Source: Bradyrhizobium sp. CB1717
GTDB taxonomy: Bacteria > Pseudomonadota > Alphaproteobacteria > Rhizobiales > Xanthobacteraceae
Direction: 5' to 3'
DNA: 64,000 nt
Assembly: GCF_029714325.1 (NCBI RefSeq)
Contig: NZ_CP121666.1
Coordinates: 6,727,001 to 6,791,000, forward strand
Shown: in pieces, positions 1-64,000 of the stretch
Position numbering within the stretch: the stretch's first letter is position 1
Layout: each line of letters begins with the position of its first letter
Translations under genes and position numbers: made by a program
The notes under the pieces: model-generated
The model's database searches: none
Seen by the model: the letters and a program-made list of their open reading frames with translations, nothing else
What the model was told of the DNA's origin: nothing

Positions 1-332
1 AGGCCGGCAAGGCCAGGAGCCTCGCCATCATGGCGCCCGCGCGCAACCCGATCTTCAAGGACGTGCCGACGCTGAAGGAGGCGATGGGCATCGACTACGC
101 CACCGGGGCCTGGCGCGGCATCGGCGCGCCGAAGAACCTGCCGCCGGAGATCGCCACCAAGCTCACCGCGGCGCTGAAAAAGGTCTACGACTCCGCCGAG
201 TTCAAGGACTTCATGAGCAATCGCGGCTTCGGCACCGTGTGGGGCGATGCGGCCCATTTCGCCGGCTTCATGGACAAGGGCGATGCCCAGATGGGCGAGG
301 CGATGAAGGCGGCCGGCCTGAGCAAGGCGTGA
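1..332 (+). CDS. tctC: Tripartite tricarboxylate transporter substrate-binding protein, C-terminal part (TctC/Bug family)
   Basis: This is the last ~110 codons of a periplasmic solute-binding protein; the start lies left of the window and the frame is open from base 3. The C-terminal segment reads like Bug/TctC proteins: a WRGIGAPKNLPPEI stretch, then helices of the type that follow the ligand pocket. Family knowledge: the protein captures a carboxylate in the periplasm and hands it to a TctA/TctB membrane pair. The order tctC-tctB-tctA directly downstream supports this strongly. The substrate cannot be told from this fragment. The stop is TGA at 330-332. Confidence 0.88.
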   Translation, partial: AGKARSLAIMAPARNPIFKDVPTLKEAMGIDYATGAWRGIGAPKNLPPEIATKLTAALKKVYDSAEFKDFMSNRGFGTVWGDAAHFAGFMDKGDAQMGEAMKAAGLSKA

Positions 333-339
333 TTGTTCA

Positions 340-482
340 CCTTTCCCCGCCTGCGGGGAGAGGTCGGATCGCATCGCAGATGCGATCCGGGTGAGGGGGA
401 GTCTCCACGAGTTCAGCTCTCACCGTTCGCGCGGAAAGTCCCCTCACCCCACCCCTCTCCCCGTAAGAACGGGGGGAGGGAG
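340..482. repeat. Palindromic intergenic repeat (CTCCCC-type)
   Basis: This block fills most of the tctC-tctB gap. Its left arm contains GGGGAGAGGTCGG and GGGTGAGGGGGA; its right arm carries the complementary CCCCTCACCCC and CCCTCTCCCCG. A shorter internal palindrome (GGATCGCATC/GATGCGATCC) sits in the left half. Elements of this type are scattered in rhizobial genomes (from memory). It separates genes that are otherwise tightly packed and might act as a processing or attenuation site in the tct message. Confidence 0.7.
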
Positions 483-506
483 AAGAAAGCCCACAGGACC
501 CTCGCC

Positions 507-1010
507 ATGCGTCTTCCCGACTCCGTCACGGGATCGTTTCTCGTCGTGCTCGGCGCGGCTGCCGCCTATGGCGGCTACATCCTGCCGCCGGTGCCGGGGC
601 AGCCGGTCGGCCCCAACGTGTTTCCGCTGGTGATCGGCACGGGCCTCGCGCTGTGCGGGCTCGCGATCGTGTTCGGCATCGGCCATTCCTTCGAAGAGGA
701 GGAAGAGCTCATCCCGTTCGAGGACGGCCAGGCAGCTGCCCCGCCGCCGCAAGGAAAACTCCAGGGCAAGCTCTACGGCCTGCGCGCCTTGCTGCCGCCG
801 GCGCTGCTGCTGTTCTACGTCTTTGCCGCCGACCGGCTCGGCTTCATCATCACCGCGGCGATCATGGTCTACGTCACCTCGACCGCGCTCGGCGCCAAGT
901 GGAAGCTGGCGCTGCCGCTCGCCGCGCTGTCGCCCTTCGCCATCCACCTCATCTTCGGCAAGCTATTGCGCGTGCCGCTGCCCGCCGGCCTGTTGCCGAC
1001 GCCCTGGTAA
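507..1010 (+). CDS. tctB: Tripartite tricarboxylate transporter small membrane subunit TctB
   Basis: 167 residues with four predicted membrane helices: one near residues 10-28 (a GSFLVVLGAAAAYGGY-type segment), a second near 38-55, and two in the C-terminal half separated by a short cytosolic loop. Size and layout match TctB, the small membrane subunit that pairs with TctA. I chose ATG 507 because the in-frame codons upstream (333-506) are made of intergenic palindromic repeat sequence and carry no family similarity. It lies between tctC and tctA, with only four bases before tctA, so the three are likely co-transcribed. Confidence 0.85.
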   Translation: MRLPDSVTGSFLVVLGAAAAYGGYILPPVPGQPVGPNVFPLVIGTGLALCGLAIVFGIGHSFEEEEELIPFEDGQAAAPPPQGKLQGKLYGLRALLPPALLLFYVFAADRLGFIITAAIMVYVTSTALGAKWKLALPLAALSPFAIHLIFGKLLRVPLPAGLLPTPW

Positions 1011-1014
1011 TCCC

Positions 1015-2526
1015 ATGCTCAAGACCCTGATTGATGCCTTCGCGCTGATCTCCACCTGGGAGGTCATCATCGCGATGTTCGCAGCCTCCGTGTACGGCCT
1101 CGTCATCGGCTCGCTGCCGGGCCTGTCGGCGACGATGGCGACCGCCCTGCTCGTCCCCGTCACCTTCTACCTGTCGCCGATCGCGGCGATCGCGACCATC
1201 GTGGCGGCGTCTTCGATGGCGATCTTCTCCGGCGACATTCCCGGCGCGCTGTTGCGCATTCCCGGCACGCCAGCCTCCGCGGCCTATGCGGATGAGGCCT
1301 ATGCCATGACCCGCAAGGGCCAGGCCGAGCTTGCGCTCGGTGCCGGCGTCTGGTTCTCCGCGGTCGGCGGCATCGCCGGCGTACTGTCGCTGATGATCCT
1401 GGCGCCGCCGCTCGCCGAGATCGCGCTGTCGTTCTCGACCTTCGAATATTTCTGGCTGGCGCTGCTCGGCCTGATGTGCGCCACGCTGGTGGCGCGCTCC
1501 TCGCCGGTGAAGGCGATCGCCGGCATGTTCATCGGCCTGCTCGTCTCCTGCATCGGCATCGAGAATCCCGGCGGCATCCCGCGCTTCACATTTGGCATTA
1601 CGGACCTGTTCGGCGGCATCGAGCCGATCCCGGCCCTCGTCGGCGTGTTCGCGGTGGCGCAGGTGATGCGCGCGATGCTGACGCCGGAACCACCGCCGCT
1701 GCCGCGCCGAAAATTCGGAAGCATCATGGCCGGCCAGTGGTTGCTGACGAAGAAGTATCACTGGCAGATGACGCGCGGGAACATCGTCGGCATCATCATC
1801 GGCGTGCTGCCCGGCGCCGGCGCCGACATGGCGGCCTGGGTCTCCTACGCGATGTCGAAGCGCTTCTCCAAGGAGAAGGAAAAGTTCGGCACCGGCCATG
1901 TCGAGGGCCTGGTCGAGGCCGGCGCCAGCAACAATGCCAGCATCGCCTCCGGCTGGGTACCCTCGCTGCTGTTCGGCATCCCCGGCGACACCATCGCCGC
2001 GATCGCGATCGGCGTGCTCTACATGAAGGGCCTCAATCCGGGCCCGACGCTGTTCACCGAGAAGGCGTCGAGCATGTACGCGATCTACCTCATGTTCATC
2101 ATCGCGAACATCCTGATGATCCCGCTCGGCATCGCGATGATCCGCGTCGCCGCCTACATCCTGCTGGCGCCGCGCTCGACCGTGATGCCGATCATCATGC
2201 TGTGCTGCGCGGTCGGCTCGTTCGCGATCGGCAACAACATGTTCGGCGTCGTCACGGTCGCCGCCTTCGGGGTGATCGGCTACGTCATGGAGGCGAACGG
2301 CTATCCCGTCGCCGCGATGGTGCTCGGCATCGTCATGGGCACCATGGTCGAGCAGGCCTTCGTGACCTCGCTGATCAAGTCCGACGGCAGCATCCTGCCG
2401 TTCTTCGAGCGCCCGGTCGCCGCCATCCTCGCCGCCATGGCGATCGGCGCCCTGCTCTGGCCGGTGATGGTGTGGGTGTGGCGGAAGGTGAAACCGATGC
2501 AGACGGCCGCGGCGACATCCCGGTGA
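1015..2526 (+). CDS. tctA: Tripartite tricarboxylate transporter large permease TctA
   Basis: 503 residues, the usual TctA length, with about 11-12 membrane helices. The N-terminal half has the family glycine/proline signature (GSLPGLSATMATALLVP and FSGDIPGALLRIPGTPASAA). The second half repeats the theme with GVLPGAGADMAAWVSY and FGIPGDTIAAIAIGVL. The two similar halves reflect the internal duplication known for this family. TctA forms the transport path and is thought to be driven by an ion gradient. The ATG at 1015 follows the tctB stop by four bases and has no clear ribosome-binding site, so translation is probably coupled. An open frame running upstream to 823 overlaps tctB and is rejected. 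Confidence 0.93.
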   Translation: MLKTLIDAFALISTWEVIIAMFAASVYGLVIGSLPGLSATMATALLVPVTFYLSPIAAIATIVAASSMAIFSGDIPGALLRIPGTPASAAYADEAYAMTRKGQAELALGAGVWFSAVGGIAGVLSLMILAPPLAEIALSFSTFEYFWLALLGLMCATLVARSSPVKAIAGMFIGLLVSCIGIENPGGIPRFTFGITDLFGGIEPIPALVGVFAVAQVMRAMLTPEPPPLPRRKFGSIMAGQWLLTKKYHWQMTRGNIVGIIIGVLPGAGADMAAWVSYAMSKRFSKEKEKFGTGHVEGLVEAGASNNASIASGWVPSLLFGIPGDTIAAIAIGVLYMKGLNPGPTLFTEKASSMYAIYLMFIIANILMIPLGIAMIRVAAYILLAPRSTVMPIIMLCCAVGSFAIGNNMFGVVTVAAFGVIGYVMEANGYPVAAMVLGIVMGTMVEQAFVTSLIKSDGSILPFFERPVAAILAAMAIGALLWPVMVWVWRKVKPMQTAAATSR

Positions 2527-2577
2527 TATCGGGCGGGCGGCCCTCGCCTGCCTCCCCTCGGCGTTGTAAAGCAGGGC

Positions 2578-3567
2578 ATGACTGAGAAGAAGGCCTCGCT
2601 CGACATCAAAACCCTCGCCCGCGACCTGCGCGCCGGCAGCCGCGCGGCGCTCGCGCGGGCCATCACGCTGGTGGAGAGCCGGCGCGCCGACCATCAGGCG
2701 CTGGCGCGGGAGCTGGTGCAGAAGCTTCTGCCGGACACCGGCAAGGCGTTTCGCGTCGGCATCACCGGCTCGCCCGGCGTCGGCAAATCCACCACCATCG
2801 ATGCGCTCGGGACCTATCTGATCGAACAGGGCCACAAGGTCGCGGTGCTCGCGGTCGATCCGTCCTCGGCGCGCAGCGGTGGCTCGATCCTCGGCGACAA
2901 GACACGGATGGCGCGCCTCGCGGCCTCCGCCGACGCCTTCATTCGCCCCTCGCCGTCCTCGGGCACGCTCGGCGGCGTCGCCGCCAAGACGCGCGAGGCG
3001 ATGCTCTTGTGCGAGGCGGCCGGCTTCGGCGTCGTGCTGGTCGAGACCGTCGGCATCGGCCAGTCCGAGACCGCGGTCTGCGACATGACCGATTTCTTCC
3101 TCGCACTCATGCTGCCGGGCGGTGGCGACGAGCTGCAGGGCATCAAAAAGGGCCTGGTCGAGCTCGCCGACATGATCGCGATCAACAAGGCCGACGGCGA
3201 CAACCTCAAGCGCGCCAAGATCACCGCTGCCGATTATCGCGGCGCGCTGCATATCTTGGCGCCGCGATCCGAGCATTGGCATCCGCCGGTCGAGACCTAT
3301 TCGGCCCTGACCGGCGACGGTATCGCAAAGATCTGGCAGAAGGTTCTGGATCACCGCAAGGCGATGAATGCGTCCGGCGATTTCGCCGCGCGGCGGCGCG
3401 AGCAGCAGGTGAAGTGGATGTGGTCGATGCTGGAGCAGCGCATGCTGGCGCGGCTGCGCAGCGAGGCCTCGGTGCGGACCAAGGTTCGCAAGATCGAGGC
3501 CGAAGTCGCCGAAGGCCATCTCACGCCGGGGCTCGCCGCCGAGCAGATCCTGGAGTTGCTGCAATGA
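2578..3567 (+). CDS. meaB: Methylmalonyl-CoA mutase-associated GTPase MeaB
   Basis: 329 residues, full length for the MeaB/ArgK G-protein family. Visible motifs are Walker A GSPGVGKST (64-72), AVDPSSARSGGSILGDKTRM (switch region, from about 92), ETVGIGQSE (156-164) and the guanine-specificity motif NKAD (203-206). MeaB proteins protect and reload adenosylcobalamin in methylmalonyl-CoA mutase and related B12 mutases, coupling GTP hydrolysis to cofactor delivery. No mutase gene is in this window, so the client is encoded elsewhere. The stop overlaps the next start in an ATGA arrangement, indicating co-translation with the peptidase-like gene that follows. Confidence 0.94.
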   Translation: MTEKKASLDIKTLARDLRAGSRAALARAITLVESRRADHQALARELVQKLLPDTGKAFRVGITGSPGVGKSTTIDALGTYLIEQGHKVAVLAVDPSSARSGGSILGDKTRMARLAASADAFIRPSPSSGTLGGVAAKTREAMLLCEAAGFGVVLVETVGIGQSETAVCDMTDFFLALMLPGGGDELQGIKKGLVELADMIAINKADGDNLKRAKITAADYRGALHILAPRSEHWHPPVETYSALTGDGIAKIWQKVLDHRKAMNASGDFAARRREQQVKWMWSMLEQRMLARLRSEASVRTKVRKIEAEVAEGHLTPGLAAEQILELLQ

Positions 3568-4220
3568 GCGACAAGCTCCGCATTCTCCTCACCGGGTTCG
3601 GACCGTTTCCCGGCGCCTCCTATAATCCGACCCAGCCGCTGGTGGCACGGCTGACGCAACTGCGCCGGCCGGCGCTCGATAATGTCGCGATCGCCAGCCA
3701 CATCTTCCCCGTCACCTATGCTGCGGTCGACCGGCAATTGCCCGAGGTGCTCGCCGCGCAAATGCCCGACGCGCTCCTGATGTTCGGTCTCGCCGCCCGC
3801 ACGCCGTACCTGCGCATCGAGACCCGGGCGCGCAACGCGGTCACCATGCTCTGGCCCGATGCCGCCAACACCCGCTCCAGCAAGCGCGGCATCGCCGGCC
3901 ATTCCGACGCGATGATGTTCGGCCCGCACACGGCACGGCTGCTGCGCGCCGCGCGCCTCACCGGCATCGACGCGCGCGCCTCGCGCGATGCCGGCGCCTA
4001 TCTCTGCAACTATCTGAGCTGGCGCGCGATCGAGAACGTCAGGGCGGGCGGACCGAAGCTTGCGGCGTTCATCCATATTCCCCTGCTGGCACGCAGCGGC
4101 GCGGTGCGGCGCAAGGGTGCGCCGCGCATCACGCTGGACGAGCTGGTGGATGCGGGGGAAGCGATGCTGATGGAGATGGTGGGATTGGCAAGGAAGGCGC
4201 GGAACACGCCGGTTTCGTAG
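3564..4220 (+). CDS. Pyrrolidone-carboxylate peptidase-like protein (peptidase C15)
   Basis: 218 residues. The N-terminus LLTGFGPFPG is the C15 signature, and all three catalytic positions can be matched: Glu86 (LRIETRARN), Cys148 (DAGAYLCNY) and His171 (AAFIHIPLL). The family removes N-terminal pyroglutamate from peptides in the cytoplasm. The surroundings of the Cys differ from classical Pcp (AGAYLCN rather than AGTFVCN), so substrate preference may differ. The start overlaps the meaB stop (ATGA), which implies coupling, although no functional link between the two proteins is obvious. The TAG stop at 4218-4220 lies inside the left arm of a palindromic repeat. Confidence 0.85.
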   Translation: MSDKLRILLTGFGPFPGASYNPTQPLVARLTQLRRPALDNVAIASHIFPVTYAAVDRQLPEVLAAQMPDALLMFGLAARTPYLRIETRARNAVTMLWPDAANTRSSKRGIAGHSDAMMFGPHTARLLRAARLTGIDARASRDAGAYLCNYLSWRAIENVRAGGPKLAAFIHIPLLARSGAVRRKGAPRITLDELVDAGEAMLMEMVGLARKARNTPVS

Positions 4221-4307
4221 GGTGGCAAAGGCGCGTAGCGCCGTGCCCACCATGCTTCCGCATCGATGGTGAAAATGGTGGGCACGCTGCGCTTTGCCCA
4301 CCCTACG
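4216..4307. repeat. Palindromic repeat overlapping the end of the C15 peptidase gene
   Basis: The arms are CGTAGGGTGGCAAAG (4216-4230) and CTTTGCCCACCCTACG (4292-4307), complementary apart from one bulged base. An inner pair is formed by GTGCCCACCAT and ATGGTGGGCAC. Transcribed RNA would fold into a long hairpin that includes the stop codon of the upstream gene, so it may serve as a 3'-end stabiliser. I recall the GTAGGGTGGG...CCCACCCTAC family as common in Bradyrhizobium-type genomes. Confidence 0.8.
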
Positions 4308-4408
4308 GCTGCGTAAACATTTAACCCTACCGCGAACAATCCCCACGGCCCCGGCCGCCCTGCGCTACCTAACCGCTGCGGACCCCCGCGTCCGCCGGAG
4401 GACGCATC

Positions 4409-5779
4409 ATGGACCTCAATCGCCGTCACCTCATCGGGGCTTCGACCGCTGGCATCGCCGGCGCGCTGGCCATGCCGGCCGACGCCGCACGCGCAGCGCC
4501 GCTGACGTCGCTGCTCGGCCGCGATGCCACCCAATATGGCGTGCGGCCCGGCAGCAGCGAGGACCAGACCCGCCCGCTGCAGCGCGCGATCGACGAGGCC
4601 GCGCGGGCGCAAATTCCGCTTGCCTTGCCTCCCGGCGTCTACCGCAGCGGATTGCTGCGGCTGCCGAATGGCGCGCAACTGATCGGCGTGCGCGGCGCGA
4701 CCAAACTCGTCTTCACCGGCGGCGCCTCGGCGATCCAGAGCGACGGCTCCGATGCGATCGGCCTCACCGGCATCACCTTCGACGGCGCCGGCATTCCGCT
4801 GCCGACGCGACGCGGCCTAATCCATGCGCTCGGCGGGCGCGATGTGCGCATCGCCGATTGCGAGATCACGAACTCGGGCGGCAGCGGCATCTGGCTCGAG
4901 CAGGTCGCCGGCGACATCTCCGGCAACATCTTCACAAATATTGCGGTGACCGCGGTGGTCTCCTTCGACGCCAGGGGCCTCAGCGTCTCGCGCAACACGA
5001 TTCTCGACACCAATGACAACGGCATCGAGATCCTGCGTACCTCGATCGGCGACGACGGCACGCTGGTGGCCGACAACCGCATCGAGAACATCAAGGCCGG
5101 GCCCGGCGGCTCCGGGCAGTACGGCAATGCCATCAACGCCTTCCGCGCCGGCAATGTGATCGTGCGCGGCAACCGCATCAGGAACTGCGACTATTCCGCG
5201 GTGCGCGGCAATTCGGCCTCCAACATCCACATATCAGGCAACAGCGTCAGCAACGTGCGCGAGGTCGCGCTGTATTCCGAGTTCGCGTTCGAGGCCGCCG
5301 TGATCGCCAACAACACAGTCGACGGCGCCGCGGTCGGCGTCTCCGTCTGCAATTTCAACGAGGGCGGCCGCATCGCGGTGGTCCAGGGCAACATCATCCG
5401 CAATCTGATCCCGAAGCGCCCCATCGGCACCGCGCCGGATGACGATGCCGGCGTCGGCATCTACATCGAGGCTGATACCTCGGTGACCGGCAACGTGATC
5501 GAGAACGCGCCGTCCTACGGCATCGTCGCCGGCTGGGGCAAATATCTGCGCGACGTCGCGATCACGGGCAATGTGATCCGCAAGGCGCTGGCCGGCGTCG
5601 GCGTCTCCGTGGTGCCCGGCGCCGGCACCGCGCTCGTCAACAACAACATGATCTCGGAAACCCCGCGCGGCGCCGTGGTCGGCCTCGACCACGCGCGCGC
5701 GGTGACGGCGGACCTGTCGGCCGACGGCGCCCAGCGGTTTGCGCAGGTGGTGATCGGCGGGAACGCGGTGCGGCGGTAG
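4409..5779 (+). CDS. Exported parallel beta-helix repeat protein (TIGR03808-like, Tat signal)
   Basis: 456 residues. The N-terminus MDLNRRHLIGASTAG followed by an Ala-rich hydrophobic stretch is a twin-arginine signal with a likely cleavage after ADAARAA. Residues ~45-100 resemble the start of pectate-lyase-like folds (QYGVRPGSSEDQTRPLQRAI; LALPPGVYRSG). The rest is a run of ~20-25-residue turns rich in Asn and Gly (NRIENI, GNRIRNC, GNSVSNV, NNTVDGA, GNVIENA), the pattern of a right-handed beta-helix. No catalytic residue set is recognisable. It fits the twin-arginine-translocated repeat family TIGR03808, known from Bradyrhizobium/Rhodopseudomonas relatives, function unknown. It is transcribed alone, between two repeat blocks. 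Confidence 0.85.
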   Translation: MDLNRRHLIGASTAGIAGALAMPADAARAAPLTSLLGRDATQYGVRPGSSEDQTRPLQRAIDEAARAQIPLALPPGVYRSGLLRLPNGAQLIGVRGATKLVFTGGASAIQSDGSDAIGLTGITFDGAGIPLPTRRGLIHALGGRDVRIADCEITNSGGSGIWLEQVAGDISGNIFTNIAVTAVVSFDARGLSVSRNTILDTNDNGIEILRTSIGDDGTLVADNRIENIKAGPGGSGQYGNAINAFRAGNVIVRGNRIRNCDYSAVRGNSASNIHISGNSVSNVREVALYSEFAFEAAVIANNTVDGAAVGVSVCNFNEGGRIAVVQGNIIRNLIPKRPIGTAPDDDAGVGIYIEADTSVTGNVIENAPSYGIVAGWGKYLRDVAITGNVIRKALAGVGVSVVPGAGTALVNNNMISETPRGAVVGLDHARAVTADLSADGAQRFAQVVIGGNAVRR

Positions 5780-5789
5780 GTGCGCCGCC

Positions 5790-5864
5790 ACAGCCGGGCC
5801 GTTCATCCTTCGAGGCTCTCCAAGGGACGCGCTGCGTCCCATGCCTCGCGCCTCAGGATGACGG
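5790..5864. repeat. Palindromic repeat, CATCCTTCGAGG family, copy 1
   Basis: It reads CCGTTCATCCTTCGAGGCT ... GCCTCGCGCCTCAGGATGACGG, an imperfect palindrome with an inner GGGACGC/GCGTCCC stem. It closely matches copy 3 at 6290-6371, including the preceding CCACAGCCGGG, and is related to copy 2 at 5911-5973 in the other orientation. Confidence 0.8.
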
Positions 5865-5910
5865 AATAGCCTGAGGTTGTTTCACAAAAACTTGACAACC
5901 AAAACGCTGC

Positions 5911-5973
5911 CGTCATCCTGAGGTGCGAGCCGTACGGTGCGCAGCGCCGTACGGGGAGCCTCGAAGGATGATG
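5911..5973. repeat. Palindromic repeat, CATCCTTCGAGG family, copy 2 (carries the 5' signals of the GIY-YIG gene)
   Basis: The arms are CGTCATCCTGAGG and GCCTCGAAGGATGATG, with an inner CGTACGG/CCGTACG stem. The right arm ends three bases before the proposed GTG start of the GIY-YIG gene and supplies its AAGG Shine-Dalgarno sequence at 5964-5967. The repeat has therefore become part of a translation-initiation region. Confidence 0.75.
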
Positions 5974-5975
5974 TT

Positions 5976-6284
5976 GTGGGCGTCTATGTCTACATGCTGA
6001 GATGCGCGGACGGCTCTTTCTACATTGGCAGCGCCACCGGCGAGGACACGTCCAAGCGGGTCGACGAGCATAATGCCGGTGCTTATCCTGGATATACCTA
6101 TTCGAGGCGCCCCGTCGTCCTGGTTTGGTCCGAGTACTTCGATCGCATCACGGACGGCATCGCTGCCGAGCGGCAGCTCAAGGGCTGGAGTCGTGCCAAG
6201 AAGGAAGCGCTTATTCGTTCGGACTGGAAGTCGGTAAGCCAGCTTGCGCGACGGCGCGCGGGACAGCCCAAGCCGAACAAATAG
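5976..6284 (+). CDS. GIY-YIG nuclease-fold protein (UPF0213-like)
   Basis: 102 residues from GTG 5976. The GIY-YIG core begins at once: YVYMLRCADGSFYIGSA, then a conserved Arg/Glu/His region (KRVDEHNAGAYPGYT) and RRPVVLVW, with a Glu in the third block (AAERQLKGWSRAKKEALI). This matches the short stand-alone GIY-YIG family, whose in vivo roles are mostly unknown, though several members cut DNA. I chose GTG 5976 because it has AAGG eight bases upstream and starts at the domain boundary; GTG 5937 would add 13 residues encoded by repeat DNA. Palindromic repeats flank the gene on both sides. A trailing basic tail (ARRRAGQPKPNK) may bind nucleic acid. Confidence 0.85.
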   Translation: MGVYVYMLRCADGSFYIGSATGEDTSKRVDEHNAGAYPGYTYSRRPVVLVWSEYFDRITDGIAAERQLKGWSRAKKEALIRSDWKSVSQLARRRAGQPKPNK

Positions 6285-6289
6285 CGCGG

Positions 6290-6371
6290 CGCGGCCACAG
6301 CCGGGCCGTTCATCCTTCGAGGCTTGCCGTAGGACGCGTTGCGTCCCATGGCTCGCGCCTCAGGATGACGG
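6290..6371. repeat. Palindromic repeat, CATCCTTCGAGG family, copy 3
   Basis: It reads CCACAGCCGGGCCGTTCATCCTTCGAGGCT ... GCTCGCGCCTCAGGATGACG with an inner GGACGCG/GCGTCC stem. It is nearly the same as copy 1 (5790-5864), so the GIY-YIG gene sits between like-oriented copies. Confidence 0.8.
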
Positions 6372-6406
6372 GGTGGGAGAAGGCGCGGCCGCCATCGAGT
6401 GATCCG

Positions 6407-7228
6407 CTAGAACGCGTTCCTGAGCAGCGGGTACTTCGCCTCGATGCCGTCGAGGCTGAGGGTGAATTCGACGACGCGCTCGGGGGCTGCGACGATTTCG
6501 GCGGCCGGCGGAGCGAACTGTGGCAGGAGGGTTGCCATTGCAGCAGGCGTCGCGACCGGCGGCTTCACCGCGGGCGCTGTGGGTGACGCCATTGCGGCAG
6601 GCGCGGCAACCGGTGGCCACACCGCAGGCGTGGTGCGCGGGGCCATCGCAGCGGGCAGAGCCACCGGCGGCCTCACAACGGGTGCGGTTGACGCCGCCCT
6701 CGCAGCGGGAGCCCTGAGCGGCGACAGCGCGGCAGGCGCGGTGAACGAGGCTATCGCCACGGGCGCAGCCAGCGGCACAAGCGGGGCTTCGGGGACTTCG
6801 GCGAGAACATCCGGCTTGGGATCGAGCCTGACCGGCTCGGCGGTCTCGGGGGTGATGTGGACGGTCTTTGGCTGCACGGTCTTGGGCTGCACGGTCTTGG
6901 GCTGCACGGTCTGCGCCTGCTGATCGCGCGGAAACACGCGAGGCATCGTCGCCGGCGACCAGCCGAATGCGGAGGTGACGCTCGCGGCTGCCGCAGCGAC
7001 GTCCCCGCCGGTGGCGATGGCGCGCCAGGTCTGGACGGCGCGCTTGGCTTCCTGGATGTTCTCGAGAAAGGCGAGCTCGGAGTGATAGCGGCGCCAGCGG
7101 CCGGTCTCGAACGTCTCGGAGAGATGTTCCAACCGCTGTTCGGCGAGAGTGCACCAGCGCGCCGCAACTTCGCGACTGCAAGCCTCCGCGCGGAAGGGCG
7201 CGTAACCAGACTCTTGGCGATGTGTCAT
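6407..7228 (-). CDS. Hypothetical protein with conserved N-terminus and Ala/Pro-rich repeat region
   Basis: 273 residues from ATG 7228. Residues 1-75 are ordered and alpha-helical (MTHRQESGYAPF ... AARWCTLAEQRLEHLSETF ... LENIQEAKRAVQTWRAIA) and resemble an N-terminal domain found in Bradyrhizobium-type hypothetical proteins (possibly TIGR03809; from memory). Then comes a (KTVQP)n stretch from an exact 15-bp tandem repeat, followed by a low-complexity Ala/Pro/Val region built on a degenerate 20-25-residue unit (PPVA.PAAMA.). The C-terminus (VVEFTLSLDGIEAKYPLL) is ordered again. An upstream in-frame TTG at 7270 lacks support. There is no signal peptide or membrane segment. Function unknown. 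Confidence 0.65.
   Translation of the reverse strand: MTHRQESGYAPFRAEACSREVAARWCTLAEQRLEHLSETFETGRWRRYHSELAFLENIQEAKRAVQTWRAIATGGDVAAAAASVTSAFGWSPATMPRVFPRDQQAQTVQPKTVQPKTVQPKTVHITPETAEPVRLDPKPDVLAEVPEAPLVPLAAPVAIASFTAPAALSPLRAPAARAASTAPVVRPPVALPAAMAPRTTPAVWPPVAAPAAMASPTAPAVKPPVATPAAMATLLPQFAPPAAEIVAAPERVVEFTLSLDGIEAKYPLLRNAF
6871..6912. repeat. 15-bp coding tandem repeat (about 2.8 copies)
   Basis: The plus-strand unit GCTGCACGGTCTTGG occurs at 6871-6885 and 6886-6900, with a third, partial copy at 6901-6912. It encodes KTVQP pentapeptides on the minus strand. The copies are identical, which suggests recent expansion or strong selection, and the tract could vary in length by slippage in steps of five codons. 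Confidence 0.9.
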
Positions 7229-7713
7229 GAACCAGCCCGTTGGGAGAAAACACGGACGCGGGGGACGCAACGCACACGAATCAATTTAGACGCGACATGA
7301 ATATTTTGTGGAAAAGTTTTGACTTGTCCAGCAACGACGCGCCGTCCGTCATGAAAGACCGTAGTCGCGCGGAGAATTGCTGTGATTTCGAGTCAAGCTT
7401 CGCACAAGCATGACGGACGTGCGCGGCACTTGATCGACGCTGGCGCTCGGCGCCACCGTGATCGCTCAACCGGAAGCTGATTCCGAATATCGCTTCAAGG
7501 AATCGGATGCAAAAAAAGAAAAGACCCGTCCGGGGGGACAACCGGACGGGTCGAGCCATATGGGCGCTTGGGGTGGATGGGCGCTCGCGCCTGATATGAC
7601 TGATGGGGAGGGATGACCGCTCCCACATAATTTGGTCGTGCTAGCGGGCTGAACGTTCAAATTCGGCGTTTGATTTTTTAGCCTTCGGCGTGCGCGCAAA
7701 GTTGTCGCAGAAG
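7229..7713. other. Gene-free interval of 485 bases
   Basis: I see no convincing gene here. It holds the upstream region of the minus-strand hypothetical gene (AT-rich, TGAATATTTTGTGGAAAAGTT at 7296-7316), a 10-bp inverted repeat GTCCGTCATG (7344-7353) / CATGACGGAC (7409-7418), a smaller GATTCC/GGAATC pair (7479-7504), and the terminator of the subtilase operon (7523-7552). The 115-codon minus frame across it has no family character. Confidence 0.6.
7523..7552 (-). terminator. Rho-independent terminator of the subtilase operon
   Basis: GACCCGTCCG (7523-7532) pairs perfectly with CGGACGGGTC (7543-7552). On the minus strand the stem is followed by a T-rich run, the complement of AAAAAAAGAAAA at 7511-7522. 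It lies about 160 bases past the subtilase stop. Confidence 0.85.
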
Positions 7714-9399
7714 CTATCGCGTCGCCGGCCTATCCGCCTGAGAAATCGCGGCTTTATCGCCTGCGCTCGACAGCGAGGGTTGCTCGATCGCGCGGATCCC
7801 CGGCTCATCGCGACGCTTGTCGGCATCTTCACGTTTTGTTGTACCGGACGCAGCCGCAACCGGCGTCGCACTGTTGGCGGGAATGGCCATCACCGCGGCA
7901 AACGCGTCGGCTTCGCCGTCGCCGAACAGATCATCACGTCCGGGTGAGCCGAGATCGCGCGCGGTCTTCGCAAGCGTCATGCGCAGCGCTTCCGGCTTGA
8001 GTGCGTAGTTGCGCTCGAGCAGCAGTGCCGCGACGCCGGAGACATAGGCGGCCGAGAACGAGGTTCCCGACGTCATCTGGTATTTGCCCTCGGGCGCCGG
8101 CAGGAAGATGTCGACGCCGGGCGCAGCCAGCGCGATGTAATTGCCGCGGTTGGAGGCCGAGAACAGCTTGTCCTGCTGATCGGTCGCGCTGACCGCGATC
8201 ACGTTGGGGTTGGCGGCGGGATAGAGCGGGGGCGATTTCGCGCCGGCATTGCCGGCCGCCGCGATCAGCACGAGGCCGCGCGCCGCGGTCGCCGCGATGG
8301 CGCGCTCGATCACAGCGTCCTTGGGACCTGCAAAGCTCATATTGACGATCTGCGCGCCGTGTTCTGCGGCATAATTCAGCGAACGCAGGATGATATAGGA
8401 CGAGCTCTCGGCGCCGCCCGTGGTGCCGCCGAAGGCGCGGATGGCGATGATGCGCGCCTCGGGCGCACTGCCCATCAGCTTGGCATGCGCCACGATGGCG
8501 CCCGCAATGCCGGTGCCGTGAACATGCGGGCCCTCGGCGCTGCCGAGCGCGTCGAAATTATCGGAGATGGAATTGGCGAGCTCGGGGTGCTTGGCATCGA
8601 TCCCGGAGTCGATCACCGCAACCGTCACATTGGCGCCATGCGCCAGCGTGTGCGCCTGCGGCAGGCGAAGCTTTGCCAGCGCGTATTGCGCCGGGTCGCC
8701 CTCGACCGGCACGGCGGGTTTCTGGTCCTGGAGCGCGTAGCGGAAGTTCGGCTGAACCGAGCGCACACTGCCATCCGCGGCGAATTCGCGCCGCACCGTC
8801 TCGGTGGGCCGGCCATCGGTGATGCGGAACAGGCCGAACGTCGCCCCGATCAGCGGAAAATTCTCGGATGCGACGCGCGCGAGGCCGTGGCGACGCGCGA
8901 GCTCGTCGGCCTCCGTCACCGACAGGGCGCCGTCAATCTCGGCGACGAATTCGCCGGCGAAGATGCGCTGGTTCACCGCAACCGGCGTGTTGTTGCCGCG
9001 TCCCTTGCTGGCAGCCTTCTTGCCCGATTTTCCGTTGCCCTCGCCGCCCGCATTCGGCTGCGCCAGGCATTCGCCGTCGGCATCGCGATAGGGCGCCGTG
9101 CAGCTGGAGTAGAGATTAGGCGAATAGCGCGCATAGGGCAGCACCGGCGTCCCGATCCGCGTCGAAGGGATCCGGGCGGTCGTCGTGATCGGGCCCGGGC
9201 CGCGGCCGATGCTCACCGCCCGCGCGGCGATGCTGGGAGAGATCGTGGGCGTGCGCGAGGGAACGCTGATGGTGGGCGTGCGCATGATCGCCTGCGCCTG
9301 CGCGACCTCGACGCCGAGGCAGGCGGCGAGCAACAGCGCGGCCCCGACCGACGAGGCGTAGGCCGCGGCTCGCAACTTACTCTCGGACTTGCGCGTCAT
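7714..9399 (-). CDS. Exported S8 family serine peptidase (subtilase) with N-terminal propeptide
   Basis: 561 residues. An N-terminal hydrophobic segment (residues ~12-34) is followed by AQA, a signal peptide or anchor. A Pro/Ser/Thr-rich linker with two Cys (100, 111) leads to a propeptide-like domain (~146-222; FAGEFVAEIDG ... LFRITDG ... VRSVQPNFRY). The protease domain has the full triad: Asp264 (AVIDSGID), His294 (HVHGTGIAG) and Ser447 (MTSGTSFSAA), with oxyanion Asn384 (AAAGNAG). The C-terminal ~70 residues are polar and disordered. It is the last gene of an ECF sigma/anti-sigma/protease operon, 15 bases behind the anti-sigma gene, so its expression probably depends on that sigma factor. 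It acts in the periplasm or outside the cell; the substrate is unknown. Confidence 0.92.
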   Translation of the reverse strand: MTRKSESKLRAAAYASSVGAALLLAACLGVEVAQAQAIMRTPTISVPSRTPTISPSIAARAVSIGRGPGPITTTARIPSTRIGTPVLPYARYSPNLYSSCTAPYRDADGECLAQPNAGGEGNGKSGKKAASKGRGNNTPVAVNQRIFAGEFVAEIDGALSVTEADELARRHGLARVASENFPLIGATFGLFRITDGRPTETVRREFAADGSVRSVQPNFRYALQDQKPAVPVEGDPAQYALAKLRLPQAHTLAHGANVTVAVIDSGIDAKHPELANSISDNFDALGSAEGPHVHGTGIAGAIVAHAKLMGSAPEARIIAIRAFGGTTGGAESSSYIILRSLNYAAEHGAQIVNMSFAGPKDAVIERAIAATAARGLVLIAAAGNAGAKSPPLYPAANPNVIAVSATDQQDKLFSASNRGNYIALAAPGVDIFLPAPEGKYQMTSGTSFSAAYVSGVAALLLERNYALKPEALRMTLAKTARDLGSPGRDDLFGDGEADAFAAVMAIPANSATPVAAASGTTKREDADKRRDEPGIRAIEQPSLSSAGDKAAISQADRPATR

Positions 9400-9414
9400 C
9401 GGTTCAGAGGCGCC

Positions 9415-10110
9415 CTACGGCGCCGCAACGGCGAGGTTGACGAACTTCTCGCGCTGCATCCTGGCGAGCAGCGCGGCGAGCTCGTCCTGGCTCATCGCCT
9501 TGTCGAACTGGAGGCGGAACATGCCGCCCTTGGCATCGCCGATGATCGACGCCTGGTAGCTGTCGAGCAATGCCGTGATGTCGGCGACACGCGCCTCGGG
9601 CGTGAAGCGCACCAGGGCGCGAGCCGGTGCTGAGGATGCACCGAGTTCGCGCGTGATCGGCGCGCCGGTCGACAGCGAGGCGGTCTGGAAGGTCGCGGTC
9701 TGGGTCTTCATCAGCACCGCGCCGATGATGCCAGCCTGCAGCAGCAGCGCGATGGCGCCCAGGCTCGCCGACCAGGCCAGCGTCCGCGGCGACAGGCTCG
9801 CGAAGAAGGTCGCAATGCGCGCCGACAGCGGCAGCGAACCGACAGCACGCGCCGGCTCGGCATCGATCGCGGTGAACAGCTTCTGCATCGCGCGCGCCGA
9901 CGGAGCACCCAGGCTCTCGTTCAGATGGATGGTCTCTTCGTACTCGCCGCGGATCGCGGCATACTGCTTGGCGAGCTCCGGATCGCGCGCCAGCGCGTCC
10001 TCGACGCGGCGGGCATCGCGCGCGTTCAGCGTGCCGGCGGCGTGCCAGGGCAGCAGCAGTTCAATTTCACTGGGCTCTTGCTCCAGCATCTTCTTGCTCA
10101 AAGCCATCAT
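9415..10110 (-). CDS. Anti-sigma factor, zinc-less, with propeptide-like periplasmic domain
   Basis: 231 residues. The N-terminal ~90 residues have the helical layout of anti-sigma domains (IELLLPWHAAGTLNARDARRVEDAL) but no Cys at all, so no HxxxCxxC zinc site. One membrane helix lies at about 112-134. Residues ~164-231 form a compact domain predicted as beta-alpha-beta-beta-alpha-beta (ALVRFTPEA ... ITALLDSYQASII ... GGMFRLQF ... FVNLAVAAP), the pattern of subtilase propeptides. The gene overlaps the sigma gene by four bases (ATGA) and precedes the subtilase. It probably holds the sigma factor at the membrane until a periplasmic signal, perhaps involving the protease, releases it. Confidence 0.8.
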   Translation of the reverse strand: MMALSKKMLEQEPSEIELLLPWHAAGTLNARDARRVEDALARDPELAKQYAAIRGEYEETIHLNESLGAPSARAMQKLFTAIDAEPARAVGSLPLSARIATFFASLSPRTLAWSASLGAIALLLQAGIIGAVLMKTQTATFQTASLSTGAPITRELGASSAPARALVRFTPEARVADITALLDSYQASIIGDAKGGMFRLQFDKAMSQDELAALLARMQREKFVNLAVAAP

Positions 10111-10676
10111 GGCCAGCCTCGCTCAACGCCGGCTGCCTTTAGCAGTTCGGCCAGTTTCTTGCGCGCATAGAACAAGCGCGTCTTCACAGTGTTCTCCGGG
10201 ATCCCGACGATTTCGGCGACTTCTTCCACGGACTTCTCGTGGTAGTAGACGAGATCGACGATTTCCCGATGTTCCGGCGAGAGGCCCGTCAGGCACTCCC
10301 GTAACGCTGCACTGGTATCCTTTTTCTGCACCACCGTTTCCGGATCATCGGACTGGTCCTCGATCGCGTTCGCGGCGTCTTCGTCCAGTTCAAAATCCTT
10401 CCTGCGCCGGAGCGCCGAGAGGGCCTTGAATCGGGTGATTGCCAGCAGCCAGGTAGATACGGCGGATCGGCCTTCGAACTTGCCGGCTTGACGCCAGACG
10501 TCGAGAAACACCTCGCTGATGAGGTCTTCCGCCGCCTGCTCGTCCCGCACGAGCCTCAGCCCGAACCTGTAGACCCTGACATGGTGCCGCCCGTACAGCA
10601 CCTGCATGGCGAGCCGGTCGCCCTGAGCGATCCTGGCGATCAGGACCTCGTCCGAAGCCGCCTGTGTCACGCTCAA
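10107..10676 (-). CDS. RNA polymerase ECF-type sigma factor
   Basis: 189 residues. Region 2 is seen at ~28-95 (VLYGRHHVRVYRFGLRLV; AEDLISEVFLDVW; STWLLAITRFKALSALRRR) and region 4 at ~128-178 (LSPEHREIVDLVYYHEKSVEEVAEIVGIPENTVKTRLFYARK). The family directs RNA polymerase to a small regulon, usually including its own operon. It is co-transcribed with its anti-sigma (ATGA overlap) and the exported subtilase. On the minus strand upstream, TGAAC and CGTC elements occur 14 bases apart (10724-10746), a weak candidate for an autoregulatory promoter. Confidence 0.92.
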   Translation of the reverse strand: MSVTQAASDEVLIARIAQGDRLAMQVLYGRHHVRVYRFGLRLVRDEQAAEDLISEVFLDVWRQAGKFEGRSAVSTWLLAITRFKALSALRRRKDFELDEDAANAIEDQSDDPETVVQKKDTSAALRECLTGLSPEHREIVDLVYYHEKSVEEVAEIVGIPENTVKTRLFYARKKLAELLKAAGVERGWP

Positions 10677-11115
10677 AGCTCGTCTCGCAAGGTTGGTCGG
10701 GTCGATGTGGCGGAGGGTTCGACGGGCGGTGCAAAATTGTTCAACCTACCGCGATCGTACGGGGACCCGTGTGATCTGCCCCACATACATGCGCTTTTCT
10801 TGCCCCACCTGCGGCGGGCGCCCGCCTCAATCCAGATCGGTAACATAATACTGAAACACTTTCCTGCGGATTGCCTGCCCGGCACGGGCGGGCCGATCAA
10901 GTCCGGTTCCATAGCAGTCCTGCACGACGTATGTCTCACGAACCCCCGCTTTGGCTCGACCGCATCGCAAACGATGCCTAACCGCCGGCAAATTCCCCCG
11001 TCCGGCCAAGGTCATCCTGTTCCGCGCTGCACGCTTCGGATTCGATTTCCAAGGATACCAAACCTAAAGGCTTGCCACGTAGATTTTTGGGCTGACATCC
11101 ACCATTGGCGGGACC
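10677..11115. other. Divergent intergenic region, 439 bases
   Basis: It separates the ECF operon (minus) from the diguanylate cyclase (plus), so it should hold both promoters. The only ECF-like candidate I find for the minus side is TGAAC-N14-CGTC, whose spacing is shorter than usual. No open frame here shows family character, and I see no repeat or hairpin of note. Confidence 0.5.
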
Positions 11116-12273
11116 ATGAACACGGCCGCGACGTCGCTTCCCGAGAGGAATGCCGCTGAGGTCGCGGATTTCGTCCTCACGCCCGTGGCGGCGGCGCCGG
11201 AGGTCCGGGCGCGCCGGGCCTGGCAGCGCCGCCAGATGTATATCGGCCAGGTGGCAAGCTACTCGCTCGGCGCCTCCGTCCTGCTGCTCTACGCCTATGA
11301 CGGCGTGATCTCGATCGACATTGCCTCGCTGTTCTGGGTCGGCGGCCTGCTGATCATCGGCACCTTCACCGTGCTGTCGGAGGCCGGCATCGGCGACAAA
11401 TTCACCGACCATTATCTCACCGTTTTCCAGATCTCGGCGCATATGGCGCTGCAATTCGTATTCCTGCTGTCGGCCCCGACCATCGGCATCGCCTTCATCA
11501 GCGTGCTGTTCCTGATCTTCGCCTTCGGCACGCTGCGCATGGCCTCGACCCAGGCGATGCTGACCTGGGCGCTTGCGACCGTCGGCCTTGCCGCCGTGTT
11601 CCTCGCCTCCGACCTGCCGATCGGCATGCCCGTCGCGACGAAGCTCCAGCGGACCGCCTCGATGCTGTGCTTCGTGCTGGTGATCGGCCAGTGCGCCTTC
11701 CTCGGGCTGTTCGGCGCCACGCTGCGCAAGATTCTGTATCAGCGCAGCATCGAGCTGAAGGCCGCCTATCAGCGCATCGAGGAACTGGCCGAGCTCGACG
11801 AGCTGACCGGCTCCTACAACCGCGGCTGCATCATGCGTCTGCTCGACGCCGAGATCGAAACGTCGCGGCGCGCATCGAGGCCTTGCGCGATCGCGCTGAT
11901 CGACCTCGACTGGTTCAAGCGCATCAACGACGCCCACGGCCATCCCGTCGGCGACGAGGTGCTGCGCACCTTCGCGATCACGATTTTCGCCAACATCCGT
12001 CCGGCCGACAGTTTCGGTCGCTACGGCGGCGAGGAGTTCCTGCTGCTGCTGCCGGATACCGAAGGCGACGCCGCCTCGCGCATGCTCGAGCGCCTGCGCC
12101 GCGTCGTCGCCGAGCTCGACTGGAGCGCATTTTCTCCGGGCATGCACGTGACGATTTCAGCGGGCGTCATGACGCTTCGCGACAATGATACTGCCGACAC
12201 GTTTCTCGCGCGCGCCGACAGCGCGCTTTATTCCGCCAAGGCGCAAGGGCGCAACCGCATCGTAACGAACTGA
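11116..12273 (+). CDS. Membrane-bound GGDEF diguanylate cyclase
   Basis: 385 residues. Five or six hydrophobic helices (~42-62, 70-88, 103-121, 123-140, 146-165, 182-203) form an unclassified membrane sensor. A short coiled segment (~207-226) joins it to a GGDEF domain (~225-385). The active-site motif is intact as GGEEF (304-308), and an inhibitory I-site RxxD (RPAD, 295-298) lies five residues before it, so product inhibition is expected. The usual TGLxNRR reads TGSYNRG here. There is no EAL domain. The enzyme would make cyclic di-GMP in response to an envelope cue. The DUF2336 gene 62 bases downstream may share its transcript. Confidence 0.92.
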   Translation: MNTAATSLPERNAAEVADFVLTPVAAAPEVRARRAWQRRQMYIGQVASYSLGASVLLLYAYDGVISIDIASLFWVGGLLIIGTFTVLSEAGIGDKFTDHYLTVFQISAHMALQFVFLLSAPTIGIAFISVLFLIFAFGTLRMASTQAMLTWALATVGLAAVFLASDLPIGMPVATKLQRTASMLCFVLVIGQCAFLGLFGATLRKILYQRSIELKAAYQRIEELAELDELTGSYNRGCIMRLLDAEIETSRRASRPCAIALIDLDWFKRINDAHGHPVGDEVLRTFAITIFANIRPADSFGRYGGEEFLLLLPDTEGDAASRMLERLRRVVAELDWSAFSPGMHVTISAGVMTLRDNDTADTFLARADSALYSAKAQGRNRIVTN

Positions 12274-12335
12274 CCAATCCATTTTCTCCCGGGGCGCCAG
12301 AGGCTCCACCGGACCGAACGCTCCAGGACAGGGCA

Positions 12336-13436
12336 ATGAGATCCAAATCCGAGAAATCATCCGAGAATTTGCTTGAAGAATTGCAGGCCGCACTCTCGCA
12401 CGGCACCGTCGCGCGGCGAGTCGAGACATTGCGCCGCGTCACCGATCTCTTCGTGGGCAACGCGGTGGACTATTCCGACGACCACATCCGCGTGTTCGAC
12501 GACGTGTTCGAATGCCTGATCGAGCAGATCGAGACGTCGGCGAGGGCGCTGCTTGCCGATCGCCTCGCCCCGATCGCGGCCGCGCCGCCGAAGATCATCC
12601 GCACGCTGGCGCTCGACGAGGTCATCGAGGTCGCAGGACCCGTGCTGACGAAATCGGAACGGCTGGACGAGGCGACGCTGATCCAGATCGCGCGCACGCG
12701 GGGCCAGGCCCATCTGAAGGCGATCTCGCTGCGGCGGGTGCTGTCGGAAGCGCTGACCGACGTGCTGGTGACGCGGGGCAACGAGGACGTCGTGCAATCA
12801 ACAGTCAGCAATCCGGGCGCGCGGCTCTCCGAGGAAAGTCTCACCGACCTCGTCACGCGCGCCGGGCGCGACGACGGCCTCGCCACCTGCATCGGCCTGC
12901 GGCCCAGCCTGCCGCGCCATCACTACCTGAAGCTGGTTGCGAAGGCGTCCCTGAGCGTGCGCAGGAAGCTGGAGGCTGCGCATCCCGAGCTCGCGGACGA
13001 GGTGTCGAGCGTGGTGCAGGAGGCGGCTCAGCGGGTCCGCGCCGCCGCCATGACCAGGCAAACGGAAATGGCGCGCGCGCTGGTGAAGTCGCTGCACGAG
13101 GACGGCCGCCTCAACGAATTCCAGGTCACCACCTTCGCCGAACAGGGCAAGTTCGACGAGACCAATGCCGGGCTCGCCGCGCTCGCGGGCGTTGCGGTCG
13201 AGACCGCCGAGACCATGATGATCGAAAGCCGCACCGAGGGCGTGATGATCCTCGCCAAGGTCGCGGGCATGCAATGGTCGAGCGTGCGCGCGATTATCGC
13301 GATGCGCGAGAAACTGTCAGGCGGCGCGACGGCGGACATGCTGGCGCTGCGCGACACCTACGAGGCCCTGCGCAGCTCCACCGCGCAGCAGGTGCTGCGC
13401 TTCCACCGCATGCAGGGCGCGACGCCGGCGGCGTGA
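12336..13436 (+). CDS. DUF2336 domain-containing protein
   Basis: 366 residues, all predicted helical, no signal or membrane segment. The repeated helical units (LTDLVTRAGRDDGLATCIGLRPSLPRHHYLKLVAKAS and the ETAETMMIES ... GMQWSSVRAIIAMRE region) match DUF2336 proteins, which are frequent in alphaproteobacteria and resemble HEAT-like scaffolds. The biochemical role is unknown. The start at ATG 12336 has AGGACAGGG upstream. It follows the diguanylate cyclase in the same direction and may be part of the same signalling unit, which is inference from position only. Confidence 0.85.
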   Translation: MRSKSEKSSENLLEELQAALSHGTVARRVETLRRVTDLFVGNAVDYSDDHIRVFDDVFECLIEQIETSARALLADRLAPIAAAPPKIIRTLALDEVIEVAGPVLTKSERLDEATLIQIARTRGQAHLKAISLRRVLSEALTDVLVTRGNEDVVQSTVSNPGARLSEESLTDLVTRAGRDDGLATCIGLRPSLPRHHYLKLVAKASLSVRRKLEAAHPELADEVSSVVQEAAQRVRAAAMTRQTEMARALVKSLHEDGRLNEFQVTTFAEQGKFDETNAGLAALAGVAVETAETMMIESRTEGVMILAKVAGMQWSSVRAIIAMREKLSGGATADMLALRDTYEALRSSTAQQVLRFHRMQGATPAA

Positions 13437-13463
13437 AGCCGCCGGGTCGGTTCTTGTTTTGAC

Positions 13464-13507
13464 GCGTTTTCTTTACGCGAACCGGTATCCACTTCGCTCG
13501 AAAACGC
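13464..13507. repeat. Conserved interspersed repeat in a convergent gap
   Basis: GCGTTTTC (13464-13471) and GAAAACGC (13500-13507) flank ACGCGAACCGGTATCCACTT. I recall this GCGTTTTC...CGAACCGGTATCCACTTCGCTCGAAAACGC string as recurrent in Bradyrhizobium-type genomes. It lies between two converging genes and could also act as a bidirectional terminator hairpin. Confidence 0.6.
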
Positions 13508-13508
13508 T

Positions 13509-14147
13509 CTAATACCGCAACACCCTCGATCCCACAGCCGCCCCGATCACGGTCACCACCGCGGTCGCGATCGTGTACCAGGTCGCGACGAACAGCGGTG
13601 AATCGTCGGTGCAGTGCGAGGCATAGAGCGTCGCGGCAAGTCCGGCCGAGACCAGGCCGGCGAGTGCACCGGCAAGCGCAGGGCGCGACGGCGCGCCGTG
13701 GCGAAGGCCGATCAGCGCCCCCGCAAGCAGCGGCAGCGACATCGCGGGGATCGCCATCAGGCAAGTCCTCGAGTTCTTGCCCATCAGCCGCATCGTCATC
13801 GGCATGGCCGGCGCCATCATCGCCTCGCTGCCGATCGCAACTGCAAGCAGGCCGACGGGAAGCAGCAACAGCCAGCCCCAGCCGCGCAGCAGGGCTTCGG
13901 GCCGCGACAGATGCAGGCTGACGATGATCGCGGGAATCGCGAGCGACAGCGTCACCGCGAACTTCATGTCGAAGAACGGATTGCCCATCGCGCTCATCAC
14001 GTCGGCGCGCATACCGAGGAAGGTCGCGAAGATCAGGATCGACAGCGGCGCGGCCACCAGCAGCGCCATCGTCAGCACGGCGCCGACGCGCGGCGCGCGA
14101 TGGGCGTTGTCGGCCGCAAGCGAGCGAATGAGTTGATCGGTATCCAT
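13509..14147 (-). CDS. NrsF-type six-helix anti-sigma factor (DUF1109)
   Basis: 212 residues from ATG 14147 with six hydrophobic helices and the NrsF/DUF1109 pattern: short cytosolic N-terminus (MDTDQLIRSLAAD), GNPFFDMKFAVTLSLAIPA, and two loop cysteines, Cys129 (NSRTCLMAIP) and Cys179 (YASHCTDDSP). In Caulobacter, NrsF restrains sigma-F, and its two conserved cysteines are needed to sense chromate and cadmium stress. Both are kept here. The gene starts two bases after the stop of the partner sigma gene. An open frame running further upstream overlaps the sigma gene and is not used. Confidence 0.88.
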   Translation of the reverse strand: MDTDQLIRSLAADNAHRAPRVGAVLTMALLVAAPLSILIFATFLGMRADVMSAMGNPFFDMKFAVTLSLAIPAIIVSLHLSRPEALLRGWGWLLLLPVGLLAVAIGSEAMMAPAMPMTMRLMGKNSRTCLMAIPAMSLPLLAGALIGLRHGAPSRPALAGALAGLVSAGLAATLYASHCTDDSPLFVATWYTIATAVVTVIGAAVGSRVLRY

Positions 14148-14149
14148 GA

Positions 14150-14695
14150 CTAGTGGTCCCGCAGTTTGGCAGTCAGTGCGGCAAGGCCGCGATGCAGCGC
14201 GACCCGCACGGCACCTTCGCTCATCGAAAACTTCGCCGCCGTGTCCTTGATCGAGGCGGCCTCGACCGCGATCGACTGCAGCACGTCGCGCTGGCGCTGC
14301 GGCAGCGCGCCCAGCTGCGCCGCAACCTCGCCCGCGGAAGCCGTCTCCTGCGGCGCCTCGCCCGGCAGCGTCTCGGCGAAATCGTCGATGTTGACGAAGA
14401 CGCGCCTGCCGCGGCGCCTGAGCGCATCGATCAGCTTGTTGCGGGCGATCGCGAACAGCCAGGGCGCGAAGGGCGCTTCGCTGTCCCAAGTGTGCCGCTT
14501 CAGGTGCACCGCCAACAAAATCTCCTGCACGATATCCTCGGCCTGGTCGGGAGGCTGCCCGGCCCGCGCCAGGCCGCGCCTCGCGGCAGCGCGCAGCACC
14601 GGCGTGACCGCCTTCAGCAGGCGATGATACGCCGCATCATCGCCTGCCATGGCCGACCGCATCAGGCCGGTCCATTCGTCCTCACGTCCGCGCAC
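14150..14695 (-). CDS. ECF sigma factor (SigF-like, NrsF-controlled)
   Basis: 181 residues from GTG 14695, which has GAGGGG five to ten bases upstream. Region 2 (PPDQAEDIVQEILLAVHLKRHTWD; PWLFAIARNKLIDALRRRGRR) and region 4 (LPQRQRDVLQSIAVEAASIKDTAAKFSMSEGAVRVALHRGLAAL) are complete. The acidic linker and the immediate NrsF neighbour match the sigma-F group of alphaproteobacteria, which responds to heavy metals and oxidants. No methionine-sulfoxide-repair or DUF692/DoxX target genes, common for this group, are adjacent. Confidence 0.9.
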   Translation of the reverse strand: MRGREDEWTGLMRSAMAGDDAAYHRLLKAVTPVLRAAARRGLARAGQPPDQAEDIVQEILLAVHLKRHTWDSEAPFAPWLFAIARNKLIDALRRRGRRVFVNIDDFAETLPGEAPQETASAGEVAAQLGALPQRQRDVLQSIAVEAASIKDTAAKFSMSEGAVRVALHRGLAALTAKLRDH

Positions 14696-14985
14696 GCGCG
14701 CCCCTCACCATGCAATTCGGCCGCTCTTTCAATTTGTTACGCCGGCCCCGCGCGATCACGAACTCGTGATCAACCTGGGAACCGGTGCTCCGATGCGGCC
14801 GCAAAAACTCGCGACGGCTCATAACACCGATCGGTCCCGTCCGCACCCGGCGGCCGGCCGCGAGGGGACGGCTTGCCCCGCTTTTGCCCAGTGTTGCCCG
14901 AAGATTCCCCTTTTCTGCCCCGCTGTCGTCACCTCGCGGCGTCTCTGTTCGGTCCCGGGGAGGGGTGAATTGGGGAGATCGTCAC

Positions 14986-15672
14986 ATGATGAATACCAGC
15001 GGGCGCGCTGCCCTGATTCTTCTTGCCGGGCTTTTCCTGCTGTTCGGAGGCGCTGCACAGGCGGCGCCAGCCTCGACCACGAGCAGCCAATCGGACAGCG
15101 CGGGCAAACAGGCCGACGCGGTCAAGCCGGGCAAGCATCGGCACCAGTCTTCTCGCCGCACCAGCAGCAAGACGGCGCAGAAGTCCTCCGGCGACAAGGC
15201 CGACAGCAAGGACACCACGGCCAAGGCCGGCGAGGCCAAGACTGCCGACAAGACTGGCGACAAGGCCGATAGCGGCCTGCCCGCCTGGAGCCGGATGCCG
15301 CAGGAGGTCGCCAACGCCAATGCGCAGTTTGCCGCCGCCGATACGCCGCCCGCGGCTGCGGCCTCCGCCATGACCGGCCGCGCCAACGACAACGTCCAGG
15401 CGGCGGCCGATAATACCGCGGCCCCGAATGCCGAAAGCCAGATCGTCGCTCCCGACCAGCCGAACGATCTCGACCGCGCCGCGCAACAGGACAACCCACC
15501 CGCCCAGAAGGCGGTGCTTGCCGCAACCGAGGCGCAGCCGCGTCCCGCGCCGGTGATGGCCAGCAGCCATCAGAGCTCGGCCTGGGACCAGAGCTCCCTG
15601 ATCGGCAAGATCTTCATCGGCGTGGGCACGCTGCTGACCTTGGCGTCCGCCGCGCGCATGTTCATGGCCTAA
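14986..15672 (+). CDS. Exported hypothetical protein, low-complexity, with C-terminal membrane helix
   Basis: 228 residues from ATG 14986 (GGGGAGA upstream; ATG 14989 is an alternative). A clear signal peptide (ALILLAGLFLLFGGAAQAA) is followed by a Ser/Lys/Asp/Thr/Ala-rich disordered region with repeated K-A-D motifs (SSGDKADSKDTTAKAGEAKTADKTGDKADSG), an Ala/Gln/Pro region, and a hydrophobic C-terminal helix (LIGKIFIGVGTLLTLASAARMFM). It would sit in the periplasm with its tail in the inner membrane. No family is recognised. The stop codon lies in a short tandem repeat. Confidence 0.7.
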   Translation: MMNTSGRAALILLAGLFLLFGGAAQAAPASTTSSQSDSAGKQADAVKPGKHRHQSSRRTSSKTAQKSSGDKADSKDTTAKAGEAKTADKTGDKADSGLPAWSRMPQEVANANAQFAAADTPPAAAASAMTGRANDNVQAAADNTAAPNAESQIVAPDQPNDLDRAAQQDNPPAQKAVLAATEAQPRPAPVMASSHQSSAWDQSSLIGKIFIGVGTLLTLASAARMFMA

Positions 15673-15725
15673 GTTTCCCGGCCTGAGTTTCTGGCCTAAG
15701 TTTGCTGGCCTAAGTTTCCCGGCCT
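15661..15725. repeat. Short tandem repeat GGCCTAAGTTT-type
   Basis: Four imperfect copies of a 13-16-base unit (GGCCTAAGTTTCCC, GGCCTGAGTTTCT, GGCCTAAGTTTGCT, GGCCTAAGTTTCCC) run directly over and past the stop codon of the preceding gene. Each unit carries a TAA or TGA in the frame used by the first. Confidence 0.85.
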
Positions 15726-15847
15726 GGCCTGGAACGCGCGACTTGCAGCGTGTTCCGGGCCGCCTTGTTCCGAAGGCTTCCTTGGGCTCTTGAAGCCCAC
15801 CGCGCCAGCAGGCACATTGCCCGCCCAATCAAAAGCGTGGGTGGAGC

Positions 15848-16627
15848 ATGAGCACGTTCGAACACATCATCGTCGAGAGCAAAGGCGCGGTCGGCATCAT
15901 CAAGCTGAACCGGCCGAAGATGCTCAATGCGCTCTCCTTCGGCGTCTTCCGCGAGATCGCCGCGGCCGTCGACGATCTCGAGGCCGATGATGCCATCGGC
16001 TGCATCGTGGTGACCGGCAGCGAGAAGGCCTTTGCCGCCGGCGCCGACATCAAGGAGATGCAGCCGAAGGGCTTCATCGACATGTTCTCCGAAGACTTCG
16101 CCGCGATCGGCGGCGACCGCGTCGCGCGCTGCCGCAAGCCGACCATCGCCGCGGTCGCGGGTTACGCGCTCGGCGGCGGCTGCGAGCTCGCCATGATGTG
16201 CGACTTCATCATCGCCGCCGACACCGCCAAGTTCGGCCAACCCGAAATCACCCTCGGCACCATTCCCGGCATCGGCGGCACCCAGCGCCTGACCCGCGCC
16301 ATCGGCAAGTCCAAGGCGATGGACCTCTGCCTCACCGGCCGCATGATGGATGCGGCGGAAGCCGAGCGCAGCGGCCTCGTCAGCCGCATCGTGCCGGCCG
16401 ACAAGCTGATGGACGAGGTCATGGCCGCCGCCGAGAAGATCGCCTCGATGTCGCGCCCGGCAGCCGCGATGGCCAAGGAAGCGGTCAACCGCGCCTTCGA
16501 GACGACGCTTGCCGAGGGCATGAGCGTCGAGCGCAACCTGTTCCACTCGACCTTCGCACTCGAAGACCGCTCCGAGGGCATGGCGGCGTTCATCGAGAAG
16601 CGCAAGCCGGTGAACAAGAACCGGTGA
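15848..16627 (+). CDS. Enoyl-CoA hydratase (crotonase family)
   Basis: 259 residues, standard hydratase length. The oxyanion-hole segments are AAGADIKEM (64-72) and [11 protein letters not shown] (105-115). The two catalytic glutamates of true hydratases are present at Glu113 (GGCEL) and Glu133 (GQPEITLG), so hydration of a trans-2-enoyl-CoA in beta-oxidation is the best assignment rather than an isomerase or decarboxylase. It stands alone, 175 bases after the preceding gene, with GGTGGAGC before the ATG. The exact acyl chain preference is not visible. Confidence 0.92.
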
Positions 16628-16815
16628 CGCGAGCGAGCGGTCAGGCTGGTGTAAGCCTCTGGCGTCTTTTCGCAAAAATGCTGTGACGCACCTGCAACAA
16701 GCACGGAATAGATGGGAGTTTTCCCCGCGGCAGTTTGCCTGCGCGACCCCGGCTGGTTAAACAGTTAAGAGGCCACCGTCGGCGGGGGCGGACAGCCGGG
16801 GTTTAGCGGGATTAC

Positions 16816-18246
16816 ATGATTGGGCGTGCCGCCAGAGCTGGTCGCGTGATGACGCGGCGTCGATCGGGCGTGGGTCCTGTGCTTGCGACATGGACCACGC
16901 TGGCGCTCTCGTGCGCCCTGCCCTCGGCCGCATCTGCCGAGGCCCTGCCGGAGGCATTGGCAAAAGCCTACCAGACCAACCCACAACTCAATGCCGAGCG
17001 TGCGCGCCAGCGCGCGACCGACGAGAACGTACCGCAGGCGCTCGCCGGCTACCGGCCGCAGCTGGTGGCGAGCCTCAGCGCCGGCCTGCAATCGGTGCGC
17101 AACCTCTTGCCCAACAACACCATCCAGACCGCCGATCTGAAGCCGTGGATCATCGGCGTCACGGTGACGCAGACCCTGTTCAACGGCTTCCGCACCGCCA
17201 ACAATGTGCGGGCCGCCGAACTCCAGGTGCAGTCGGGCCGCGAGGCGCTGCGCAATGTCGGTCAGGGCGTGCTGCTCGACGCCGTCACCGCCTATACCAA
17301 CGTGCTGGCAAACCAGTCGCTGGTCGAGGCGCAGCGCTCCAACGTCGCCTTCCTGCGCGAGACCCTCGCGGTCACCCAGCGCCGCCTCAATGCCGGCGAC
17401 GTCACGCCGACCGACAGCGCGCAAGCCGAGGCCCGCCTCAACCGCGGTCTCGCCGACCTCAATGCTGCCGAGGTCGCGCTTGCGGTCAGCCAGGCGACCT
17501 ATGCCCAGGTGATCGGCAACGCGCCGTCGCAGCTCAAGCCCGCCGAGGTCGTCGACCGCTATCTGCCGAAGAGCCGCGAGGATGCGCTCTCGATGGCGAT
17601 CCGCCAGCATCCGGCGGTGATGGCCGCAGGTTTCGACGTCGACGTCGCCTCCACCAACATCCGCGTCGCCGAGGGCGCGCTGCTGCCGAGCGCCAGCGTC
17701 CAGGGCAGCGCCAGCAAGAGCCGCAACAACGACCCGACGCTCGGAACCTTCGCCGAGGACCAGGCCTCGATCGTCGCCAATGTCACCGTGCCGATCTATG
17801 ACGGCGGCCAGGCCGCCGCGCAGACCCGGCAGGCCAAGGAGGTCACAGCACAGAGCCGGCTTGTGCTCGACCAGGTGCGGAACCAGGCGCGCACGGCGGC
17901 CGTCAGCGCCTGGGTCGCCAATGAAGGCGCCAAGATCGCGGTCTCGGCCTCGGAATCCGAGGTGAAGGCGGCAACCGTCGCGCTCCAGGGCGTGCAGCGC
18001 GAGGCCGCCGGCGGACAGCGCACGACGGTGGACGTGCTGAACTCGCAGGCCGATCTGATCCAGGCCAAGGCGCGTCTGATCGGCGCACTGCGCGACCGCG
18101 TGATCGCCTCCTACACGCTGCTCAGCGCCGTCGGTCATCTCGACGTCAAGACCTTGAGCCTGAACACGCCGGACTATCTGCCCGAAGTGCACTACCAGCA
18201 GGTCCGCGACGCCTGGCACGGCCTGCGCACGCCATCGGGGCAGTAG
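16816..18246 (+). CDS. TolC family outer-membrane efflux channel
   Basis: 476 residues. A signal peptide ends near SAASAEA, and mature TolC-type sequence follows at once (LPEALAKAYQTNPQLNAERA). Two similar halves, each with long coiled-coil helices, can be seen: GYRPQLVASLSAGLQ ... LLDAVTAYTNVLANQSLVEAQRSN and EGALLPSASVQGSASKS ... QTRQAKEVTAQSRLVLDQVRNQARTAAVSAW. The family forms trimeric outer-membrane tunnels for RND, MFS or ABC exporters. ATG 16849 is an alternative start that gives a tighter signal peptide (MTRRRSG). The CzcA/CzcB-type pump 1.6 kb downstream lacks its own outer-membrane gene and could use this channel, but it lies on the other strand. Confidence 0.92.
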   Translation: MIGRAARAGRVMTRRRSGVGPVLATWTTLALSCALPSAASAEALPEALAKAYQTNPQLNAERARQRATDENVPQALAGYRPQLVASLSAGLQSVRNLLPNNTIQTADLKPWIIGVTVTQTLFNGFRTANNVRAAELQVQSGREALRNVGQGVLLDAVTAYTNVLANQSLVEAQRSNVAFLRETLAVTQRRLNAGDVTPTDSAQAEARLNRGLADLNAAEVALAVSQATYAQVIGNAPSQLKPAEVVDRYLPKSREDALSMAIRQHPAVMAAGFDVDVASTNIRVAEGALLPSASVQGSASKSRNNDPTLGTFAEDQASIVANVTVPIYDGGQAAAQTRQAKEVTAQSRLVLDQVRNQARTAAVSAWVANEGAKIAVSASESEVKAATVALQGVQREAAGGQRTTVDVLNSQADLIQAKARLIGALRDRVIASYTLLSAVGHLDVKTLSLNTPDYLPEVHYQQVRDAWHGLRTPSGQ

Positions 18247-18271
18247 CCTCAGATCTCTTGGGTCGGTGCCG

Positions 18272-18829
18272 ATGAAAAGCCGCCGCATCCATCTCATGGG
18301 AGCTTCGGGCTCCGGAGTGACGACGCTCGGTCGCGCGCTGGCGGGCCGGCTGGCGCTGCCGCATCACGACACCGACGATTATTTCTGGCTGCCGACCGTG
18401 CCGCCCTACCAGACGACGCGACCCACCGCCGATCGCCTGCGCCTGATGCGCGAGATGTTTCTGCCGCGTCTCGATTGGGTGCTGAGCGGAACCGTCACCG
18501 GCTGGGGCAACGAACTCGTCCCGCTCTTCGATCTCGTCGTCTTTGTGATGACGCCGAGCGAGCTTCGCTTGCAGCGCCTACGTGGCCGCGAGGCTGCACA
18601 TTTCGGGGCTGATGCCGTCGCACGGGGCGGCTGGCGTCATGAGGAGACGGAGTCGTTCGTCGAATGGGCCTCGCGCTACGAAGCCGGCGATCGCGATGGC
18701 CGCAGTCTCGCAAAAGATGAGGCTTGGCTCGCGGGGCTAGCCTGTCCCGTCGTGCGCGTCGACGGCTCACGTCTGCTTGCGGACCTTGTCGAGCAGCTAT
18801 GCAACGAAGCGCAGCTTCGATCCGGCTGA
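18272..18829 (+). CDS. P-loop NTPase/kinase-like protein with altered Walker A
   Basis: 185 residues from ATG 18272 (GTG 18266 is possible). The fold looks like a small nucleotide or shikimate-type kinase: strand IHLMG, then loop GASGSGVTTLG (10-20), a DTDDYFW motif at the place of the acceptor-binding DxD, and an Arg-rich LID-like region (LRLQRLRGREAAHFG). The Walker A lysine is replaced by Val16. I recall related bacterial proteins with GASGSG[TV]TTLG, so this may be a real subfamily trait and not decay. Substrate unknown. It follows tolC by 25 bases on the same strand. Confidence 0.7.
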   Translation: MKSRRIHLMGASGSGVTTLGRALAGRLALPHHDTDDYFWLPTVPPYQTTRPTADRLRLMREMFLPRLDWVLSGTVTGWGNELVPLFDLVVFVMTPSELRLQRLRGREAAHFGADAVARGGWRHEETESFVEWASRYEAGDRDGRSLAKDEAWLAGLACPVVRVDGSRLLADLVEQLCNEAQLRSG

Positions 18830-18880
18830 TGTGATACCCTCCCGGCACACTGCCAAATAAAACAACCAGGGAGAGAAACC

Positions 18881-19843
18881 GTGCTCAACCGACGCAGCGT
18901 CCTGCTTGCCTCCCTTGCCGCCGGAGTAGCCATGACCAACAGAGCCCACGCCCGCGCGGCGCAGCCCGCGACGCCGGTCAATTTCGACGTCCCCGCGCAT
19001 GCCTGCGACTGCCACACTCACATTCATGGCGATGTCGAGAAGTTTCCGTTCTTCGCCGGGCGCGTCTACACGCCCGAGCCGGCAAGCCCCGAAGAAATGG
19101 CTGCACTGCACAAGGCGCTGCATGTCGAGCGCGTGGTGATCGTCACCCCCAGCGTCTACGGTACCGACAATTCGTCGACCTTGTTCGGCATGAAGGCGCG
19201 CGGCGCCAATGCGCGCGGCGTCGCCGTGATCGACGACAAGACGACCGAGGCGCAGCTCGATGCGATGCAGGCGGACGGTTTCCGCGGCATGCGCCTCAAT
19301 CTCGCAACCGGTGGCGTCAACGACCCCAACGTCGGCAGGTCACGCTTCACCACCGCCGTCGAGCGCATGAGGGCGCGCGGCTGGCACGTGCAGCTCTACA
19401 CCACGCTTCCCATGATCTCGGCGATCAAGGACCTCGTCGAGACGGCGCCGGTACCTGTCGTGTTCGACCATTTCGGCGGGCTGGAAGCTTCGCTCGGCCT
19501 GGAGCAGCCGGGTTTCTCTGATCTCGCTGCGCTGGTGAAATCCGGCAAGGCCTATGTGAAGATCTCCGGCGCCTATCGCTCGTCGAAGCTCGCGCCGGAC
19601 TATCAGGACATGGTGCCGTTCGCGCAGGCGCTGATCGCGGCCAACCCGGATCGCATCGTCTGGGGCACCGACTGGCCGCATCCGGATTCGAGCCGTGTCG
19701 AGGGACGCAAAGCCACCGACATTGCCCCGCTTTACCAGATCGACGACGGGCGCCTGCTCAATCAGCTTCCGGTGTGGGCGCCGGAGGCGGATGTGCGCAA
19801 GAAGATCTTGGTCGACAATCCGGCGCGACTCTACGGTTTCTGA
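18881..19843 (+). CDS. Exported amidohydrolase (2-pyrone-4,6-dicarboxylate lactonase-like)
   Basis: 320 residues from GTG 18881 with GGGAGAG upstream. The N-terminus MLNRRSVLLASLAAG is a twin-arginine-like signal ending near AHARA. The TIM-barrel metal site is visible: DCHTHIHG (43-50), VVFDHFGG (193-200) and Asp264 in VWGTDWPHP. This matches the amidohydrolase_2 family, which includes 2-pyrone-4,6-dicarboxylate lactonases and related C-C hydrolases. Most such enzymes are cytoplasmic, so an exported one is notable. The true substrate is unknown, and no aromatic-degradation genes are adjacent. Confidence 0.82.
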   Translation: MLNRRSVLLASLAAGVAMTNRAHARAAQPATPVNFDVPAHACDCHTHIHGDVEKFPFFAGRVYTPEPASPEEMAALHKALHVERVVIVTPSVYGTDNSSTLFGMKARGANARGVAVIDDKTTEAQLDAMQADGFRGMRLNLATGGVNDPNVGRSRFTTAVERMRARGWHVQLYTTLPMISAIKDLVETAPVPVVFDHFGGLEASLGLEQPGFSDLAALVKSGKAYVKISGAYRSSKLAPDYQDMVPFAQALIAANPDRIVWGTDWPHPDSSRVEGRKATDIAPLYQIDDGRLLNQLPVWAPEADVRKKILVDNPARLYGF

Positions 19844-19845
19844 CG

Positions 19846-22800
19846 TCAGCGCGCGCGGCGGGAGAAGAAGGAGATCAGCACCGGCAGCGTCACCAGGATC
19901 ACGACCGGCGCCAGCATCATGCCGGTGACGACGACGACCGCGAGCGGCTTCTGCACCTGGGAGCCGATGCCTTCGGACAGCGCTGCCGGCAGCAGGCCGA
20001 CGCCCGCGACGACGCAGGTCATCAGCACGGGGCGGAGCTGCAGCTCGCCGGTGCGGATCACTGCGCTCATGCGGTCCATGCCCTCTTCGATGAGCTGGTT
20101 GAACTGCGACAGGATGATGATGCCGTCCATCACGGCGATGCCGAACAGCGCGATGAATCCGATCGCCGCGGACACGCTGAACGCAGTGCCGGTGATCAAC
20201 AGCCCCAGCACGCCGCCGAAGATCGCCATCGGGATCACGCTCATCGCGAGCAGCGTGTCGGTCATCGAGCCGAAATTGAACCAGAGCAGGACACCGATCA
20301 GCGCCAGAGAGATCGGGACCACGATCGACAGCCGCCGGATCGCGTCCTGCAGATTGCCGAACTCGCCGACCCATTCCATGTGCGAGCCCGGCGGCAACTG
20401 CACCTGGGCGGCGATCTTCTGCTGCGCCTCGCGGATCGCACTGCCGAGGTCGCGCTCGCGCACCGAGAACTTGATCGGCAGATAGCGTTCCTGCTGCTCG
20501 CGATAGATGTAGGCGGCACCCGAGACGAGGCTGATGGTGGCGACCTCGCTGAGCGGGATCTGCGTGACGGTGCCGTTCGGCCCGGGCGCGCCGATGCGCA
20601 AATTCTGGATCGCCTCGGCACTCCGGCGGAATTCTGGGGCAAGGCGGACGATGATCGGGAAGTGGCGGTCGCTTCCTGGCTCGTACAGATCGCCCGCGGT
20701 GTCACCGCCGATCGCGACCTTGATGGTGGCGTTGATGTCGCCGGGCGCGAGCCCGTAGCGCGCCGCCTTGGCGCGGTCGATGTCGATCTGGACGGTCGGC
20801 TGGCCAAGCGAGGTGAACACCGCAAGGTCGGTGACGCCCTGCACGGTCGACAGCACCTGCTTGATCTTGTTGGCGGTATCGGTGAGCGCCTGCAGGTCGC
20901 TGCCGAACAGCTTGATCGAGTTCTCGCCCTTCACGCCGGAGACGGCTTCGGAGACGTTGTCCTGCAGATATTGCGAGAAGTTGAACTCGACGCCGGGGAA
21001 GCGGTCGTCGAGCTGCTTGAGCAGTTCCGCGGTCAGCTCTTCCTTGTCACGCGTGCCGGGCCATTGGCTGACGGGCTTGAGCGGCGCGAAGAATTCGGCA
21101 TTGAAGAAGCCGGCGGCGTCGGTGCCGTCGTCGGGGCGGCCGTGCTGCGACACCACGGATTCCACCTCGGGCCGGGCCCGGATCACCTTGCGCATCTCGT
21201 TGACGTAGCTGTTGCCTTCCTGGAGCGAGATGGTCGGCGGCAGCGTGGCGCGGATCCAGAGATTGCCCTCTTCCAGCTTCGGCAGGAATTCGAGGCCGAG
21301 CAGCCGGCCCAGCGCTACCGTCATCACCACGAGACCGATCGCGCCGCCGAGCACGATGCTGCGGTTGGCCACGGCCCAGTTCAGCACCGGCATGTAGAGC
21401 CGGTGCAGGATCTGCATCACCTTGGTCTCGGTCTCCTCGACATGCGCGGGCAGGATGATCGCGGACAGCGCAGGCGTAACGGTGAAGGTGGCAAGCAGGC
21501 CGCCGGCCAGCGCATAGGCATAGGTGCGCGCCATCGGCCCGAAGATGTTGCCCTCGACGCCGGACAGCGTGAACAGCGGCAGGAAGGCCGCGATGATGAT
21601 CGCGGCGGCAAAGAAGATCGAGCGCGAGACGTCGGCGGCCGCGCTGAGGATGGCGTGGCTCTTCATGCCGAACAGCGTCTCGTTCGACATGTGCTCGGTT
21701 TCCGACATCGGCGTCGTCTGCGTCAGGCGGCGGAAGATCGCCTCCACCATGATGACGGTGGCATCGACGATCAGGCCGAAATCGATCGCGCCGACCGACA
21801 GCAGGTTCGCCGATTCCCCGCGCAGCACCAGGATGATCACGGCGAAGAACAGCGCGAACGGAATGGTGGCGCCGACGATCAGCGCGCTGCGGAGGTCACC
21901 GAGGAAGATCCATTGCAACAGCACGATCAGCAGGATGCCGACCACCATGTTGTGCAGCACGGTGTGAGTGGTGAGCTCGATCAGGTCGCCGCGATCGTAA
22001 ATGCGCTCGATGCGCACACCGGGCGGCAGGATGCTGGATTCGTTGATGGTCTGGACGAGCTGGTGGACGCGCTTGATGGTCGGCGAGCTCTGCTCGCCGC
22101 GGCGCATCAGGACGATACCCTGCACGATGTCGTCGGAATCATCGAGGCCGGCGATGCCGAGACGGGGCCGTTGCCCCACGGTGACGGTGGCGACGTCCTT
22201 GACCAGCACCGGGTTGCCGTTGGTCTGCGAGACCATGGTGTTGGCGAGATCGTCGATCGAGCGGATCAGGCCGACGCCGCGCACCACGGCCGACTGCTGG
22301 CCGATATTGACGGTGTTGCCGCCGACATTGACGTTGGAATTGCCGACCGCCTGGAGCAGTTGCGGCAGCGTCAGGCCATTGGCGACCAGCTTGTTGAAAT
22401 CGACCTGGAGCTCGTAGGTCTTGCTCTTGCCGCCCCATCCGGTGACGTCGATCACGCCGGGCACGGCACGGAAGCGGCGCTGCAGAATCCAGTCCTGGAT
22501 GGTCTTGAGATCGAGCACGCTGTAGTTCGGCGGGCCGACCAGGCGATAGCGGAAGATTTCGCCGATCGGGCTGAGCGGCGAGATCTGCGGCTGCACGTTG
22601 CCCGGCAGCGGCGCAAGCTGCGCCAGGCGGTTCAGGACCTGTTGGAGGGCCTCTTCGTAAGTATAGGCGAAGGAGAATTGGATTTTGACGTCGGAGAGGC
22701 CGTAGAGCGAGATGGTGCGGATGGTCGTGATGTTCTTCAGACCGGCAACCTGGGTCTCGATCGGGATCGTAATGTAACGCTCGATTTCTTCGGCCGACAG

Positions 22801-22962
22801 GCCCGGGCTCTGCGTCACGATATCGACCATCGGCGGGGTCGGATCGGGATAGGCCTCGATGTTGAGCTGGTTGAACGCGATCAGGCCGCCGATCAGCACG
22901 GCCACGAACATGCCGACCATCAGGAAGCGCCGGTTGACGGCAAGGGCGACGAGGCGATCCAT
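19846..22962 (-). CDS. Heavy-metal RND efflux pump, inner-membrane subunit (CzcA family)
   Basis: 1038 residues, full length for HME-type RND proteins, with two sets of six membrane helices and two large periplasmic loops. The proton-relay motif of Czc-type pumps is intact: Asp394, Asp400 and Glu407 within DFGLIVDATVIMVE, aligned with Asp402/Asp408/Glu415 of CzcA from memory. This favours divalent metals (Co, Zn, Cd, Ni) over the Cus-type Cu/Ag group. Its adaptor gene lies 36 bases upstream on the same strand. Pumps of this group drive periplasmic or cytoplasmic cations out through a TolC-like channel. It converges tail-to-tail with the amidohydrolase gene, two bases apart. Confidence 0.9.
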   Translation of the reverse strand: MDRLVALAVNRRFLMVGMFVAVLIGGLIAFNQLNIEAYPDPTPPMVDIVTQSPGLSAEEIERYITIPIETQVAGLKNITTIRTISLYGLSDVKIQFSFAYTYEEALQQVLNRLAQLAPLPGNVQPQISPLSPIGEIFRYRLVGPPNYSVLDLKTIQDWILQRRFRAVPGVIDVTGWGGKSKTYELQVDFNKLVANGLTLPQLLQAVGNSNVNVGGNTVNIGQQSAVVRGVGLIRSIDDLANTMVSQTNGNPVLVKDVATVTVGQRPRLGIAGLDDSDDIVQGIVLMRRGEQSSPTIKRVHQLVQTINESSILPPGVRIERIYDRGDLIELTTHTVLHNMVVGILLIVLLQWIFLGDLRSALIVGATIPFALFFAVIILVLRGESANLLSVGAIDFGLIVDATVIMVEAIFRRLTQTTPMSETEHMSNETLFGMKSHAILSAAADVSRSIFFAAAIIIAAFLPLFTLSGVEGNIFGPMARTYAYALAGGLLATFTVTPALSAIILPAHVEETETKVMQILHRLYMPVLNWAVANRSIVLGGAIGLVVMTVALGRLLGLEFLPKLEEGNLWIRATLPPTISLQEGNSYVNEMRKVIRARPEVESVVSQHGRPDDGTDAAGFFNAEFFAPLKPVSQWPGTRDKEELTAELLKQLDDRFPGVEFNFSQYLQDNVSEAVSGVKGENSIKLFGSDLQALTDTANKIKQVLSTVQGVTDLAVFTSLGQPTVQIDIDRAKAARYGLAPGDINATIKVAIGGDTAGDLYEPGSDRHFPIIVRLAPEFRRSAEAIQNLRIGAPGPNGTVTQIPLSEVATISLVSGAAYIYREQQERYLPIKFSVRERDLGSAIREAQQKIAAQVQLPPGSHMEWVGEFGNLQDAIRRLSIVVPISLALIGVLLWFNFGSMTDTLLAMSVIPMAIFGGVLGLLITGTAFSVSAAIGFIALFGIAVMDGIIILSQFNQLIEEGMDRMSAVIRTGELQLRPVLMTCVVAGVGLLPAALSEGIGSQVQKPLAVVVVTGMMLAPVVILVTLPVLISFFSRRAR

Positions 22963-22998
22963 TCAGGTCTTCAGCTTGTCTTGTTTCTTGGTCGTCGA

Positions 22999-24243
22999 TC
23001 AGCTGCCGGACGCCGCGCGGTCGATGAACAGGCTGCCCTTGACGACGATCTGCTCGCCGGGTTTCAGGTTGCTGGTGACCTCGACGAGATTGCCGTTGAT
23101 GAGGCCGATCTTGATCTCGCGCAGCTCGACCGACTTGTCTTCGCGCGCGACCCAGAGACGGACCTTGTCGGCTTCGTAGATCAGGGCCTGCTTGGGTACC
23201 GCCGGTGCGGCACGGTCACCGGCCGAATAGATCGTGACGTTGGCGAACATCTCCGGCTTGAGCAGGCCGTCCTTGTTGTCGATGGTGGCGCGGACCAAGA
23301 GGCGACGGGTGGTCGGATCGATCGCCGCGGCCACGTAGTTGATCTTCGCGGTGAGCGGGCGGCCCGGCAGCGCCATCACGTTGACGCTGATGTCCTGGCC
23401 GATGCACACCGCGGCCGCATCGCTCTCGCGCACGAAGGCGGTGAGCCAGACCGTCGAGAGATCGCCGATCACGAACACCGGATCGCTGGCGCCGGAATTG
23501 ACGTACTGGCCCGGGCCGATCTTGCGCTGCACGACCGTGCCGGAGATCGGCGAGTAGATCGTGATCTCCCGATTGATCGTGCCCTTGTCCTGGAACGCCT
23601 TGATGGTCTCGTCGGTGAAGCCGAGGATGCGCAGCTTGTTGCGCGCAGCCTCCAGTGCCGTGATCGAGGAGCGCATGTCGTTCTGCGCCTGGACCTGGGT
23701 CGCTTCCGCCTGCTGATAGTCCTTCAGCGGGATGGCGTGGCCCTCATAGAGGTCCTTGGCGCGCTTGAACTGGATGTCGGCGAGATCGATCGCAGACTTC
23801 GCCTTGTTCTGCGCGGTCATCGCGGCGATGAAATCGTTCTGGGCCTGCACGGTGTCGGCGGCCTCGATTGTGAACAGCGGTTGACCTTGCGTCAGGGTCT
23901 CGCCGGGCTTGGCGAGCAGCTTGGTGACCCTGCCCGCATAAGGCGAGAACACCGGCGTCGAGCGATCCTCGTCGACCGCGACCTTGCCCTCGGTAACATA
24001 TTCGGCCCGGAAGGTCTTGGCCTTGACCGGCTCGATCGTCAGCGTGGCCCACTCGGACGGCGTCGGCGTGAAATTCTGCGCATTCCTGCGCGACTGGCTG
24101 GAAATCTCGGAGTGGCTCTTCTCCTTGGCGCCCGCGCGGAGAAAGCCGTAGGCCCCACCGCCGGCAAGAGCTAGTAAAACTACGGATGTGATCACCCGCT
24201 GTTTTGTAAGCACCTGCAATCGCTTGGTATTTTCAACTACCAT
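22999..24243 (-). CDS. RND efflux periplasmic adaptor subunit (CzcB/CusB-like, HlyD family)
   Basis: 414 residues from ATG 24243. An N-terminal anchor helix (VITSVVLLALAGGGAYGFL) is followed by a beta-barrel/lipoyl start (FSPYAGRVTKLLAKPGETLTQGQPLFTIEA), a helical hairpin (~135-205), the second lipoyl half (INREITIYSPISGTVVQRKIGPGQYV) and a C-terminal barrel (VPKQALIYEADKVRLWVAREDK). The layout is that of metal RND adaptors. I see no His/Met-rich N-terminal metal-binding tail. An in-frame TTG at 24276 is less likely as the start. It is the first gene of a two-gene operon with the pump subunit. Confidence 0.9.
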   Translation of the reverse strand: MVVENTKRLQVLTKQRVITSVVLLALAGGGAYGFLRAGAKEKSHSEISSQSRRNAQNFTPTPSEWATLTIEPVKAKTFRAEYVTEGKVAVDEDRSTPVFSPYAGRVTKLLAKPGETLTQGQPLFTIEAADTVQAQNDFIAAMTAQNKAKSAIDLADIQFKRAKDLYEGHAIPLKDYQQAEATQVQAQNDMRSSITALEAARNKLRILGFTDETIKAFQDKGTINREITIYSPISGTVVQRKIGPGQYVNSGASDPVFVIGDLSTVWLTAFVRESDAAAVCIGQDISVNVMALPGRPLTAKINYVAAAIDPTTRRLLVRATIDNKDGLLKPEMFANVTIYSAGDRAAPAVPKQALIYEADKVRLWVAREDKSVELREIKIGLINGNLVEVTSNLKPGEQIVVKGSLFIDRAASGS

Positions 24244-24388
24244 AGGGCCCGGTCTTGTCTGCGACGATGCCGGCAAACGATAGCCTCATCGGTCGCGCTA
24301 ATAGTGCCGAATTGGGATTTCAAACAACCTAAAAAACGCTTCGCGCCTTTCCGTTTGCGTTAAAATTTTGCGACGCGTCAGCTCCGCG

Positions 24389-25789
24389 TCAGCTTCGAGC
24401 CGGCCACTGTGCCGGATGACTGCCGAGCGGCATCGCCGGACGGCTCCATTGCGCCGGCGTCTTCGACAGCAGTGCGGAATGCTGCACCGCCTTCAACGTG
24501 CCGAAGCCAGATGGCACGCGCTCGATGAACGCGGCATGTACAGCTTCCCCCGTAAGATCCGGGGTGTTCAGTCCGCCGTCGAGCCGGCCGAGATTCCACA
24601 GCCAGCGGCCGGTCTGCGCCAGCGACACGCGGACGTGCCAGCTGCCGCCTTCGCGCGCTTGGCGTGTCTTGGCCATCATCGCGCCGAACGCCATCAGATA
24701 GCCGGTGGCGTGGTCGAGCATCTGTGCCGGCAATTCCTTTGGACCGTCGACGCCGGCGGCCTGTCCCTCGGCATGGTTGAAGCCGGTCGTGGTCTGCACC
24801 AGCGAGTCGAAACCGCGCCGCTCGGCCCAGGGGCCGGCATGGCCATAGGCCGACAACGTGACATAGACGATGCCGGGACTGATCGTGGCGACCTCTTCAG
24901 GCGCAAAGCCGAGCGCGGCGAGCGCGCGCGGGCGATAGCCTTGCGAGAAGATATCGGCGTCAGTGAGCAGCTCGCGCAATTGCGCCCTGCCCGCCGCGCT
25001 CTTGAGCTCGATGAAGGTGGTGAGCTTGCCGCGGCCGGTGTCGATGGTGAGCCAGGGAATGGCGGGCAGCTCGGGCCCTGATACCAAGAGCACATCGGCA
25101 CCGTGTGCGGCGAGCGTGCGGCCGGCGACGGGGCCCGCGATGACGCGGGAGAGATCGAGCACGCGAATGCCGGCGAGCGGACGATCGCCTTTCGGCCACG
25201 GCCTTGGCGGGGCCTCGCCGATCTTCTCGATCGAGAGCAGAGGTAACTCCGCGAGCGCACGCGCCTGCGGCAGCGCCGACCATTCGTCGTGAGAGCGCAT
25301 CAGCGCGACAACGCCGCCCGCGGCGTAAGCCGCAGTCTCAAAATCCTCGGCCTTCCACCCCATCAGCGCAGCCTGCACCTTCTCGCGCTCCGCTTCGCAG
25401 CCGAGCACCTCGCAGACAGCCTCGCGGTGATGCGGGAAATTGGTGTGGCAGCGGACGAAGCGGCCATCGCCCGTCCTGTAGACGCCGGCGATGGCATCCC
25501 AGGCCGGTGGCGGCGGCTTGTCGTCGAGGCGCAAATAGCGCTCGGAACGGCATTCGGCGACGGCGTGGCGCAGGTCGACGGTGACGTCCTGCATCTGGCC
25601 GCTGCGCAGCCGCCAGATCTCGGCGGCGGCAAGGCCTGCGGCAGCGATCGTGGTTTGGCCGGCAACAGCGACCCGAAAAGAGGACGGGATTTGCGGCTCC
25701 TCGCCGGTCAGTTGCACGCGTTCGAGCGCAGCCGCGTCACCACCGGCAGAGGTCCAGATATCCCTAAGAATGTCGGCGGGGCTTTGCAT
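24389..25789 (-). CDS. Family III (CaiB/BaiF) CoA-transferase with rearranged architecture
   Basis: 466 residues. The classical family N-terminus (PLAGIRVLDLSRVIAGPVAG) does not appear until residue ~204. The catalytic Asp is probably Asp359 in MLDHATGYLMAFGAM. Residues ~40-180 instead resemble the middle and C-terminal part of CaiB-like proteins (AEIWRLRSGQMQDVTVDLRHAVAE; GVYRTGDGRFVRCHTNFPHH), and the true C-terminus after ~390 is short. The order of segments therefore looks permuted or duplicated relative to formyl-CoA transferase. The ATG at 25789 has a good AGAAGGG site. The family moves CoA between carboxylic acids; partners here are unknown. It stands alone. Confidence 0.85.
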   Translation of the reverse strand: MQSPADILRDIWTSAGGDAAALERVQLTGEEPQIPSSFRVAVAGQTTIAAAGLAAAEIWRLRSGQMQDVTVDLRHAVAECRSERYLRLDDKPPPPAWDAIAGVYRTGDGRFVRCHTNFPHHREAVCEVLGCEAEREKVQAALMGWKAEDFETAAYAAGGVVALMRSHDEWSALPQARALAELPLLSIEKIGEAPPRPWPKGDRPLAGIRVLDLSRVIAGPVAGRTLAAHGADVLLVSGPELPAIPWLTIDTGRGKLTTFIELKSAAGRAQLRELLTDADIFSQGYRPRALAALGFAPEEVATISPGIVYVTLSAYGHAGPWAERRGFDSLVQTTTGFNHAEGQAAGVDGPKELPAQMLDHATGYLMAFGAMMAKTRQAREGGSWHVRVSLAQTGRWLWNLGRLDGGLNTPDLTGEAVHAAFIERVPSGFGTLKAVQHSALLSKTPAQWSRPAMPLGSHPAQWPARS

Positions 25790-25842
25790 GACCCTTCTCT
25801 CCCTTTAGCCTTCAGCACCCTATTAGCACACAAGGAAATGCA

Positions 25843-26130
25843 ATGGCCGCCATCGACCCTCTCACCGCAGGTGCCGTGTTCATCGCAACGGCGGCCACAG
25901 ACGCGGTGTATGTCATGTTCACCTCGGCCGTGATCGCGCGCAAGCGCATGTCAGCGGCGAACTGGAGCGCCGTCTGGTACATGCTCTCCTCCTACGCCGT
26001 GATCAGCTACACCGAGAACCCGTTCTATGTCGCTTTCGCTGCGATCGGCTCATGGGCCGGCGCCTACGCCTCGCTGACCTTCCTGCACCGCCCGCCCGGC
26101 GGCCCGCCAGTTGGGGCGTCGCCGGAGTGA
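25843..26130 (+). CDS. Small integral membrane protein, unknown function
   Basis: 95 residues with three hydrophobic segments (~8-30, ~41-58, ~60-80) and a Gly/Pro-rich tail. AAGGAA lies six bases before the ATG. I recognise no family. It diverges from the CoA-transferase gene with only 53 bases between the two starts, so the two promoters must overlap. Confidence 0.65.
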   Translation: MAAIDPLTAGAVFIATAATDAVYVMFTSAVIARKRMSAANWSAVWYMLSSYAVISYTENPFYVAFAAIGSWAGAYASLTFLHRPPGGPPVGASPE

Positions 26131-26150
26131 GGGGGCCCCGCCTCTCTCCA

Positions 26151-26238
26151 CGTCATTGCGAGGAGCCCTTGCGACGAAGCAATCCAGACTGTTTCCGCAG
26201 ATGCATTTCTGGATTGCTTCGCTGCGCTCGCAATGACG
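26151..26238. repeat. Palindromic repeat, CGTCATTGCGAG family, copy 1
   Basis: The arms are CGTCATTGCGAG (26151-26162) and CTCGCAATGACG (26227-26238), with inner GAAGCAATCCAG/CTGGATTGCTTC. It is an almost perfect long hairpin. A second copy lies at 27227-27305; together they bracket the SDR gene. Confidence 0.9.
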
Positions 26239-26306
26239 ATGTGGAGGCTTCTGCGGGTCTTCTGAAACAGTTACACTCATTGCACCAACAACAAGGAAAA
26301 CCAACA

Positions 26307-27077
26307 ATGGATCTCGGTCTCAAAGGCAAGAACGCTATCGTCCTCGGCGGCACGCGCGGCATCGGGCGGGCGATTGCGGCGACGCTGGCCGGTGAAGGAG
26401 CCAACGTCGCGGTCTGCGCGCGCAATGCGGATCAGGTCGCGGCAACCGTCGCGGAGTTGAAGGCGAGCGGAATCCGTGCCTCCGGCAGCCCGGTCGATGT
26501 GACCGACGGCGCGGCGCTGAAAAGCTGGATCGAGGGTGCCGCAAAAGAGCTCGGCGGCATCGACATGCTGTTCTCCAATGCCGGCGCAATGGCGCAGGGC
26601 GGCGATCCCGCGTCCTGGGAGCAGAATTTCCGGCTCGACGTGCTCGGCGCCGTGCATGCGTTCGACGCCGCCCGGCCCTTCCTCGAGACAAGCGGCGCCC
26701 GCAGCGGCGATGCGGCCTTCGTGATCATCTCGTCGATCTCCGCGGCGCAGGCGGACACGGCCAGCTCCTACGGGCCGATCAAGGCCGCGCTGATCCACAT
26801 GGCCAAGGGACTGGCGCGGCAGTATGCGAAGAAGAATATCCGCGTGAACGTCGTGTCGCCCGGCACTGTCTATTTCAAGGGCGGCGTCTGGGAGATGGTC
26901 GAGAAGAACATGCCCGAGCGTTACAACGACGCGATGAAGCGCAACCCGACCGGCCGGATGGCGACGCCGCAGGAGATCGCGAGCGCGGCGGTGTTTCTGG
27001 CGAGCCCGGTGTCGGGGTTCACGACGGGGTCCAATCTCGTCGTGGATGGCGCGATCTCGAACCGGGTGAATTTTTAA
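26307..27077 (+). CDS. Short-chain dehydrogenase/reductase (SDR)
   Basis: 256 residues from ATG 26307. The nucleotide-binding motif reads GGTRGIGRA, near residue 14, in place of the usual TGxxxGIG; NAG (SNAGAM) marks the central strand. The catalytic set is Ser (IISSIS), Tyr and Lys (SSYGPIKAA). The C-terminal motif NVVSPGTVYFKGGVW and the end VVDGAISN fit classical SDRs. The cofactor is probably NAD(P)H; the substrate cannot be predicted. The frame upstream to 26052 is repeat sequence and is excluded. Palindromic repeats lie on both sides. Confidence 0.9.
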   Translation: MDLGLKGKNAIVLGGTRGIGRAIAATLAGEGANVAVCARNADQVAATVAELKASGIRASGSPVDVTDGAALKSWIEGAAKELGGIDMLFSNAGAMAQGGDPASWEQNFRLDVLGAVHAFDAARPFLETSGARSGDAAFVIISSISAAQADTASSYGPIKAALIHMAKGLARQYAKKNIRVNVVSPGTVYFKGGVWEMVEKNMPERYNDAMKRNPTGRMATPQEIASAAVFLASPVSGFTTGSNLVVDGAISNRVNF

Positions 27078-27089
27078 GGGGTACACTGT

Positions 27090-27192
27090 CATCGCCCGGC
27101 TTTGACCGGGCGATCCAGTATTCCAGAGGCGGCTGTGATTGAGCCGAGAGGCCGCAGCGTACTGGATACCCCGCTTTCGCGGGGTATGACGA
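27090..27192. repeat. Palindromic repeat, TCATCGCCCGG / GGGGTATGA type
   Basis: It contains CGCCCGG-CTTTGA-CCGGGCG, then GATCCAGTATTCCAGAGG ... GTACTGGATAC, then CCCCGC-TTT-CGCGGGG. It is a compound, imperfect palindrome directly after the SDR gene, unrelated in sequence to the CGTCATTGCGAG copy next to it. Confidence 0.75.
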
Positions 27193-27226
27193 CTGAGAGT
27201 GTGGCGCGCGATCGCCTCGACAATCT

Positions 27227-27305
27227 CGTCATTGCGAGCGCAGCGAGGCAATCCAGATCTTTCGGCGGTGACAGTCTGGATTGCTTCGCTGCGCTCGCAA
27301 TGACG
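27227..27305. repeat. Palindromic repeat, CGTCATTGCGAG family, copy 2
   Basis: The arms are CGTCATTGCGAGCGCAGCGA and TCGCTGCGCTCGCAATGACG with inner GCAATCCAG/CTGGATTGC. It is a close match to the copy at 26151-26238 and lies 27 bases past the dnaE2 stop, so it may end or stabilise the imu/dnaE2 transcript. Confidence 0.9.
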
Positions 27306-27331
27306 GCGTGGCGGCATCCCGCGCCAAAACC

Positions 27332-30300
27332 TCAATGAAAATCCCGCGACGGCGGCAGGATGCGGACGTTGCGGGGGTGGCGGATTTTTTGCGCGGGCAT
27401 GTCCGCGAGGGCGCGGGGGTCCTCGTTGAGTGGCTCGACCACGGTGGCACCTGACGGCACCGGATGCCTGCTGCTGAGCGCATCGTTGGCGAGGCCGACC
27501 AGATCGTGCGAGCGGTCGACCATGCGCTGGGCGATGAGATGCGTCACCTTTTCGGGGCTGCTCTGGATGTAGCCCTGAACCTCGATGAGGCGCGCGCCCA
27601 TCACCTCTTTGCGGTACTGCTCCATGATCTTTGGCCAGACCACGACATTGGCGATGCCGGTTTCGTCCTCCAGCGTCATGAACACGACACCGCTGGCGCT
27701 GCCCGGCCGTTGCCGCACCAGGACCACGCCGGCGCAGCGGACGCGGCGCCGCTCGTTCTCATGGCTGATCTCCTTGCAGGCGACGACGCGCTCGCGGGTA
27801 AACATCTCGCGCAAGAATTCCATCGGATGGCCCTTCAGCGACAGCCGGATGGTCTGGTAGTCCGCGACCACCTGCTCGGAGCGCGGCATCACGGGCAGCG
27901 GTTGTGCGTGTTCGTCCGGCTGCTCGCGTGCGGTCGCAGCCTCGAACAGCGGCAGCGGCACGTCGTCGGGCAGCCGCCGCACCTGCCACAGCGCCTCGCG
28001 GCGGTCGAGCCCGAGCGAGCGGAATGCATCGGCATCGGCCAGCAGGATCAGCGCGCGCTTGGGCAGGCCGGTGTCGCGGGCGAAATCCTCCAGCGAGGTG
28101 AAGGGACGGCGGTTGCGGGCCGCGATAATGCGGTCGGCCCAGTCTTCTCTCTTGTCATTCTGGAGCGTCGCGTCAGCGACGAGCTCTGATGCGCAATTGC
28201 GCATCTGAGAATCCATTCCGAAAGGCGTATGCGGCTCGATGGATTCCGGGCTCGCGCCTTTCGGCGCGCCCCGGAATGACAGTTGGGAGCGTTTCAGCCG
28301 CTCCTCATCCTCATCGAGCCAATGGAAGCCGTCGATCTGGCGGAGGCCGAGGCGCACGGCGCAGTATTTGCCACTTCCCTGCTCCAGCGTGTTCTGCGCA
28401 AAGCTGAAGGACACGTCGATGTCACGGACCTCGACACCATTCTTGCGGGCATCGCCGACGATCTGCGCCGGGGCGTAAAATCCCATCGGCTGCGAGTTCA
28501 GGAGGCCGCAGCAGAAGGCGTCGGGATGGTAGTACTTCAGCCACGACGAAATGTAGACCAGTTGCGCGAAGCTTGCGGCATGGCTCTCCGGAAAACCGTA
28601 GGAGCCAAAACCCTTGATCTGGTCAAAGCAGCTTCTGGCGAAGTTGGGGTCGTAGCCGCGCGCCACCATGTTTCCGATCAGCTTCTCCTCGTATTGACCG
28701 ATGGTGCCGACATTGCGGAAGGTCGCCATCGAGCGGCGCAGGCCGTTGGCTTCCTCGGACGTAAAATGTGCGGCCTCGATCGCGATCCGCATCGCCTGCT
28801 CCTGGAACAGCGGAACGCCGAGCGTCTTGTGCAGCACATTGTAAAGCTCGTCCTTGTCGCCATGATCCGGCGACGGAGACGGATAGCTCACCTTCTCGAG
28901 CCCGTTCCGCCGCCGCAGGTAAGGATGCACCATGTCGCCCTGGATCGGCCCGGGACGCACGATCGCAACTTCGATGACGAGATCGTAGAAGGTCCGCGGC
29001 TTCAGGCGCGGCAGCATGTTCATCTGGGCGCGGCTCTCGACCTGGAACACGCCGAGCGATTCCCCGGCGCACAGCATGTCGTAAACCCTGGGGTCATCCT
29101 GCGGGACACTCGCCAGCACATAACGTTTGCCCTTGTGCTGGTCGATCAAGTCGAAACATTTCCTGATGCAGGTCAGCATACCCAGTGCGAGCACGTCGAC
29201 CTTCATCATATGAAGCGCATCGACGTCGTCCTTGTCCCATTCGATGAAGGTGCGGTCGTCCATCGCGGCATTGCCGATCGGCACATAGGTGTCGAGCCGG
29301 TCCTGGGTCAGCACATAACCGCCGACATGCTGGGAGAGATGGCGCGGGAATTCGATCAATTCGGTCGCAAGCTCGACCGCGAGGTTGATCATCGGGTTTT
29401 GCGGATCGAGCCCGGCCTGCCTGACCTGCATGTCGTTGAGGCCCTTGCCCCAGCTGCCCCAGACGGTGTCGGCGAGCGCGGCGGTGACGTCCTCGGTGAG
29501 GCCGAGCGCCTTGCCGACGTCGCGGATGGCACTGCGCGGGCGGTAGTGGATGACGGTGGCGATGATCGCGGCGCGGTGGCGGCCATAGCGGCGATAGACA
29601 TATTGCATCACCTCCTCGCGCCGCGAATGCTCGAAATCGACGTCGATGTCGGGCGGCTCCAGCCGCTCCTTGGAGATGAAGCGCTCGAACAGCAGGTCGA
29701 CCTTGGTCGGGTCGACCGAGGTGATGCCGAGCACGTAACAGACGGCTGAGTTCGCCGCCGAGCCGCGCCCCTGGCACAGGATGTTCTGGCTGCGCGCGTA
29801 GTGGACGATGTCGTGCACGGTGAGGAAATAGTGCGCGTATTTCAGCTCGGCGATGAGCGCGAGCTCTTTCCTCAGGGTGGCGCGCAGCTTGTCGTCGATC
29901 TCGCCGCCGAAATACTTTTGCACGCCTGCCCAGGTGAGATCCTCCAGATGTCCTTGCGCGGTCTTGCCCGGCGGCACCGGCTCGTCCGGGTACTGGTATT
30001 TGAGCTGGTCGAGCGAGAAGTCGATTGCGTTCGCAAAGCGCATGGTCTCCGCGATGGCGTCGGGAAAATCGCGGAACAGCCGCGACATCTCGCGTGGCGT
30101 TTTCAAAAATCGCTCGGCATTGGCCTCGAGCTTCCGCCCGACCGCCTCGATCGTGGTCTTCTCCCGGATGCAGGTCAGCACGTCCTGCAGCGGACGGCGG
30201 CCGGGATCGTGATAGAGCACCTCGTTGGTCGCGAGCAGCGGCACCTTTGCTTTGGCCGCCAGATCGTCGAGCCGCGAGAGGCGCCGCCGGTCGTCACCGC

Positions 30301-30808
30301 GATAGATCAGGCTCGCCGCCAGCCACACGCCCTCGGCGCGGGTGTCTTTAAGTTTTGCGAGGATATCCAAAGCCTGCGCCGGCTCGAAACGATGGGGCAG
30401 CGCCAACACCAGGAGCTGGCCTTGCGAAAACTCCAGGAGATCGGCAAACCTCAGATGACACTCGCCCTTCTCGATCCGCGTGATGTCGTCGCCGCGCTTG
30501 CCCCGGGTCAGGAGCTGACACAGCCGGCCATAGGCCGCACGATCGCGCGGATAGACCAGGATGTCGGGCGTACCGTCGATGAAGACGATGCGGGCGCCGA
30601 TCAAAAGCTTCGGCTTGTGCAGCACCTTGTCATTGTCGAGTTCCTTGTAGGCCCGCACCACACCGGCGAGCGTGTTGTGATCGGCAATGCCGATCGCGGG
30701 GAGGCCCAGAATGCTCGCCTGATGCACATAGGCGCGCGGATCCGAGCCGCCGCGCAGGAAGGAGAAATTCGTGGTGATGCCGATCTCGGCATAGGCGGGC
30801 GTATTCAT
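27332..30808 (-). CDS. dnaE2: Error-prone DNA polymerase DnaE2 (ImuC), with in-frame repeat insertion
   Basis: 1158 residues from ATG 30808, which overlaps the imuB stop by four bases (ATGA). Domains in order: PHP (~1-270; YAEIGITTNFSFLRGGSD, GIADHNTLAGVV), polymerase core with the acidic residues of DIDVDFEH and the CQGRGSAANSAVCYVLG motif, helix-hairpin-helix, and an OB fold near the C-terminus (CAGVVLVRQRPGSASGVVFMTLED). DnaE2 works with ImuA and ImuB in SOS-induced mutagenic translesion synthesis. Residues ~843-885 are encoded by a 127-bp palindromic repeat (28154-28280) inserted without breaking the frame. The upstream frame to 30973 lies inside imuB and is rejected. Confidence 0.95.
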   Translation of the reverse strand: MNTPAYAEIGITTNFSFLRGGSDPRAYVHQASILGLPAIGIADHNTLAGVVRAYKELDNDKVLHKPKLLIGARIVFIDGTPDILVYPRDRAAYGRLCQLLTRGKRGDDITRIEKGECHLRFADLLEFSQGQLLVLALPHRFEPAQALDILAKLKDTRAEGVWLAASLIYRGDDRRRLSRLDDLAAKAKVPLLATNEVLYHDPGRRPLQDVLTCIREKTTIEAVGRKLEANAERFLKTPREMSRLFRDFPDAIAETMRFANAIDFSLDQLKYQYPDEPVPPGKTAQGHLEDLTWAGVQKYFGGEIDDKLRATLRKELALIAELKYAHYFLTVHDIVHYARSQNILCQGRGSAANSAVCYVLGITSVDPTKVDLLFERFISKERLEPPDIDVDFEHSRREEVMQYVYRRYGRHRAAIIATVIHYRPRSAIRDVGKALGLTEDVTAALADTVWGSWGKGLNDMQVRQAGLDPQNPMINLAVELATELIEFPRHLSQHVGGYVLTQDRLDTYVPIGNAAMDDRTFIEWDKDDVDALHMMKVDVLALGMLTCIRKCFDLIDQHKGKRYVLASVPQDDPRVYDMLCAGESLGVFQVESRAQMNMLPRLKPRTFYDLVIEVAIVRPGPIQGDMVHPYLRRRNGLEKVSYPSPSPDHGDKDELYNVLHKTLGVPLFQEQAMRIAIEAAHFTSEEANGLRRSMATFRNVGTIGQYEEKLIGNMVARGYDPNFARSCFDQIKGFGSYGFPESHAASFAQLVYISSWLKYYHPDAFCCGLLNSQPMGFYAPAQIVGDARKNGVEVRDIDVSFSFAQNTLEQGSGKYCAVRLGLRQIDGFHWLDEDEERLKRSQLSFRGAPKGASPESIEPHTPFGMDSQMRNCASELVADATLQNDKREDWADRIIAARNRRPFTSLEDFARDTGLPKRALILLADADAFRSLGLDRREALWQVRRLPDDVPLPLFEAATAREQPDEHAQPLPVMPRSEQVVADYQTIRLSLKGHPMEFLREMFTRERVVACKEISHENERRRVRCAGVVLVRQRPGSASGVVFMTLEDETGIANVVVWPKIMEQYRKEVMGARLIEVQGYIQSSPEKVTHLIAQRMVDRSHDLVGLANDALSSRHPVPSGATVVEPLNEDPRALADMPAQKIRHPRNVRILPPSRDFH
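28154..28280. repeat. Palindromic repeat inserted in frame within dnaE2
   Basis: The ends are GTCATTCTGG (28154-28163) and CCGGAATGAC (28271-28280). Inner stems include GCGTCGCGTCAGCGACG, GATGCGCAATTGCGCATC and CGCGCCTTTCGGCGCG. It has the features of the intergenic palindromic repeats elsewhere in the window but lies wholly inside an open reading frame; read on the minus strand it has no stop and encodes SFRGAPKGASPESIEPHTPF and the following ~23 residues. Confidence 0.88.
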
Positions 30809-32400
30809 GCGAAGAGACCGTGAACATACCAGCCGGGAGACGCGGGCTTGCCGTCGCCGTCGAATACCTCCCCCTCGTAGAGACCGTCGCGAAAGATCCA
30901 GAAGCGCAGGCCCTCGGCATCCTCGATGCGGAAATAGTCCCGCGTCAGCTGCTTGCCGTCCTGCCGCCACCATTCCATGGCGATGCGCTCGGGCCCTTCC
31001 ACCCGCACCACCGCGTGCAGCGCACGGCGCCAGGTGAATTGATGCGGCGGGCCATCAGGCACGGTCGCGAACGGCACCTTGATCGGCTCCGGCTTGTCGA
31101 ACAACCGCAACGGGCGCAGCGGCGGCTCGCTCTCGGTGCGAACAGGCCATTCGGCCTGCATGGCAGACGTGAGATGATGCTGCGCAGGCGCGGCCAGCAC
31201 CGCGCTTTCGGGGATATGGGTGTCCTGCGGCAGGTGCACGACGACGCGTTTTCCCCCGATGCGCGCGGCGATGCGGTCGATCAAAGCGGCGAGCTCGTCA
31301 TTGTCGTGGACATGGGCGTCGAGGTCGCGCTGCTCCTGCACAACGATCTCGGTGCGGCTCGCCGACAGCCGCACCATGTCGAAGCCGAAACCGGGATCGA
31401 GCGGATCGGCGAGCGCATCGAGGCGCTCGCGGAACAGGCGGTCGACCACCGCGCTACGCGTCACGGGACGCCCGGTCTCGACCATGATCGCGCGCACCAC
31501 GCCGTCGGTGCGGAAGAAGGCGGCTTCCAGCCGCCGCGCGCCCTTGCCCTGCTTCTCCATGGACGCGATCAACGTGTCCGCAAGCCGCGACAGCGTCATC
31601 GCAATCATCGTGTCGGTCGCGATCGGCTCGGCAAAGCGCTTCTCGACGATGTAGTCGGGCAGCGGCTTGCGCGGATTGATCGGCGCATCGCCCTGCCCCA
31701 GCGCATGCGCGAGCAGGGTCGAAAACCGCGCACCGAACCGTGCCGTGATCTCGGAGGGGTTGCGCGAGGCGACATCGCCGATGGTCTTCAGCCCGGCGCG
31801 GCGCAGGCCGGTGGCGATGGCCTCGCCCGCGCCGAGCGCTGAGACTGGAAATGGACTGATCGCCTCCGCCTCCCCGCCATCGGCCACGATGGTGCCTGTC
31901 GCCTGCCGCGTCAGCGTGCGCGCGCAGACCGACGTGCCGGCGATCGCCGCGCTGACGGCAAAGCCCTGACGTGCGAGGGCGCGAACCAGCGTCTGCAACA
32001 GGGCCGCCTCGCCGCCGAACAGATGCGCGCAACCGGTGATATCGAGAAACAGCCCGTGCGGCGGATCGAGCGCCACCAGCGGCGTGAAGCGGTCGCACCA
32101 GTCGGCGATGTCGCTGAGCGTCTTGGCATCGGCCACGACATCGGCGTCGAACACTTTCAGATCCGGACACATCGCCCGCGCATTGGCCAGGGGCTGGCCG
32201 ATGTACAGGCCGAGACGCTCGGCGGTTTCGTCGACCGCATGGATCACCAGCGCATTGTTCTCCTTGATGACGACAATGCTCGGCTCATGATTGGCCTTAC
32301 CCAGCCCGGCGTTGTTGAAGAACCGCTGAATCCGGTCGATGGGCAAGCGCGGCAGCCACAGGCTGAGAATACGTCGAGGGTTCACTGAACTGGCACTCAT
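30805..32400 (-). CDS. imuB: ImuB, Y-family polymerase-like mutasome subunit
   Basis: 531 residues from ATG 32400. It keeps the Y-family polymerase layout but starts RRILSLWLPRLPIDRI and has LDITGCAHLFGGE at the second site, so the acidic catalytic residues of active Y polymerases are missing. This is the ImuB hallmark: a non-catalytic hub that contacts the beta clamp, ImuA and DnaE2. The C-terminal region (~330-531; PLRPLRLFDKPEPI, MEWWRQDGKQLTRDYFRIED) is typical. The start overlaps imuA by 104 bases in another frame; ATG 32463 would make the overlap longer still. It ends in an ATGA overlap with dnaE2. Confidence 0.93.
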   Translation of the reverse strand: MSASSVNPRRILSLWLPRLPIDRIQRFFNNAGLGKANHEPSIVVIKENNALVIHAVDETAERLGLYIGQPLANARAMCPDLKVFDADVVADAKTLSDIADWCDRFTPLVALDPPHGLFLDITGCAHLFGGEAALLQTLVRALARQGFAVSAAIAGTSVCARTLTRQATGTIVADGGEAEAISPFPVSALGAGEAIATGLRRAGLKTIGDVASRNPSEITARFGARFSTLLAHALGQGDAPINPRKPLPDYIVEKRFAEPIATDTMIAMTLSRLADTLIASMEKQGKGARRLEAAFFRTDGVVRAIMVETGRPVTRSAVVDRLFRERLDALADPLDPGFGFDMVRLSASRTEIVVQEQRDLDAHVHDNDELAALIDRIAARIGGKRVVVHLPQDTHIPESAVLAAPAQHHLTSAMQAEWPVRTESEPPLRPLRLFDKPEPIKVPFATVPDGPPHQFTWRRALHAVVRVEGPERIAMEWWRQDGKQLTRDYFRIEDAEGLRFWIFRDGLYEGEVFDGDGKPASPGWYVHGLFA

Positions 32401-33103
32401 CACAATTCCATTCCATGATCCACCGGCCGCACGGGCCATGACGATTGCGCAAGAGCTCGGCATCGAAGCGCGGCGCGCCCCAGGCGCTCCAAGGCGCCGC
32501 AGGCATTGAAGCTGAGCCCGGCGGCGAATGCGCCGCGCGCAGCATCCATCGCGTCTCCGCGGTCGAAGGCAGCGGCTGCGCGGCCATGCGCAGCATCAGA
32601 CCGGTGACGCCCGAGCCTTGCGCAGCCAGCGTCAGCTTGCGGCTCGCCACGAGATCGAACTGCCTGACATCGCCCCAGAGCTCGAGCACGACGGCGCCGA
32701 GCGCATCGCAGGCGAGCGCATCGGCCGAGGTGCGCAGCGCGCTCTCGACATCGGCGGCGCGCACCATCACCACGCGGCGCGGATCGAGGCCGAGCTCGGA
32801 TAGCCCGCTCATCGACAGCGCGCCGGTTTCAATCTCCGAAAAATCCTGCCGCACCCACAGCAGCGGCCGGCGCGCCGAGACACGCCCGGCAAGCCCCATG
32901 ACGAAGCCGGTCGCGGCCGCGCCCTGGCGCCCTTCGCAAAACACCTCATGGATCGCCGCGCGCGCGAGCCCGCCCTTCAACGCGCGATCGATTTCGCCGT
33001 GGCCGAGCGCGACGCGGTCTTGCTGATGCACGACCTCCGCCGTCTCGATGCGCTCGATCTGGCCGCGCAAGGTCGCAAGCGCGCTTTTACGGGCGCCGCT
33101 CAT
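32297..33103 (-). CDS. imuA: ImuA, RecA-like mutasome accessory protein
   Basis: 268 residues. The ImuA features are LRGQIERIETAE near the start, HGEIDRALKGGLARAAIHEVFCEGRQGAAATGF in place of a RecA P-loop region, PLLWVRQDFSEIETGALSMSGLSELGLDP, and the C-terminal RNRHGPCGRWIMEWNCDE. The typical P-loop is degenerate, as in other ImuA proteins. ImuA is required for ImuB/DnaE2 mutagenesis. The last ~35 residues extend past the family core and overlap imuB. It is the first gene of the cassette; a LexA site lies 66 bases before the start. Confidence 0.92.
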   Translation of the reverse strand: MSGARKSALATLRGQIERIETAEVVHQQDRVALGHGEIDRALKGGLARAAIHEVFCEGRQGAAATGFVMGLAGRVSARRPLLWVRQDFSEIETGALSMSGLSELGLDPRRVVMVRAADVESALRTSADALACDALGAVVLELWGDVRQFDLVASRKLTLAAQGSGVTGLMLRMAAQPLPSTAETRWMLRAAHSPPGSASMPAAPWSAWGAPRFDAELLRNRHGPCGRWIMEWNCDECQFSEPSTYSQPVAAALAHRPDSAVLQQRRAG

Positions 33104-33168
33104 GCTCGCCGCTCCTCAGGAATTTGATGCCGTGGTCTTCAAAAGAAGAACCAACGGCTGGCTCATTT

Positions 33169-33183
33169 GTTCATGATATGTTC
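33169..33183. promoter_or_regulatory. LexA (SOS) operator shared by divergent DNA-repair operons
   Basis: The sequence is GTTCATGATATGTTC, an exact match to the alphaproteobacterial LexA box GTTC-N7-GTTC. It lies 66 bases upstream of imuA (minus) and 82 bases upstream of the radical-SAM gene (plus), in the only gap between the two operons. LexA bound here should repress both directions until DNA damage. Confidence 0.88.
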
Positions 33184-33264
33184 TAATATAAAGCTAACGG
33201 CGGCCGAAGAGTCAATCGAATTGGCGGGCCAGGGATTCATGAGCTGAATCAAAGGGATTCCAGG

Positions 33265-34500
33265 ATGGACGTACAACGCAAGCTGGAGATTCTGGCGGAT
33301 GCCGCCAAATACGACGCGTCCTGCGCCTCCAGCGGCACCGAGAAGCGGGATTCCAGCGACGGCAAGGGCATGGGCTCGACCGCGCCCGGCATGGGCATCT
33401 GCCATTCCTACGCGCCGGACGGACGCTGCATCTCCTTGCTCAAGGTGCTGCTGACCAACGCCTGCAATTACGATTGCCTCTATTGCGTCAACCGCGCCTC
33501 CTCCAACGTGCCGCGCGCCCGCTTCACCATCGAGGAGGTGGTCAAGCTGACGCTCGACTTCTACCGGCGCAATTACATCGAGGGCCTGTTCCTCTCTTCC
33601 GGCATCATCCGCAGTCCCGACTACACCATGGAGCAGGTGGTCAGCGTCGCGCGAAAGCTGCGCGAGGAGCATCACTTCCGCGGCTATATCCACCTCAAGA
33701 CCATTCCCGAGGCCGACGACGGCCTGATCGCGGAAGCCGGCAAATATGCCGACCGTCTCTCCATCAATATCGAGATGCCGCAGGAGACGAGCCTTAAGCA
33801 ATTCGCGCCCGAGAAGGACGTCCGCGCGATCCGCCGCACCATGGGCCGGCTGCGGCTGAAGCTCGACGAAGCCGAGGAAGATCGCAGCGCGAAGACGAAG
33901 GCAAAACCGCAGCGCTTCGCGCCGGCAGGACAGAGCACGCAGATGATCGTCGGTGCCGATAGCGCCTCCGATCACACCATTCTCCACACCAGCGCCAATC
34001 TCTACAGCTCATACAAATTGAGGCGCGTCTACTACTCCGCCTTCAGCCCGATCCCCGACGCGAGCCGCGCGCTGCCTCTGGTGCAGCCACCGCTGCTGCG
34101 CGAGCACCGGCTCTACCAGGCCGACTGGCTGATGCGGTTCTACGGTTTTGACGTCGGCGAGATCGTCGACGACAGCGCCATGCTGCCGCTGGACATCGAT
34201 CCAAAACTCGCCTGGGCGCTGCGCCATCGCGATCGCTTCCCGCTCGACGTCAACCGCGCCAGCCGCGAGGAGCTGCTGCGCGTGCCGGGCTTCGGCACCA
34301 AGGCCGTAGAGCGTATCATCGCGGCACGGCGCACCACCACCATCCGCCTCGCCGATCTCGCGCGGCTGCATGTGCCCCGCACCAAGGCGCTGCCCTTCAT
34401 CGTCCTCAGCGATCACCGTCCGTCACCGCATCGGCTCGACGCTGCCGGGCTGATCGAGCGGTTCAAGCCGAAAGCAACGCAACTGGGATTTGGCTTCTGA
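33265..34500 (+). CDS. Radical SAM protein linked to UdgX (putative DNA modification/repair, TIGR03916-like)
   Basis: 411 residues. The radical-SAM cluster motif CxxxCxxC is at Cys67, Cys71, Cys74 (TNACNYDCLYCVN). The N-terminal segment (LEILADAAKYDASCASSG) and the C-terminal helix-hairpin-helix (~327-372; VNRASREELLRVPGFGTKAVERI), a DNA-binding element, match the family that nearly always lies beside a DUF4130/UdgX gene. The chemistry is unknown; spore-photoproduct-lyase-like repair has been suggested by similarity. The stop overlaps the next start by one base (TGATG), so the two are co-translated. The ATG has AAAGGGATTCCAGG upstream, and the LexA box precedes it. Confidence 0.9.
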   Translation: MDVQRKLEILADAAKYDASCASSGTEKRDSSDGKGMGSTAPGMGICHSYAPDGRCISLLKVLLTNACNYDCLYCVNRASSNVPRARFTIEEVVKLTLDFYRRNYIEGLFLSSGIIRSPDYTMEQVVSVARKLREEHHFRGYIHLKTIPEADDGLIAEAGKYADRLSINIEMPQETSLKQFAPEKDVRAIRRTMGRLRLKLDEAEEDRSAKTKAKPQRFAPAGQSTQMIVGADSASDHTILHTSANLYSSYKLRRVYYSAFSPIPDASRALPLVQPPLLREHRLYQADWLMRFYGFDVGEIVDDSAMLPLDIDPKLAWALRHRDRFPLDVNRASREELLRVPGFGTKAVERIIAARRTTTIRLADLARLHVPRTKALPFIVLSDHRPSPHRLDAAGLIERFKPKATQLGFGF

Positions 34501-35942
34501 TGCAGTACATCACCCTCGACACCGAAACCGATTTCGACGGCTGGCGCCAAGCCGCGCGTACGCTCGTGCTTCATCATGTGGAGCCGCGCGATATCACCTG
34601 GGCCGTGCGGGGCGGCGAAGCGGAGTTGTTTGCACCGCCCGCGCCGTCTCCGATCCTTGAGGTGAACGACGGCACCTTCAACGTATCGGCAAAATTCGTC
34701 GAGCTGGCGAAGGCCGCGATCCTGCATCGCGATCCCCAACGCTTTGCCATCCTCTATCGCGTGCTGTTCCGGCTGAAGGACAACCACGACCTCATCGAGG
34801 TCGCCACCGATCCTGACGTCGCGCAGGTCACGGCGATGGCAAGAGCCGTCCATCGCGACGAGCACAAGATGCATGCCTTCGTGCGCTTCCGCGAGATCGG
34901 CCGTGAACGCGCAGCACATTACGTCGCCTGGTTCGAACCGGAGCATCACATCGTCGAGCTCGCAGCCCCGTTCTTCGCCAAGCGCTTTGCCGACATGCCC
35001 TGGTCGATCCTGACGCCAAATCTTTGCGCGCATTGGGATGGCCACGCGCTCTCATTCACATCAGGTGTCAGCAAGAGCGAAGCGCCCGGCGAAGACCGGC
35101 TGGAGGAAACCTGGCGCCCCTATTATGCCAGCATCTTCAATCCGGCCCGGCTCAAGGTGAAGGCGATGCAGGCCGAGATGCCCAAGAAATACTGGAGGAA
35201 CCTGCCCGAGGCTTCGATCATTAAGCCCTTGATCGAGGACGCCGAGCGCATGACCGGCGCCATGATCGCCAATGCCGCAACCGATCCGCACAAGCCTCAG
35301 AAGCGGCCGGAGGCTCCGATGACACGCAAGACTACTGCCGACGATCTCGAAGCGCTCCGCGAGGAAGCCGCCCATTGCCGCGCCTGCCATCTCTACAAGG
35401 ACGCGACGCAGACCGTGTTCGGCGAGGGCCCGAAGAACGCCAACATCATGCTGGTCGGCGAGCAGCCCGGCGACAAGGAAGACCTCGCCGGCCACCCCTT
35501 CGTCGGCCCGGCCGGCCAGATGCTCGATCGTGCGCTGGAGGAGGCCGGCGTCGACCGCAAGAAGGTCTATGTCACCAACGCCGTGAAGCACTTCAAATTC
35601 GTGCCGCGCGGAAAGATCCGGCTGCACCAGAAGCCGAATACGCCGGAGATCCGGGCGTGCCGGCAATGGTATGAGCGGGAAGTTTCGGCAATCCAGCCCG
35701 ATCTCATCGTCGCGATGGGCGCGACCGCCGCGCAGAGCGTGTTCGGCAAGATCACGCCTATCGGCAAGAACCGCGGCCGGCTGATCGACCTTCCCGATGG
35801 CCGCAAGGCGCTGGTGACGGTGCACCCGTCCTATCTGCTGCGGCTGCCCGATCCGGAGGCCAAGGTGCTGGAATATCAGCGCTTTGTCGAAGACCTGAAG
35901 ATCGCCGCCAGCCTGCAGAGGAAATCCGCGCGCGCCGCCTAA
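34500..35942 (+). CDS. udgX: DUF4130-UdgX fusion: uracil-DNA glycosylase-superfamily protein
   Basis: 480 residues in two parts. Residues ~1-260 are a DUF4130 domain (DPQRFAILYRVLFRL; HKMHAFVRFREIG; MPKKYWRNLPEA), partner domain of the radical-SAM family upstream. Residues ~275-480 are UdgX: motif A GEQPGDKEDLAGHPFVGPAG (from 320), motif B VHPSYLLRLP, and the UdgX loop with His376 (GKIRLHQKP), aligned with the His that forms a covalent bond to the abasic site in Mycobacterium smegmatis UdgX. Iron-sulfur ligands include Cys293, Cys296 and Cys387; family-4 enzymes have a third Cys where this protein has His364 (NAVKHFKF). Expected role: tight binding of uracil or damaged DNA under SOS control. 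Confidence 0.9.
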   Translation: MQYITLDTETDFDGWRQAARTLVLHHVEPRDITWAVRGGEAELFAPPAPSPILEVNDGTFNVSAKFVELAKAAILHRDPQRFAILYRVLFRLKDNHDLIEVATDPDVAQVTAMARAVHRDEHKMHAFVRFREIGRERAAHYVAWFEPEHHIVELAAPFFAKRFADMPWSILTPNLCAHWDGHALSFTSGVSKSEAPGEDRLEETWRPYYASIFNPARLKVKAMQAEMPKKYWRNLPEASIIKPLIEDAERMTGAMIANAATDPHKPQKRPEAPMTRKTTADDLEALREEAAHCRACHLYKDATQTVFGEGPKNANIMLVGEQPGDKEDLAGHPFVGPAGQMLDRALEEAGVDRKKVYVTNAVKHFKFVPRGKIRLHQKPNTPEIRACRQWYEREVSAIQPDLIVAMGATAAQSVFGKITPIGKNRGRLIDLPDGRKALVTVHPSYLLRLPDPEAKVLEYQRFVEDLKIAASLQRKSARAA

Positions 35943-36038
35943 ATACTGGCGGGAAAACGCTTTTCAACCAGCGCTTGTCATCCAGGCTTCAAATCCATCG
36001 CGGACAATACCCTTACCTGAAAGTTAAGGGGCGTCCAC

Positions 36039-37667
36039 ATGACCGATGTAGCATTCGACCGCGCGGTAGCTGATCCCGCGCCGATCCAGCCGGCCTCGCG
36101 GCCAAATCTCGACAAGGGCTTCAATCCGCTGACGATGATCCTGTTCTTCGGCATCCTCGCCGCGGGCCTGCTGTTCGTCGCCTACAGCATCTATATCGAC
36201 GTCAACGCGACCGGCACGCGGGTCACGACCTTCCTGCCCTACATCCTGTTGTTCGTCGCGCTGCTGATCGCGCTCGGCTTCGAATTCGTCAACGGCTTCC
36301 ACGACACCGCCAACGCGGTGGCGACCGTGATCTACACCCATTCGCTGCCGGCCGAAGTCGCCGTGATGTGGTCGGGCTTCTTCAACTTCCTCGGCGTGCT
36401 CCTGTCCTCCGGCGCCGTCGCTTTCGGCATCGTCTCGCTGCTGCCGGTCGAGCTGATCCTCCAGGTCGGCTCCAGCGCCGGCTTCGCCATGGTGTTCGCG
36501 CTGCTGATCGCGGCGATCCTGTGGAATCTCGGCACCTGGTTCTTCGGCCTGCCCGCCTCCTCCTCGCACACGCTGATCGGCTCGATCATCGGCGTCGGCA
36601 TCGCCAACGCCGTCATGCGCGGCCGCGACGGCACCTCGGGCGTGGATTGGACCAAGGCCACCGAGATCGGCTACGCGCTGCTGCTGTCGCCGCTGTTCGG
36701 CTTCATCTGCGCCGCCGTGCTGCTGCTGCTGCTCAAGTTCATCGTGCGCAACCCGGCCCTGTACTCTGCGCCCGAGGGCAACAAGGCCCCGCCGCTCTGG
36801 ATCCGCGGGCTGCTGATCGCCACCTGCACCGGCGTCAGCTTCGCGCACGGCTCGAACGACGGCCAGAAGGGCATGGGCCTGATCATGCTGATCCTGATCG
36901 GCACCGTGCCGACCGCCTACGCACTCAACCGCGCGCTGCCGGAATCCCAGGTCGCCCAGTTCCAGAAGACCTCGGAAGCCGCCTCGAAAGTGATCTCGGC
37001 GAAAGGCGCCGGCCACAGCATCATCGGCGATCCCCGCCCGGCGGTGACGCAGTACATCACGCTGCGCCACATCAACGAGGGCACCTATCCCTCGCTCGCC
37101 GTGCTGGTGAAGGACGTCGGCGACCAGGTTGCCAAGTACGGTTCGCTGAATAAGGTCCCGGCGGAAGCCGTCGGCAACACCCGCAACGACATGTACATGA
37201 CGTCGGAAGCGATCCGCTTCCTGATGAAGGACAAGGAGAACGATCTCAACAAGGAGGAGATCGCGACCCTCAACGCCTACAAGGGCTCGCTCGATGCCGC
37301 CACGAAGTTCATCCCGAACTGGGTGAAGATCGCGGTCGCCATCGCGCTCGGCCTCGGCACCATGATCGGCTGGAAGCGCATCGTGATCACGGTCGGTGAG
37401 AAGATCGGCAAGTCCCATCTCACCTATGCGCAGGGCGCCTCGGCCGAGCTCGTGGCCGCCGCCACGATCGGTGCCGCCGACGTGTTCGGCCTGCCGGTCT
37501 CGACCACCCACGTGCTGTCCTCGGGCGTCGCGGGGACCATGGCCGCGAACGGTTCGGGCCTGCAATGGTCGACGATCCGCAACCTGCTGATGGCCTGGGT
37601 GCTGACGCTGCCCTGCGCGATCATGCTGTCGGCCACGCTCTACGTGATCTTCTCGCGGATCTTCTGA
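36039..37667 (+). CDS. Low-affinity inorganic phosphate transporter, PiT family
   Basis: 542 residues with about ten membrane helices. The duplicated PiT signatures are present: GFEFVNGFHDTANAVATVIYT in the first half and AADVFGLPVSTTHVLSSGVAGTMAANG in the second; the helix with LPASSSHTLIGSIIGVGIANA also fits. A ~130-residue soluble loop (~305-430) separates the halves, longer than in E. coli PitA. The family imports phosphate, usually as a metal-phosphate complex, with protons or sodium. TTAAGGGG lies upstream of the ATG, and a rho-independent terminator follows. There is no PhoU-like gene beside it. Confidence 0.93.
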   Translation: MTDVAFDRAVADPAPIQPASRPNLDKGFNPLTMILFFGILAAGLLFVAYSIYIDVNATGTRVTTFLPYILLFVALLIALGFEFVNGFHDTANAVATVIYTHSLPAEVAVMWSGFFNFLGVLLSSGAVAFGIVSLLPVELILQVGSSAGFAMVFALLIAAILWNLGTWFFGLPASSSHTLIGSIIGVGIANAVMRGRDGTSGVDWTKATEIGYALLLSPLFGFICAAVLLLLLKFIVRNPALYSAPEGNKAPPLWIRGLLIATCTGVSFAHGSNDGQKGMGLIMLILIGTVPTAYALNRALPESQVAQFQKTSEAASKVISAKGAGHSIIGDPRPAVTQYITLRHINEGTYPSLAVLVKDVGDQVAKYGSLNKVPAEAVGNTRNDMYMTSEAIRFLMKDKENDLNKEEIATLNAYKGSLDAATKFIPNWVKIAVAIALGLGTMIGWKRIVITVGEKIGKSHLTYAQGASAELVAAATIGAADVFGLPVSTTHVLSSGVAGTMAANGSGLQWSTIRNLLMAWVLTLPCAIMLSATLYVIFSRIF

Positions 37668-37689
37668 GCCACCGCATCACTCAAGAACA

Positions 37690-37718
37690 AAGGGCCCGTG
37701 CGATGCACGGGCCCTTTT
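37690..37718. terminator. Rho-independent terminator between converging genes
   Basis: AAGGGCCCGTGC (37690-37701) pairs with GCACGGGCCCTT (37705-37716) around a 3-base loop, followed by TTTTCGTTT on the plus strand. The other side (TTGTTCTTGA on the minus strand) is less T-rich. It mainly serves the phosphate transporter gene and could also help end the M20 gene. Confidence 0.88.
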
Positions 37719-37740
37719 CGTTTGTGCGAAGAAATCGGCC

Positions 37741-38913
37741 TTACGACGCCGCGAGCTGTTCCTCGACCAGCTTCACCCAGTAGGACGTGCCGAACACGAT
37801 CGCCTCGTCGTTGAAATTGTAGGCGGGGTGATGCAGGCCGGCGCTGTCGCCGTTGCCGCAGAAGATGAAGGCGCCGGGGCGCGCTTCCAGCATGTAGGCG
37901 AAATCCTCGCCGCCCATCAGCGGCGGCATCTCGTGCACGTTGGCATCGCCCGCGACTTGCTTGGCAATGTGCCGCGCCACCTCGGTCTCCGCGGCGTGGT
38001 TGTTCACGACGGGATAATTGCGCTTGTAGTGCAGGTCGATCTTGGCGCCGGTGATCTGCGCCACGCCCGCCACCACCTCGTGCACGCGCTTCTCGACCAG
38101 CTTGCGTATCTCCGGCGACAGCGTCCGAATGGTGCCCCGCAGTGTCGCCGTCTGTGGAATGACGTTGCGGGCGTTGCCGGCGTGGAATTCGCAGATCGAG
38201 ATCACGGCCGATTCCAGCGGATCGACGCTGCGCGCCACGATCGACTGCAGCGCCGTGATCACCTGCGCACCGACCAGCACGGAATCGATGCATTTATGCG
38301 GACGCGCGGCATGACCGCCGAGGCCCTCGATCATGATGTCGACCTCGTCGGTCGCCGCCATGATCGGGCCCGGCCGGATCGCGAACGAGCCGACCGGAAT
38401 GCCCGGGCCGTTGTGCATGCCGTAGACCTGCTCGATGCCGAAGCGTTCCATCAGGCCGTCCTTGACCATGGCCGCGCCGCCGGCGCCGCCCTCCTCGGCG
38501 GGCTGGAAGATCACGATCGCATCGCCGGCGAAGTTGCGGGTCTCGGCGAGATAGCGGGCCGCCCCGAGCAGCATCGCGGTGTGGCCGTCATGGCCACAGG
38601 CGTGCATCTTGCCCGGGTTCTTCGAGGCGTAAGGCAGGTTGGTCTGCTCCTCGACCGGCAGCGCATCCATGTCGGCGCGCAGGCCGATCACCTTGAGCCC
38701 CTCGCCGGCCGGCTTGCTGCCCTTGATCACGCCGACCACCCCGGTCTGGCCGAGGCCGGTCACGACCTCGTCGCAGCCGAATTCGCGTAGCCGGTCCGCC
38801 ACGAATGCTGCGGTGCGGTGGACGTCATACAGCAGTTCGGGATGCTGGTGGATGTCCCGGCGCCAGGCCTGAATATCGGGTTGAAGGTCGGCGACACGGT
38901 TCACGATGGGCAT
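37741..38913 (-). CDS. M20 family amidohydrolase (hippurate hydrolase/aminoacylase-like)
   Basis: 390 residues from ATG 38913. Metal-site motifs of the M20D group are visible: GLRADMDALPVEE (78-90), HACGHDGHT (104-112, with Cys106 as a likely ligand), IFQPAEEGGAGG (135-146) and MGGEDFAYML near the C-terminus. The dimerisation/lid domain includes GLGGHAARPHKCID. Such enzymes remove acyl groups from N-acyl amino acids; hippurate and related amides are common substrates. A TTG four codons upstream is not favoured. It stands alone, divergent from the GMC oxidoreductase. Confidence 0.92.
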   Translation of the reverse strand: MPIVNRVADLQPDIQAWRRDIHQHPELLYDVHRTAAFVADRLREFGCDEVVTGLGQTGVVGVIKGSKPAGEGLKVIGLRADMDALPVEEQTNLPYASKNPGKMHACGHDGHTAMLLGAARYLAETRNFAGDAIVIFQPAEEGGAGGAAMVKDGLMERFGIEQVYGMHNGPGIPVGSFAIRPGPIMAATDEVDIMIEGLGGHAARPHKCIDSVLVGAQVITALQSIVARSVDPLESAVISICEFHAGNARNVIPQTATLRGTIRTLSPEIRKLVEKRVHEVVAGVAQITGAKIDLHYKRNYPVVNNHAAETEVARHIAKQVAGDANVHEMPPLMGGEDFAYMLEARPGAFIFCGNGDSAGLHHPAYNFNDEAIVFGTSYWVKLVEEQLAAS

Positions 38914-39089
38914 GGAGGATCTCAAGCTTTGTTAGGAATACAGGACTGTCTACCATGCAAGCGTCAGTCCACCCAACTCCCCGGGATCGGGGTCTGGCCC
39001 TGACGAACAGACATGGCCGGGCTTGTCCCGGTCCGGCGGGTCTGCCTATTAGGACGGAACGTTAAAGTGACCATCCGGGTGGAAGCAGA

Positions 39090-40709
39090 ATGCCGAGACG
39101 GCTTGAAGGTGAATTTGACTACATTGTCGTCGGAGCTGGCACGGCCGGCTGCGTCATCGCCAACCGGCTCTCGGCAGATTCCCGCAACCGGGTGCTGATT
39201 CTTGAAGCGGGCGGCGACGACAACTGGATCTGGTTCCACATTCCCGTCGGCTACCTCTTCGCGATCGGCAATCCGCGCTCGGACTGGATGTTCAAGACCG
39301 AGGCCGAACCGGGCCTGAACGGCCGCGCGCTGGCCTATCCCCGCGGCAAGGTGATCGGCGGCTGCTCGGCGATCAACGCCATGATCTCGATGCGCGGCCA
39401 GGCCGCCGACTACGATCACTGGCGTCAGCTCGGCATGACCGGCTGGGGCTATGATGACGTTCTCCCACTGTTCAAGCGGCTGGAAGACCACTTCCTCGGT
39501 GCAAGCGAACATCACGGCGCCGGCGGCGGCTGGCGCATCGAGGCGCCGCGGCTGTCCTGGGCCGTTCTCGATGCCGTCGGGGACGCCGCAGAAGAAATGG
39601 GCATCAAGCGCATCCCGGATTTCAACACCGGCGACAACGAAGGCACCAGCTATTTCCACGTCAACCAGAAGCGCGGACGGCGCTGGTCCTCGGCGCGCGG
39701 CTTCCTCAAGCCCGCGCTGAACCGCCCCAATTTGCGGCTCGAGAAGCACGTGCTGGTCGACCGTCTCATCATCGAGCAGGGCCGCGCCGTCGGCGTGCGC
39801 TTCATCCAGAACGGCGAGATCATCGAGGCGCGCGCGAGACGCGAGGTGGTGCTCTCGGCAGGCTCCATCGGCTCGGTGCAGGTGCTGCATCGCTCCGGCA
39901 TCGGCCCTGCCGACTGGCTGTCGCCGCTCGGCATCGACATCGTCATGGACAAGCCGGGCGTGGGACGCAATCTGCAGGATCATCTGCAGCAGCGCGCGAT
40001 CTACAAGGTCGAAGGCGTACGCACGCTGAACGAGACCTATTACAATCTGTTCCGCCGCGGCCTGATGGGGCTGGACTACGCCTTCCGCCGCCGCGGTCCC
40101 CTCACCATGGCGCCGTCGCAGCTCGGCATCTTCACGCGCTCCGATGCGACGCGCGCCCGTGCCAACATCCAGTTCCACGTGCAGCCATTGTCGCTCGACA
40201 AGTTCGGCGATCCCCTGCACCGCTTCCCCGCCGTCACGGTCAGCGCCTGCAATCTGCAGCCGACCTCGCGCGGCACCGTGCGGCTGCGTTCGGCGAGCCC
40301 GGACGAGAAGCCGATCATCGCACCGAATTATCTCTCGACGGACGACGACCGCCAGGTCGGCGCCGACGCCATCCGCACCACGCGTCGCCTCATGCAACAG
40401 AAGGCGCTCGCAAAATATCGCCCGAGCGAATATCTGCCCGGCCCCTCCGTCGGCGACGACGACGCCTCCCTGGCAAAGGCCGCCGGCGATATCGGCACCA
40501 CCATCTTCCACCCCGTCGGCACGGCGAAGATGGGCACGGCGAACGATCCGATGGCCGTGGTCGATGAACGCCTGCGCTTCTACGGCCTTGGCAATTTGCG
40601 CATCGTCGATGCCTCGATCATGCCGACCATCACCTCGGGCAACACCAACACGCCGACGGCGATGATTGCGGAGAAAGGCGCGACCATGATCCTGGAGGAT
40701 GCGAAGTAG
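39090..40709 (+). CDS. GMC family FAD-dependent oxidoreductase (choline dehydrogenase-like)
   Basis: 539 residues. The FAD-binding motif DYIVVGAGTAGCVIANRL lies at 10-27, GMC signature 1 near LAYPRGKVIGGCSAINAMI, and the signature-2 region REVVLSAGSIGSVQVLHRSGIGP. The catalytic His lies in TTIFHPVGTAKMG, around residue 473, with NTNTPTAMIAEKG close to the C-terminus. Family members oxidise alcohols, from choline to long-chain and aromatic alcohols; the substrate is not evident and no betaine genes are adjacent. The alpha/beta hydrolase gene begins 11 bases after the stop, so the two probably form an operon. Confidence 0.92.
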   Translation: MPRRLEGEFDYIVVGAGTAGCVIANRLSADSRNRVLILEAGGDDNWIWFHIPVGYLFAIGNPRSDWMFKTEAEPGLNGRALAYPRGKVIGGCSAINAMISMRGQAADYDHWRQLGMTGWGYDDVLPLFKRLEDHFLGASEHHGAGGGWRIEAPRLSWAVLDAVGDAAEEMGIKRIPDFNTGDNEGTSYFHVNQKRGRRWSSARGFLKPALNRPNLRLEKHVLVDRLIIEQGRAVGVRFIQNGEIIEARARREVVLSAGSIGSVQVLHRSGIGPADWLSPLGIDIVMDKPGVGRNLQDHLQQRAIYKVEGVRTLNETYYNLFRRGLMGLDYAFRRRGPLTMAPSQLGIFTRSDATRARANIQFHVQPLSLDKFGDPLHRFPAVTVSACNLQPTSRGTVRLRSASPDEKPIIAPNYLSTDDDRQVGADAIRTTRRLMQQKALAKYRPSEYLPGPSVGDDDASLAKAAGDIGTTIFHPVGTAKMGTANDPMAVVDERLRFYGLGNLRIVDASIMPTITSGNTNTPTAMIAEKGATMILEDAK

Positions 40710-40720
40710 CATCCGTCCCC

Positions 40721-41599
40721 ATGGTCAGCCAGCGCTTTTCAGTCGGCCCCGCCGGCGCAGAGATCGCCGTGTTGCAATGGGGCGAGAGCGCGAAACCGCC
40801 TGCTCTGCTCGTGCACGGCACCGGTTTCGTCGCCGATGTCTGGGACGAGGTCGCGCACGAGCTTGCATCGACCTATACCGTCTATGCACTCGATCGCCGC
40901 GGCCACGGCGCTAGCCACAAGCCTGGAGCCTACCACTTCCTGGACTTTGCCGATGACGTCTGTCGGGTCATCGATGCGCTCGGGCTGCGCGACATCTACG
41001 GCATCGGCCACAGCGCCGGCGCGACCGATCTTCTGCTGGCGGCAACGCTATTGCCCGGGCGTTTCACACGCCTGTTCGTGATGGAGCCGACCATCATGGA
41101 CCCGCGCGCGGCACGCTCCGGCGGATTGGACGAAGACTCCCTGTCCCGCGTGCAAGGCGCGCTGCGCCGTCAGGCAGAATTCGACAGCCCCGATGCCGTC
41201 TTCAACCGCTACCGCGCGGCACCGGCATTTGCGGATTGGACAGAGGCCTCGCTGCGCGCCTATGTGCAACACGGCTTCGTGCCCCTCGATGATGGCCGTG
41301 TACGACTTTCCTGCACGCCCGAGATTGAGTTCGCGATGCTGCGTCCGATCTACGAGGCGATGACGCAGGTTTACGTTGGCGATGCCCGCGGCAATCCGTT
41401 TGCCTCGCTCACTGAGATCGATTGCCCCGTGCGCATCACGACCGCCGCGAAGTCGGGGCCGATCTACAAGGAGATGGCGCAGCGCGCTGCGTCGCTGATT
41501 CCGCGGGTCAGCACGCTGGTCTTTGAAGACGCCGGACACTGTGTGGCGCAGGAAGTGCCGGCGGCGGTGGTGGAAGCCGTGAAAGAGTTCGCGAAATAG
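40721..41599 (+). CDS. Alpha/beta hydrolase
   Basis: 292 residues. The oxyanion region LLVHGTGFVADVWDEV (29-44) is followed by LDRRGHGAS (58-66), nucleophile elbow GHSAGA with Ser98, and a C-terminal His273 in EDAGHCVAQE; an Asp before it completes the triad. The layout matches small soluble hydrolases acting on esters or C-C bonds. It lies 11 bases behind the GMC oxidoreductase, so the two may act in one catabolic step series (alcohol oxidation and ester cleavage); this is inference from position. Confidence 0.88.
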   Translation: MVSQRFSVGPAGAEIAVLQWGESAKPPALLVHGTGFVADVWDEVAHELASTYTVYALDRRGHGASHKPGAYHFLDFADDVCRVIDALGLRDIYGIGHSAGATDLLLAATLLPGRFTRLFVMEPTIMDPRAARSGGLDEDSLSRVQGALRRQAEFDSPDAVFNRYRAAPAFADWTEASLRAYVQHGFVPLDDGRVRLSCTPEIEFAMLRPIYEAMTQVYVGDARGNPFASLTEIDCPVRITTAAKSGPIYKEMAQRAASLIPRVSTLVFEDAGHCVAQEVPAAVVEAVKEFAK

Positions 41600-41601
41600 G
41601 T

Positions 41602-41736
41602 CTCGTGCCCCGGACGCAGCGCAGCACGCAGTGGTGCGCTGCTGAGCCGGGGCCCATCTCCCCGCATACCGTGCGGCTTTCTCGGTCCCGGCTCTGCGGA
41701 GCAGCGTTACACGCTGCACCGCGTCCGGGCCACGAG
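41602..41736. repeat. Long imperfect palindromic repeat (CTCGTGCCCCGGACGC type)
   Basis: The outer arms CTCGTGCCCCGGACGC (41602-41617) and GCGTCCGGGCCACGAG (41721-41736) pair nearly fully. Inner elements GAGCCGGGGCCCATCTC and CGGTCCCGGCTCTGCGG pair across a CCGCATACCGTGCGG hairpin. It is one of the longest repeat units in the window and fills most of the gap after the hydrolase gene. Confidence 0.85.
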
Positions 41737-41835
41737 ACTCTGCCCTCACGAAATCGTCATCGCATCCGGGAATAAGTCCCCCGCTCCCCCAATCACCTCC
41801 CCGTAGCCCAATTCCGGGCAGCGTGGAGAGATGCG

Positions 41836-42780
41836 ATGAGCGGACACGATCACGGGGACGACGGCGTCAGCCGACGCAAGGTGCTCGAGTGCATGACCTG
41901 GGCCGGCACCGGGGTGCTCTGGACCGTCACGGGCGGCGTGCCGCGCTCGCTCGGTATCATCGATTCCGCGGAGGCCGCGACTGCGGCCGCGCCCGGCATG
42001 AGCTTCCTCCAGATCAGCGACAGCCATGTCGGCTTCGACAAGCCGGCCAATCCCAACGCGCTCGGCACGCTGGAGGAGGCCGTGAACAAGATCAACGCGA
42101 TGCCGGCAAAGCCGGCGTTCATGATCCACACCGGCGACATCACGCATCTGTCGAAAGCCGCCGAGTTCGACAATGCCGAGCGCATCATCTCGCAGACCAA
42201 GCTCGACGTGCACTACGTCCCCGGCGAGCACGACTTCATCGATGAGGAGGTGAAACTCTATCGCGAGCGCTACGGTCGCGGCACCAAGGGACACGGCTGG
42301 TATTCGTTCGACGCCGGCGGCGTGCACTTCGTCGGCCTCGTCAACGTCGTCGACCTCAAGGCCGGCGGTCTCGGCAATCTCGGCGCCGAGCAGCTCGCCT
42401 GGCTCGAGGACGATCTGCGCGGCAAGTCGAAATCGACGCCGATCGTGCTGTTCGCCCACATCCCGCTCTGGACCGTCTATCCCGAATGGGGCTGGGGCAC
42501 CGAGGACGGCGACCGCGCACTGGAATACGTCAAGGGTTTCGGCTCGGTCACCGTGCTGAACGGGCACATCCACCAGGTGATGCAGAAGGTCGAGGGCAAC
42601 GTCACCTTCCACACCGCGCGCTCGACCGCCTTCCCGCAGCCGGCGCCGGGAGCCGCGCCCTCGCCCGGCCCGATGAAGGTCGAGGACGCACGGCTCCGCT
42701 CCATGCTCGGCGTCGCCAGCATCAACTTCAAGCAGAACGAGCAGCGGCTCGCGATCATCGACACGCCGCTGCAGGGCTAA
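41836..42780 (+). CDS. Exported metallophosphoesterase (Tat-type signal)
   Basis: 314 residues. An N-terminal SRRKVLECMTWAGTG segment looks like a twin-arginine signal, preceded by a His/Asp-rich start (MSGHDHGDDG). The calcineurin-like metal site is complete: DSH (62-64), GD (100-101), GEHD (130-133, in place of the usual GNHD), His208 (AHIPLW), and GHIH (243-246). The Asn-to-Glu change in the third motif is unusual because that Asn normally binds metal. The C-terminal part has a Pro/Ala loop (FPQPAPGAAPSPGP). It is the first gene of an operon with a cupredoxin, an ECF sigma and its anti-sigma. The substrate is unknown. Confidence 0.88.
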   Translation: MSGHDHGDDGVSRRKVLECMTWAGTGVLWTVTGGVPRSLGIIDSAEAATAAAPGMSFLQISDSHVGFDKPANPNALGTLEEAVNKINAMPAKPAFMIHTGDITHLSKAAEFDNAERIISQTKLDVHYVPGEHDFIDEEVKLYRERYGRGTKGHGWYSFDAGGVHFVGLVNVVDLKAGGLGNLGAEQLAWLEDDLRGKSKSTPIVLFAHIPLWTVYPEWGWGTEDGDRALEYVKGFGSVTVLNGHIHQVMQKVEGNVTFHTARSTAFPQPAPGAAPSPGPMKVEDARLRSMLGVASINFKQNEQRLAIIDTPLQG

Positions 42781-42799
42781 GGCTGAACGGAAGCTGACA

Positions 42800-43135
42800 A
42801 TGAAGACACTCAATCGCCGCGACTTCGGTGTCGACCTCGGTCTCGCTCTGGCCGCGGCCATCCTGTTGCCCGCAACAAAAGCCCGCGCCGACGACATGGA
42901 CGTGCACATCGACAATTTCGTGTTCCAGCCGGCCGAGCTCAGGATCAAGGCCGGCACCACCGTGACCTGGACCAACCGGGACGACATTCCGCACACCATC
43001 GTGTCCGCCGGCAAATTCCGGTCCAAGACCTTGGACACCGACGACAAGTTCTCCTTCACCTTCACCAACGCGGGCGACTACAAATATTTTTGTTCGTTGC
43101 ACCCGCACATGACGGGGATGATCAAGGTTGAGTAA
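42800..43135 (+). CDS. Cupredoxin (amicyanin/plastocyanin-like blue copper protein)
   Basis: 111 residues. The signal sequence (LNRRDFGVDLGLALAAAILLPATKARA) has twin arginines. The mature domain is an eight-strand cupredoxin with a complete type-1 copper site: His65 (DDIPHTI), then Cys98, His101 and Met104 in YFCSLHPHMTGMI. The C-x2-H-x2-M spacing is that of amicyanin and its relatives. It should carry one electron, or bind copper, in the periplasm. It lies 19 bases behind the metallophosphoesterase gene and precedes the sigma/anti-sigma pair. Confidence 0.92.
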   Translation: MKTLNRRDFGVDLGLALAAAILLPATKARADDMDVHIDNFVFQPAELRIKAGTTVTWTNRDDIPHTIVSAGKFRSKTLDTDDKFSFTFTNAGDYKYFCSLHPHMTGMIKVE

Positions 43136-43244
43136 CGTCTTCAACCAAGGCATCAACGTCCTGCCCGGCCGGTGGTCCCACGCCGGCCGGGCTCGTGTGC
43201 CCTCAGTCACGGCAAGAGAAGACGCAGAGGCAAAGCGAGGAGCG

Positions 43245-43793
43245 ATGCCCGCCACCGACGATATGCAGAAGGCACGGCGCTTCCGCGAGGCGGCGCTACC
43301 CTATCTCGACGACGTCTACACGCTCGCACGCTACCTGCTGCGCGATGCCTCCGACGCCGAGGACGCGGTGCAGGAATGCTATCTGCGCGCCCTGAAGCAT
43401 TTTGACAGCTACCGCGGGCCGGCGATGAAGCCCTGGCTGTTCGCGATCCTGCGCAATGTCTGCAACGCAGAATACGCGCGCCGCGCGCACCGGCCCAGCG
43501 CGATCGAGGACACGCCCGGCGCCGCCGAGCAGACGCCGCTCTGGCAGGAGACCGAGGCGAGCCCCGAGACCGAAGTACTGCGCAGCCGCGATGCCGGCGC
43601 GATCCGCAAGCTGATCGACGCACTCGCCGAGCCATTCAAGGAAACCTTCGTGCTGCGTGAGATCAACAACCTGTCCTATCGTGAAATCGCCGAGGCCGTC
43701 GGCGTCCCCGTCGGCACCGTGATGTCCCGCCTCGCCCGCGCCCGCGCCATGTTGCGGGCGGCCTGGACGGCGGAAGAGGAGCAAGCGAAATGA
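43245..43793 (+). CDS. ECF sigma factor with zinc anti-sigma partner
   Basis: 182 residues from ATG 43245 (GCGAGGAGC upstream). Region 2 (ALPYLDDVYTLARYLLRDASDAEDAVQECYLRAL; MKPWLFAILRNVCNAEYARR) and region 4 (LAEPFKETFVLREINNLSYREIAEAVGVPVGTVMSRLARARAML) are complete. The frame extends upstream to 43128, but that part overlaps the cupredoxin end and lacks family sequence. It overlaps the anti-sigma gene by four bases (ATGA). Its targets probably include the metallophosphoesterase and cupredoxin genes directly upstream. Confidence 0.92.
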   Translation: MPATDDMQKARRFREAALPYLDDVYTLARYLLRDASDAEDAVQECYLRALKHFDSYRGPAMKPWLFAILRNVCNAEYARRAHRPSAIEDTPGAAEQTPLWQETEASPETEVLRSRDAGAIRKLIDALAEPFKETFVLREINNLSYREIAEAVGVPVGTVMSRLARARAMLRAAWTAEEEQAK

Positions 43794-44557
43794 CCTGCGA
43801 CGAAGCAAGGATCCTGCTTCACGCGCTGCTCGACAACGAGCTCGACGCCGGCCACGCGCGCGAGGTCGAAGCTCATATCGCGAGCTGTCCGAACTGCGCC
43901 GCCGAGCTTGCCGCGCAGCGCGAGATGCGACGCGTGCTCGCCGATACCGATCTGCGCTACACCGCGCCGGCGGACTTGCGCGCCCGCATCGAGGCGGCGC
44001 TGCCGCAGCCGCAGCGCCTGCAACCGAGCCGCCGCTCCGTGCTGCGCGGCTTTGCGATGGGCTCGGCGGTCTCCGCGCTCGCCGCCTCCGGCGTCGTCGC
44101 CGTGGTGCTGCGCCAGGATGACCAGCAGCGCATCCTGTCGGAGGTCGTATCCGCGCATCTGCGCTCGCTCCAGGCCGGCCACCTCACCGACGTGGTCTCG
44201 ACCGACCAGCACACCGTCAAGCCCTGGTTCAACGGCAAGCTCGACGTCGCCCCGCCCGTGATCGACCTCACCGCGCAAGGTTTTACGCTGGTCGGCGGCC
44301 GGCTCGACTATATCGACGCCCGCGCCATCGGCGCCGTGGTCTACCGGCGCCGGCAACACGTGATCAATTTGTTCGTGTCGCAAACCGCGAGCACCGAGCA
44401 CCGGCCGCCGAAGACCCAGACCATGCAAGGCTTCAACTGCCGCCGCTGGGGCGGCCGCGGCCTGAACTTCTGGGCCGTCAGCGATCTCGGCGCCGACGAG
44501 CTCGCCGAGTTCGTCGACAAGTTCGAGGCGGCGATGAAGGCGAATGTGGAGGGGTAG
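43790..44557 (+). CDS. Transmembrane zinc-binding anti-sigma factor
   Basis: 255 residues. A ZAS/zf-HC2 domain lies at ~1-45 with the HxxxCxxC motif: His29, Cys33, Cys36 (HIASCPNC), and Cys3 as a possible fourth ligand. A membrane helix at ~90-108 (GSAVSALAASGVVAVVL) is followed by a ~145-residue periplasmic domain (VSAHLRSLQAGHLTDVVSTD; KLDVAPPVIDLTAQGFTLVGGRLDYID; RRWGGRGLNFWAVSDL). This matches anti-sigma factors that release their sigma on redox or metal change. It is co-translated with the sigma gene. The periplasmic part is the probable sensor and resembles that of other Bradyrhizobium-type ZAS proteins. Confidence 0.9.
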   Translation: MTCDEARILLHALLDNELDAGHAREVEAHIASCPNCAAELAAQREMRRVLADTDLRYTAPADLRARIEAALPQPQRLQPSRRSVLRGFAMGSAVSALAASGVVAVVLRQDDQQRILSEVVSAHLRSLQAGHLTDVVSTDQHTVKPWFNGKLDVAPPVIDLTAQGFTLVGGRLDYIDARAIGAVVYRRRQHVINLFVSQTASTEHRPPKTQTMQGFNCRRWGGRGLNFWAVSDLGADELAEFVDKFEAAMKANVEG

Positions 44558-44574
44558 CGCGTCTGCTCACGCCA

Positions 44575-44979
44575 TCATTCGAGCGGAGGAAACCGCTCGA
44601 ACACGGGCAGTTCGTGGGCGCGCTCCATCCAGCCGATCCGCTCGGCGACCTGGATGTGCATCGTCGCCGGAACGGCGTCGGGGTCGTCGTAGGTGCCGCT
44701 CTGGATGTCGATGACGCCAGGCATCAGGTTCTCGTTGATGTAGAACAGCCCCGTGCCACAATCGGCGCAGAAGTGCCGGCGTCCATGCTCGGAGGAATGA
44801 TAGATCTTGGGCTGTCCGCGGACGACCTTGACTGCGTCGAGCGAATACATCGCCCAGCCGACCATCGGTGCCCCGGAATGGCGGCGGCAATCGACGCAAT
44901 GGCAGAGTGCGTGCACCATCGTGTCGCCGCTCACTTCATAGCGAATCGCACCGCAATGACAGCCGCCAGTCACAGGCAT
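44575..44979 (-). CDS. GFA family protein (CENP-V/glutathione-dependent formaldehyde-activating fold)
   Basis: 134 residues. Zinc ligands of the Mss4-like GFA fold are all visible: CHC (Cys7, Cys9), CHCVDC (Cys26, Cys28, Cys31) and CADC (Cys71, Cys74). The family was named after an enzyme that condenses glutathione with formaldehyde, but most members, including short ones like this, have no proven activity. It is a single gene, converging with the sigma operon 17 bases away. Confidence 0.9.
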   Translation of the reverse strand: MPVTGGCHCGAIRYEVSGDTMVHALCHCVDCRRHSGAPMVGWAMYSLDAVKVVRGQPKIYHSSEHGRRHFCADCGTGLFYINENLMPGVIDIQSGTYDDPDAVPATMHIQVAERIGWMERAHELPVFERFPPLE

Positions 44980-45094
44980 GGCTCACTCCTCTCCCGGTCA
45001 GGTCAATGCCGGGAAGGTAAGGGCCGATTTGGAGTTTCAGGAGGCGGGCTGCTTCAGCAGGTCGCATGTCGCGACATCAGGCCGCGGCGGAGCC

Positions 45095-46486
45095 TCAGGC
45101 CGACCGCCGCACCGCGTTGTCCACGAGCGTCTTGCCGAGCGACCAGATCGCACCGGGGACCTTGTGGCTGCCGGCAATGACGTCGTCGAACGCCTTCTCG
45201 ATCCAGCTGCAGTCTTCCTCGGTGATGGTGAGCGGCGGCAGCAGCTTGATGGTGTGGCTGCCGTGGCCGGCGACTTGCGTGAGGATCTTGTGATCCTTGA
45301 ACAGCGGCACGGTGATGAGCTGGCAGAACAGGCCCTTGTTGGCGGTCTCCAGCACGTTCCACGAAGCCCGCAGGCGCAGCGATTTCGGCGGGCCGAACTC
45401 GATGCCGATCATCAGGCCCTTGCCACGGACTTCCTTCAGCAGCTCGTAGCCGGGCACCATGCGCGTCAGCGCCAGGCGCAGCTCGGCGCCGCGCTTGGCG
45501 GCCGCATCGATGAGCTTCTCCGATTCCATCACGTCGAGCGTGGCGATGCCCGCGGCCATGGCGAGGTCGTTCTTGGAGAAGGTGGAGCCGTGCACGACCG
45601 CGCGGTCCATCTGATTGAAGATCTTGTCGAAGATGCTCTTGCGCGTCAGCACCGCGCCAACCGGCACGTGGCCGCCCGAGAGCGATTTCGACAGCAGCAC
45701 CATGTCGGGCTCGACGTTCCAGTGCTCGACCGCGAGGAAGCGGCCGGTGCGGCCCATGCCGGTCTGGATCTCGTCGGCGACGAACAGCGTGCCGTATTTC
45801 TTGCAGAGCGCGGCGGCGCCGGGCAGGAACTCATCGCTGGGCATGTTGACGCCCTTGCCCTGGATCGGCTCCACGACGAAGGCGGCAACCTCGCGCGAGG
45901 CCAGCGCCTTTTCGAGCGCGGCCAGATCGTTGAACGGGACCGGGGTGCAGCCCGGCAACAGCGGCTCGAAACCGGTGCGGAAGTTCGAATCACCGGTCAG
46001 CGACAGCGCGCCATAGGTCAGGCCGTGGTAGCCGTGGGCGCAATAGACGATGCCGGGGCGCCCCGTCGCCCCCCGCGCGAACTTGATCGCGGCCTCGACG
46101 CATTCCGCGCCGGAATTGGCAAAGAACACCTTGTCGAGATAGGGGACGTATTTCAGCAGGCGCTCGGCCAGCACGCCGGCGAGCGTCGAGACGTCGAACT
46201 GGACGAGGTTGGGCAGGTCGGCATCGAGCACGCTCTTGAGCGCCTCGCGCATGACCGGATGATTGCGCCCGATCGCAAACACGCCAAAGCCGGACAACAG
46301 GTCTAGGTAGCGCGCACCCTCGCGGTCGTAGAGGTACTGCCCCTGCCCCTTCTGAAAGCCGACATCGTAGCCGATGGTCTTCAGGACCCGGACGAATTGC
46401 TCGTTCAGATACCGATTATGCAGGGCGCTGCGCTGGGCCTGCCGGTCCGCGAACAGCTGAGACATGTCTGGATTTGGACTGTGCAT
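45095..46486 (-). CDS. hpnO: Hopanoid-cluster class III aminotransferase (HpnO)
   Basis: 463 residues. A PLP fold-type I enzyme: Asp238 in FVADEIQTGMGRTG binds the ring nitrogen, and Lys267 in LLSKSLSGGHVPVG is the Schiff-base lysine; FFANSGAECVEAAIKFAR (121-138) holds the phosphate. Within the acetylornithine/ornithine aminotransferase clan, the position next to hpnN and the other hpn genes points to HpnO, which forms aminobacteriohopanetriol by amination of the hopanoid side chain. ATG 46465, seven codons in, is another possible start. If it is not HpnO it would be an omega-amino-acid aminotransferase. Confidence 0.82.
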   Translation of the reverse strand: MHSPNPDMSQLFADRQAQRSALHNRYLNEQFVRVLKTIGYDVGFQKGQGQYLYDREGARYLDLLSGFGVFAIGRNHPVMREALKSVLDADLPNLVQFDVSTLAGVLAERLLKYVPYLDKVFFANSGAECVEAAIKFARGATGRPGIVYCAHGYHGLTYGALSLTGDSNFRTGFEPLLPGCTPVPFNDLAALEKALASREVAAFVVEPIQGKGVNMPSDEFLPGAAALCKKYGTLFVADEIQTGMGRTGRFLAVEHWNVEPDMVLLSKSLSGGHVPVGAVLTRKSIFDKIFNQMDRAVVHGSTFSKNDLAMAAGIATLDVMESEKLIDAAAKRGAELRLALTRMVPGYELLKEVRGKGLMIGIEFGPPKSLRLRASWNVLETANKGLFCQLITVPLFKDHKILTQVAGHGSHTIKLLPPLTITEEDCSWIEKAFDDVIAGSHKVPGAIWSLGKTLVDNAVRRSA

Positions 46487-46629
46487 CCGCTACATACTTC
46501 GGTTGAGGGCCGTCTCGTCAACTGGAAAACGGACCGTTACTGTAAACGGTCTGTGCGGCCTTTTGCCCTTTTTCGGACCATCTTCGCAAGCACAGCTTTT
46601 AGATCATGTTGCACTGCCAAGGAACACTC

Positions 46630-47304
46630 ATGCGTTTGGCCCTTTACACCGGAATTATACTGGCTGGCGGTTACGCCTGCCTGACCCCGGCCCTCGCCGC
46701 CGATCCCACCGGCGACTGGCGGGTCGCCGACGGCGTCGCCAACATCCGCGTCGCCCAGTGCAATGGCAGCATGTGGGGCGCGGTTTCCTGGGAAAAGAAG
46801 CCCGGCGGCCGCGACGAGAACAACCCGGATGTCTCGAAAAAGAACAGGCCGACGCTCGGCATGCCGACCCTGATCGACATGAAGAAGAAGCCCGGCGCCG
46901 ATCAGTGGGAAGGACAGGTCTATAACGCGCAAGACGGCCAGACCTACAGTGCGACCATCACACCTGTCGGCACCGACCAGCTCGAAATCAAGGGCTGCGT
47001 GATGGGCTTCCTCTGTGGTGGCGAGACCTGGACCCGAGTCGGGCCGCCGATCCCCTTGAGCCCCGCCAATGCCATGGCCAAGGGCGCGCCGAAGTCCGCC
47101 GGCGCGGCGCCGAAAGCCCAGGGAACACAACAGGGAGCACAACAGGCAGCGCAACAAGCAGCCCAGCCCCCCCAAGCCACGACGGGCGCCACAGCGTCTG
47201 CGCCGGCCGCGAAGACCGCCGCGACCAAGCCCGGTCAGAAGGGCGCCGCCGATCCCGTCGGCGACATCTGCCTACTCCCTGACATTGCGGGGCTTGCCCA
47301 TTAG
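46630..47304 (+). CDS. DUF2147 exported protein with Gln/Ala-rich C-terminal tail
   Basis: 224 residues from ATG 46630 (AAGGAACAC upstream). A signal peptide ends at ALAA; the mature part begins DPTGDWRVADGVANIRVAQC, the DUF2147 start, and goes on to LEIKGCVMGFLCGGETWTRV near its end (~145). DUF2147 proteins are small periplasmic beta-barrel-like proteins of unknown role. The last ~80 residues are low complexity (Gln/Ala/Pro/Thr), ending LLPDIAGLAH. The final 33 bases overlap the 3' end of hpnN on the other strand. It sits between hpnO and hpnN, so a link to the envelope or hopanoids is possible but unproved. Confidence 0.82.
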   Translation: MRLALYTGIILAGGYACLTPALAADPTGDWRVADGVANIRVAQCNGSMWGAVSWEKKPGGRDENNPDVSKKNRPTLGMPTLIDMKKKPGADQWEGQVYNAQDGQTYSATITPVGTDQLEIKGCVMGFLCGGETWTRVGPPIPLSPANAMAKGAPKSAGAAPKAQGTQQGAQQAAQQAAQPPQATTGATASAPAAKTAATKPGQKGAADPVGDICLLPDIAGLAH

Positions 47305-49860
47305 GGCCGGCTGGAACAGCAGCACCGCGGCGAGCGTCGTCACCAGCGAGAGCGCCAGCAGCTTGCCCATGCTCGACGTGCCGGGATGGCTCGACAGCCA
47401 CAGGCTGCCGAACGCGGTCGCCGTCGTCAGCGCGCTGAAGAAGATCGCGCGCGTCAGGCTGGTCTGAAGCAGGTTTGTTCTGCCGGAGCGCCAGGCCACG
47501 ACATAATAGATCTTGAACGCGACGCCGACGCCGAGCAGCAGCGGGAACGCGACGATGTTGGCGAAGTTGAGCGGCAGACCGATCAACACGCAGATTTCGA
47601 GCGTCACAGCGCCGGCAACCAGAAGCGGCACCAGCGTCATCAGCACGTCCACGAACCGGCGCAGCGTGATCCACAGCAAGAGGCCGATCACGAGCAGCGC
47701 GTAGATGCCGGCGTGGATGAACGCCTTCACCACGGTATCGCCGGACTTCAGGATCGAGACCGGCCCGCCGATCGCGGTCGGCTCGGCCTTGAGCACCGCC
47801 GCCGCAAATTTGCGCAGCGTGTCGTTGTCGTTGGGATCGCCCTTGGGCAGCGCCTCGACGCGGATGATGCCGTCCTTGCTCTTCCAGGCGCTGACGAGAT
47901 CGGGCGGCAGTGAGCTCAAGGTGACGGGGCCTGCCTGCAACGCGTTCCTGAGCTGGTCGAACACGATCTTCATCGGCGTGACGAAGACGTCCTGGGCCTT
48001 GTTGCGCGTAGCCTCGTCGCCATTGGCGAGCTTCTCGAGCGCATCGGCGAGCCGGCGCGAGGCGACCGCGCCCGGGCCCTTCGCGTCACCGGCGGTCCGG
48101 CGCAGATTGTCGACCGACGATTTCAGCGATTCCACGTTCTCCTGGTCCGTCGGCGCCGCATCGATCTGATCAGGATTGAGCGCGGGGTTCAGCACCTTGG
48201 CGCCCTGCGCGATCAGCTTCAGCTTCGGCTGCTGGTCCTGCGGCACGAAGCTGTCGAGCGACATCACCCGGAGCACCTCGGGCACCTTCTCCAGCTTCGC
48301 CTGGACCTGTCTTGCCTGCTCCTCCGACGTGGTCATCACGTTGATGGCATTGGCGCCGGTGTTGGGATCCTTGCGCAGGTCGAGGAAGGTCGCGATCGAC
48401 TCGGCGTGCGGATTGCGCAGGTTCATCGGGTTGAAGTCGAACTTCATGAAGTAGAGCAGCGGCAGGCCGGCGAGCGCGAGCAGCAGCGTGCCCCCGACGA
48501 CCAGGACGCGATGCTTCTCCAGGAAGTGGTCGAGTGGCGCCAGGAAGGCGTAGCCGACCGGCTCCATCTCGCCGGGCGGGTTCAGAAGCTTCAGCAGCGC
48601 CGGCAGAACGGTGATCGAGGAGAGGAAGGCCACCAGCATGCCGACGCCGGCGATCTGTCCCAGCTCCGCGATGCCCTGGTAGTCAGTCGGCATGAAGCAA
48701 AGGAAGCCGGCCGCGGTCGCCATCGCCGCGAGCGACAGCGGCACCGCCGAGCGTTTCGCAGCCAGCACCAGCGCACCGGAGAGGTCGTTGTGCTTGTAGC
48801 GCTCCGAGCGATAGCGGACGCTGTACTGGATGCCGAAATCGACGCCGAGGCCGACGAACAGCACCGCGAACGCGATCGACAGCAGATTGAATGATCCGAC
48901 CATCATCAGGCCGGCTGCCGTCGTGATCGCGAGGCCGACGAAGAGATTGACGAACACGGCGAAGATGATCTTCGCCGAATGCAGCGCCAGCCACAGGATC
49001 AGCAGCACGACGAGAACGGTGCCGACGCCGTTGACGACGGCGCCTTCCTGAACGGTCGCGTATTCCTCGTTCGCAATCGGGACCGGACCGGTCAGGCGCA
49101 CCCGCGCCTGGAATTTGGTCGGGAAATCGAGATCGGCGGCCGCCTTGCGGATTGCGTCGGTGGCGTCCTTGCCGGGCTCCAGCGCGTTGTAGTCGAGGAT
49201 CGGCTTGAACTCGATGAAGGCCCGCTTGTCCGAATCCGACAGCGGCTCGTCGCTGACCAGTTCGCGCCAGGAGAAGCTCGCATTGCCCTTGTTGAGCACG
49301 GTCTCGACGGTCTGCGCGATCTGGTTGAAGGGCCGCGCGGTGCCGTCGAGCTTCACCTGCCCCCGCTTGACGCCGGCAAGCCCGGTCTCGAGCGCGCCGG
49401 TCAGGCCGCGGATCGAGGGATCGCCCGCCATGATCTCGATCAGGGGCGCTGCGGATTCGAATTGACTGGTCGCCTTGGCAACCTCTTCGGTCGGCAAGAA
49501 CAACAGGCCATTCCGCTCGAAGAACTCGCCGGTGCCGAGCTGCTGCATCGACACGAAATTGGTCTTGTCGTCTTTCAGCTTCGCGTAGAGCGCATCCGCC
49601 GCGGCGGTCGCCATCTCCGGCGTCCTGGCCTCGACGACCGCCAGAATCGTCGCATCGCGGTCGAAGGCGCGGTCGAACTGCTGGTCGCGCTGCCGCCAGT
49701 CGAGATTTTTGGCAATCAGCGAATTGATGTCGGTGTTGATGGCGAAATGGCGCGCAGCGTAATAGCCCGCGGCCACCGACAGCAGGAGCCCAAGAACGAC
49801 GACGAGGGAGGCAAGCCGGGTGCAGGCCCTGACGATGGCAACGACTACGCTTTGCAGCAC
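47272..49860 (-). CDS. hpnN: Hopanoid transporter HpnN (MMPL/RND family)
   Basis: 862 residues from GTG 49860. The protein has a first membrane helix (~17-37), a periplasmic loop, five helices (~275-430; FAVLFVGLGVDFGIQYSVRYR), a helix at ~450, a second loop and five more helices (~715-850; FPLLLGVGVAFKIYYVVAW). This is the two-fold RND/MMPL arrangement. HpnN moves hopanoids from the inner to the outer membrane in Rhodopseudomonas and Burkholderia, and its place beside hpnO, ispH and hpnH supports that role. The gene diverges from ispH and converges on the DUF2147 gene with a 33-base overlap. Confidence 0.92.
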   Translation of the reverse strand: MLQSVVVAIVRACTRLASLVVVLGLLLSVAAGYYAARHFAINTDINSLIAKNLDWRQRDQQFDRAFDRDATILAVVEARTPEMATAAADALYAKLKDDKTNFVSMQQLGTGEFFERNGLLFLPTEEVAKATSQFESAAPLIEIMAGDPSIRGLTGALETGLAGVKRGQVKLDGTARPFNQIAQTVETVLNKGNASFSWRELVSDEPLSDSDKRAFIEFKPILDYNALEPGKDATDAIRKAAADLDFPTKFQARVRLTGPVPIANEEYATVQEGAVVNGVGTVLVVLLILWLALHSAKIIFAVFVNLFVGLAITTAAGLMMVGSFNLLSIAFAVLFVGLGVDFGIQYSVRYRSERYKHNDLSGALVLAAKRSAVPLSLAAMATAAGFLCFMPTDYQGIAELGQIAGVGMLVAFLSSITVLPALLKLLNPPGEMEPVGYAFLAPLDHFLEKHRVLVVGGTLLLALAGLPLLYFMKFDFNPMNLRNPHAESIATFLDLRKDPNTGANAINVMTTSEEQARQVQAKLEKVPEVLRVMSLDSFVPQDQQPKLKLIAQGAKVLNPALNPDQIDAAPTDQENVESLKSSVDNLRRTAGDAKGPGAVASRRLADALEKLANGDEATRNKAQDVFVTPMKIVFDQLRNALQAGPVTLSSLPPDLVSAWKSKDGIIRVEALPKGDPNDNDTLRKFAAAVLKAEPTAIGGPVSILKSGDTVVKAFIHAGIYALLVIGLLLWITLRRFVDVLMTLVPLLVAGAVTLEICVLIGLPLNFANIVAFPLLLGVGVAFKIYYVVAWRSGRTNLLQTSLTRAIFFSALTTATAFGSLWLSSHPGTSSMGKLLALSLVTTLAAVLLFQPALMGKPRNVRE

Positions 49861-50321
49861 TTCTTTTCTTTCTGCGGTTAACAGCTTGCCGGAAACGCCC
49901 GCTGTTTATCGGAGTTCCCGGGCGAAACCTATTGCTGTTTTGAGTGGTTCTCGCCGCAAGAAGGTTCGAGGTAAACGGCGGAAGACCGTGGCAAAATCAT
50001 GCGGGGCGGTCGGTATAGCCGTGCAGTTGAGGCGGGAAAGTGACGAAGGGGTGAGCACAAATGTCGCCATTTTGCTCACGGCACTTCCTATACTATGCTA
50101 CCGCAAAACCCAGCCGGCGGGGAACTATGGTTTCATCTGAGCTTTCCTTTCTGCCGATTTTTTGACACAAAGTGCTGTGCCTCCATGCGCCGGGCCCAGC
50201 TGGGGTGGGCGGTTACCGTGTGCGCGAGGCCAATGGTGCGTTTATTGCAACCCATTGGTCAGGTTTGGGTGCCGCTGGGGACAAGGAAGCGGATTGGTGC
50301 AACTTGCGTGATGGGCGTCCT
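49861..50321. other. Divergent intergenic region hpnN/ispH, 461 bases
   Basis: It is long for this gene-dense cluster. It is A/T-rich in places (CTATACTATGCTACCG at 50089-50104; GATTTTTTGACACAAAG at 50156-50172). TTGACA at 50162-50167 has no good -10 at 17 bases. The frame open into ispH from 50172 shows no family similarity before 50322. I see no repeat, gene or riboswitch. It should hold both promoters. Confidence 0.55.
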
Positions 50322-51248
50322 ATGGAAGTTTATCTGGCGCAGCCGCGCGGCTTCTGTGCGGGTGTGGTGCGTGCAATCGAGATCGTGGAGCGGGCCCTGG
50401 AGAAATACGGCCCGCCCGTCTACGTGCGCCACGAGATCGTGCATAACAAATACGTGGTGGAGAGCCTGAAGAACAAAGGCGCCATTTTCGTCGAGGAGCT
50501 GTCCGAGGTTCCGCCGAAATCGGTCACGGTCTTCAGCGCCCATGGCGTCGCCCGCAGCGTCGAGGAAGAGGCCGCCGCGCGCGACCTTCCGGTGCTCAAT
50601 GCCACCTGCCCGCTGGTCACGAAAGTTCACAATCAGGGGAAGCGCTACATCACCAAGGGCCGCACCCTGATCCTGATCGGCCATGCCGGCCACCCCGAAG
50701 TCGAGGGCACGATGGGCCAGGTCCCGGGGCCGGTGCTACTTGTCCAAAGCGTTGAAGAGGTTAACGCCCTGACGCTGCCGGCGGATAGCCCAGTGGCCTA
50801 CATCACCCAGACCACCCTGTCGGTCGACGACACAAGGGACATCATCGCGGCCCTCCAGGCCCGCTTTACAGATATTCAAGGCCCGGATATCCGGGATATC
50901 TGCTATGCGACACAGAACCGCCAATCTGCGGTAAGGGACTTGAGCAAGCTGGTCGACGTGATCTTGGTGGTGGGCGCTGCCAACAGCTCGAACTCGAACC
51001 GGCTCCGCGAAATCGGCACTGAAGCCGGCGTCGCGAGTTATTTGATTGCCGACGGCAGCGAGCTCAATCCGGAGTGGTTGAAAGATGCCAGGACTGTCGG
51101 CGTGACGGCCGGCGCTTCGGCGCCTGAGGTACTCGTGGATGACGTGATCGAAGCGATGCGGCGGATCGGACCGGTCAAGGTCCAGGTGCTCCCCGGTCGC
51201 GAGGAAAACATCGAATTCCGGCTTCCGGCCCAACTGGCCGCGAGCTGA
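50322..51248 (+). CDS. ispH: 4-hydroxy-3-methylbut-2-enyl diphosphate reductase IspH
   Basis: 308 residues from ATG 50322. The three cluster cysteines are Cys12 ([13 protein letters not shown]), Cys96 ([11 protein letters not shown]) and Cys194 ([11 protein letters not shown]). The catalytic Glu lies in [10 protein letters not shown], with the binding residues of HGVARS and [10 protein letters not shown]. IspH makes IPP and DMAPP in the last step of the MEP pathway. Its position 36 bases before hpnH couples precursor supply to hopanoid synthesis. The 50 codons open upstream of 50322 lack similarity and contain the probable promoter region. Confidence 0.95.
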
Positions 51249-51284
51249 CCCACCTAGAATTTCAAGCCCAGAAAGAAACGTGTA

Positions 51285-52445
51285 ATGGCAATCCCCTTCT
51301 TCAAGGAAATGCGTATCGGCGGCTATTTGCTCAAGCAGAAACTGCTTGGCCGCAAGCGCTACCCGCTCGTGCTGATGCTGGAGCCGCTGTTCCGCTGCAA
51401 CCTCGCCTGCGTCGGCTGCGGCAAGATCGATTATCCCGATGCGATCCTCAACCGCCGCATGACGGCGCAGGAGTGCTGGGACGCCGCCGACGAGTGCGGC
51501 GCGCCGATGGTCGCCATTCCCGGCGGCGAGCCGCTGATCCACAAGGAGATCGGCGAGATCGTGCGCGGCCTCGTCGCGCGCAAGAAGTTCGTCTCGCTCT
51601 GCACCAACGCGCTGCTGCTGGAGAAGAAGCTCGATCTGTTCGAGCCCTCGCCGTACCTGTTCTTCTCGGTGCATCTCGACGGCCTGCGCGATCACCACGA
51701 CAAGGCGGTGTCGCAGAAGGGCGTGTTCGACCGCGCGGTCTCCGCGATCAAGGCGGCCAAGGCGCGCGGCTTCACCGTGAACGTCAACGCCACCATCTTC
51801 GACGGCCACCCGGCCGAGGAGATCGCGAAGTTCCTGGATCTCACCGTCGAGCTCGGGGTCGGCGTCTCGATGTCGCCGGGCTACGCCTATGAGCGCGCGC
51901 CGGACCAGGAGCACTTCCTCAACCGCACCAAGACCAAGAAGCTGTTCCGCGACGTCTTCGCCATGGGCAAGGGCAAGAAGTGGAATTTCATGCATTCCGG
52001 CCTGTTCCTGGACTTCCTCGCCGGCAACCAGGAATACGAGTGCACGCCCTGGGGCATGCCCGCCCGCAACATCTTCGGTTGGCAGAAGCCCTGCTACCTG
52101 CTCGGTGAAGGCTACGCAAAAACCTTCAAGGAGCTGATGGACACCACCGACTGGGAGACCTACGGCACCGGCAAGTACGAGAAGTGCGCCGACTGTATGG
52201 CCCATTGCGGCTACGAGCCGACCGCGGCAACCGCAGCCCTCAACAACCCGCTGAAGGCGATGTGGGTGTCGCTGCGCGGCATCAAGACCACTGGCCCGAT
52301 GGTGCCGGAGATCGACATGTCCAAGCAGCGCCCGGCGCAGTACATCTTCTCGGAGCAGGTCCAGAAGAAGCTCTCCGAGATCCGCAAGGACGAAGCTGCC
52401 GCAGCGCAGGAGAAGGCTGCACGGAAGGCTTCGACGGCGGCGTAA
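51285..52445 (+). CDS. hpnH: Adenosyl-hopene transferase HpnH (radical SAM)
   Basis: 386 residues. The radical-SAM cluster motif is Cys38-x3-Cys42-x2-Cys45 (LFRCNLACVGCGKID), followed by the SAM-binding GGEP (IPGGEPLIH, ~84-92). The C-terminal DUF3463 region has additional Cys residues (YECTPWG; KPCYLLGEG; CADCMAHCGY). HpnH adds a 5'-deoxyadenosyl radical to hopene to give adenosylhopane, the first step in C35 hopanoid side-chain synthesis. The product is then handled by HpnG, encoded 7 kb away beyond the sugar-uptake module. It ends with a strong terminator. Confidence 0.95.
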   Translation: MAIPFFKEMRIGGYLLKQKLLGRKRYPLVLMLEPLFRCNLACVGCGKIDYPDAILNRRMTAQECWDAADECGAPMVAIPGGEPLIHKEIGEIVRGLVARKKFVSLCTNALLLEKKLDLFEPSPYLFFSVHLDGLRDHHDKAVSQKGVFDRAVSAIKAAKARGFTVNVNATIFDGHPAEEIAKFLDLTVELGVGVSMSPGYAYERAPDQEHFLNRTKTKKLFRDVFAMGKGKKWNFMHSGLFLDFLAGNQEYECTPWGMPARNIFGWQKPCYLLGEGYAKTFKELMDTTDWETYGTGKYEKCADCMAHCGYEPTAATAALNNPLKAMWVSLRGIKTTGPMVPEIDMSKQRPAQYIFSEQVQKKLSEIRKDEAAAAQEKAARKASTAA

Positions 52446-52471
52446 GCGCGGGCTACGAACATCGAAATGCA

Positions 52472-52503
52472 AAAGCCCGGTCGCTATCGCGACCGGGCTT
52501 TTT
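52472..52503 (+). terminator. Rho-independent terminator of ispH-hpnH
   Basis: AAAGCCCGGTCGC (52472-52484) pairs with GCGACCGGGCTTT (near 52489-52501), then TTTCTTTTG follows. It closes the ispH-hpnH transcript before the sugar-uptake module. Confidence 0.92.
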
Positions 52504-52692
52504 CTTTTGTTCGGCGTCGCGTTCGCAGCGTGGGTTGCGGCGAGCAGCGACAACGTCGGGACGACTGAAGTCTCACTTGCAGGGCGGCTCCGCCAAGGGG
52601 GGGCCGCCGCATGTTGCTTACGCTCCGATGCTTCCTGGCATGCCCGTCGACGGGCATGCCCCGGCTTACGCATCAGACGTGTTGGCGTCACA

Positions 52693-54042
52693 TCAGAAAT
52701 GGACCTCGGTGCGCATGCCGAGAACCACGGCATTGTCGGTCTTCACGCCCGCGCCGTTATAGCCGCGCCCGCCGGGATTGATCACATATTGCGCGTCGAA
52801 CTTGAGGTTCATCCAGCCGGTCGCCTGCCATCCGTACCAGACTTCGAGCGGAACCTCGTTGCCGCCGGCGTTGGGGCCGAAGGCCGCCGAGTTCACGTGG
52901 GTCGTGCCCACCGCGAAGCCGACTTCGTCCTGGGGACGCCAGGAGAACGTTCCGGTATGCCGGAAGCCGAGGGCGATCTGGTAGTCCTGGTACGACGTCC
53001 GGTGATCGGCAACGGTCGTATTGAGGAAGGTATACCAACCCACCGCACCGGGGCCGTCGACGGTCAGCCGTTGCAGGATCGACTCGTAGACGCCGTAGCG
53101 GCCCCTTTGACTTCCGAGATTTTGATCCGGGACGCCTCCAACGCCGGGGATGGTGGACACGATACCGGGAAGGCCACCATCAATGGTCGATGCGCTGTCG
53201 TACCAGCCGCCAACTCTCCAGGTCCCGTTCAAGGGACCGGACGGCGCCCACACCAACTCCACCGGGACCAACACGCCGCTGGCGGGGGTCGAGTGAGGGA
53301 CGCCCGGCAAGAAATAGACGGTCGGATCTGACGTCGTCAGATAATTCGGATTGGCGTCGTAGACGCCGACCGAAATCGTGAATTCCGGCGCGATCTTGTA
53401 GTGGACGACGCCGGCCCACTGGCTCACCGGCCAGTTATAGATGTAGCCACCCTGGATGTTGCCGGGCTGGCCGCCGCAGAAGGTCAGGTTGATGAACTCG
53501 CACAGGCCGAAGAAGAAGTCGGAGCCGACCGGCAGACGGCCGCCCTTGAGCTCGAGCCGATCATCGAGAAGCTTCTGCGAGTAATAGAGCTGCGTCAGGC
53601 GCAGAATATTGCCGCGGCCGAACACTTCGTTGGTCAGCTGCAAGGCGGGAATGCCCGCCTGATCATTCAGGTTGCGGCCGAAGCGATCGACCAGCGTCAG
53701 GCCGACGGTGCCGCCCTGGATGCCGGCAAGCTTCCCCATGTCGAGCTTCGCGCCGAACCACAACTGACCGGCGTTCGCCGCTGTGTTCTTGCTTCCGCCC
53801 GTAACGTTGCCGACGGATTCGTTACCCAGCGTCAGGCCTAGCTCGATGCCCCGCTCCTTCAGCTGTGTCCTGCCGAGATCGCCGAACAGGTATGGCCTCG
53901 TCCAGAAATCATCGGTTTCAGCATAAGGAACGGGCGCGGCTTTCGTCACCATATCCGCCGCATGCACCCCACCGCCCAACAGCGATGACAAAACGATCCC
54001 CACACCGCACGCACACGCGGTGTTCACAAACCTGCGCAACAT
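52693..54042 (-). CDS. Carbohydrate-selective porin, OprB family
   Basis: 449 residues. A signal peptide ends near VHAAD. The mature protein has OprB features: an early RPYLFGDLGRTQLKERGIELGL segment, many short amphipathic strands, aromatic girdle residues, and a C-terminal Phe (MRTEVHF), the outer-membrane assembly signal. OprB-type porins let sugars across the outer membrane. Together with the ABC transporter genes that follow on the same strand order, it gives a full route for a sugar into the cell. GGAGGACGAGAGA lies before the ATG. It is separated from the permease stop by 150 bases. Confidence 0.9.
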   Translation of the reverse strand: MLRRFVNTACACGVGIVLSSLLGGGVHAADMVTKAAPVPYAETDDFWTRPYLFGDLGRTQLKERGIELGLTLGNESVGNVTGGSKNTAANAGQLWFGAKLDMGKLAGIQGGTVGLTLVDRFGRNLNDQAGIPALQLTNEVFGRGNILRLTQLYYSQKLLDDRLELKGGRLPVGSDFFFGLCEFINLTFCGGQPGNIQGGYIYNWPVSQWAGVVHYKIAPEFTISVGVYDANPNYLTTSDPTVYFLPGVPHSTPASGVLVPVELVWAPSGPLNGTWRVGGWYDSASTIDGGLPGIVSTIPGVGGVPDQNLGSQRGRYGVYESILQRLTVDGPGAVGWYTFLNTTVADHRTSYQDYQIALGFRHTGTFSWRPQDEVGFAVGTTHVNSAAFGPNAGGNEVPLEVWYGWQATGWMNLKFDAQYVINPGGRGYNGAGVKTDNAVVLGMRTEVHF

Positions 54043-54192
54043 TTCTCTCGTCCTCCCGCCGTCTCAGGCTTTGTCATTCTTGCCTCACGTTCCGGCCAAG
54101 CCCTCGAGCCTGGAACGCGCTCCTTCCCCAGCACACACCGTCACAGCCGCGCGCCCACGCAGCCGCCTTGTGTCAACTGGAGCCTGGATCCG

Positions 54193-55247
54193 TCATGCCT
54201 GGTCGCCCGTTCTCGCCGGCAGCGCGTCCACGCCGCGCGGTGCTGCGCCCTGCCGTCCTTCAAGAGTCGATCTCGGCGCCGTGCGGGCAATGCCGGCCAG
54301 CGCCATCTGGCGCCGCCGTCGGGCCTGCAGTTGTTGATCCGCCAACACGCCGATCAGAATCACCGTCCCCATCACCGCGAAGTTCAGGGAATTGGGGATG
54401 CCCAGGATATTCACGAGGTTCTGCAGCACCTGCAGCAGCGCAGTCCCCAGCACGATGCCGAGGATCGAGCCTTCGCCGCCGCGCAGGCTGCACCCGCCGA
54501 GGACGGCAGCCGCGATCGCGTAGAGCTCATAGAAATTGCCGAAGGAGCTCGGAGACACCGAGTTGGTGTAGAACACGAACAGGACTGTTGAAACGCCGGC
54601 GAGCAAACCGCTGATGATGTAGGCGGTTGCGATCACGAGATTCGTGTTGATGCCCGAGAAGCGCGCCGCTTCCTCGTTCTTGCCGACGGCATAAAGCCAG
54701 CGCCCGTAGACCGAGCGGTGCAGCACCACGCCGAGGACGAGCGCAAGGATGATCAGAAGGATGAAGGTGTTCGGGATGCCCGCCACATTGCCGGAGGCAA
54801 TGCTGCTCAACGTCGCGGCCTCGTCGCCGTAGCCGAAGCCGCGTGTCGAGTCGGACGTATAGTAGCGGGCGGCGCCGCGATAGATCAGGAGCCCGCACAG
54901 CGTCACGATGAAGGGCTGCATCTTCAATCGGGTGACGAGGAACCCCTGAATTGCTCCGAGCACCGTCCCGCCGAGCAAGACGGCCAGCAGCGCCAAGGGC
55001 CAGGGAACCTGATAGGTCGTCAGAAGGTCGATGAAGACGACGCCAAGCAGCGCGAACATCGAGCCAAGCGAGAGGTCGATGCCGCCTGTGATGATCACGA
55101 GCCCCTCGCCGAGCGCAAACACACCGAAGAGGCCGATCAGGTTGGCCATGTTCAGCAAGTTCACCAGCGACAGGAAGGCCGGATTGATCGCGCCGGTGAT
55201 GGCGGCAATCACCAGGAGCAGCAGGCCCAGGCCGAGTTCTTTCTTGT

Positions 55248-55251
<4 letters not shown>
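54193..55251 (-). CDS. Sugar ABC transporter permease (RbsC-like)
   Basis: 352 residues with 8-10 membrane helices and the BPD_transp_2 signature GEGLVIITGGIDLSLGSMFALLG (~48-70) and the coupling region YAVGKNEEAARFSGINT. This is the ribose/galactose/autoinducer group of permeases, which work as a dimer with an RbsA-type ATPase. The C-terminus has an extra ~35 residues (IARTAPRSTLEGRQGAAPRG) past the last helix, beyond the family core. The start overlaps the ATPase stop by four bases (ATGA). Confidence 0.93.
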
Positions 55252-56774
<1,523 letters not shown>

Positions 56775-56832
56775 TCATTTCCTCCCGCACGACGCCCGGC
56801 TGTACCAGCCGGGCGTCGAAAGGCGCTGAAAG

Positions 56833-57795
56833 TCACTTCTTCAGCAGTCCCTTCAGATTTGCGGTGAATTCCGCGACGTTGGACTTGCTGATCACTTGGG
56901 TCGGCACGATCAGCTTGCCGTCAGACGGGATCCAGGACTTGTCGCCGTTCAGCGTCTTGATGATGTTGGTGGCGGAGAGATAGCCGAACTCGTACGGCTG
57001 CTGCACGACCGTGGATTCGATTGTGCCGTCGGATATTCCCCGCAGCGTGCGCTGGTCCTCGTCGAAGCCGACGATCTTCACCTTGCCGGCCTTGCCCGCC
57101 GCCTTGACCGCGTCATAGATCAGCGGTGTCTCGTAGCTCCAAAGACCGGACAAAAGCGCAATGTCGGGATATTTGACGAGCACGTTCTCCATATTCGCCT
57201 TGGCCTTGGCGAAGTCCACCTGATCGGTGAACACGTCGACCAGTTCGACCTTGGTGCCGGCGATCGCGTCCTTGATTCCCTGCACCCGCTCGCGGGCGTT
57301 GTCCGCGTCCATCGTGCCGACGAACAGCGCGATCTTGCCGCCGTTCGGCAGCGCCTTCTTGATCTCCTCGCCTGCTTGTCGCCCGGCCGCGACGTTGTCG
57401 GTGCCGATATAGGCGAGACGATTGCTCTGCGGCGCGTCGCTGTCCGTCGTGATCAATACGGTCTTGGCCGCAACCTTGTTGAGCTGCTCGGTCGCATGCG
57501 GCGCATCGTCGACCGAGATGGAGATGCCGGCGACGCCGCGCACCAGCAGGTCGTCCAGCTCGCGCCGCTGGCCCGCCGCCGTCCCTTCGTTGGTGACGAT
57601 CAATTCGATGTTGTAGTCGGGGTGCTCCTTCTGTGCCTTTTCGAGCCCACGGCCGGCGATGGTCCAGAAGTCGGCCGCAACATTGGTGACCAGCGCGATG
57701 GTCTTCTTCTGCTGGGCCTGCGCCACACCCGTTGCCATCCCGAGCGCGGCGGTCGCCAGCAGCGGCACTAGCAATTTCTTCATCGATCGGTTCAT
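56833..57795 (-). CDS. Sugar ABC transporter periplasmic binding protein (RbsB-like)
   Basis: 320 residues from ATG 57795, which has a near-ideal GGGAGG six bases upstream. A signal peptide (MNRSMKKLLVPLLATAALGMATGVAQAQ) is followed by a type-1 periplasmic binding fold: KKTIALVTNVAADFWTIAGRG, NEGTAAGQRRELDDLL, GTDNVAAGRQAGEEI, VKIVGFDEDQ. It is the first gene of the operon, so it sets the substrate range; the ligand is probably a pentose or related polyol, but this cannot be fixed by reading. An in-frame extension to 57969 is AT-rich intergenic DNA and is rejected. Confidence 0.93.
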   Translation of the reverse strand: MNRSMKKLLVPLLATAALGMATGVAQAQQKKTIALVTNVAADFWTIAGRGLEKAQKEHPDYNIELIVTNEGTAAGQRRELDDLLVRGVAGISISVDDAPHATEQLNKVAAKTVLITTDSDAPQSNRLAYIGTDNVAAGRQAGEEIKKALPNGGKIALFVGTMDADNARERVQGIKDAIAGTKVELVDVFTDQVDFAKAKANMENVLVKYPDIALLSGLWSYETPLIYDAVKAAGKAGKVKIVGFDEDQRTLRGISDGTIESTVVQQPYEFGYLSATNIIKTLNGDKSWIPSDGKLIVPTQVISKSNVAEFTANLKGLLKK

Positions 57796-58019
57796 TTGCA
57801 CCTCCCTTTGGTCACCCCGGACGAGGGGCTTCTCGACGCTTTTGCGCCCTATTTTATTTACGCAGCGAAGAAATGTCGCAGAGCAAAAACACCAAAAACA
57901 GGATGTACTGGCTCCTTCTTCAAGCGGAAATAGTACATGAGGTATGATATTAGTAAATATGACTCCCAAACGACCTTTTGTGGCTGTGCTTTTCCGATCA
58001 CACCACCCTTCCGCTCCAC

Positions 58020-58043
58020 ATTAATTTCACTTTGTGAATTAAA
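58020..58043. promoter_or_regulatory. Candidate ROK repressor operator
   Basis: TTAATTTCACTTTGTGAATTAA (about 22 bases) is a near-perfect palindrome around TTT, with TTAATT(T)CAC and GTGAATTAA arms. It lies 10 bases before the ROK gene start. A/T-rich arms with a C/G core are usual for NagC/Mlc/XylR operators. A weaker related site (TTTATTTACGCAGCGAAGAAAT, near 57853-57874) lies upstream of the binding-protein gene. Confidence 0.5.
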
Positions 58044-58051
58044 GAGACAGC

Positions 58052-59320
58052 ATGGTTGACCAAATTGAGCAGCCGAGACGCATTTCCAGCACCGCCCGCG
58101 GCTCGAATCGCGGCCGCCTCGTGGAGGTTTTGCGACGCCAGGGACCGTTGCCGCGTGTGGAGCTCGCCCGGAGCACGGGATTGAGCTTCCCCGCCGTGTC
58201 CGGCCTGACATCGAGGCTGATCGCGGAAGAGTTGCTGTGCGAGACCGAGACGGCGGCAACCTCATGGTCCGACGACACGGACGAAGACGATGCGGACGGG
58301 CTGAACGGCCGCCGCCGTGGCCGGCCCGCCGTGCTGCTGACCCTGAACCCGGAGTTCGGCCGCATCATTGCGGTCTCGCTGCGCATGAATCTGATCGAAA
58401 CGCTGATCGCGGATTTCAGCGGCTCCAGCCTGGCGCAATCGCGGCTCGAAATCGCGACCCGGGCTCTCGATGCGGGTGCGTTATGCGATCTCGTGATTGC
58501 GCAGATCGATGCGATGCTCGAGGCGACGGCCACACCGCGCCATCGCCTGTTGGGAATAGGGATTGCCCTCCAAGGCATCGTGAACGCGGACACCGGTCGG
58601 CATCTTTGGAGTCCGGCCCTGTCGATCACCGATGTCGATCTGGTGAAGCCGGTGCGCCAGGCTTTCGACGCCGAAGTCGTGATGGCGAATGACGCTGTCG
58701 CGGTTGCCCTCGCCCTCACCGCCGCGGAGCCGTCCCTGGCGCAGGGTCTCTCGGCCACGATCATGGTCGGCCACGGCGTCGGCATGGGCGTCGTTGTCGA
58801 CGGTGAAGCGCGCTGGGGCGCCGGCGCCGGCAGCGAGATTGGCCATATCAAATTGGGATCGAACGGGCCGCAATGTCGCTGCGGCCAGCGCGGCTGCATC
58901 GAGGCCCATCTCGCCGACTATGCGCTCTACCGCGACGCCCGCACCTTTCTCGACTTGCCGCCGGCGGCGGCGCAACAGCCTTCCGAGGCGCAGATGGCCC
59001 TGCTGCGCGAGCGAGCGCGGAGCGGCGATCCCCGTCTCGAGCACGTATTCCAGCAGGCAGGTCGCGCGCTTGCCGAGGCGGTCGCGGCAACGATATCCGT
59101 GCTGCGCCCACACCATGTGATCCTGGCGGGACCCGGCCTGCAGGCATTTGACATGATGCGCCGCGCCTATGAGGAGCGGCTCGAGCAAGCGGTCTTGCCG
59201 TGGCTGCTCAAGTCCACGGCGATCTATCTGCGTCCAAGCGAGTCGGCGGCAATCGTCGAGGGCATGGTGCGACGGACCCTGTGGGTCGTAGACCGAAACC
59301 GCATGGAGGCGACCGAGTGA
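58052..59320 (+). CDS. ROK family transcriptional regulator
   Basis: 422 residues. A winged helix-turn-helix at ~18-65 (NRGRLVEVLRRQGPLPRVELARSTGLSFPAVSGLTSRLI) precedes a sugar-kinase-like ROK domain. The ROK zinc motif is intact: His265 (GHIKLG) and Cys275, Cys277, Cys282 (CRCGQRGCIEAH). An acidic loop (SWSDDTDEDDADG, 71-83) sits between the two domains and is unusual. It diverges from the sugar ABC operon, so it most likely represses that operon in the absence of the sugar. It may also control the OprB gene. Confidence 0.93.
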   Translation: MVDQIEQPRRISSTARGSNRGRLVEVLRRQGPLPRVELARSTGLSFPAVSGLTSRLIAEELLCETETAATSWSDDTDEDDADGLNGRRRGRPAVLLTLNPEFGRIIAVSLRMNLIETLIADFSGSSLAQSRLEIATRALDAGALCDLVIAQIDAMLEATATPRHRLLGIGIALQGIVNADTGRHLWSPALSITDVDLVKPVRQAFDAEVVMANDAVAVALALTAAEPSLAQGLSATIMVGHGVGMGVVVDGEARWGAGAGSEIGHIKLGSNGPQCRCGQRGCIEAHLADYALYRDARTFLDLPPAAAQQPSEAQMALLRERARSGDPRLEHVFQQAGRALAEAVAATISVLRPHHVILAGPGLQAFDMMRRAYEERLEQAVLPWLLKSTAIYLRPSESAAIVEGMVRRTLWVVDRNRMEATE

Positions 59321-59336
59321 GCATGCACCAAAACGC

Positions 59337-59371
59337 AAAAGGCCCGGTCGCCAATGATGACCGGGCCTTTT
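59337..59371. terminator. Bidirectional rho-independent terminator
   Basis: AAAAGGCCCGGTC (59337-59349) pairs with GACCGGGCCTTTT (59359-59371). A- and T-runs on both sides make it work in either direction. It ends both the ROK gene and the hpnD-hpnE-shc-hpnG transcript. Confidence 0.92.
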
Positions 59372-59390
59372 GTTTCATCGCATCAAGAGA

Positions 59391-60140
59391 TCAGGCCGCC
59401 TTGGAGACCAAAGCCTCGCTGTCGACGATCTCGGTGCCGATCAGATAGTCACGGCAACCACGCAGTGAGCGCAGCGCGCGGTTGAAGTCGATGCCGGTCG
59501 AGACCAGCGCATGCAGCGTCGCCGGGTTGCGCACGATGCCGCGCAGCACGGCTCCGAGGTCGATCTGGCCGTTCGGCTTGATCGCGGCACGGGCGAGCGC
59601 GGGCAGCGCGCGGTGGGCGGGATCGCTGATGACGCGGACCGCGGCGAAGGGCAGCCCGGCCTCGGCGGCGTAGGCCGCCGCGATGTGGCTTTCCATATCG
59701 ACGGCGGAGGCTCCGGTTTCGGAGTGCAACGCCGCCTTGCAGGACCGCTTCGTGACCACCTCCTCGGCGCCGGCGAGGCTGCCGCGCACCACGCGGCGGC
59801 GGCCCGAGGTCAGGCGTTCGATCAGGTCGTCGCCGAGCGACAGACCGGCGGCCCAGCGGGTGTCGCCGGACAGCACCTCGGTTGCCAGCACGACGTCGCC
59901 GGAGCGCAGCGTCGGGTCGAGCCCGCCGGCCACGCCGAACGAGATCACGCCGCGAATCGTCTCAGGGTCCACCACCGTCAGCAGCGCCCGCAACTGGGTC
60001 GGGCTGCTCGACGAACAGATGACCGCCATGCCAGGACCGGCCGCAATTCGGGCCTCCTGCACCAATCCGGTCACGATCAGTATCGGCCGCGGGTCGATGG
60101 CATTACCCGCGGTAATATAGTCCCCCGTCCCCAAAGTCAC
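59391..60140 (-). CDS. hpnG: Adenosylhopane nucleosidase/phosphorylase HpnG
   Basis: 249 residues from GTG 60140, which overlaps the shc stop as GTGA and has AGGGG upstream. The fold is that of nucleoside phosphorylases/MTAN: FGVAGGLDPTLRSGDVV, then VDMESHIAAAYA (DMES 148-151) and VRVISDPA with the catalytic Asp173. HpnG removes adenine from adenosylhopane (the HpnH product) to give ribosylhopane or its phosphate. The 49 codons open upstream of the GTG overlap shc and are not used. It is the last gene of the hpn operon. Confidence 0.92.
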   Translation of the reverse strand: MTLGTGDYITAGNAIDPRPILIVTGLVQEARIAAGPGMAVICSSSSPTQLRALLTVVDPETIRGVISFGVAGGLDPTLRSGDVVLATEVLSGDTRWAAGLSLGDDLIERLTSGRRRVVRGSLAGAEEVVTKRSCKAALHSETGASAVDMESHIAAAYAAEAGLPFAAVRVISDPAHRALPALARAAIKPNGQIDLGAVLRGIVRNPATLHALVSTGIDFNRALRSLRGCRDYLIGTEIVDSEALVSKAA

Positions 60141-62134
60141 ATTCCGACCCCTACCACCCTGCTGTTGGTATTCCGCAAGTTCCGATACCGCGCCAACGCC
60201 CACAGCGGAAAGAACTTTGGGTAACCATGATACCGTAGATAGAACACGCGGGGGAAGCCTGTGGCGGTATACCGCTGCTCGTCCCACAGTCCTTTTTCGT
60301 TCTGTGTTGCAATCAGGTACTCCACCCCGCGGGCGACGGCCGGGTGATCAACCTCGCCTGCCGCCATCAGGGCAAGCAAGGCCCATGCCGTTTGCGAGGC
60401 GGTCGAGGGGGCGGCCTCCCATCCCTTGTAGTCCAGGCGGTAGCTGACAGCGTCCTCGCCCCAGCCGCCGTCGTCGTTCTGGATCGAGGCCAGCCAGTCC
60501 GCGGCTTTCCGGATCATGGGGTCATCGTGGCGGACGCCGGCCATGTTGAGGGCGCAGAGCACCGACCAGGTTCCATAGATGAAGTTCATGCCCCAGCGGC
60601 CGTACCAGGACCCTTCCGGGTGCTGGGTCTTCCTGAGGTAGGCAACGCCGTCGGCGACGTGCTTGCTGGTCTTCTCGGTCTCGCCGAGCTGGGCCAGCAT
60701 CGAGATGCAGCGCGCGGTCACGTCCTCGGTCGGCGGATCGAGCAGCGCGCCATGGTCCGAGAACGGGATGTTGTTGAGGTAATATTCGAGGTTGTTGACG
60801 TCGAAGGCGGCCCAGCCGCCGTCGTCGCTCTGCATGCCCTCGATCCACTCCCGGCCGCGGGCGATCGCGGCATCATAGCCGGTCGCACCGTGCTCGCGGC
60901 GCATGCGGTCCATCGACATCACCACCACGGCGGTGTCGTCGAGGTCGGGGTAATGCGCGTTGTTGTATTGAAAGGCCCAGCCGCCGGGGCGGACGTCGGG
61001 CCGCTTCGCCGCCCAGTCGCCCTTCACCTCGAGCTCCTGCCTCGGGATCAGCCAGTCGAGGCCCTGCTTGGCCGCAGGCACCGCCTTGTCGCCGCCGGCT
61101 TCCAGCAGCGCGTGCGCGGTCAGCGTCGTGTCCCACACCGGCGAGACGCAGGGCTGGCAATAGGCCTCCTCGCCCTTGATCACGAGCAGCTTGTCGATGC
61201 CCCGGCGCGTGATCGCGCGCGGCGGGAAGTTCTCGTCCTTGCCGAGCGCGTCGTACATCATGACGATGTTGGCCATCGGCGGATAGATCGCGCCCATGCC
61301 GTCCTCGCCGTTGAGGCGCTCCTCGGTGAAGGCGAGCGCCGCGTCGATCGCGCGCTTGCGTAGGCTCTTCGGAAACAGCGGCTCGATCACGCGCAGGATC
61401 GCATCGAGCGAACGGAACAGCAGGAACCAGGCCATGCTCTGATGCGGCGCCTTCGCGGTCATGCCGATCGAGCGCGGATCCTGCAGGAACAATTCGTCGA
61501 TGCCGACGCCCTTCGGATTCCTCGCGCGCGGCTTCAGCGCGGCGATCACCATCAGCGGCACCATGGTGGTGCGCGCCCAGTAGGAGATCTTGTTGAGATG
61601 GAACGGCGACCAGAACGGCAGCAGCACGATCTCGATCGGCAGCACCGGCACCGCGCGCCAGCTCACGACGCCGAAGGTCGCGAGCAGGAAGCGGGTGAAG
61701 ACGTTGCTGTTGACCGCGCCGCCGCGGGCGTGGATCGCCTCGCGCGCGCGCACCATGTGCGGGGCGTCGACGGAGTCGCCGATCATCTTCAGCGCGAAGT
61801 ACGCCTTCACGCTGGCGCTCATGTCGAACTCGCCGTCATGCACGAGCGGCCAGCCACCATGGGCGCCCTGCACGCGACGCAGATAATTGCCGATCTTGGC
61901 CTCGAGCACGGTGTCGACGGGCTCGGCGAGATAATGGCGCAGCAGGATGTACTCGGCCGGAATCGTGCAGTCGGCCTCGAGCTCGAACACCCAATGGCCG
62001 TCGGATTGCTGGAAGCCGAGGACGCCTTGCGTCGCCGACGCAATGCTCGATTCCAAAGCTTCGCGGCTGGTCGCGTTCACGGAATCCATGTCGCTCGATT
62101 GCTCCGATAGTCGATTGAAAGTTGACCGGGACAT
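60137..62134 (-). CDS. shc: Squalene-hopene cyclase
   Basis: 665 residues. The proton-donor DXDD motif is YPDLDDTAVV, around residue 397. Several QW repeats (QSDGHWVFELE; QGAHGGWPLV; QSDDGGWAAFDV; QNDDGGWGEDAVSY; QNEKGLWDEQRYTATGFP) mark the alpha-barrel fold. Shc is a monotopic membrane enzyme that cyclises squalene to hopene and diplopterol. ATG 62134 is chosen; ATG 62089 is also possible. It follows hpnE by 19 bases and overlaps hpnG (GTGA), so the genes are one transcript. Confidence 0.95.
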   Translation of the reverse strand: MSRSTFNRLSEQSSDMDSVNATSREALESSIASATQGVLGFQQSDGHWVFELEADCTIPAEYILLRHYLAEPVDTVLEAKIGNYLRRVQGAHGGWPLVHDGEFDMSASVKAYFALKMIGDSVDAPHMVRAREAIHARGGAVNSNVFTRFLLATFGVVSWRAVPVLPIEIVLLPFWSPFHLNKISYWARTTMVPLMVIAALKPRARNPKGVGIDELFLQDPRSIGMTAKAPHQSMAWFLLFRSLDAILRVIEPLFPKSLRKRAIDAALAFTEERLNGEDGMGAIYPPMANIVMMYDALGKDENFPPRAITRRGIDKLLVIKGEEAYCQPCVSPVWDTTLTAHALLEAGGDKAVPAAKQGLDWLIPRQELEVKGDWAAKRPDVRPGGWAFQYNNAHYPDLDDTAVVVMSMDRMRREHGATGYDAAIARGREWIEGMQSDDGGWAAFDVNNLEYYLNNIPFSDHGALLDPPTEDVTARCISMLAQLGETEKTSKHVADGVAYLRKTQHPEGSWYGRWGMNFIYGTWSVLCALNMAGVRHDDPMIRKAADWLASIQNDDGGWGEDAVSYRLDYKGWEAAPSTASQTAWALLALMAAGEVDHPAVARGVEYLIATQNEKGLWDEQRYTATGFPRVFYLRYHGYPKFFPLWALARYRNLRNTNSRVVGVGM

Positions 62135-62153
62135 TGCCCGTCAGGGCCGCTTT

Positions 62154-63410
62154 TCAGGATCCTTTGGCGGCCAGAACCAGATCGGCGGCGCGGTCACCCG
62201 ACCGGACCGATCCCTCGATGGTTGCCGGCAATCCCGTAGCAGTCCAGTCGCCGGCGAGGAACAGGTTTTTCAGCGCGGTGACCGGCCCCGGACGCAAGGC
62301 ATTCTGAGCGGGCGTCGCCGCAAATGTGGCACGGCGCTCACGCACGATCTGCCAAGGAGGCAATTCGCCGGAAACCCCGCCGGCCTTGCAGACGTCGCTC
62401 CAGATCGCCTGCGCGAGTTCCTCGCGCGGCATGTCGACGAGACGGTCGCCGTTGCTGATGGTCACCGAGAGCCGGTTCGGGAACGCGAACAGCCATTCCA
62501 CGACGCCGCCGATCACGCCGAGGATCGGCGCCGAGCCCGGCGGCGGCTCAAAACGGAAATGCGCATTCACGATGGCGCGGAATTCGGTCGGCGTCTTCAG
62601 GCCCGGCAGCAGGCTCGCGGCCGCGCGCGGCGGCACTGCCATCACGATCACGTCACCTGCACCGAGCTGGATCACATCCTCGCCGCCGAAGTTCAGCGCG
62701 GTCACCTTGCCGTCGGTGTTGACGAACGAACGCAGCTCATGGCCGAGCTGAACGGTGTGGCCACGCTCAGCCAAGAACTTCACCGCCGGCTCGATCAGCA
62801 CGGCGCTGAGACCGTCGCGCGCGATCAGGGGACGGCAGGCCTGCCCGCCCGCAAGCAGCGTCTCGCGCACGATCGCACCGGCAAGCCCGGCCGATCCCTC
62901 GGGCGGATCGACGTTGAGCGCCGCGAGCAGCAGCGGCTGCACAAGGCGCTGGTAGAGGATGCCTTCGGTCGGGATGGACTTGCTGACCAGCGTCTCCTCC
63001 GACGCCCAGACCAGCGGCGCCAGCTTGAGATAATCGGTGAGGCCGGTGTCGGGCACGCGGCGGCTCTCGTCGAGCACCCAGGTCGGCCATCGGCCATCGC
63101 CGAGATCGATCTGCCAGCGCTGCCCGGTCTTGATGTCGACGAACGGAAATTGTGCGCGATCCGGCCCGACGAGTCCCGCCTCGGTGCCGATCGCGCGCGC
63201 ATAGGCGCGCGCGTGGCTGTTGCCCGACAGCAGCAGATGATTGCCGTTGTCGATGGTGAGGTTGGTGGCGCCGTCGAAATAGGAGCGGCAGCGGCCGCCG
63301 GCCTGGTGCGTCGCCTCGTGCACGGCGACCTTGAAGCCGCCATTGGCGAGCCGCACGGCGGCGGTGAGGCCGGAAATTCCAGCGCCGATGATGTGAGCTG
63401 TGTTTTGCAT
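62154..63410 (-). CDS. hpnE: Hydroxysqualene dehydroxylase HpnE
   Basis: 418 residues. An N-terminal FAD-binding GxGxxG (HIIGAGISGLTAAVRL, 6-21) and a C-terminal FAD motif (NLFLAGDWTATGLPATIEGSVRSG) show an amine-oxidase-like flavoprotein. HpnE reduces hydroxysqualene to squalene with FADH2, the third step of the HpnC/D/E route from farnesyl diphosphate. The ATG shares one base with the hpnD stop (TGATG), indicating tight coupling. It stands directly before shc. Confidence 0.94.
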   Translation of the reverse strand: MQNTAHIIGAGISGLTAAVRLANGGFKVAVHEATHQAGGRCRSYFDGATNLTIDNGNHLLLSGNSHARAYARAIGTEAGLVGPDRAQFPFVDIKTGQRWQIDLGDGRWPTWVLDESRRVPDTGLTDYLKLAPLVWASEETLVSKSIPTEGILYQRLVQPLLLAALNVDPPEGSAGLAGAIVRETLLAGGQACRPLIARDGLSAVLIEPAVKFLAERGHTVQLGHELRSFVNTDGKVTALNFGGEDVIQLGAGDVIVMAVPPRAAASLLPGLKTPTEFRAIVNAHFRFEPPPGSAPILGVIGGVVEWLFAFPNRLSVTISNGDRLVDMPREELAQAIWSDVCKAGGVSGELPPWQIVRERRATFAATPAQNALRPGPVTALKNLFLAGDWTATGLPATIEGSVRSGDRAADLVLAAKGS

Positions 63411-64000
63411 CAGATGAAAGCGTAACGGAGCAGGATCAGGATGCGTGTGATCTTCGACACACGCACCGGCTCGCGCGGCGCGTTGAAACCGCGCGCGATC
63501 AGGAGGTCCAGAATGGAATGATAGTATTTCGACATGATCCGCGGCGCGCGCACGGCGCGGCGCTTGTTGCGGTTCATGATCTCGTCCGACTTCTCGAAAT
63601 GCATCTTCGCACGCTGCGTCAACGGCACGCAGACCTTCGGCAGCGCGCGCTCGGCGATCACACGGTTCGGATCATTGGAGGTGATGCCTGCATGCAGCAG
63701 CGCCTCGCGCGGCAGATAGAGCCGGCCGAGGCCGGCGTCCTCGTCGATGTCGCGCAGGATGTTGGTCAGCTGCAGCGCGCGGCCGAGATGATGGGCGAGC
63801 AGGATGCCGTCTTCCTCCGGCATGCCGAACACCCGCACCGACAGCCGCCCCACGGCGCTGGCGACGCGGTCGCAATAGAGATCCAGCGTCGCCATGTCGG
63901 GCGCGCGGATGTCCTGCGGCACGTCCATCTCCATGCCGTCGACGATGGCCAGGAAATCCTCGCGCTTGAGCCCGAAGGTCTTCACCGAGGCGACGTAGTC
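63410..64000 (-). CDS. hpnD: Presqualene diphosphate synthase HpnD, C-terminal part
   Basis: At least 196 codons; the N-terminus lies beyond base 64000 and the frame is open to the edge. The second aspartate-rich motif of squalene/phytoene synthases is present (TNILRDIDEDAGLGRLYLP), preceded by SAVGRLSVRVFG and GRALQLTN. HpnD joins two farnesyl diphosphates to presqualene diphosphate. It is the most upstream gene seen in the hpnD-hpnE-shc-hpnG operon; hpnC is expected further on. Confidence 0.92.
   Translation of the reverse strand, partial: DYVASVKTFGLKREDFLAIVDGMEMDVPQDIRAPDMATLDLYCDRVASAVGRLSVRVFGMPEEDGILLAHHLGRALQLTNILRDIDEDAGLGRLYLPREALLHAGITSNDPNRVIAERALPKVCVPLTQRAKMHFEKSDEIMNRNKRRAVRAPRIMSKYYHSILDLLIARGFNAPREPVRVSKITRILILLRYAFI

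Follow-up and report, generated by a model that had tools for sequence, protein, structure and literature searches.

We consider it likely that dnaE2 of Bradyrhizobium sp. CB1717 carries a pair of REP units in the region encoding the hairpin of its product and that this loop has been reused by several tolerated repeat families, versions of which have been exchanged. The gene lies in a stretch of 64,000 nucleotides (contig NZ_CP121666.1, positions 6,727,001 to 6,791,000), here called the window; coordinates are those of the window unless a place in the genome is named.

A palindromic repeat is read in frame within dnaE2

dnaE2 (27332..30973, minus strand) was identified by its 1213-amino-acid (aa) open reading frame, its Pfam domains (PHP, polymerase, finger, HHH_6, and OB), and its relatives; translation probably starts at Met56 (position 30808). 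The whole insert (28153..28281, minus strand) reads TGTCATTCTGG...CCGGAATGACA, extends from TGTC to GACA with inverted repeats inside, and covers residues 898 to 940 of the 1213-aa frame, two edge bases included. Counted from Met56, these are residues 843 to 885. A sequence-only reading of the window had described a dispersed palindromic repeat in frame inside dnaE2, stop free on the minus strand and encoding residues ~843 to 885, and our analysis bore this out; the dnaE2 frame is unbroken on either side. The stop-free state by itself is unremarkable, since 290 of the 528 frames of the 88 copies outside dnaE2 and uvrD were also open. The lengths of those 88 copies were spread over all three frame classes (24, 35, and 29 copies).

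The 127-bp unit is a composite: a spacer separates two REP units, one of which contains a 26-bp palindrome. The unit on the 5′ side in the dnaE2 sense (28242..28281, minus strand) is 40 nt long and consists of a TGTC head, the stem arm ATTCCGGG, an inner stem-loop, and CCCGGAAT. It is separated by a spacer, recognized from the sequence (28217..28241, no strand assigned), from the second unit (28153..28216, plus strand), which is inverted, has a degraded stem, and holds an extra palindrome, as judged by its sequence, its repeat arms, and an alignment of eight copies. The arms of this 26-bp palindrome (CTCTGATGCGCAA/TTGCGCATCTGAG; 28184..28209, no strand assigned) are 92% complementary with zero spacer.

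We conclude with near certainty that two CGTC-type REP units in inverted order make up the insert. CGTC REPs are described as having CGTC (often TGTC or CCTC) at one unit end, an 8- or 9-bp stem, and a short tail (PMC3733652), and the insert resembles CGTC-1 of that report in its TGTC/CGTC head, its 8-bp stem beginning with AT, its CCA tail, its inverted pairing, and its Bradyrhizobium host. TGTC was found at both outer ends of the insert, and the heads of 48 first units in relatives were CGTC or TGTC. The stem of the 5′ unit (ATTCCGGG/CCCGGAAT) opens with two positions of complementary A-T, as do the 8- or 9-bp stems of CGTC-1; the stem of the second unit is degraded in the window copy. GGAATCCA stands behind both units, in the place of the mostly CCA tail of CGTC-1, and many dispersed copies were detected, with inverted pairs among the own-genome matches. 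The loop of the dnaE2 unit contains an inner stem and exceeds the 4 to 5 bp of CGTC-1; other loop lengths are mentioned for Bradyrhizobium CGTC-1 (PMC3733652). By eye, the insert also shares the outer frame ATTCCGGG...CCCCGGAATGA with Br-REP2 of B. japonicum USDA 110 (PMC5082802). Unlike the dnaE2 insert, Br-REP1 and Br-REP2 are reported in that work from intergenic regions and 3′ untranslated regions (UTRs).

Folding of the insert gave z-scores of −5.8 as RNA and −5.1 as DNA, and none of 200 shuffles was equally stable. Rfam returned no match on the insert at the gathering score. The sole Rfam match in the window was a Rhizobiales-2 sRNA at 7523-7624 (minus strand, 95 bits). Pairing was counted in 48 distinct first REP units that fitted the motif pattern, taken from 137 inserts labeled A: 99.2% of 654 stem cells were paired, and two-sided changes occurred in 6 of the 14 pairs. 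Cells with such changes numbered 45, compared to 6.9 in shuffles (none of 500 reached the observed count) and no more than 19 in slid versions. REP stems at the dnaE2 site are thus kept by paired changes. Some versions of the first unit differ by entire stems, a pattern that suggests that other REP copies took their place and not that they drifted; the paired changes could also reflect selection on DNA or RNA structure.

Copies of the repeat in the CB1717 genome

In the own genome, a single contig of 9.23 Mb, the 127-bp unit had 76 matches, of which 8, counting the dnaE2 copy, were full length with 75 to 100% identity. The best match of the insert to dispersed copies reached an E value of 2.3e-22. 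A covariance model built on the 8 full-length copies returned at least 140 rows, corresponding to at least 98 distinct places, a lower bound because just 150 of 3,801 first-look candidates were scored. Compared to the other REP units of the genome, the loop of the dnaE2 unit found no match and was unique among 111 units fitting the pattern.

The sequence-only reading had proposed counting copies inside and outside genes. For the 7 full-length copies outside dnaE2, the most extensive open frame around a copy had 106 codons on one side and 52 on the other. Ninety of the 98 places were read, and 53 of them lay in an open frame with at least 30 codons per side. All 39 frames besides dnaE2 with at least 50 codons per side were scanned against Pfam; frames with shorter sides were left out. 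As in dnaE2, domains on both sides of the copy were detected in uvrD (place 3037590-3037689 of the genome) and in no other of the 39 frames; seven further frames had domains on one side only. By this test, which misses genes without flanking domains or hit near an end, 2 of the 90 copies (dnaE2 and uvrD) reside in recognizable genes. Among candidate genes from a peptide search, for which 10 of 30 loci were inspected and seven frames from six loci were scanned, none had domains on both sides.

The dnaE2 site is occupied by repeat DNA in most of the genus

DnaE2 was detected in all 146 Bradyrhizobium genomes, and 139 loci were fetched, one per genome; the other seven, with dnaE2 in pieces or cut, were left out. 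The linker, defined as the stretch from LKR to DWADR, could be delimited in 251 of 257 loci (genus, family, and named genomes). Its length was a multiple of three in all 251, no linker contained a stop, and the frame continued for at least 240 aa in 248 loci; the remaining three stop at contig ends. Occupant types were set by motif rules, with three loci (L051, L219, and L224) relabeled by hand.

By these rules, 121 of 138 Bradyrhizobium genomes (of the 139 fetched) had repeat-derived DNA in the linker. The types were A (CGTC REP) in 85; A+C in 13; B in 9; A+B and A+D in 5 each; D in 2; and C and C+D in 1 each. The 17 loci without a repeat had a linker of 42 nt in 16 cases and of 24 nt in 1, and five of the A loci held only short remnants of 36 to 60 nt. 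The 38 loci from other genera of the family comprised 29 with a short linker (3 to 54 nt), 6 of type E, 2 of type F, and 1 unassigned. In more distant bacteria, the alignment placed zero residues at the site in 21 loci, in line with the earlier statement that other DnaE2 proteins run on there with little or no insert. The same reading had also called for an alignment of DnaE2 across Bradyrhizobium and had pictured an isolated landing of a mobile palindrome; such a landing is not borne out, as repeat DNA at the site is common to 121 of the 138 genomes. We regard a shared, old occupation of the dnaE2 site by repeat DNA as highly probable. Neither a target-site duplication (by eye), which a MITE would be expected to leave, nor a strain-level empty site was recognized, and no target sequence shared by the insertions was seen.

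These counts bear on two other explanations. A recent mobile insertion specific to strain CB1717 could draw on the 26-bp palindrome of the second unit, which is not present in the close relative L012, so that this portion is new in the window copy; the remainder of the insert, however, is common to close relatives at the same place, and the site is occupied by repeats in most genus genomes. We judge this explanation very improbable, and strain-specific transposition of the whole element was ruled out by the shared insert and the occupancy. The other is an ordinary variable DnaE2 protein linker without any repeat, as the short linkers in 29 of the 38 loci of other genera might indicate. Against it stand the DNA matches to dispersed copies outside genes, the folding of the insert, and the paired stem changes; the dispersed copies rule it out, and we give it a vanishingly small probability.

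Several palindromic families share the site

It is very likely that several palindromic families use the dnaE2 site. The commonest occupant was the CGTC REP; three further palindromic families (types B, C, and D) were found singly, within remnants of a REP, or side by side, as with the tandem of C and D in L241, and other genera of the family contributed two more (E and F). Inserts of types C and B frequently start with apparent A remnants. All eight long inserts that were folded, representing types A to F, formed long hairpins. With both strands counted, copies of B, C, and D gave 28, 46, and 25 matches in their source genomes and 71, 41, and 6 matches in the genome of the window; type B had no match in a third genome, and type D had none in another. 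Twenty-four places with C or B copies in the CB1717 genome were inspected; they yielded 10 frames extending for at least 50 codons in both directions, and Pfam detected no domain in any of these. In 23 of the 108 A-containing genus inserts, a small palindrome (core TTGCGCAA or CAATTGCG) was observed, at varying relative positions.

Linker versions do not follow the dnaE2 gene tree

A tree was calculated from 194 DnaE2 genes with the linker removed (after removal of 27 identical rows and a further 30 listed ones). The linker type did not track this tree and required 54 changes on it, and the 42-nt and A versions were interleaved. Because the linker version departs from the gene tree, the 54 changes represent insertion, loss, and exchange together, and counting independent insertions from the tree was dropped for the same reason. 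When the 42-nt and A classes were compared, the sole clear difference between within-class and between-class identity was in the 30 nt that immediately precede the linker, with a weak one in the 30 nt that follow. This pattern fits exchange of short tracts alongside insertion and loss. The 14-residue (42-nt) linker is close to EQAKRQGKVYVTQE; its 16 loci (in L211-L234) were scattered over the tree between versions that carry REPs, and linkage to the 14-residue version was confined to the nearest codons.

The inserts have diverged strongly. In 188 ungapped pairs of equal length, mean identity of insert residues was 42%, compared to 92% in the flanks, and identity of insert bases was 56%, compared to 71% at flank third positions; length changes inside the inserts may lower these figures. 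The insert might nevertheless be kept for a function: the protein loop could modulate how the hairpin binds DNA, or a hairpin formed in RNA or DNA could regulate dnaE2 expression. The stems kept with paired changes, the strong fold, and the presence of some insert in most of the genus would fit such a role. We find it improbable, as the insert is missing in 17 of 138 genus genomes, unrelated families replace one another, residue identity averages 42%, and the stem changes are also expected if REP copies replace each other.

The insert maps to the hairpin region of HHH_6

By profile comparison, the part of dnaE2 directly behind the insert (27992..28147, minus strand; residues 943 to 994 by Pfam) matches positions 35 to 90 of HHH_6. 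In three loci with linkers of 0 to 1 residue (L120, L123, and L260), the match extended from model position 1 or 2 to position 89 or 90; in L253, the window, and L063, it began only at position 34, 35, or 40. The profile evidence is good and not perfect, because L063 showed a partial match despite a linker of 2 residues. Solved Pol III alpha structures aligned well up to about residue 857, and none aligned across the site. Judged by the profile, the insert site appears to be the hairpin region of the helix-hairpin-helix domain, and the added residues are most likely a largely unstructured, exposed loop that the protein does not need. The surface loop proposed earlier would correspond to this hairpin region; its exposure itself is inferred.

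The most likely course is a random or weakly biased insertion that was filtered for frame and for tolerance in a variable loop and was followed by short-tract exchange. Palindromic repeats would reach dnaE2 rarely, and the survivors would be insertions that keep the frame, are stop free, and lie in a loop that the polymerase can spare. Later repeats may then insert into or overwrite earlier occupants, and linker versions would move between strains via short-tract recombination.

Relation to known intragenic repeats

Intragenic REPs are a known kind of element: a report of 2013 described them inside genes of many species, with many in repair genes and with DnaE2 and UvrD named (PMC3733652). According to the same source, different REPs lie at about one site in recB of two Xanthomonas, and some Rickettsia palindromic elements are classed as CGTC REPs. 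What differs here is that one DnaE2 site was traced across a genus and holds REPs plus at least three other palindromic families. The earlier view that palindromes within genes are rarely described outside Rickettsiales did not hold, given REPs in genes of many bacteria (PMC3733652) and repeats in enterobacterial genes (PMC2759123). Rickettsia palindromic elements resemble the insert as in-frame palindromes within genes and measure ~105 to 150 bp, and for one Rickettsia protein containing such an element, translation and activity were shown (PMC2229807, PMC10969869). By their description in these reports, they differ in host and sequence and reside in many unrelated genes, not at one site used by several families. 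The enterobacterial repeats RU-1 (ERIC), RU-2, and RU-3 are likewise small open-frame repeats fused in frame to genes; they belong to other families and other hosts, and the text available of PMC2759123 makes no mention of reuse of a single site. DnaE2 has been noted to be heterogeneous in length, with repeats not given as the cause in the part of that source at hand (PMC3919608). Our searches of open-licence papers turned up no account of several repeat families using the same polymerase loop across a genus.

Selfish palindromes in coding genes have mostly been shown as single landings; here, several unrelated families fill one loop of a mutagenic polymerase genus-wide. The dnaE2 site thereby constitutes a natural loop-swap series in one enzyme and makes tolerance versus targeting of small palindromes testable. 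We caution against treating repeat-derived residues or altered lengths of DnaE2, UvrD, and ImuB as adaptive domains before a test has been made.

Similar inserts in UvrD and ImuB

For UvrD, 60 genomes were searched and 30 genus loci were read (L378-L407, besides the own-genome locus L368 at 3037590-3037689). The linker, which we take to be located before motif III, measured 117 to 201 nt and was in frame and stop free in all 30 loci. By motif, 13 linkers were CGTC-REP-like, 11 were of the SPRxRGEV kind, 5 were of the LPGLTRQS kind, and 1 was different. Eight inserts were compared to fetched stretches of the CB1717 genome; the CGTC-REP-like and SPRxRGEV kinds matched dispersed copies, and the LPGLTRQS kind gave short matches only. 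An intergenic palindrome at 336-486 of the window was matched by SPRxRGEV-kind UvrD inserts of relatives. In other genera of the family, UvrD linkers measured 75 to 231 nt in 27 loci, and many looked repeat-like by eye.

The N-terminal linker of ImuB, read in 30 genus loci, measured 51 to 69 nt in 22 loci, 117 nt in 3 (L450, L451, and L454), and 180 to 279 nt in 5 (L461-L465). The 5 longest contained repeat-like sequence, and the 117-nt linkers carried an FSSEV...REENASK insert. This peptide was also seen in DnaE2 of other species (L087, L195, and L199), at residues ~156 to 158, away from the main site.

Targeted or damage-linked insertion is an alternative that we rate as rather unlikely. It would hold that repair genes are hit while opened and transcribed during DNA damage or that an existing palindrome attracts the next one. 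It draws on the finding that the only domain-flanked copies among the 90 places read in the own genome are those in dnaE2 and uvrD, on the similar sites in UvrD (30/30 genus loci) and ImuB (5/30 long and 3/30 medium), and on the many intragenic REPs reported in repair genes (PMC3733652). When the in-frame REP peptide was sought in 40 genomes, 10 rows lay in frames of more than 1,000 aa, and all 10 were dnaE2 by coordinates. An 862-aa MMPL protein, chosen as a non-repair control, was without inserts: its matches measured 2,574 to 2,583 nt in 39 of 40 genomes, and in the 40th the match was split over two. However, this is a single control gene, encoding a membrane protein; genes lacking domains on both sides escape the domain test; repair proteins may just have spare loops; and no common target sequence was seen. 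That the inserts concentrate in DnaE2, UvrD, and ImuB hints at more than tolerance, but a single control gene plus a gene test based on domains does not suffice to assert this. On balance, we lean toward tolerance, not targeting, as the main reason for the occupation of the dnaE2 site.

An extended form of targeting, which we put forward as an unlikely proposal, is that the DnaE2 hairpin, the UvrD loop before motif III, and the ImuB N-terminal linker act as landing pads in alphaproteobacterial repair genes to which insertion by unrelated families is repeatedly drawn. Damage-linked opening, transcription, or earlier palindromes might serve as the attractant. If true, these sites would keep the proteins that determine the rates of mutation and repair supplied with variable loops.

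Repeat-like sequence was also observed elsewhere. DnaE2 of Rhodopseudomonas and Bosea carried repeat-like inserts (VDARVKPGHDGG; HPEEPRSGVSKD) in other loops, after residue 177 in L108, L114, and L117 and near residue 862 in L142. Beside the SDR gene that adjoins dnaE2 in the window (~26110-26220 and 27080-27331), open reading frame strings of the form HCERSEAIQ...LPRCARND look like further repeats.
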